Below are positions 1 to 22,778 of a stretch of 22,778 bases of DNA, piece by piece (position 1 is the stretch's first letter; every line of letters starts with the position of its first letter). Under the pieces are notes generated by a model. The model worked only from the letters and a program-made list of their open reading frames with translations, was not told the origin of the DNA and ran no database searches. Made by a program: the position numbers and the translations under genes. The stretch comes from a virus, in the IMG/VR virus record IMGVR_UViG_3300005264_000104, positions 1 through 22,778 of that record; one strand, 5' to 3'.

Positions 1-764
1 CAGGCTCTCATCAAATAAGGATAGACAGTGAGTTACACAATGATTCATGGACAAAAAACGACCCAATGTCTTTGGGCGACGATTATTACTGGATAAGATA
101 CAGAATTGTGACAGGGATTACTACTGCTCCTGTATTTGAACAGTTTAAGGTTCATTCTAACAGGTTTGAAGTAAATGGTGACGGATGGCCTGAATTTTTC
201 GGGAAGTCAAGACCAATAGGTAGATTGCCCTGGGCTTTAGGTTTGTTGGAGGCAGCGGCATCGAGCCCCGGAAATCAAGATTTATTTATTTCAGATAACA
301 TAGATGTAGGAAGAGTGGAAAACAAATTTGCCAATGGAGCTGTCGATAGAATAGGATTTAGCTCTTATCTTCCGTTGGATTTAGATACAAGCTCTCCGAT
401 TAAGTTGTTATTCAGCATAATTACAGATGACACTTCTGCCGGGGATATAGATTGGGTGATTAGGTGGGGTTTTACTGCGGATGGATTTAGCGTATATCGC
501 AGCCAAATAGCAGCCCCAACAACAGGTGTAAACGAACAAAGCCTTGCAGAATCTGAAGCAGCTCCGGCGGCGGCAGATACTCAATTGACCTATGAATTTC
601 TTTTGGATGTTTCAAACATGGTATCAAGAAAAGATGCTGGCTTTGGGGATGTATTGTGGGCGACAATAGAGCGGGTTGGTAATGTTGATACTCACTCTGG
701 AGATGTGTCAATGATTGCGATAGCCGGATTTTATACTAAATGGTGCGAAGGAGGGCATATATAA
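1..764 (+). CDS. Virion structural protein, C-terminal part (5' truncated by window edge)
   Basis: The frame is open from the first bases, so the gene starts before the window; the ATG at 66 is only an internal methionine. About 253 residues are visible. They are rich in beta-forming and aromatic residues with no membrane segment, and read like a globular beta-sandwich protein (for example YYWIRYRIVTG near the start and a final segment ending in FYTKWCEGGHI). The position directly upstream of baseplate genes in the same operon suggests a tail or virion-surface protein, possibly involved in adsorption. I recognise no named family, so the role is inferred from context. Its TAA overlaps the ATG of the next gene by one base (TAATG), implying translational coupling. 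Confidence 0.6.
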   Translation, partial: GSHQIRIDSELHNDSWTKNDPMSLGDDYYWIRYRIVTGITTAPVFEQFKVHSNRFEVNGDGWPEFFGKSRPIGRLPWALGLLEAAASSPGNQDLFISDNIDVGRVENKFANGAVDRIGFSSYLPLDLDTSSPIKLLFSIITDDTSAGDIDWVIRWGFTADGFSVYRSQIAAPTTGVNEQSLAESEAAPAAADTQLTYEFLLDVSNMVSRKDAGFGDVLWATIERVGNVDTHSGDVSMIAIAGFYTKWCEGGHI

Positions 765-1231
765 TGAAGATACTTGAATTAATAGCGGCATTAATATTGT
801 CTGCAATACTGTTTCCTTTTGCATTAATATTTAATATATTTTTGTTAAAAAAAGGCAGTATTTTAAAAACAATTTGGCAAGTGTGCAAAGAGATTTCTAA
901 GCTTATAAACGACACTTTTAGGCAAATTGCTATATGGATTGACAGGTTGGGAAATGTTATACTTGGCAACATGTTTGAAAGAGCATTAATATTGAAAAAA
1001 TATTGGGGAAAAACCTTGTTTGACAAATCTGAAATAACAATATCCGCCAGTCTCGGGGATGCTTTGGATAAAAAAATGTTCAATAAAAAAGGATATAAGT
1101 TTGCAAGCATGATAGATTATATTTTTAGCATAAGAATAAAGTTTTTTGAAATATATTTTGTTGAAAAAAACCATTGTGTAAAAGCATTTGAGTGGTATTT
1201 AATTAATAAAAATTTTAAAGATACAAAATGA
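764..1231 (+). CDS. Small phage membrane protein of unknown function
   Basis: 155 residues. I chose the ATG at 764 because a clear Shine-Dalgarno-like GAAGGAGG lies at 747-754 and the ATG overlaps the previous stop. A strongly hydrophobic segment covers about residues 5-28 (LIAALILSAILFPFALIFNIF), giving one transmembrane helix or hairpin; the rest is basic and probably cytoplasmic. The central stretch with IDRLGN, followed by TISASLG and a C-terminal NHC, resembles from memory a small conserved phage protein often seen with the pattern IDxLxN...ETISSxLG...HC, whose function is unknown. A holin-like or membrane accessory role is possible but not shown. It overlaps the next gene by ATGA. Confidence 0.65.
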   Translation: MKILELIAALILSAILFPFALIFNIFLLKKGSILKTIWQVCKEISKLINDTFRQIAIWIDRLGNVILGNMFERALILKKYWGKTLFDKSEITISASLGDALDKKMFNKKGYKFASMIDYIFSIRIKFFEIYFVEKNHCVKAFEWYLINKNFKDTK

Positions 1232-2400
1232 ATATACCTACGTTTAATGATTTATATTCCAGTATTTTAACTGATTTGAAAACAAAATTACAAATCAATT
1301 ATATAATTGGAAAAGTTGTTTTGAATGCCCTTGCGGCAGTTCAAGCAGCAAAACTGAAAATCATATATACTGCGATTGCTTTTTTGTACAAAAATATCTT
1401 TGTAGATACGGCAGACCCGGAGTCGTTGGGCGGTTCGCTGGAGAGATACGGGCTTGTAAAATTAGGGCGGCTTCCTTTTCCTGCGGTTGCGGGTGTGTAT
1501 GACATAAATGTTTCCGGAACGATAGGAGCAACCATTCCAGTAAATACAACCTTTAAGAGCTTGGATGGCTCTGCAAGTCCTGACAATTTATTTATTGTTG
1601 ATGTTGCTTTTATATTTACAGGAACGACAGGGGTGATTTCAATAAGAGCATTGGATTTAGGCCCTGAAGCAAGACTGGAAATAGGAGACCAATTACAAGT
1701 TACGGCACCTTTGGCAAATGTGGATAGCTTTGCAGATATTGATTCTATAAGCGTAACACCCACAGCGGCAGAATCTTACGCTGATTACAGAAAAGCGACT
1801 ATTGACGCCTACCAATTGGAAGCACAAGGCGGAGCTCGTACGGATTACAGGTTGTGGTCTCAAGATGCTGCTGGTGTTCGTAAAGTATATCCGTATGTGA
1901 CACCTGGAGAAGCGGGAGAGATTAATTTATACGTTGAAGCAAATGTGGTAGATTCTATAGACGGAAGAGGCACGCCTTCAAGTGCGATATTAAGTGATGT
2001 TGAAGATGTTGTAGAATTTGACCCTGATACTACAAAACCATTAAATGAAAGAGGGCGGAGGCCGTTGGGTGTCTTTAAAATCCATTTCCTTGCGGTTACG
2101 CCCTTGCCTGTGGATGTTGAAATAACAGATTTGAGCGACCCGACGCTTCTTACAAGCATAAAGACAGCTTTGGGCACATTTTTATTTGACATACGCCCGT
2201 TTATTGCTGGAGCGGATAGTCCTGCTGATGAACAAATAGGTAAAATATATTTATCAGACATATTTAACGTAGTAAGGGATGTAATTGGCGGACAGAATAG
2301 CTTTACTAATATAACAATGACAGTTAATGGCTCTTTAGAAACTATATATGAATTCATGAATGGCGATATACCATATATTGACGACGTAACAAACATATAA
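1228..2400 (+). CDS. Baseplate wedge protein, baseplate J / Mu gp47-like
   Basis: 390 residues, a usual length for the Mu gp47/P2 gpJ family. Family-like features are an N-terminal helical part, a stretch starting with an asymmetric extended-sheet region around DINVSGTIGATIPVNTTF (initial residues of the central domain), the characteristic ESYADYRKATIDAY...GGARTDYRLWSQ segment (about residues 181-210) that precedes a domain with PYVTPGEAGEINLYV, and a C-terminal region with LPVDVEITDL. In contractile tails this protein links the hub to the wedge and triggers sheath contraction. The ATGA overlap with the upstream gene and the direct abutment with the next gene (stop at 2400, ATG at 2401) show an operon. 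Confidence in the family is good; no unusual features. Confidence 0.88.
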   Translation: MNIPTFNDLYSSILTDLKTKLQINYIIGKVVLNALAAVQAAKLKIIYTAIAFLYKNIFVDTADPESLGGSLERYGLVKLGRLPFPAVAGVYDINVSGTIGATIPVNTTFKSLDGSASPDNLFIVDVAFIFTGTTGVISIRALDLGPEARLEIGDQLQVTAPLANVDSFADIDSISVTPTAAESYADYRKATIDAYQLEAQGGARTDYRLWSQDAAGVRKVYPYVTPGEAGEINLYVEANVVDSIDGRGTPSSAILSDVEDVVEFDPDTTKPLNERGRRPLGVFKIHFLAVTPLPVDVEITDLSDPTLLTSIKTALGTFLFDIRPFIAGADSPADEQIGKIYLSDIFNVVRDVIGGQNSFTNITMTVNGSLETIYEFMNGDIPYIDDVTNI

Positions 2401-3096
2401 ATGGCAGATAATATTTTTGTAAAATTAAGCAGACAACTATTTCCAACAGGTAGAGCATGGTGGATTAGAAAGGACGGAGTTTTTGAACAATTACTTCAAG
2501 GATTGTCTTTAAGCGAGCAAGAAGTATTGGATACAGCAAAGACATTGATGTATTCAATTTTGCCTGACAATGATGATTTTACTGCGGATGACGCCACTAA
2601 TTGGGAGAGGGCTTTAGGTTTGTTTTACCAGCCTTATTTATCTTTAGCAGACCGCAAAGAGATTATATTAAGAAAAATGCAACATCCGGGAAATATACCA
2701 GCGAGGCAACATTATTTATACCTTCAAGGACAATTAAGAGCAGCGGGTTTTGATGTATATGTACATGAAAACATTGACACGTCAGGGTTTTCTACTGTTA
2801 TACTTAATAATCCTGTATTTTCTAATTATGGCATTGTAAAATACGGAGAAGCATTATATGGGCATGTAGGCATATCGGGAATGACAAAAGTTGTAAACAA
2901 TACAGTTCAAGAAAAAGATGATTCTTTCATTGTAGGTGATGATACTAATATGCGAGCAACTTTTTTTGTAGGTGATTCTACATTTCCTGATTTTGCGGGT
3001 GTTCCGTTAAATAGAAGAAAAGAATTTAGAGAATTAATATTAAAAATTAAGCCTGCTCAAACAGTTGGGTTTTTATTAATAAATTATACATTATGA
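2401..3096 (+). CDS. Tail/baseplate protein, Mu gp48 / YmfQ (DUF2313)-like
   Basis: 231 residues. The N-terminal motif LFPTGRAWW followed by a leucine-rich helical stretch (LLQGLSLSEQEV) and a WERALGLFYQPYLSLADRKEIIL segment are typical of the YmfQ/DUF2313 tail family, which follows the gp47-like gene in Mu and relatives. In Mu, gp48 is a baseplate component joining wedge and tail fibre. The C-terminal part holds beta-rich repeats around YGIVKYGEALYGHVGISGM. The gene starts one base after the previous stop and its end overlaps the next ATG by four bases, so the order gp47-gp48-fibre is kept locally as in Mu. Confidence 0.85.
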   Translation: MADNIFVKLSRQLFPTGRAWWIRKDGVFEQLLQGLSLSEQEVLDTAKTLMYSILPDNDDFTADDATNWERALGLFYQPYLSLADRKEIILRKMQHPGNIPARQHYLYLQGQLRAAGFDVYVHENIDTSGFSTVILNNPVFSNYGIVKYGEALYGHVGISGMTKVVNNTVQEKDDSFIVGDDTNMRATFFVGDSTFPDFAGVPLNRRKEFRELILKIKPAQTVGFLLINYTL

Positions 3097-3671
3097 GAAA
3101 ATTAGAAGACCAAACGGGTGTTGAAGCACCAAGCATGGATTATCCAAGCGGAAGAGTAGTAAACGAAGAAACTTTAATAAGCGAAGAAATAAATGGTGAT
3201 ATTATTCAATTTTGGCAATATTTAAAAAGACACCAATCTTTGACGGAAAACGGAAATCCTGATAATATGTCAAACGGTTTTCAGATGGTAGAAATATTTA
3301 TTGGATTTGTTACTGATATGATGTGGGAAGATAATACGTTTCACGAAGTATTAACAGGCGATTATGGCACTTATTTTGATGTTGTTCTTACATCTCCAGA
3401 CGACCTGAATTTAGCATACAGAAAAACAAGGAGCGGATATATTGAATTTAGGGGAATGGCAAAGCCTAATACGGGTTCTATACCTAATGCCCAAGAGTTA
3501 TTCACTTTGCCAAGCGGATACAGACCCGATACAGAAGTAAGAATATTTGGTGCTATGGGTGCAGAAGTTATTCCTTTTTCTGTTAGTTCTACGGGATTAG
3601 TTCGAAGTGAAGTTGCTTTTACGGGCTCTGATAATATTGTGTTCAATTGCTTAATTCCAATTGATGCTTAA
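3093..3671 (+). CDS. Tail fibre-like structural protein
   Basis: 192 residues. The N-terminal part is acidic and probably an attachment domain. The C-terminal part (about residues 115-192) reads like a fibre-tip beta domain, with YIEFRGMAKPN, FTLPSGYRPDTEV and VSSTGLVRSEV, a pattern common in phage fibres where a phrase such as LPSGYRP introduces a small beta-sandwich. Its place immediately after the gp48-like gene is where Mu carries its fibre gene. It is short for a host-binding fibre, so it may be a connector or one subunit of a larger fibre. It overlaps the next gene by 8 bases. The family is inferred from context and style, not from a firm match. Confidence 0.6.
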   Translation: MRKLEDQTGVEAPSMDYPSGRVVNEETLISEEINGDIIQFWQYLKRHQSLTENGNPDNMSNGFQMVEIFIGFVTDMMWEDNTFHEVLTGDYGTYFDVVLTSPDDLNLAYRKTRSGYIEFRGMAKPNTGSIPNAQELFTLPSGYRPDTEVRIFGAMGAEVIPFSVSSTGLVRSEVAFTGSDNIVFNCLIPIDA

Positions 3672-4316
3672 TACATTTAACATAAACACGGACAAAGTTG
3701 TAAGCCTAACAAACAAACTTGAAAAGCTTCATAAATCTGCTATGCCTGTGGCTGTAAGAATGACTTTGAATGATGCAGCTTTTGACATGAAGCAAATTCA
3801 AATAGGGCGACAGTTTAAAGGGCAATTTACGATAAGAAAAAAGAATTTTATCAGAAGCCATACGGTTGCTGTCAAAAGTAAAAACACTTTCAGGATTTAG
3901 AAAAGCAGGAGCATGGCGGAAGAATACCGAAAAGAGATTATATTCCTGTAAAGGAAGCAAGGGTATCGGGTAGTTCAAAAAAAGTTGTATCAAAAAAGTA
4001 TTATTTAAAAACCATAAAGCCCAAGAAGGGTAAGAGCGTATATAAGAGCCAAAATTTTATTAAGGCAGCTTTTAAAGTAGGAAAAGGCGGGTTTATAAGG
4101 TATGGAAGTTTGTTGTTTGAAATAAGAACTATAAGAAAAAAAGGACGTGCTGGTTTATTCTTAAAAACAAAGCCTGTATATTCGTTTAAAAAGGGACGTA
4201 CTGTAAAAATAAAAAGACAACCATTTATGGCTCCAGCAAGCAAATTCACAGTAAGAAAAATGCCAAAATTATTTTTAAAGAATGCAAAAAAACGATTTGA
4301 AAAATATATGTTATGA
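3664..4316 (+). pseudogene. Basic minor tail-like protein gene split by a frameshift
   Basis: The first frame starts at ATG 3664 and gives 78 residues (MLNTFNINTDKV..., with KSAMPVAVRMTLNDAAFDM and FTIRKKNFIRSH) before TAG at 3898-3900. A second frame, open from 3882 to the TGA at 4314-4316, continues with about 144 residues (KHFQDLEKQEHGGRIPK..., then LLFEIRTIRKKGRAGLF and a basic tail). The two parts look like one protein: same composition, no start signal between them, and the second ends in ATGA with the next gene. The shift needed is -1, near the A5 run at 3880-3884. The N-terminal part recalls minor tail Z-like proteins, but weakly. A real lesion, a small deletion, a sequencing error in the A run, or frameshifting could explain it. 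Confidence 0.65.
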
Positions 4317-5533
4317 ACTGGGCACAAAGACTTAATGACATAAAACTGGAAATAGAAACAGGGGACGGACAAAAGTTCTATCCGCTGTGGAAAGATGCCA
4401 AGAAATCTATAAAATACAATACAGAAGGATTTGATTTTGTAGGTGTAGAAGGTACATATGTCGAGCGAAAAAAGCAGTCAGGAAATAAGTTTCCTATATT
4501 GCTTTATTTTCACGGCGAGGACTGTATTGAGCAGACGCGAAAATTTGAATATGCTGCCAGAGATTCTCGCCCGTGGACTATTCATCATCCTGTTTATGAT
4601 GCTATATTAGTACAGCCCTTAAATTTGGAAATTGATAATTCTGTTTATAATATATCTAAAATTACTGGAGTAGTTTGGGAAACGATAAATTATAAATATC
4701 CTCTATACAAGTTAAATGTTCGCATAACAATAGTTCAGATAAGCTCGGATATAAACACAAGAGCGGAAGAAGTCTTTGAAAACAAAGCACCAACGGATTC
4801 ATCTGCAATAGAACCAGCAGTCATTTCAAGTAGAATGATTGGAAAAAAATACGATGTTTTGACGGATGTTCTTGAAAAAGTAAACATATTAAAAGATTTA
4901 GTTCGCAAGGCTTCGTCTGCTGCCCAGTATGTTTTGGAGCGACCTGCTTTTTTTATGAAACAAATACAAAACTTGGTTGATTTTCCTTTTATTATCAAGC
5001 AAAGTATAGAATTTAAGCTTACTCAATTAATAGAAACATACAATGATACAAGAGCATTGTTTGTTGAAAAAGAAGAGTTTGAAATGTTTGAGGCTTTTGC
5101 TTGTAGTATAGTCGGGACAGCTTGTAAGGTTGCATCCACTCCGGAGGCTGGTGATTATAAGACAAGACAAGATGTTCTTAATGCCATTGACAGCATTGTA
5201 AATCTTAACAGCTCTATAATTCAAACATTTGACGGAACAAGCCTTGGGCCTGTAATATCTGCGGCTGGTGTTGCATATGAACCTGATGCTGATTTGGCTT
5301 TTAACTTGGATAAAATAGTTAATTTAACAGTTGCAAACCTTTACGAAATTGCATATAATTCAAAGCAGGAAAGAACAACGATATTAGAAGAAGATGATAA
5401 TATTGTTAATTTAGCCCATAAATATTATGGTTCCGGCGATGATAATTTGCAAGATTTCATGGATGCAAACAACTTGTCTTTTGATGAGATTACTCATATA
5501 CCAAAAGGCAGAAAAATAGTTTGGTACATATGA
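4313..5533 (+). CDS. Baseplate protein N / DNA circularisation protein (Mu gp43)-like with LysM end
   Basis: 406 residues. The N-terminal region has the order and style of the Mu N protein family: an EGFDFVGVEGTYVERKKQSGNKFPILLYF stretch (given here only in part: GVEGTYVERK) followed by HHPVYDAILVQPLNLEI, in which a small beta domain binds the tail tube. The middle is helical. Residues about 355-406 form a LysM-like module (EDDNIVNLAHKYYGSGDDN then HIPKGRKIVWYI), common at the end of such hub-associated proteins. In Mu this protein lies between the tape measure and the P protein. The same order toward P and gp45 is seen downstream. It overlaps both neighbours by ATGA. Confidence 0.78.
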   Translation: MNWAQRLNDIKLEIETGDGQKFYPLWKDAKKSIKYNTEGFDFVGVEGTYVERKKQSGNKFPILLYFHGEDCIEQTRKFEYAARDSRPWTIHHPVYDAILVQPLNLEIDNSVYNISKITGVVWETINYKYPLYKLNVRITIVQISSDINTRAEEVFENKAPTDSSAIEPAVISSRMIGKKYDVLTDVLEKVNILKDLVRKASSAAQYVLERPAFFMKQIQNLVDFPFIIKQSIEFKLTQLIETYNDTRALFVEKEEFEMFEAFACSIVGTACKVASTPEAGDYKTRQDVLNAIDSIVNLNSSIIQTFDGTSLGPVISAAGVAYEPDADLAFNLDKIVNLTVANLYEIAYNSKQERTTILEEDDNIVNLAHKYYGSGDDNLQDFMDANNLSFDEITHIPKGRKIVWYI

Positions 5534-6525
5534 AACTATATATAAACGACGAAATATTCGCAAATTTTGAGAAATATGTAATTGACTTAAAATACAATGC
5601 CATTGCAAGCATATTCAAATTTGATGCTTTGCGGGATATTTTACCTGTACAGCTTTCTTATTCGTCTTGTAAAGTTATAACAGATGATGATGAACTATTG
5701 CTTACGGGTGTTATTTTAAGCAGTACAAGAAGTATTTCTGCGAGACCGGAACTTATATCTGTGTCGGGCTATTCAAGTCCGGGGGTTCTGGAAGACTGCA
5801 ATATACCAACATCTATGTATCCATTGCAGTCAGATAACTTGTCGTTGAAACAAATCTGTGAAAAAATATTACCTGAATTTAGCATTGATTTTTCTGCCAC
5901 AGATAATGTCCAAGAGGATTTTGAAAAGACTTATAAAAAAGCGAATGCAAACATAAATCAAACAATAAAAAGTTTTCTTAACAGCATAGCAAGCCAGGGC
6001 GGAATGATTGTTTCTCACAATAAGGAAGGGCATCTTGTTTTTACAAAAATAGACACGGACATAATGACGCCTGTAGCTACTTTTGAGGAAGGCAATGGCG
6101 GAAATGAGAGTATTACCCTGGATGTGAACGGACAGGTATTGCATAGTGAAATAACAGTAGTCAAACAGGCATCAGAATTAAGCAGAAGCAGTGGCGAGGA
6201 GACTGTATTGAATCCAATGGTTTCAGCATATAGGCCACGAGTAAAAGTATCAAATTCAGGAAGTGTTTTTGATGTAAAAAAAGCAGCTCGCATGGAGCTG
6301 TCAAAAGAGCTGTCGTCCATACGTTTCAGCATAAGAACAACACAATTTGTCAAGCCCGGAAACTTAATAAACTTAAAAGCGAAAAGTCTAAATATAAATA
6401 ATACGATTGAATTGTTTGTTGAGCAGACTACAATCATAGGAAACAGGAACAGCGAGAGATATATTCTTACATGTGTAATGAAGGAGGTTTATAATTTTGC
6501 GGACGTTAAAAACATATTTGAATGA
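5530..6525 (+). CDS. Baseplate hub protein P (Mu gp44 / gpD)-like
   Basis: 331 residues from the ATG at 5530, which overlaps the preceding TGA as ATGA; an upstream in-frame TTG at 5521 is less likely. Family signs are the N-terminal beta domain (MKLYINDEIFANFEKYVIDL), the ELISVSGYSSPGVLEDC segment, the helical QTIKSFLNSIASQGGMIV segment and the EGHLVFTKI strand. Mu P forms the trimeric hub onto which the gp45 spike is mounted, and the gp45-like gene follows directly with an ATGA overlap. This is one of the better family calls in the operon. Confidence 0.85.
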   Translation: MKLYINDEIFANFEKYVIDLKYNAIASIFKFDALRDILPVQLSYSSCKVITDDDELLLTGVILSSTRSISARPELISVSGYSSPGVLEDCNIPTSMYPLQSDNLSLKQICEKILPEFSIDFSATDNVQEDFEKTYKKANANINQTIKSFLNSIASQGGMIVSHNKEGHLVFTKIDTDIMTPVATFEEGNGGNESITLDVNGQVLHSEITVVKQASELSRSSGEETVLNPMVSAYRPRVKVSNSGSVFDVKKAARMELSKELSSIRFSIRTTQFVKPGNLINLKAKSLNINNTIELFVEQTTIIGNRNSERYILTCVMKEVYNFADVKNIFE

Positions 6526-6992
6526 TAACACTTACAAGGGTAAAACAAGCGACAAGCGAATTTATAAAGGTATTAAGGTTTGGGAAAAACGACATTCAAA
6601 CAGCAGAACCTATTCTTCCGCATGGCGTGGACAGTAAGCCTGTGAAGGGTGCAATGGCTATACATGCGACAACAGAAGAAACGGGTTCTACGGCTGTACT
6701 TGGTTATATTTTACACAGCGAAAAAACAGAAGAGGGCGAGACTCGTATATATGCAACAGACAGCGACGGAACGGAGGTTTTTGATATACTGTTAAAAAAT
6801 AACGGAACATGTGAATTTGGCGGAAATACTGATTTTTTTGTGCGATATAATGCTTTAAATTCGGGGCTTCAAAGCTTTGTGACTGCTTTAAATGCTAATC
6901 TAACGACTGTTTTCACATCAGTGGGCGGGACGTGGGTTACAACATTGTTAAATATTAATTCCTCGAAAATTAGCAATATAAAAGCTCCTTAA
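6522..6992 (+). CDS. Central baseplate spike protein, Mu gp45-like
   Basis: 156 residues. The OB-like N-terminal part contains LPHGVDSKPVKGAMAI and STAVLGYILHS, and the second half has the GETRIYATDSDGTEVFDILLKNNGT pattern (shown here in part) typical of gp45/gpV-type spikes, where beta strands carry alternating polar residues. The ending has no obvious iron-binding HxH tip. The protein would pierce the cell envelope at the end of the contractile tail. It is the last gene of the + strand operon; a terminator follows at 7063-7091. Confidence 0.78.
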   Translation: MITLTRVKQATSEFIKVLRFGKNDIQTAEPILPHGVDSKPVKGAMAIHATTEETGSTAVLGYILHSEKTEEGETRIYATDSDGTEVFDILLKNNGTCEFGGNTDFFVRYNALNSGLQSFVTALNANLTTVFTSVGGTWVTTLLNINSSKISNIKAP

Positions 6993-7062
6993 TTTTAATT
7001 CTTTGCTGCAAAATTTTACTTCTAACAAACTTTTACAGCATTGTAAGTATATTTTATATAAA

Positions 7063-7091
7063 AAAAGCCTGAACGTTTGTTACAGGCTTTT
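7063..7091. terminator. Bidirectional rho-independent terminator between convergent operons
   Basis: A 9-bp perfect stem AAAAGCCTG (7063-7071) and CAGGCTTTT (7083-7091) with an 11-base loop. An A-run precedes it and a T-run follows it, so it works for both the + strand tail operon ending at 6992 and the - strand operon ending at 7095. Confidence 0.85.
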
Positions 7092-7094
7092 ATT

Positions 7095-7529
7095 TTACAA
7101 AAATTTAATAGTCTTTTTATAATACTGCTTTTTAACAAAATGAATTGATTTGTTTTGCTTATCCTTTGCAAGGGCAGGATTGTTCCTGATTAAGTTATCA
7201 ATAAACATTTCTGCATCATGCAAACTGCTTGTTATAAGGTAATACCCGCCCGCTTTTACCATTTTCGCACCCCAATCAACTTGGTTTTGTATATGCTCTT
7301 TTTTATGTGTGGATTGAGGAGCTTTTAATTCCAAGGCAGCAATCTTTCCGCTGTCAGGAACGATAAATATTAAATCAGATACACCACTTATCATGCCCAT
7401 AGAACGACGCTTAATGGCATGCTTGACATTATAAGTGTCGTTATTTACTTCAAACAAATGTCCTCGCAGTTCAGGGTATCTTTGGCTGAACCAAACAACC
7501 AATTCGTATTGCAATCTATCTTCTTTCAT
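7095..7529 (-). CDS. VRR-NUC-type nuclease
   Basis: 144 residues. The VRR-NUC form of the PD-(D/E)xK fold is visible: GMISGVSDLIFIV (Asp52), then ALELKAPQS (Glu67 and Lys69 of the E-x-K), then HIQNQVDWGAKMVKAGGYYLI, with Gln83 and the glycine-rich strand that usually close the motif. Phage members are thought to act as Holliday-junction or flap nucleases. It is the last gene of the - strand operon, overlaps its upstream neighbour by ATGA, and lies in a module with recombination proteins. The catalytic residues look intact. Confidence 0.88.
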   Translation of the reverse strand: MKEDRLQYELVVWFSQRYPELRGHLFEVNNDTYNVKHAIKRRSMGMISGVSDLIFIVPDSGKIAALELKAPQSTHKKEHIQNQVDWGAKMVKAGGYYLITSSLHDAEMFIDNLIRNNPALAKDKQNKSIHFVKKQYYKKTIKFL

Positions 7530-7804
7530 GCTTGCTTTTTAACAATAAAAAAATATAGCTTATCACTTTTTGGATAAGCTCTCCAAACTTTATCCGCTTC
7601 TAAACTTTGTCCAGTAGCCAGCAACATGAGCCCGCCAGGAAAAGCATCTTTTTTATCAAACGCAAAATGTTCAAGAATACTGTACATATTGCCATCCTTA
7701 TCCGTAAGGTTGTCATAATCATACAAGTTTTCTTTTATCCTTTCAGATGCCACGGCAATCAATTGAGTGCCGTGGCTTATTGGTTTTGGAATAAATAAAT
7801 CCAT
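7526..7804 (-). CDS. Hypothetical phage protein
   Basis: 92 residues, no family recognised. It is soluble, with a central segment GLMLLATGQSLEADKVW and a C-terminal strand DKLYFFIVKKQA. It is tightly packed: its ATG overlaps the stop of the SSB-like gene (TAATG) and its TGA overlaps the start of the VRR-NUC gene. The position suggests an accessory in DNA replication or recombination, but that is inference only. Confidence 0.7.
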   Translation of the reverse strand: MDLFIPKPISHGTQLIAVASERIKENLYDYDNLTDKDGNMYSILEHFAFDKKDAFPGGLMLLATGQSLEADKVWRAYPKSDKLYFFIVKKQA

Positions 7805-8166
7805 TAGAATGGTACTTCGTCGTCTTGTTTAAAAGTTTTGCCATCTCCCTCGTCATTGCTTGTTTCCGCCGGAGAATTATCAACGTTTAAGTTGCCCAAT
7901 ATAGGCATCTCCCTTTTTTCTTCATCCGTCATTTTTTCTCTCTCTTCCTTGTTTAAAGACTGTTTTACAATATGTGTACCGTAGTCCTTTTTTTCCTTCA
8001 TTTCAAACGCGACAAGATTTAGGTAGGTGTTACCCTTTTCGCTTGCAAACAACTTATTTGCCTTGATAGGAATAAACAACCCGTCCACTTCTCCATTCTG
8101 TCCTTTTGCTTTCATTTTGATATGCTTCAACGCTGATAAGTTGAGGCTACCTGTTACAATTGTCAT
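7804..8166 (-). CDS. Small SSB-like protein with acidic C-terminal tip
   Basis: 120 residues. The N-terminal about 75 residues form alternating strands (TGSLNLSALKHIKMKAKG, DGLFIPIKANKLF, TYLNLVAFEMKEKKDYGTHIVKQ) compatible with a small OB-like or similar DNA-binding fold. A low-complexity acidic linker then ends in KQDDEVPF. Such an acidic tip with a final P-F is the hallmark by which bacterial and phage SSBs recruit partner proteins. The sequence is not close enough to a textbook SSB to be sure of the fold. Gene context (helicase, primase, annealing protein, exonuclease) supports ssDNA binding. Spacing to the upstream gene is only 15 bases. Confidence 0.6.
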   Translation of the reverse strand: MTIVTGSLNLSALKHIKMKAKGQNGEVDGLFIPIKANKLFASEKGNTYLNLVAFEMKEKKDYGTHIVKQSLNKEEREKMTDEEKREMPILGNLNVDNSPAETSNDEGDGKTFKQDDEVPF

Positions 8167-8181
8167 AATTATTTGTTTTAA

Positions 8182-8625
8182 TTAGTAAATATTTAAATCC
8201 AGCCCAATGCCTTTTTCCGCTTTGAACATCGCTTTTAATTCATGTGTATATGTAATAAAATCTACTTTGTTTTTTTTCTTCAACCGCAATATATACAAGC
8301 CGTTCGAATTATTGTTTGTTGATGCTATCTCAAAACCCATAAACTCAAATTCTCCTTTTTTTGTCTGTTTAAATCCTGATGCAAGCAATATTTTTTCGCT
8401 TATCTTAACAACTTTGGAGGCATTTATCTTGCTGCGGACAAACAAGTAATTTGTTCCGTTTATGTTTTTTTTAAAAGGAAATTTATACTTGTCTCTCCTG
8501 TATAATTCATACAAAGGAAAGTCCGGATTTGCCTCACATAGCTTCTTAATGGAGCTGTAAGAGCGTGCTTCTTTCGGTCTTTTTAAGTCTATTACTATTA
8601 TAATATTCTGGTCTACTGCTATCAT
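8182..8625 (-). CDS. Hypothetical phage protein
   Basis: 147 residues, no family recognised. It is basic and soluble; the N-terminal strand IAVDQNIIIVIDLKRPKEARSY is followed by an ELYRRDKYKFPFKK segment and a C-terminal helix HELKAMFKAEKGIG. A MIAVDQNIIIVID-like strand could be the core of an alpha/beta fold, but no catalytic motif is evident. It begins 15-17 bases downstream of a double hairpin (8642-8700), so its expression may depend on read-through. Confidence 0.65.
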   Translation of the reverse strand: MIAVDQNIIIVIDLKRPKEARSYSSIKKLCEANPDFPLYELYRRDKYKFPFKKNINGTNYLFVRSKINASKVVKISEKILLASGFKQTKKGEFEFMGFEIASTNNNSNGLYILRLKKKNKVDFITYTHELKAMFKAEKGIGLDLNIY

Positions 8626-8641
8626 GTTTTTATTTTAATGT

Positions 8642-8700
8642 TAAAAAATAAGGGCTTTTAACGGAGCCCAACCGCCGCAGAACTTTGCGGGAAACTGCGG
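8642..8700 (-). terminator. Two tandem hairpins, second one terminator-like
   Basis: Read on the - strand, the first hairpin pairs CCGCAG (8700-8695) with CTGCGG (8680-8675). The second pairs GGGCT (8669-8665) with AGCCC (8656-8652) and is followed by TTATTTTTT. The second is a plausible rho-independent terminator after the gene ending at 8748. The GC-rich stems stand out in AT-rich DNA. As the next gene starts only about 15 bases later, partial termination or attenuation is likely. Confidence 0.6.
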
Positions 8701-8747
8701 ATTTTAAATGCTTAATATTTTTATCATGTCTTTTACTTGTTTTAAGC

Positions 8748-9161
8748 TTAATTTTGGAAAGCTTCCAAAGTACAATTTAATTCCGCTGTCAAGCCTTCTT
8801 TTTTTAATACCTTTATATTGTTTAATACATCGTGAGCCCAACTACTACGGTACTTTTCTTCTACTGCTTTGTCTTTTAATTCAGTGTCTTTTTCAAGCTC
8901 CTTTTTAAGCTCTTTTTTATACAGTTTTTTAACTTCAGAAAAATCAATGCTGACTCCAGCATCAATTAATACTTGTAACTTATCTGTGACAACTTCAACA
9001 CCTATATCCCCACCACGTTCTCTTACTTTTATGGCTTCCACTAAATTTTTATACTGCACCGTAATTGTCGCAGGATAATAATATGATAAATACTCATTAG
9101 CGTTTCTTCCTTCTGTGTTTCTTTCAAATTCGAAATTGTTAATAATTTTTAAATTTTCCAT
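8748..9161 (-). CDS. Hypothetical phage protein with charged helical region
   Basis: 137 residues, no family recognised. The N-terminal third has strands (YLSYYYPATITVQYKNLVEAI), and the region of about residues 78-115 is a highly charged helix (EVKKLYKKELKKELEKDTEL), possibly a coiled coil. It lies alone between a promoter-like -10/-7 element (9204-9211) and a terminator-like double hairpin, so it may be its own short transcription unit. Confidence 0.65.
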   Translation of the reverse strand: MENLKIINNFEFERNTEGRNANEYLSYYYPATITVQYKNLVEAIKVRERGGDIGVEVVTDKLQVLIDAGVSIDFSEVKKLYKKELKKELEKDTELKDKAVEEKYRSSWAHDVLNNIKVLKKEGLTAELNCTLEAFQN

Positions 9162-9203
9162 TTTACAAAGTTTTTAATTAATAATTAATGTTTAAATTCT
9201 ATG

Positions 9204-9211
9204 CAAATATA
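9204..9211 (-). promoter_or_regulatory. Candidate Bacteroidetes -7 element
   Basis: On the - strand the sequence is TATATTTG, matching the Bacteroidetes -7 consensus TAnnTTTG, about 40 bases before the ATG at 9161. No TTTG is present at the usual 19-21 bp upstream; instead a 16-bp perfect AT palindrome covers 9219-9234. Weaker than the promoters at 15419-15449 and 21543-21573. Confidence 0.4.
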
Positions 9212-9241
9212 TAGTAAGTTTTTTAATTAAAAAATTTATTT

Positions 9242-9283
9242 GCACTTTTTTTTAAATTATTTTACATTTTATTTGTAAAGTGC
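9242..9283 (-). terminator. Possible terminator after the helicase gene
   Basis: Inverted repeat GCACTTT (9283-9277 on the - strand) with AAAGTGC (9248-9242), a loop of about 28 bases, then AAATAAATTTTTT. It lies just after the helicase stop at 9294. The long loop makes it a weak candidate. Confidence 0.35.
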
Positions 9284-9293
9284 TAATAATCAG

Positions 9294-11738
9294 TTAGAAA
9301 TTTTCACAAAAATTTATCGCTTTTTTTATCGTCATATTGCTCCACCCGTATCTCTTTCCAAATTCTTCTATCATTACATGCTTGCCTTTGTACCACAGTT
9401 GACGCCAGAGCCATGCTGTCTTATGCCCTTTCGCTTTCCAGTATATATTAAGCTCGTTCAATGTCATATTCTTTACCCGCTTTGTTTTTACTGCTTTCTG
9501 ACCATCGTACATCAATGCTTGTAAGTCTATCTCTTTTGCTTTTTTGTCAGGATATTTGAACCCGCAAAACGGACAAATCTTGTACGATGCAAGTATGAGC
9601 CTGCGACACCCGCCCTTCTTAATTGGCTTACCTTGCAGCGTAAAACCGCACTCCTTTAAAGGCGGAAGTCCTTTGCCCTCCTTTTTTTCATGCCACAAGC
9701 CCCAATTTCTGTCCTCACTGTAATGCCCCAACCTTTGACAGTTTCCGCCAAAATCAAGTATATTGAAATGAGTTTTCGATTCGTGTATGCGGCTGCCCCT
9801 GCCAATCATTTGCAGCAACAAAGTAGTCGAAGTGGTTGCCCTGTTCAGTATTATTGTTTCAATACTTGGACAGTCATATCCTGTTGTGGCAATACCTGCA
9901 TTGACAAGAACTGTAAACTTACCATCCTTAAAATCCTTAAATATATTCTCCCTCTTTCCGCTGTAAAGCTTGAAATATTTTGCGTGTAATTCGTACACTC
10001 TCATTCTTTCTTCGTATCTCGCCATTTTACCCTTGTCTGATACATCCTCTGGCTTCTTTGGATGCGACACCTTGCTTGTGATAAACTTTGCATCTATGCC
10101 CTTATTTTGAAATTCTACGACTGTTCTTATCACATGCTCTATGTTTACACAAAAAACCAAAGTTTTAGAAAGAGGGCATATTTCCGAATAATTCTTAACC
10201 ACTCCGCTGTAAAGTTGTGGCGTATTGAATTTTTGAAACATCTGCCCTTCCTTATAATCCCCTTTCATATAATCATACTGAACGTCGCTCATATCCGGGC
10301 TGTCCAAACCATAATAATCATCATTTACTAAATAATTGTCAGCAATCAACTTTCTTACAGATACCGTTGGTATTATTGTTTGATAATCCAATGCCAATTG
10401 CCTCATGCTTCCGGAACGTTTAGGAGTAGCTGTAAAACCTATTACAAACTTATCAGCTAAATAACCGCCTTCAAATAAATAGTTAAATTCCTGTTTATGG
10501 CAATTGTGAACCAAAATATTATTTGCAAAATAATTATTATTATCTTGAACTTCTAAATTATAGACATAATTTTTTTTATTACTTTGTTTACATCTTTCAT
10601 TATTTCTTCGTTTGTAAATCTCAACACTTTGTACCCTTTCGATTGTAAAAGATTTGTTTTTCTTCGGTCTGCTTTTTTTGCTTTTAATGTACCGTGGCCT
10701 CTGCCATCTACTTCTATTGCTATTTTTAATTGAGGATTTCCTATATCTATTTTGTAATGATATGGAAGATATCCATTTCCTGTAACAATAACTAATTCCG
10801 GAAACCATTCGTCGCCAAGACATTCTATAAGCTTTTTTTGAGATTTTGTCATTCCTCTGCCGTTTCCTCCAAGAACAGGTGGTTTGTGACCCATTTTTTT
10901 TAATGTATCCGATACTTTTTTTCTTGTTTTTTTTGTGTGCATAGGATTGGTTTTTTTCATTCTTTTCGAACGTATTTTTGAAATACATTCTTTTGAACAA
11001 GCAACATTTTGCCCAGCTAAAAAACTTTGTTTTTTGTTCGACCATTTTTGAGCATCTATTTGCCCCTTTTTTATTACTGCGCCGCACTGTGTGCATTTTA
11101 TTTCTAATAATTTTGTCGCCATTTTTTATTTTTTCTGCATTAATATATCCTTTTCCGGCTACAAATATAGGATGTTTTTTTGTGCAAACAATAAAGTCGC
11201 AACAAAGATTTATTTTTATTAAGTCGTTTTGTATTTTATTTTTAAATGTATTTATTACTTTTTTTTGTTCAATCCCGTTTGTTACATGATTAAAGCTATT
11301 AACATAATCGCCTATTTTTATATCTTCAATATTTTTATTATCTATTTTTGTTCCTGCAATAAAGCATTCATCTATAATAACAATATTAATAGTATTTAAA
11401 AATTCTTGCCAGTAATCCAACTCTATTCTTCTGCGGAACGTCTGCGACATTGCTATATAACAGTCAAATGAGTTTGACACTATCTTTGTTCCTGCTTGTA
11501 TATAAAACGAATTTAAGCCCGCTTTCTTAATGCTTCCGCCTGCTTGAGTAAGCAGCTCAACTCTATCCGTCATTATTAATATCTTGTTTCCTTTTTCTGA
11601 CACTAATTTTGAAAGCACGGAAAATATAACCGTCTTTCCACTGCCAGTAGGAGCTTGTAAGATAAGTTTTTTACCTTTTTTAAAATAAGTCCGGATATTG
11701 TCTATCGCATGTTGCTGGTATGGTCGTAAATGAAACAT
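9294..11738 (-). CDS. SF2 DNA helicase precursor interrupted by an intein
   Basis: The frame encodes 814 residues. The helicase parts are residues 1-124 and 413-814 (526 residues after splicing). Walker A is APTGSGKT at 29-36; motif II is split as IIDE (121-124) and CHKQ (413-416); motif III-like GFTATPKR at about 434-441; motif V near NAGIATTGYDCP; motif VI QMIGRGSR at 643-650. A C-terminal zinc-ribbon-like set (C697, C711, C722 and C725, with CPFCG) and a basic end follow, as in phage and type I-restriction-like SF2 helicases. Because the intein sits in the DECH box, the enzyme should be inactive until spliced. The ATG overlaps the stop of the small gene upstream (TAATG). Confidence 0.88.
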   Translation of the reverse strand: MFHLRPYQQHAIDNIRTYFKKGKKLILQAPTGSGKTVIFSVLSKLVSEKGNKILIMTDRVELLTQAGGSIKKAGLNSFYIQAGTKIVSNSFDCYIAMSQTFRRRIELDYWQEFLNTINIVIIDECFIAGTKIDNKNIEDIKIGDYVNSFNHVTNGIEQKKVINTFKNKIQNDLIKINLCCDFIVCTKKHPIFVAGKGYINAEKIKNGDKIIRNKMHTVRRSNKKGANRCSKMVEQKTKFFSWAKCCLFKRMYFKNTFEKNEKNQSYAHKKNKKKSIGYIKKNGSQTTCSWRKRQRNDKISKKAYRMSWRRMVSGISYCYRKWISSISLQNRYRKSSIKNSNRSRWQRPRYIKSKKSRPKKNKSFTIERVQSVEIYKRRNNERCKQSNKKNYVYNLEVQDNNNYFANNILVHNCHKQEFNYLFEGGYLADKFVIGFTATPKRSGSMRQLALDYQTIIPTVSVRKLIADNYLVNDDYYGLDSPDMSDVQYDYMKGDYKEGQMFQKFNTPQLYSGVVKNYSEICPLSKTLVFCVNIEHVIRTVVEFQNKGIDAKFITSKVSHPKKPEDVSDKGKMARYEERMRVYELHAKYFKLYSGKRENIFKDFKDGKFTVLVNAGIATTGYDCPSIETIILNRATTSTTLLLQMIGRGSRIHESKTHFNILDFGGNCQRLGHYSEDRNWGLWHEKKEGKGLPPLKECGFTLQGKPIKKGGCRRLILASYKICPFCGFKYPDKKAKEIDLQALMYDGQKAVKTKRVKNMTLNELNIYWKAKGHKTAWLWRQLWYKGKHVMIEEFGKRYGWSNMTIKKAINFCENF
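10503..11366 (-). mobile_element. Intein in the helicase DECH box
   Basis: Residues 125-412 of the precursor, 288 residues. Splicing motifs are clear: first residue Cys125 with CFIAGTKI (block A), the block B segment with TKKHP at 187-190 region (T-x-x-H), block F YNLEVQDNNNYFANNILVHN (split here for length: YNLEVQDNNNYF, then ANNILVHN), penultimate His411, terminal Asn412, and Cys413 as the +1 residue. Exteins rejoin as IIDECHKQ, a proper DEAH-type motif II. The stretch between blocks B and F (about residues 206-395) is very basic and low in hydrophobic residues, because it is overlapped by an endonuclease gene in another frame (10553-11122). It is therefore not a LAGLIDADG-type intein in frame. 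Confidence 0.9.
10553..11122 (-). CDS. EDxHD (Vsr-like) homing endonuclease nested out of frame inside the intein
   Basis: 189 residues, reading frame shifted +1 from the intein. N-terminal zinc finger candidates are C10, C13, C42 and C46. A NUMOD3-like DNA-binding segment follows (KKTNPMHTKKTRKKVSDTL, about 57-74). The nuclease domain is at the C-terminus: YKIDIGNP with Asp126, then IAIEVDGRGHG (Glu137, Asp139, His143), Asp152 in KKADRRK, and GYKVLRFTNEEI. This is the E-D-x-H-D arrangement of the Vsr-like homing endonucleases first described with split inteins in phage metagenomes and represented by I-Bth0305I. The ATG at 11122 lies in block B codons and the TAG at 10553 lies just before block F, so the gene fits exactly between the splicing halves. 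It presumably cuts inteinless helicase alleles. Confidence 0.85.
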   Translation of the reverse strand: MATKLLEIKCTQCGAVIKKGQIDAQKWSNKKQSFLAGQNVACSKECISKIRSKRMKKTNPMHTKKTRKKVSDTLKKMGHKPPVLGGNGRGMTKSQKKLIECLGDEWFPELVIVTGNGYLPYHYKIDIGNPQLKIAIEVDGRGHGTLKAKKADRRKTNLLQSKGYKVLRFTNEEIMKDVNKVIKKIMSII

Positions 11739-11905
11739 TAAAACAATTTACTTACTTCGTATTCAAAGCCAGCTCTATCCATAGGATGGCAGTGGCATAG
11801 CAGTTGTTCTATCGGTAATGTATCCAGCCATGTTCTCTTATAATATTTATGATATATAAGAATATGCCTGTACATTCGTTCTCTTAAATCTATTGTAATA
11901 CTCAT
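11738..11905 (-). CDS. Small hypothetical protein
   Basis: 55 residues from the ATG at 11905; an in-frame ATG at 11962 would lie inside the upstream gene and is rejected. The sequence is helical and carries LPIEQLLCHCHPMDRAGF near the C-terminus, a Cys/His-rich turn that could bind a metal but is too short to judge. Its stop overlaps the helicase start (TAATG), so it is likely translated together with the helicase. No family recognised. Confidence 0.6.
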   Translation of the reverse strand: MSITIDLRERMYRHILIYHKYYKRTWLDTLPIEQLLCHCHPMDRAGFEYEVSKLF

Positions 11906-11915
11906 AATATTTGTT

Positions 11916-13646
11916 TTAATTTTTGTTAAAAAATACCTCTCCTCCTTCAATAAGAAATTCACCTGCTGTTAATTCTGTTTGCTCAAAATCACCTGTTATG
12001 TTTAAAAATATGCGAAGATTAAGATTGTTACACATGTCTTTCAGCAGCTTCACAGTTTTATTATCCATTGGAATATTATCAATATACATGTACCGCATGG
12101 ACTTGGGTTTTTGGTTGAGCAGATAATTTTGAATAAGCAAGCAAATAACGGGCTTTTGCGTTCCGCTGTAAGAGCTCAACTTTCTGTATTCCTTATTTTT
12201 GTTGCTGAAATAAGCAGTATCATATTCTCCGTTATACTTGAGATATAATTCTGCATTTCCTGATTCCGCTTCTTCCGGAACAATCTTTAACCCCTTAACC
12301 CCTGTATCTACTTTGCTTAATAGCTGTATATATTTATTTTTTAAGAACAAGACCTCCTCGTTTGCTGCCTGCCAATCAAAAAAGCTGTCCACGGCATCGC
12401 AAACCTTGTTGGTTTCTTGGGCGTTTTCCTGCCTTGTTTTTAATATATCAATATTTTTTTCCTGCTTGCTTGTATCTACTGTAAAATCCTTTTCGTTTAC
12501 CTCGCCATATTCATACTTTAATTTGATTATGTTTTTTACAATATCAATATTTTTTGTCTCTTCTGTTACTGTGACTTGGTTGTTTTCGTTTATTTGTATA
12601 TATGTAGGTTCTTGCACTTCATTTTTTGGCCGTTCATTATCAGTTTGTGGTTGTGGCATATTTTCAATAAATATATTTAAATCTGCATGAACAAAACCTA
12701 ACGACCTTAATCTATTTCGAGAATCTTCGGCATGATATATATTTTCTTCTCTAACAAGTTGCTGTTCTTTCCATTTATTTATAGATTTTTCCTGAAAAGC
12801 ATATAACTGTTCATATTGTTCCTTGAGCTTTGAATTATACTGTATCGCCTTGCTTGTCTCCTCCGCTGCCTGTGTCTTTATTTTTTGCAGCTCGTTTTCT
12901 TTTTTGGATTCTATGTTGGTTTCTTCTATTATTATTTCATCCTCAAGCTTTTTTATCTTCTTATTTATATCATCCAAATCCACTCGTTCCGGTAATGTTG
13001 CGGGACGGTTTACATCAAACCCTCTCGCTTTTAAATCTTCCGCGATTCCGCCATACTGCTTTCGCAAAGCATCCAACATGCTCCTTTTATCTTCTGCGAC
13101 TTCTATTTTGTGCAATATAGTATCCTTGTATGAGGGTGCTTTTTTGTCGAATATAACGCCTATTTCTTTTAGCTTATGTTGATATAGCTTGAGCAAAATT
13201 TTACGCTGTACGGTTGGATTTTCGCTTGTTAATTCATCCATTTTCCATGTCAGTTCCGTTTGCAACATATCCAGATACTTAGCGGGCGTCGCTTTTACTC
13301 CGTCAATAATTGGTTCCTTTATTATGTTGCCGTCTCCGTCCTTTGTGTAAATAGTGTAAATCAACTTTCCTTCCTTATTGCTGCGACAACCAACCCAGAT
13401 AGGCTTCTCTCCGTCCAGCAATTGGGTTTCTGTGTCTATTTCACCATACAAATTTTTATCAATAAGCGTCTTGCTGCCCTGTGTACCCAATTGCAAGCTT
13501 TTTTGGAGTGTCGTTTTACCCTCCCCGACTGCTCCGCGGACTGTTATAAGCCTGTTGTCCTGATTAAATTCAAGCTTACAAGCTTGAAGGATGCCAAACT
13601 GCTTATTTATTGACAATCCTATAATTCTGACTTCTTTTTTATCCAT
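11916..13646 (-). CDS. SbcC/RecF-like P-loop ATPase with coiled-coil arms
   Basis: 576 residues. Walker A is GAVGEGKTT (38-46). The middle (about 215-440) is a long charged coiled coil (KIKKLEDEIIIEETN..., KEQYEQLYAFQEKSINKWKE). Near the C-terminus is an ABC-type signature LSSYSGTQK followed by YMYIDNIPMD, matching the Walker B strand; the hub of an SMC/Rad50-like head is thus split at both ends. Length is small compared with SbcC (about 1000). The family acts in DNA-end processing, and the partner nuclease could be one of the neighbours. It overlaps the next upstream gene by 8 bases. Confidence 0.8.
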   Translation of the reverse strand: MDKKEVRIIGLSINKQFGILQACKLEFNQDNRLITVRGAVGEGKTTLQKSLQLGTQGSKTLIDKNLYGEIDTETQLLDGEKPIWVGCRSNKEGKLIYTIYTKDGDGNIIKEPIIDGVKATPAKYLDMLQTELTWKMDELTSENPTVQRKILLKLYQHKLKEIGVIFDKKAPSYKDTILHKIEVAEDKRSMLDALRKQYGGIAEDLKARGFDVNRPATLPERVDLDDINKKIKKLEDEIIIEETNIESKKENELQKIKTQAAEETSKAIQYNSKLKEQYEQLYAFQEKSINKWKEQQLVREENIYHAEDSRNRLRSLGFVHADLNIFIENMPQPQTDNERPKNEVQEPTYIQINENNQVTVTEETKNIDIVKNIIKLKYEYGEVNEKDFTVDTSKQEKNIDILKTRQENAQETNKVCDAVDSFFDWQAANEEVLFLKNKYIQLLSKVDTGVKGLKIVPEEAESGNAELYLKYNGEYDTAYFSNKNKEYRKLSSYSGTQKPVICLLIQNYLLNQKPKSMRYMYIDNIPMDNKTVKLLKDMCNNLNLRIFLNITGDFEQTELTAGEFLIEGGEVFFNKN

Positions 13647-13992
13647 TTTTTTGTCTTTTTTTTGTGAATAATTTTTTGTATATCTTATCCAAGAAATATT
13701 CTAATTTAACATTTTCAAAAATTACTTTATTGTGATATAATTTTGCTGCCATCATGCCTTTAAACAAATCAACATTCTTTGTTTTTAACATGATTATTCC
13801 TTTTGTTGCATTTATTTCCTGTACGTCAGGATGGTTTAAAATTGCTTCAAATTTATAATTCATTTTTGCAGTTGTCTTATATTTTTCTATTGTGATTTCA
13901 GTGCTTTCAACATTTAATATTTTTGCCTTACCATATAAATATGCTGCCTCTTTATTTTCTGCTTCTATTATATATGTTACTTTATATCTCAT
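13639..13992 (-). CDS. Hypothetical phage protein
   Basis: 117 residues from the ATG at 13992, which overlaps the YqaJ stop by 11 bases; an earlier in-frame ATG (14022) would overlap further. Start MRYKVTYIIEAENKEAA resembles a short ferredoxin-like beta-alpha fold; the C-terminus is very basic (KKLFTKKRQKNG). No family recognised. The position between an exonuclease and an ABC ATPase gene suggests an accessory of DNA recombination. Confidence 0.65.
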   Translation of the reverse strand: MRYKVTYIIEAENKEAAYLYGKAKILNVESTEITIEKYKTTAKMNYKFEAILNHPDVQEINATKGIIMLKTKNVDLFKGMMAAKLYHNKVIFENVKLEYFLDKIYKKLFTKKRQKNG

Positions 13993-14785
13993 AATTTGAA
14001 CATGCTGCAAGAATTGATTCATGAAAGTTTTTACCTTTCAAAAATAATTCAATAGCTTTGTTTCCTATGTTGCACCTGTGAATAATTGATTGTTGGTGTA
14101 TGGGCGAAGCATCAACCATAATTGTTTGTACATCTGTAATGTTTGGCAAGAACATGTCCTCACTGGGTTCGCCTATTGTGTACAGCAATCTTTTTACTTT
14201 AAGAGACATCATTTCCGCTTGTAATTGCCAAAAATCCTGGTGTTTTTGGTCTACTGGTGTCTCGCACCGAGAATAAACAGTATCCCAATTGGTCGCACAC
14301 TTGCCCTCGTATCCTATTTTTTCACCAGTCATCTTATCCATAAGCAAACCATCCGGACTTGCCCCTGCGATTCCTTTAATAAACTCAATAAACCCAACCT
14401 CCTTAAAAAGATAATGTTTGTTTTTTGCAAGCATTAAATCAATAACAGGTTGCTCGTTTTCCGTGCCATACCGCATTGCCGCAGATGTGGACATGTGTAT
14501 AACCTTACCTCTCTTTCGTTCCATTGCTTTGCTGTACACATATTTTTTCGCAGTCTCTCCAAAATCTATAATCTTTTCCGCTCTGCCCCATTCCATCTTG
14601 GAGGTTGCTTGGCTGCAAGACATAAGATTTTTGATACCACTACCCGTAAACCTGCCAAGTCTCTGTTTAAACCATTCATCCGTTCGTTGCAATTCGCCTT
14701 CTTTGTATCCAATATCATATCCTTTGCTTTGCAGCTTGCTGACTACTTCTTGTTCTGTTTCTTTTACTAAATCTTCAAAAGTCAT
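13982..14785 (-). CDS. YqaJ-like viral exonuclease/recombinase nuclease
   Basis: 267 residues. Sequence signs of the YqaJ family (lambda Exo-like PD-(D/E)xK fold) are the N-terminal EWFKQRLGRFTGSGIKNLM, RYGTENEQPVID, GIAGASPDGLL (Asp145), GYEGKCATNW (Glu160, Lys162) and QKHQDFWQLQAEMM. These enzymes resect one DNA strand and hand the other to an annealing protein; the Rad52-like gene directly upstream (start of this gene two bases after it ends) is the expected partner. The active-site residues look complete. Confidence 0.9.
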   Translation of the reverse strand: MTFEDLVKETEQEVVSKLQSKGYDIGYKEGELQRTDEWFKQRLGRFTGSGIKNLMSCSQATSKMEWGRAEKIIDFGETAKKYVYSKAMERKRGKVIHMSTSAAMRYGTENEQPVIDLMLAKNKHYLFKEVGFIEFIKGIAGASPDGLLMDKMTGEKIGYEGKCATNWDTVYSRCETPVDQKHQDFWQLQAEMMSLKVKRLLYTIGEPSEDMFLPNITDVQTIMVDASPIHQQSIIHRCNIGNKAIELFLKGKNFHESILAACSNYEI

Positions 14786-14786
14786 A

Positions 14787-15389
14787 TTATTTTTTGCTTA
14801 AGATGTTCCATATATTAGTAAAATTATCTTGGTGCTTTTCTTTCTCATTTTTTGTCAAACTGTGATATATCTCCGTTAATTTAGCTCTTAAAGGATGTTT
14901 TTGGTTTATATAGGAACTTAATTCGTCCCCTGTTATAAGAGCTTTTCCGTCGTCTGTTGCTGCATATATTTTTCCGTTCTTGCTTACTTTTGGCATTTTT
15001 ACTGGTTGAACATTATAAAGGTATTCGCCTACGCCAAATTTACTTGCAGCACGTTTAAGAGCATCGCTTGCCATTCCTTTTTCTTTGGCGTACTCGCTTG
15101 GTGTTCCTACGTTAGAGCGGGTAATTTGTTTGTTTTCAACAAAGATGGTTATTTCACATATCAAAGAAGCTCCGGATGTTTCAATAAGTGTATCATTCCA
15201 TCCGCCAATACCCAATACATCATTCAACCTGCTTGCAACTTGGCGAGCGTCAATATAAGGTACACATATTGCAAATTCTCCTTTTGTTACTTTTACTTTC
15301 CATTTATGGTCTGGGTGCCTCTTTCCGTCTGCTCCTATTATTTCAAACGGAGCGGATAATCTTTCTAAAATGTTGTCTTTTGTGTTCAT
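14787..15389 (-). CDS. Rad52/Sak-like single-strand annealing protein
   Basis: 200 residues. Matches the Rad52/22 pattern: a start with LSAPFEIIG, KWKVKV, then VPYIDARQVASRLNDVLGIGGWND, a strand SLICEITIFV, ITRSNVG, and EKGMASDALKRAASKFGVGEYLY. The protein anneals complementary strands in a phage recombination pair with the YqaJ nuclease. It is the first gene after a canonical Bacteroidetes promoter (15419-15449). The C-terminal part (DELSSYINQKHPLRAKLTE...) is a helical tail. Confidence 0.88.
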   Translation of the reverse strand: MNTKDNILERLSAPFEIIGADGKRHPDHKWKVKVTKGEFAICVPYIDARQVASRLNDVLGIGGWNDTLIETSGASLICEITIFVENKQITRSNVGTPSEYAKEKGMASDALKRAASKFGVGEYLYNVQPVKMPKVSKNGKIYAATDDGKALITGDELSSYINQKHPLRAKLTEIYHSLTKNEKEKHQDNFTNIWNILSKK

Positions 15390-15418
15390 AATTTATAATT
15401 TATGTTTATTAATTTTTA

Positions 15419-15449
15419 CAAATGTATATTAATTTTTATTAATAGCAAA
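15419..15449 (-). promoter_or_regulatory. Canonical Bacteroidetes promoter for the recombination operon
   Basis: On the - strand: TTTG (15449-15446), a 19-bp spacer, then TACATTTG (15426-15419), matching the -33 TTTG and -7 TAnnTTTG consensus at the usual spacing. The ATG of the Rad52-like gene is 29 bases further. The spacer contains two ATTAAT blocks in inverted orientation, and the promoter shares its -33, -7 and following TAA with the one at 21543-21573. Confidence 0.8.
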
Positions 15450-15468
15450 TTTTATTTTATTCTTTAAG

Positions 15469-15482
15469 ATGTTTTATAACAT
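15469..15482. other. Small inverted repeat upstream of the promoter
   Basis: ATGTT-TTAT-AACAT, a perfect 5-bp palindrome with a 4-base loop, 20 bp upstream of the -33 box. It could be an operator, but equally chance in AT-rich DNA. Confidence 0.25.
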
Positions 15483-15496
15483 TTATATAAAAACAA

Positions 15497-15580
15497 TGGC
15501 GGCAGGAATTGAACCTATCTTATACGATTACCCGTACTTTGCAACCAAGCATCGTTTGTTTATTTGTTAAGAATACCACC
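15497..15580 (-). other. tRNA-like sequence, tRNA 3' half (possible att site or pseudo-tRNA)
   Basis: Read on the - strand it contains GGTTCAATTCC (15515-15505), a classic T-arm core, then TGCCGCCA as in a tRNA 3' end. GGTGGTA (15580-15574) can pair with TGCCGCC (15504-15498), giving an 84-base span. A full cloverleaf fails: no D-arm is seen, the possible anticodon arm has G at position 33, and the T-stem is imperfect if the acceptor is drawn in this way. Preserved 3' half but decayed 5' half is what a phage attP core copied from a host tRNA gene, or a degenerate phage tRNA, would show. No integrase is in the window. Confidence 0.4.
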
Positions 15581-15599
15581 ACTATTTTTATAATTTTGT

Positions 15600-15610
15600 T
15601 ATGCATAATA
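15600..15610. repeat. 11-bp direct repeat, left copy flanking the methyltransferase
   Basis: TATGCATAATA at 15600-15610, ending just before the methyltransferase stop at 15611. The second copy lies at 16309-16319, on the other side of the gene. Confidence 0.5.
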
Positions 15611-16285
15611 CTACTTTAATATATCAAAAAGACTTGTTTGCATTGTGTTATTATGCTTTTGAATTTTCATAACTATTTCTAAAATTGTTTTACCAGCCTT
15701 ATAATCTACTAAATTTTTACCTATTTTTGATATAGGTTGTTTCCCTTTATATTTTCTAAAATCATAATCATGAAAAATTGATAATTTGTCAACATCATTT
15801 GATTTGCCAATTATTCCATTTATATCATCTCTCTCATTTAATGAATTTGGTAAATTAAAATTAGACTAATATAGATGCCTACCCCTTTTTTTTGCCGGTA
15901 TTAATGGTTTATAATAAGGTATTACATTTTCAACAACATACTTTCCTTGAAATATATCATCTAAAAATATAATTTCTTGATATAATTTCATATCCGGATA
16001 TTTATTTGTATAATTTTCTCTATGTTTATTTGTGTTTACAAGCCTACTATGTGTAGGACATGGCGGACTTGACCATATAAAATCAAACTCTTTGTAATGG
16101 TCTAATAAATATTGATGAGCATCTGCAATTATTACAGTATCATTTGGAAATCTCTCTTGATATAATTTTGCAAGTTCTTCATCCCATTCAACAGCAGTTA
16201 TTTCTAAATTGTCCGCTACTTCATCCCATTTATAACGGTTCCCACCTAAACAGGCATATAAATTTAATATCTTATATTTTTTCAT
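15611..16285 (-). pseudogene. Cytosine-5 DNA methyltransferase interrupted by an in-frame amber codon
   Basis: The frame from ATG 16285 reads 139 residues to TAG at 15868-15866, then continues in the same frame for 84 more codons to TAG at 15613-15611. Motifs are LNLYACLGGNRYKW (motif I), SSPPCPTHS (motif IV, catalytic Cys76), VVENV (motif VI, Glu119) and, across the amber, RGRHLY-stop-SNFNLP. Related enzymes have Trp there, so TGG to TAG is the simplest change. The tail ends with MQTSLFDILK. Without read-through, the C-terminal part of the fold is lost and the enzyme is probably dead. It is a small enzyme of about 224 residues, lacking an obvious long target-recognition domain. Such lone methyltransferases protect phage DNA from host restriction. 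It has no clear promoter of its own. Confidence 0.8.
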
Positions 16286-16308
16286 TATTCTTTTTTAATT
16301 TACCGTAC

Positions 16309-16319
16309 TATGCATAATA
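16309..16319. repeat. 11-bp direct repeat, right copy flanking the methyltransferase
   Basis: TATGCATAATA at 16309-16319, 24 bases upstream of the methyltransferase start; identical to the copy at 15600-15610. Confidence 0.5.
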
Positions 16320-16322
16320 AAA

Positions 16323-16351
16323 AATAAAATTCATTAAAACGAAATTTTATT
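16323..16351 (-). terminator. AT-rich terminator after the primase gene
   Basis: On the - strand AATAAAATT (16351-16343) pairs with AATTTTATT (16331-16323) over an 11-base loop, followed by TTTTATT. It lies 15 bases after the primase stop. The stem contains no GC pairs, so it may be weak. Confidence 0.4.
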
Positions 16352-16366
16352 CAACGTTATTATAAA

Positions 16367-18472
16367 TTAAAAAGGGACATCTTCTTCCTTTTCCTTTTGT
16401 GGTTCGTAATAATTGTTAAAAGTGGCTTCCGGGCTCTCGGAATTAAATCCGTGCTTCAAAAAATAATACCTGCCCACTTTGCCGTTTATTCTTGTATTGT
16501 TTGGTTCTCCGTACATCCTGTGAAGTTCCCTTACGAGCTGGTGCAGGTTAATCCGCATCGGGTACATGTTTGTCTCAATCAAATGCTTTATCTCCGTGGC
16601 AGTAATACCGTCAGACTTGTCGCTCTCCTCAAAATGCTTCATCAGTATTTCTCTTTCGCTGCTCGTCTCAAGGAATTGCAGTGAGTTTCTGTGTTCTCGT
16701 TCCTCCTTTTCTTCCTTGCTTAATTCCCCAGCATAATTATCATTCTTAAGCATTTCCACAGCTTGAGCCCATAATTGCAAGGGTTCTATTTTCTTTGTAT
16801 AACCTTTCCAATCAAAATCCTTGACTTTTAAAATAAGCCATCTCGTATTTGTTGTATCTGCAAGTAAATCGCTTTTGTTTGTACTGCCTACAAAGCTCGC
16901 AATCCTGTCAAAGCGTTCATCGTGCCTGCCATACGCAACCCTCTTGACTATCTCGCTGCGGCTTATAAATGCCTTAAGCTTACTTACATCCCTTTTGTTT
17001 AAGCTGTCCAGCTCTTCCATGTTTATAAAAATATACCTGCTCAATGCAAGAATACTATCCTTTTCCGTCGGGTTTACTGTTTCCTCGTTGTATAGCTCTC
17101 CTGGTATCATCCAGCGAAATATTTCAGACTTTCCAATCTCTTGTTTTCCGTGCAATACCAATACCATCCTGTTCGTATATTTTGCAAATTTTGCACACTT
17201 GACCGTTCTAATTAAGTGCTTCTTAAACATGCTTTCAAAATAATCAGGCTTCTCATCCTTTTCAAGCTTTATATACTTGCAAAGCTCTTTTATATTGTCT
17301 TTTCCATTCCACTTTGGCAGCTTCTTAAAAAATGAATTTACAGGATTATAAACTTCACAGATGCTTTTGTTTCCAATCATCTCCATAAGCTTGTTGGTTG
17401 AAATGCTTTTTATGCCCCTGTTTACTTCCATTTCCCTGATTATATCACCAGGGAGCAATTTTAAGGATTCATACTCCTGCTTATCAACACTGACGTCCAT
17501 GACTTTCGTTATCTCATTAAAACGAAATCGTAAGTTCCATTCTTTTATAATAGTTTCCAGGACTGCCCACTTGTCTTTAGAGCTTGTTTTTTGCAGTTCT
17601 ACTGCTTTTTTTTTTTGTGGCAGCTTAATATTATACTGCTTTGCTAAATGTTTGGCAGAGGCTGAATAATCGCCCTTATATGATAATTCTGTAAGCACGC
17701 CAAACATGCTGTAAGATGTTTCCGCCTCAAAAGGATGAGCATTGCTTGAAAAGACATAAAACTTGTTCTGTCCTACTTTTCCAAATGTTGCAGATATGCC
17801 ATCAGTATTCTTGTTTGGCCTTTTAAAATACCTGTCGTCATTACTCGTCCAACCGTTCTGCTTCAGCAAATTTATCGTCTCAATAACTGTATTAGCATCA
17901 CTGTTATACACATCTCCGGGCCTCTTTCCTGCTATCGCTGTGGATTCCTTTGTCTTGTTTGTCTTTTTTTCCACTTCGTTCAAAGAGCAACATATTTGCA
18001 GCAATTTATTCCTCATTTCCTTTGATATTGTGGGTATGCTTGTTATTGAACCTACGCGAATATTATTATAAAAAACAACCTGCCCGCCTTTTCCCCTTGT
18101 TTCTATCAACACTTCCGGGCGTCCTTTTATATTAATTCTTTGAGCCAGTTTTTGGTTTCCTTCTATTTCTTCGCACTTGTAATAGATATGGTAACCGCCT
18201 CCGCCCGTCCTTGTTATAAAGAAAGAGCTCAAATCAATATTGTCATCTATAAAATCATACATTATTCCAGCATCTTGAAAATGGTTGTCTATGTCCACAA
18301 CCTCCAAACCCTCATATCCGCATACAATGCCGAAATTATTTTTGTGGTTCTTTATTTTTTCAAAAGCAATCTTTTCTTCTGCATACTTGGGCCATTCCGT
18401 AAGAATTGGCTTTTTCCCGTGCAAAGGAATTATCGAAAAATTCTCATATAACTTGTGAAGGTCTATTGTCAT
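16367..18472 (-). CDS. Primase-polymerase fused to VapE/D5-type helicase
   Basis: 701 residues. The N-terminal prim-pol domain (about 1-165) shows LEVVDIDNH (Asp60, Asp62), GGGGYHIYYK (His95) and ETRGKGGQVVFY. The C-terminal VapE-like ATPase domain has Walker A GKQEIGKS (442-449), Walker B FINMEE (482-487), and the SFVGSTNKSDLLADTTNTRW segment with the sensor Asn and arginine finger (R544). The last residues are EEDVPF, an acidic P-F tip like that of the SSB-like protein in this window. It should start replication by priming and unwinding. Its 5' end overlaps the HTH gene by 29 bases. Together with that HTH gene it matches a pair common in Bacteroidetes phages and mobile elements. Confidence 0.88.
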   Translation of the reverse strand: MTIDLHKLYENFSIIPLHGKKPILTEWPKYAEEKIAFEKIKNHKNNFGIVCGYEGLEVVDIDNHFQDAGIMYDFIDDNIDLSSFFITRTGGGGYHIYYKCEEIEGNQKLAQRINIKGRPEVLIETRGKGGQVVFYNNIRVGSITSIPTISKEMRNKLLQICCSLNEVEKKTNKTKESTAIAGKRPGDVYNSDANTVIETINLLKQNGWTSNDDRYFKRPNKNTDGISATFGKVGQNKFYVFSSNAHPFEAETSYSMFGVLTELSYKGDYSASAKHLAKQYNIKLPQKKKAVELQKTSSKDKWAVLETIIKEWNLRFRFNEITKVMDVSVDKQEYESLKLLPGDIIREMEVNRGIKSISTNKLMEMIGNKSICEVYNPVNSFFKKLPKWNGKDNIKELCKYIKLEKDEKPDYFESMFKKHLIRTVKCAKFAKYTNRMVLVLHGKQEIGKSEIFRWMIPGELYNEETVNPTEKDSILALSRYIFINMEELDSLNKRDVSKLKAFISRSEIVKRVAYGRHDERFDRIASFVGSTNKSDLLADTTNTRWLILKVKDFDWKGYTKKIEPLQLWAQAVEMLKNDNYAGELSKEEKEEREHRNSLQFLETSSEREILMKHFEESDKSDGITATEIKHLIETNMYPMRINLHQLVRELHRMYGEPNNTRINGKVGRYYFLKHGFNSESPEATFNNYYEPQKEKEEDVPF

Positions 18473-18632
18473 TGTTCCATTTGTCTATTTGTTTCTTACT
18501 AAAAAATAATTTCCTTCCTATCTTTCTGAAAGGTATTTTTCCTGTGGTAGTCCACTTATAGACAGTATTGATGGACGGCTTCTCAACCAAGTAAGCAATC
18601 AATTCCTTTATTGTCATTAAATCTTGTTTCAT
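18444..18632 (-). CDS. Excisionase/MerR-type HTH DNA-binding protein
   Basis: 62 residues. The pattern MTIKELIAYLVEKPSINTVYKWTTTGKIPFRKIGRKLFF (shown in parts: INTVYKWTTTGKIP, then FRKIGRKLFFSKKQIDKW) is the HTH_17/excisionase fold: helix-turn-helix, then a wing with FRKIGRK. In Bacteroidetes elements such a protein commonly precedes the VapE primase and may guide its recruitment or regulate the operon. It overlaps the primase start. Confidence 0.85.
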   Translation of the reverse strand: MKQDLMTIKELIAYLVEKPSINTVYKWTTTGKIPFRKIGRKLFFSKKQIDKWNNDNRPSQVI

Positions 18633-18638
18633 TTATTT

Positions 18639-19220
18639 TTATTTTTTGTTTATAGTTATTTTTTTTGTTTTCGTCTGTCCTTTGCAGTTGTTTACAGTAG
18701 TACAGTAATTTATTTTTTTTCCAAAAGGCCAAAATATCTTACGTCCGTTTTTTGTCTCCCTGTTCCAATAATAAACGGACTTGCTTGCATATCTTATGTC
18801 AAACTTATCGAATATCATTGTATCTGTAAAAAAATCCATCCTTCCCTCCACATTTATACAACTATCCGGCTGGTAAGAAAAATACCTTATTGGGCTGCCC
18901 TTAATATCATACGTCATAACAATAGTCGTATCGTACGAATACTCATAATTATTATCAATCGTCTGCCGTATATGTTTATATTTTAATTTTAAGCTGTCCA
19001 TTACATACGCCAATATTTTGTCCTCGCTTTGCTTATTTAATTGCTTAAATTCTTGCTTTGTAAGCATTAAATCTTTATCCGGCATGTTTGTATATACTTG
19101 CTTGAAATTATTGCTTAAACGTTCTATTTGGTTGTTTAAGTTAAATATTACAAACCCACCAACTGTTCCAGTAAGCAATAATATAACAATAATCAAGTAT
19201 AATATCAGTTTTGATTTCAT
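18639..19220 (-). CDS. Membrane-anchored protein of the lysis cassette
   Basis: 193 residues. An N-terminal signal anchor (LILYLIIVILLLTGTVGGFVIF, about residues 4-25) is followed by a helical, coiled-coil-like region (NLNNQIERLSNNFKQVYT) and a periplasmic domain with one Cys pair-like set (C116 region and CTTVNNC). Topology N-in, C-out with a helical stalk resembles an inner-membrane spanin or an Rz-like accessory. It directly follows the endolysin (ATGA overlap at 19217-19220), which supports a lysis role, but family membership is not shown. Confidence 0.6.
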   Translation of the reverse strand: MKSKLILYLIIVILLLTGTVGGFVIFNLNNQIERLSNNFKQVYTNMPDKDLMLTKQEFKQLNKQSEDKILAYVMDSLKLKYKHIRQTIDNNYEYSYDTTIVMTYDIKGSPIRYFSYQPDSCINVEGRMDFFTDTMIFDKFDIRYASKSVYYWNRETKNGRKIFWPFGKKINYCTTVNNCKGQTKTKKITINKK

Positions 19221-19801
19221 GATAGTAAAATTTTGGGCATTTCATTAATTGCTTGAACTAATAATTTTGAAGTATGGTTCCTGTATGCTTCAGACATTAG
19301 CATATCCAAATCGCTTTTCGTAGTCATAAAGCCCAACTCAAATAATACTGCAATACTTTTCGTTTCTCTTATTATCTTGTAGTTTGCTTGTTTTGGGTTT
19401 CTTAATCTCAACATATATCCACTACTTTTTAAAGCTTTTGTCATATATAATGCTATCTTTCTTCCTTTCTCGGAATAATAAAAGAACGTTCCTCCTGTCG
19501 CCACGTTTTTTCTTGGAAAAGCATCCGCATGAATAGAAAGAAACAAACTATTCTGGTATTGATACTGTTCGTGCTCCCGACGCACCCTTTCATTCAAGCT
19601 TACATCCTGCCACTCATTTGTTATAAACTTGCAATTTTTATGCAATACAGATATTTTGTTACAAATCGCTTCATTTACATTGTTCTCTTTCAGTATTGGC
19701 TTCATTTTAAAAATACCATTCAACATCCTGTGAAACAAGGACTCTTTTCCTTTTGTGAACCAGCCATGCCCGGCGTCAATTATTAATTTTGCTAATGTCA
19801 T
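19217..19801 (-). CDS. N-acetylmuramoyl-L-alanine amidase (endolysin)
   Basis: 194 residues, the length of a single Amidase_3 domain. Zinc ligands and catalytic glutamate are visible: IIDAGHG (His12), NNVNEA (Glu44), FLSIHADAF (His91) and LFELGFM (Glu155). It hydrolyses the bond between N-acetylmuramic acid and L-alanine in peptidoglycan at the end of infection. No signal peptide or binding domain is present, so export would need a holin or other help. It follows the queC remnant after 1-2 bases and overlaps the membrane-anchored gene; it is placed on the replication strand and not with the tail genes. Confidence 0.9.
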   Translation of the reverse strand: MTLAKLIIDAGHGWFTKGKESLFHRMLNGIFKMKPILKENNVNEAICNKISVLHKNCKFITNEWQDVSLNERVRREHEQYQYQNSLFLSIHADAFPRKNVATGGTFFYYSEKGRKIALYMTKALKSSGYMLRLRNPKQANYKIIRETKSIAVLFELGFMTTKSDLDMLMSEAYRNHTSKLLVQAINEMPKILLS

Positions 19802-19802
19802 T

Positions 19803-20303
19803 TTATTTTTCTTTATATGTTTGTAAATATTGTTCGTATCCCTGTCTTCTTAACTTGCAGGCAGCACAATCATTGCACCCATATCCCCAAGGATGTCTCT
19901 TTGTTCTGTCTCCATTGTAACAAGTATGGCTCAATTTCAATACATCGGCTAAAATACTAAAATCTTTCGCCATTTTAAATATTTCTGCTTTATTTAGATA
20001 CATGAGCGGTGTATGTATGTATATACTGCAATCGCTGCCGCTGTTTAAAGCATCCTGTATCTGTGCAACAAAATCCGCTCTGCAATCAGGGTACCCGCTA
20101 AAATCAGTCTCGCATACTCCTGTCACAAGTGTATTTGTTTCTATTTTTTGGGCAAGAGCGTGGGCGATTGTAATAAACATCGCATTCCTGTTTGGCACAA
20201 AGCTCGCGGGTAAATCTTTCAACCTATCATGTTTCTTGTTTACATCTCCGTTAGACGTAAGTGCTGAATCCACTATGCTCGCAAAGAAGCTTATATGTGC
20301 TTT
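19803..20303 (-). pseudogene. queC: queC remnant: 7-cyano-7-deazaguanine synthase without the ATP-binding N-terminus
   Basis: The frame downstream of the TAA at 20304 reads QueC sequence: SALTSNG, SFVPNRNAMFITIAHALA, TGVCETDFSGYPDCRADFV and the C-terminal zinc site (SHTCYNGDRT, GYGCNDCAACKLRRQGYEQ; cysteines spaced C-x2-C-x2-C-type). About 165 codons remain compared with about 220 in QueC, and the N-terminal SGGxDS pyrophosphatase loop is missing. The first possible start is GTG 20273, so 156 residues at most. Without the loop, ATP-dependent conversion of CDG to preQ0 is not expected. It shares its frame with the queE remnant upstream, indicating one deletion that removed most of queE and the start of queC. 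Confidence 0.85.
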
Positions 20304-20396
20304 TTACAGATTTTTTTTGCCTGCACCCACTTCACCCGCCTTGCTTCCCTCGCCCTGGATGCTCTCAAATATCTCGTTTATCTTATACTTTTTCAT
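20304..20396 (-). pseudogene. queE: queE remnant: N-terminal 24 codons of 7-carboxy-7-deazaguanine synthase
   Basis: Starts at ATG 20396, overlapping the end of queD by 14 bases, with MKKYKINEIFESIQGEGSK, the standard N-terminus of QueE, then AGEVG, after which the expected radical-SAM CxxxCxxC region is absent. Six more codons (AGKKNL) lead to TAA at 20304. The poly-A stretch at the junction (T8 at 20311-20318 on the + strand) marks the deletion point. Without the cluster-binding cysteines it cannot be active. Confidence 0.85.
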
Positions 20397-20754
20397 TTGT
20401 AAAATTTTTATAAAAAAACATTTCATCTTCATATATTGCGATGTTCCCCTCGCTTTCCTGTACCTCAACCTTGTAACAAGTATCAAACTGTTCAAATACC
20501 CACTTTGCAATATTTTCAGCAGTCGGGTTCATTTTAGGAAATATCCTGTTCAAATCAGTGTGGTCCAAGACATCATGTATTTTTTTCTTTATTTCCGTAA
20601 AATCCACCACCATACCGTTATGGTTTAATTTTACTGCCGCACAATGCACGGTAATTATCCAATTATGACCGTGTTTGGTTGTACACTTGCTCTCATAATC
20701 CAAGCTCAAGCTATGAGCTCCAGCTACCTCCATTCTCTTACTTACTTTCCACAT
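20383..20754 (-). CDS. queD: 6-carboxytetrahydropterin synthase QueD
   Basis: 123 residues from ATG 20754 (an in-frame TTG at 20772 is the alternative). Zinc ligands His14 (GAHSL), His28 and His30 (KHGHNW), the catalytic Cys24 (SKCTTKHGH), MVVDFTEIK, LDHTDLN, NPTAENIAKW and VQESEGNIAIY are all present, so the protein looks intact. It makes the pterin precursor of 7-deazaguanine from dihydroneopterin triphosphate. Downstream queE and queC are broken, so the pathway cannot finish unless host genes supply the missing steps. A FolE gene is not in the window. Confidence 0.9.
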   Translation of the reverse strand: MWKVSKRMEVAGAHSLSLDYESKCTTKHGHNWIITVHCAAVKLNHNGMVVDFTEIKKKIHDVLDHTDLNRIFPKMNPTAENIAKWVFEQFDTCYKVEVQESEGNIAIYEDEMFFYKNFTNEKV

Positions 20755-21073
20755 AATTTTTTTCTTTTTCAAATTGTTTATAAATATTTTTTAATTTCCT
20801 TTCTGCATTATCCATGTTGAAGGCATACAGATACCAGCAATCTTTCTTATGTTCCACTTCAAATTTTCGCTTGGGCTTTCCTGTCTTAAAATCCACGCTT
20901 ACTGTCTTTTTTATTTCCGCGACACTTAACTCTCCAGTGACAGTATTAAACTCAAACAAAGTAAGCCCGGGTCTATACTTCATGCTGCCTATCATTTTAT
21001 ACTCCTGCTTTACTTCCGCTTTTTTTACTATCTGCTTTTCAGGCTTGTTGTTTTTTGGGATTATGCTTTTCAT
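20738..21073 (-). CDS. Hypothetical phage protein
   Basis: 111 residues from ATG 21073, which overlaps the upstream stop as ATGA. It starts with a basic, flexible segment (MKSIIPKNNKPEKQ) and then a beta-rich domain (MKYRPGLTLFEFNTVTGEL, VDFKTGKPKRKFEVEHKK) with an aromatic CWYLYAFNM strand and a basic C-terminal helix. No named family is recognised, though the pattern PGxTLFxFN is, from memory, seen in other Bacteroidetes phage proteins. Its end overlaps queD by 17 bases. Confidence 0.65.
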   Translation of the reverse strand: MKSIIPKNNKPEKQIVKKAEVKQEYKMIGSMKYRPGLTLFEFNTVTGELSVAEIKKTVSVDFKTGKPKRKFEVEHKKDCWYLYAFNMDNAERKLKNIYKQFEKEKNYVESK

Positions 21074-21174
21074 AAGAAATATAAATTTAAAAGTAAATAC
21101 CACAATATCGCACCAGCCATTCCTAATAAAAACAAGATTAATAGCTGCTTTTCATTCTTCCATTCGTTTTTCAT
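21070..21174 (-). CDS. 34-residue single-pass membrane peptide
   Basis: MKNEWKNEKQ, then a hydrophobic helix LLILFLLGMAGAILWYLLLN, ending YFL. ATG 21174 overlaps the zinc-ribbon stop (ATGA), and its TGA overlaps the next ATG (21073), so the reading is well supported by coupling on both sides. Function unknown. Confidence 0.65.
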   Translation of the reverse strand: MKNEWKNEKQLLILFLLGMAGAILWYLLLNLYFL

Positions 21175-21308
21175 GTTTCTTTGTTTAAGTCCAATAATTT
21201 ACTGCAATTAGGGCAGCACCCAAAGTTTCCATCTGCTTGCAATATTAAGGCATTAATGTCGTAATACTTCCCGCAGGTTTCACAAAATATAGTGTCTTTG
21301 TCTTCCAT
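21171..21308 (-). CDS. 45-residue zinc-ribbon protein
   Basis: Starts MEDKDTIFCETCGKYYDINA and carries C-x2-C (CETC) and C-x2-C (CPNC) with a short helix at the end (CSKLLDLNKET). ATG overlaps the stop of the 70-residue gene (TAATG) and the stop overlaps the next start. A small zinc ribbon of this type may bind nucleic acid or RNA polymerase; the function is not known. Confidence 0.65.
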   Translation of the reverse strand: MEDKDTIFCETCGKYYDINALILQADGNFGCCPNCSKLLDLNKET

Positions 21309-21520
21309 TAGTCTATCTTTGTCATAAGCCTTGCGGATATAGCATGCTTGTCAGCATGGTAACTCATGCCCAGCATATCACACAATGCTCGTTTAAACTT
21401 GTTATTATCATATGTGAATCTCTTTATATACTCACTCTGTATCACTGCATCATCCAAGTCTTTTGACTCTAATGTTATCAAGTTTTCACAATTGTCGCAC
21501 TCTACATCAAAATATTCCAT
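21308..21520 (-). CDS. Small protein with Cys-x2-Cys start, first gene after a promoter
   Basis: 70 residues: MEYFDVECDNCENLITL, with C-x2-C near the N-terminus, and a helical C-terminus (AISARLMTKID). It is the first gene downstream of the canonical promoter at 21543-21573 (22 bases from the -7 box) and heads an operon of overlapping small genes that leads to queD and the endolysin. No family recognised. Confidence 0.7.
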   Translation of the reverse strand: MEYFDVECDNCENLITLESKDLDDAVIQSEYIKRFTYDNNKFKRALCDMLGMSYHADKHAISARLMTKID

Positions 21521-21542
21521 AATAATTGATTTTTAAGGGTTA

Positions 21543-21573
21543 CAAATGTATTAATTAATATTAACTTTACAAA
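21543..21573 (-). promoter_or_regulatory. Canonical Bacteroidetes promoter heading the small-gene/queD operon
   Basis: On the - strand: TTTG (21573-21570), 19-bp spacer, TACATTTG (21550-21543), followed by TAA, identical in core and spacing to the promoter at 15419-15449. The spacer is rich in ATTAAT. The ATG at 21520 is 22 bases downstream. Confidence 0.8.
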
Positions 21574-21574
21574 A

Positions 21575-21754
21575 TTACTTTTTAACATTTTTACAGACAT
21601 GTGTATTTCCGCATCTTGGACATTCCACTACTGTCTCGCCTTTGTGCTTAAAATAGTCCTTTACTATTTTTTCTGTCTTCGGCCATTCCGTGCTGTCGCT
21701 TTCGTAGTCCTTTAAATACCAGTCCACAAACATTATTAAATCCTTTTCTTCCAT
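21575..21754 (-). CDS. 59-residue protein with zinc-ribbon-like end
   Basis: MEEKDLIMFVDWYLKDYESD, then a charged helix, ending with CPRCGNTHVCKN, a Cys-rich knuckle (C-x2-C plus C). A GGAAGTGAA sequence before the ATG is a plausible ribosome binding site. It overlaps the 3' end of the upstream two-helix gene. Function unknown. Confidence 0.65.
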   Translation of the reverse strand: MEEKDLIMFVDWYLKDYESDSTEWPKTEKIVKDYFKHKGETVVECPRCGNTHVCKNVKK

Positions 21755-21903
21755 TTCACTTCCGTCGTGTTAAAGGCATGTATAAAAAGCGGAATGCTCA
21801 ACATTATACAGCCAAAGAACGTTAAATGTATATTAAAATATTTAAGGAATATGACACTTATCGCAGTATAATAAACCCACCTTAATATGATTATAACATA
21901 CAT
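21736..21903 (-). CDS. 55-residue two-helix membrane protein
   Basis: MYVIIILRWVYYTAISVIFLKY, then a second hydrophobic segment (LTFFGCIMLSIPLFIHAF) and a basic end (EVKWKKRI). Two transmembrane helices in a hairpin. The ATG is 3 bases after the upstream stop, with TAAGG directly before it; overlaps the next gene by 19 bases. A holin-like or other membrane role is possible but unsupported. Confidence 0.55.
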   Translation of the reverse strand: MYVIIILRWVYYTAISVIFLKYFNIHLTFFGCIMLSIPLFIHAFNTTEVKWKKRI

Positions 21904-21905
21904 CC

Positions 21906-22139
21906 TTAATGTAGATTAAACACCCAATTATCTTGGTCATTCGGGTTGAACCACACCACGTTTTTATCCAGCGTCTTTCGCCTTTTTTCCTCTCTCTCCT
22001 TGAAGCTTATCCTGTATCCGCAAAGCGTGCAGGTGTCGTCCGCGATATTCATCTGATATGGTCTTCTGCATTCGCAAACCTTTTGCTTTGCTAATTTATA
22101 ATTCTCATCCGTCCATTTCCTTAATTGTATTTCACCCAT
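21906..22139 (-). CDS. Small protein with a zinc-ribbon core
   Basis: 77 residues. It carries C-x-C (KVCECRRPYQ) and C-x2-C (DTCTLCGYRI), a possible zinc knuckle, within a basic sequence (KEREEKRRKTLDK) and an aromatic tail WFNPNDQDNWVFNLH. No family recognised. Next to a series of tiny zinc-ribbon genes. Confidence 0.65.
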   Translation of the reverse strand: MGEIQLRKWTDENYKLAKQKVCECRRPYQMNIADDTCTLCGYRISFKEREEKRRKTLDKNVVWFNPNDQDNWVFNLH

Positions 22140-22157
22140 AACTGTTATTTTAATTGA

Positions 22158-22315
22158 TTATTCGTTTAATATATTTATTACATCCTTAATTAATTCAATC
22201 CTTGTTCTTCCATTGGCCCTTTCGTTGTTACTCGCAATTTGTACATACCCGCCTCTATCTTTTCCGTGCTGTATATAGTAACTTCTATATTGCTGTTCCT
22301 GTGATCATATTCCAT
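22158..22315 (-). pseudogene. Short protein gene, probably frameshifted near its start
   Basis: A coding-like frame ends at TAA 22160-22158 and reads ...QHGKDRGGYVQIASNNERAN and then GRTRIELIKDVINILNE. It is blocked upstream by a TGA, with no ATG, GTG or TTG after it. An ATG at 22315 begins MEYDHRN in another frame, 9 to 12 bases before the open part. A -1 shift at the GATCA would join MEYD to SQEQQYRSYY. The frame from 22315 alone gives a 41-residue peptide, ending at about 22190, with less protein-like sequence. Which is real is undecided. Confidence 0.4.
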
Positions 22316-22333
22316 AATTGTTTTTTAAATAAT

Positions 22334-22778
22334 TTATAATTTTTCAGATTTTAATATTCCATCCTCAAACCAATATGCTGTGTCTGCTTGTATTTTTACT
22401 CCTTTTATTATATGTTTTCCAACTTTTGCTCTATGAATGTCTTTTATGTACATTTTGCTTTCATTATTTCTTCTCCAGTCTACAATAATTATCCATCCTT
22501 TTTTTGCTGAAGCTTTTGAATTAATTCCTAATGATGACGCAATGCTTTCATTCCCGGATGTATTGCTGTGGCTGTAATACCCGGATGTATTGCTGTGGCT
22601 GTAATTCCCGGATGTATTGCTGTGGCTGTAATTCCCGGATGTATTGCTGTGGCTGTAATTCCCGGATGTATTGCTGTGGCTTTTATTCCCGGATGTATTG
22701 CTGTGGCTGTAATTCCCGGATGTATTGCTGTGGCTGTAATTCCCGGATGTATTGCTGTGGCTTTTATTCCCGGATGTA
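22334..22778 (-). CDS. Repeat protein (C-terminal part), nine-residue repeats then a conserved end domain
   Basis: The frame is open from the right edge to TAA 22336-22334, about 147 codons; the start lies beyond the window. From the N side it shows eight copies of a nonapeptide of type S-H-S-N-T-S-G-N-(Y/K), then a degenerate copy GNESIASS, then GINSKASAKKGWIIIVDW and an end domain with IKDIHRAKVG, IQADTAYWF. From memory this resembles phage and bacterial proteins with repeating GxxSxAxxx-type blocks followed by a globular domain with KADTxY-like ending; in those the repeats are thought to form a beta-solenoid. The function is unknown. Repeat-rich DNA makes the length liable to change in frame. 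Confidence 0.75.
   Translation of the reverse strand, partial: TSGNKSHSNTSGNYSHSNTSGNYSHSNTSGNKSHSNTSGNYSHSNTSGNYSHSNTSGNYSHSNTSGYYSHSNTSGNESIASSLGINSKASAKKGWIIIVDWRRNNESKMYIKDIHRAKVGKHIIKGVKIQADTAYWFEDGILKSEKL
22561..22776 (-). repeat. 27-bp tandem repeats, eight copies, coding
   Basis: Unit starts at 22561, 22588, 22615, 22642, 22669, 22696, 22723 and 22750; copies differ only in the codons giving GNY, GNK or GYY. The array continues past the edge (22777 onward) and fades into a degenerate copy around 22540-22560. As 27 is divisible by 3, changes in copy number keep the reading frame. Confidence 0.9.

What the first reader, a model, noticed from the sequence alone, without database searches (positions are those of the whole stretch)
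10553..11122. Endonuclease gene overprinted out of frame within the intein, while the intein frame remains open
Seen: a full-length EDxHD/Vsr-like endonuclease with zinc finger, NUMOD3-like segment and catalytic residues is encoded in the +1 frame from block B to block F, and about 186 intein codons across it have no stop, although the DNA is AT-rich. Known: such endonucleases were described as freestanding genes between split intein halves. Here the same nuclease sits in a contiguous intein whose linker is the nuclease gene read in another frame. Inference: selection keeps both frames open, giving a dual-coding selfish element that splices in cis, or one in transition between contiguous and split forms.
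Basis: partly seen in the sequence, partly recalled or inferred. Interest (0 to 1): 0.9.

Follow-up and report, generated by a model that had tools for sequence, protein, structure and literature searches.

The report
Intein hiding an overprinted homing nuclease
A phage helicase gene carries a self-splicing insert whose middle part, read in a second frame, encodes the DNA-cutting enzyme thought to spread the insert, and selection has kept both readings open in more than a hundred related viruses.

Summary
A 189-aa EDxHD nuclease ORF (10553-11122, minus) lies +1 inside a contiguous 288-aa intein (10503-11366) in motif II of an SF2 helicase. The arrangement is not private to this window. Nuclease-seeded scans gave 127 contiguous loci (112 distinct nuclease sequences) in phages, including Vibrio, Pseudomonas and Corynebacterium isolates. 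In all of them the nuclease is +1 and the intein frame has no stop. An intein-seeded scan found it in 70 of 75 complete inteins. Openness is selected: nuclease codons ending in T are 60% in neutral contexts and 0 of 1262 where they would create an intein stop. Split and freestanding relatives do not show this avoidance (114/148, 102/119). Three zones emerge: a nuclease start inside the intein's N-half, often with a Shine-Dalgarno built from intein codons; a long stretch where the intein frame is only kept stop-free; and a ~29-codon tail where both protein sequences are conserved. A clade of seven split inteins groups with the window's lineage, suggesting contiguous dual-coding inteins became split. 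Splicing, cleavage and homing are inferred, not shown. Closest published precedent read here: the ShiLan out-of-frame HNH insert, which lacks an intein. One relevant preprint could not be read.

The parts
9294..11738 (-). host gene: SF2 (ResIII/Helicase_C) helicase with in-frame intein, one 814-codon ORF
11367..11738 (-). N-extein, ending ...VIIDE (motif II)
10503..11366 (-). intein, 288 aa, Cys1 ... His-Asn, followed by Cys+1
   Evidence: Pfam Intein_splicing 5.7e-12; TIGR01443; Hint fold in model
11097..11366 (-). N-terminal splicing half (blocks A, B), pLDDT above 90
10553..11122 (-). EDxHD nuclease gene, 189 aa plus stop, +1 frame relative to the intein
11120..11122 (-). nuclease ATG start inside the intein, A-rich leader without Shine-Dalgarno, like other genes of this window
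10646..11096 (-). free zone: intein frame only stop-free, predicted disordered linker
10553..10645 (-). two-way constrained tail: nuclease residues 160-189 and intein C-half (RVQSVEI ... VY) share the same DNA
10503..10649 (-). C-terminal splicing half (blocks F, G), ends VHN
9294..10502 (-). C-extein, begins CHKQEFN, helicase C-terminal part

Best explanation
It is a contiguous, cis-splicing intein with a homing endonuclease encoded out of frame inside it. Ribosomes translate the helicase ORF straight through; the intein's two Hint halves fold around a disordered linker and splice out (inferred). Other ribosomes start inside the intein at the nuclease ATG and make a separate EDxHD nuclease (start signals shown statistically, expression inferred). 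The nuclease cuts intein-free motif II (Walker B) alleles and recombination copies the element in (inferred from transfer signatures). Selection keeps the nuclease sequence, and in the intein frame removes stops over most of the overlap and keeps the residues of the C-terminal splicing half in the last ~29 codons (shown).
For: 127 contiguous loci, all +1, all stop-free; intein-seeded scan 70/75. T-ending codon avoidance 0/1262 against 3187/5312 elsewhere, lost in split (114/148) and freestanding (102/119) relatives; the Tyr of the YK pair is TAC in 106/106 dual loci and TAT in 5/7 split and 4/5 free. In nine close pairs, nuclease-synonymous/intein-nonsynonymous changes 175 seen, 57.6 expected; nuclease-nonsynonymous 102 against about 202; intein-stop-creating 0 against about 15. 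Intein residues conserved beyond the nuclease's shadow only at nuclease residues 160-188 (plus one isolated column, 142). Shine-Dalgarno at -5 kcal/mol or better before the nuclease ATG in 49% of loci against 8% of control positions, P=1e-10. Nuclease model pLDDT 93, top PDB match I-Bth0305I; intein model: Hint halves above 90, linker 42-58. Transfer signature: element 0.2-6% different while exteins differ 6-26% (L003/L006, L033/L041, L128/L129; nuclease part and C-half only in L124/L128). Intein-free allele in Cellulophaga phage phiSM.
Against: No experiment: splicing, nuclease expression and cleavage are untested. The window itself has no Shine-Dalgarno before the nuclease; its other genes mostly lack one too. 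The transfer signature could partly reflect double constraint, though third-position differences in the intein N-half also drop in several pairs. The searches were seeded from dual-coding sequences, so frequencies outside this family are unknown.
Confidence: 0.88

Rival explanations
1. The second open frame is a chance product of an A-rich, Lys-rich nuclease gene; only the nuclease, or only the intein, is functional.
For: 14/277 ordinary genes have a second same-strand open stretch of 186 codons or more.
Against: 0/2000 shuffles open for the window; 0/1262 stop-making T codons in dual loci but 114/148 and 102/119 in split and free relatives; both frames conserved in the tail; nuclease catalytic residues invariant.
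Confidence: 0.01
2. It is a split (fractured) intein in practice: N- and C-halves are made separately and the open frame between them is residual.
For: A sister clade of seven loci is split by stops, with the N-half stopping just after the nuclease start and the C-half ORF beginning inside the nuclease 3' end, still +1 (tree).
Against: Stop avoidance is absolute in contiguous loci and gone in the split clade, so the through-frame is in use.
Confidence: 0.04
3. The nuclease is made by +1 ribosomal frameshifting from the intein N-half, or by leaderless or coupled translation, rather than by internal initiation.
For: The nuclease open frame often extends upstream of its ATG; leaderless initiation was proposed for the ShiLan element (PMC11855218).
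Against: Shine-Dalgarno enrichment and in-frame ATG just before the conserved Cys; the open stretch upstream of the ATG varies in length between loci.
Confidence: 0.08
4. The nuclease frame is a decaying relic of past homing and only the intein matters now.
For: One locus (L112) has a stop in the nuclease while the intein frame is open.
Against: Nuclease-nonsynonymous changes are half of expectation and synonymous ones three-fold in excess in close pairs; in the tree set only L112 had a stop inside the nuclease match.
Confidence: 0.04

Closest known systems
[quoted passage not shown]
   Same: endonuclease read out of frame within an in-frame, stop-free insertion in a phage gene; signs of homing
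   Different: no intein splicing domain (authors tested); HNH not EDxHD; few loci; no codon-level test of selection on both frames in the parts read; no detectable ribosome-binding site
Fractured genes: split inteins with freestanding Vsr-like (EDxHD) endonuclease (Dassa et al. 2009; cited in PMC10448857 and PMC12350094, text not readable here)
   Same: same nuclease kind next to intein halves in phage replication genes (from general knowledge of that paper)
   Different: there the halves are separate genes around a freestanding nuclease; here one contiguous ORF is overprinted by the nuclease. The split clade found here probably links the two
I-Bth0305I, EDxHD homing endonuclease (PDB 3r3p)
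   Same: best fold match, similar catalytic residues
   Different: deposited as a mobile intron protein, not an intein one
Canonical bifunctional intein (LAGLIDADG or HNH domain in frame, e.g. PI-SceI)
   Same: intein plus homing endonuclease as one mobile unit
   Different: endonuclease is fused in frame there; here it is a separate protein from another frame
Gosselin, Arsenault, Gogarten bioRxiv 2025.01.02.630785 on actinobacteriophage inteins with non-canonical architecture; Gorbalenya 1998 Non-canonical inteins
   Same: cited by PMC11855218 for overlapping frames in actinobacteriophages; may include out-of-frame nucleases in inteins
   Different: neither could be read, so overlap with the present finding is unknown

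Membership tests
Intein (Hint protein-splicing element) | nucleophile Cys1, block B TxxH, C-terminal His-Asn, Cys/Ser/Thr at +1, in-frame insertion in a conserved site | tested here: met
   invariant C1, T6, H65, H287, N288; +1 Cys
Intein (Hint protein-splicing element) | Hint fold | tested here: met
Intein (Hint protein-splicing element) | protein splicing activity | not testable with these tools
   needs expression
EDxHD (Vsr-like) homing endonuclease | conserved acidic and His catalytic residues | tested here: met
   D126, E137, D139, H143, D152 invariant or nearly so; active-site geometry not measured
EDxHD (Vsr-like) homing endonuclease | catalytic-domain fold like I-Bth0305I | tested here: met
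   Foldseek top hit 3r3p, probability 1.00, TM 0.69 by target, E 1.6e-3; profile E 0.0012
EDxHD (Vsr-like) homing endonuclease | N-terminal zinc finger and NUMOD DNA-binding modules | tested here: inconclusive
   Cys pairs and NPM motif conserved, no Pfam NUMOD hit at the threshold used
EDxHD (Vsr-like) homing endonuclease | site-specific cleavage of the empty allele | not testable with these tools
   needs enzyme assay
Split intein / fractured gene | two intein halves in separate ORFs | tested here: not met
   one ORF without stop; met only in the sister clade
Canonical bifunctional intein | endonuclease domain in frame with the intein | tested here: not met
   +1 in every locus
ShiLan-type out-of-frame HNH insertion | HNH nuclease and no splicing domain | tested here: not met
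   EDxHD nuclease, Hint domain present

The most novel reading that the evidence does not exclude
A large, ancient class of dual-coding inteins in which the homing endonuclease is a separate protein encoded +1 within a contiguous cis-splicing intein, and from which at least one lineage of split inteins arose when the through-frame was lost.
Probability: 0.65. Interest if true: 0.9.

Novelty: new variant of a known kind. Interest (0 to 1): 0.84.

Why it matters
It is a third way to join a homing endonuclease to a protein-splicing element, beside in-frame fusion and split halves. It is a long overprint with a built-in control (split and freestanding relatives), so selection on each frame can be separated codon by codon. 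It suggests a concrete route to natural split inteins: lose the through-frame, keep the two halves. It also means annotation hides these nucleases: every isolate record examined shows one CDS called helicase, hypothetical protein or the like, with no nuclease gene.

Tried and rejected
Chance openness was tested by shuffles, codon context and an empirical null; the empirical null showed that length alone would be weak evidence. A single-protein viral scan with P0001 found nothing; alignment queries worked. Plasmid matches are mostly DUF559 proteins covering only the catalytic part. Nuclease in frame with the intein: never seen. A frameshift artefact or assembly error was rejected because independent isolates share the arrangement. 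Published accounts of out-of-frame nucleases inside inteins were sought in the held library and none was found beyond the ShiLan papers; the key preprint and two older papers are not held. The sister relation of the split clade to the window lineage has only moderate support (91/71), so direction is stated as probable.

Full report
What is there. On the minus strand, one 814-codon ORF (9294-11738) encodes an SF2 helicase (ResIII, Helicase_C) interrupted in motif II, DE^C...HN^CHK, by a 288-aa intein (10503-11366). A second ORF (10553-11122, 189 aa) lies entirely inside the intein in the +1 frame and encodes a DUF559/EDxHD nuclease (PDB relatives 3hrl and I-Bth0305I 3r3p). AlphaFold2 gives the nuclease pLDDT 93 with I-Bth0305I as best PDB fold. 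In the intein frame, residues 1-90 and most of 240-288 form a confident Hint domain, and residues 91-240 are mostly below 60; Foldseek aligns it to bacterial intein-like and intein structures.

Not a private oddity. Phage isolates of Vibrio (CP-T1, 104E43.1, K391, 159E43, 1.088.O), Pseudomonas (MR14) and Corynebacterium (phi673) have the same arrangement, each annotated as one CDS. Alignment-based scans of viral and prokaryote contigs brought the total to 127 contiguous loci with both intein halves (112 distinct nuclease DNA sequences), every one with the nuclease +1 and no stop in the intein frame across it. A scan seeded on the intein N-half alone, with no nuclease in the query, found the +1 nuclease in 70 of 75 complete inteins; the other five are two inteins of 130-135 aa, two of 164 aa and one of 397 aa. 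Exteins checked are SF2 or SNF2 helicases, a clamp-loader-like ATPase (L072) and a terminase large subunit (L120), with the insertion at or near the Walker B motif.

Selection on both frames. An intein stop arises when a nuclease codon ending in T precedes AA, AG or GA. In dual loci this occurs 0 times in 1262 chances; elsewhere T is used in 3187/5312. In split loci it occurs 114/148 and in freestanding nucleases 102/119. For the window alone: 0/11 against 43/51, and 0 of 2000 own-codon shuffles is open (mean 13.2 stops). In nine close pairs, changes silent in the nuclease but not in the intein are three-fold in excess (175 against 57.6), nuclease-changing ones are at about half (102 against about 202), and none creates an intein stop (about 15 expected). 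So the nuclease sequence is conserved, and the intein frame is kept free of stops. A column-by-column comparison with stop-free synonymous simulations shows intein residues conserved beyond the nuclease's shadow only at nuclease residues 160-188 (apart from one isolated column, 142), where the intein's RVxSVEI...DGxFG..C.DGxVYN segment is read from the same DNA as the nuclease's GWKVLRF end. Before that the intein reading is mostly a by-product; for example an invariant Gln in the intein alignment is simply the TAC-AAR of the nuclease's Tyr-Lys.

Expression of the nuclease. An in-frame ATG lies shortly before the first zinc-finger Cys in most loci. In 49% a Shine-Dalgarno of -5 kcal/mol or better precedes it, against 8% of control positions (P=1e-10); in several loci (L001, L004, L009, L021, L059) it is built from the intein's Asp-Glu-Val codons, GAYGAGGTN. 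The window has an A-rich leader instead, like most of its own genes. This favours internal initiation over frameshifting.

Mobility. In several close pairs the element is far more alike than its host gene on both sides: L003/L006 5-6% against 20-22% nucleotide difference, L128/L129 0-0.4% against 6.5-11%, L033/L041 about 2-4% against 13-26%; in L124/L128 only the nuclease and C-half are alike (3% against 20-23%). Intein-free helicases such as that of Cellulophaga phage phiSM align straight across the site, with DEAH in place of DECH. One locus, L112, has a stop in the nuclease with the intein frame still open. These fit a homing cycle but do not prove cleavage.

Split relatives. Seven non-redundant loci (9 in all) are split: inserted a few residues downstream (DExHx^CGxxPKP), the N-half stops just after the nuclease start, and the C-half ORF begins inside the nuclease's 3' end, still +1. 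They form one clade (100/99) and group with the window and its two nearest relatives L095 and L096 (91/71); the intein N-half scores point the same way. The simplest reading is that a contiguous dual-coding intein lost its through-frame and became split; support for the exact sister group is moderate and the root is not inferred.

Prior work. The nearest description found is the ShiLan domain (PMC11855218), an out-of-frame HNH nuclease in a stop-free insertion that its authors could not identify as intein or intron. Its references to a 2025 preprint on actinophage inteins with non-canonical architecture and to Gorbalenya 1998 may cover out-of-frame nucleases inside inteins; neither was available. 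[quoted passage not shown] I therefore rate it a new variant of a known kind, with the scale, the codon-level evidence and the link to split inteins as the new content.

Shown: both ORFs, their conservation, selection against stops, two-sided constraint in the tail, start-signal enrichment, predicted folds, transfer-like divergence pattern, split clade. Inferred: splicing in cis, synthesis of the separate nuclease, cleavage of empty alleles, direction from contiguous to split.

Noticed in passing
L112 (2638-5535): The same helicase carries a second intein-like insert at Walker A (ATGC^FVGDT...HN^SGKT); its motif II element has a stop in the nuclease while the intein frame is open.
   Followed up: partly
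window 19803-20273(-) and 20383-20772(-): ORFs that by eye resemble QueC and QueD (preQ0 pathway), possibly for phage DNA modification; no library search was run on them.
   Followed up: no
window 22334-22777(-): Tandemly repeated ORF (SNTSGNYSH units) at the window edge, open in several frames because of the repeat.
   Followed up: no
window genes: Most genes of the window lack a Shine-Dalgarno and have A-rich leaders; helicase relatives are in Cellulophaga, Flavobacterium and Parabacteroides phages, pointing to a Bacteroidota phage.
   Followed up: partly
L015, L093, L130, L135: Nuclease relatives with no intein halves detected and many stops in the other frames: freestanding copies scattered over the tree.
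   Followed up: partly
L171, L195: Inteins of 135 and 130 aa of the same family without nuclease, candidates for compact splicing domains.
   Followed up: no
L001-L007, L225: Isolate records annotate a single helicase, hypothetical or coil-containing protein; the nuclease gene is missing from annotation.
   Followed up: yes
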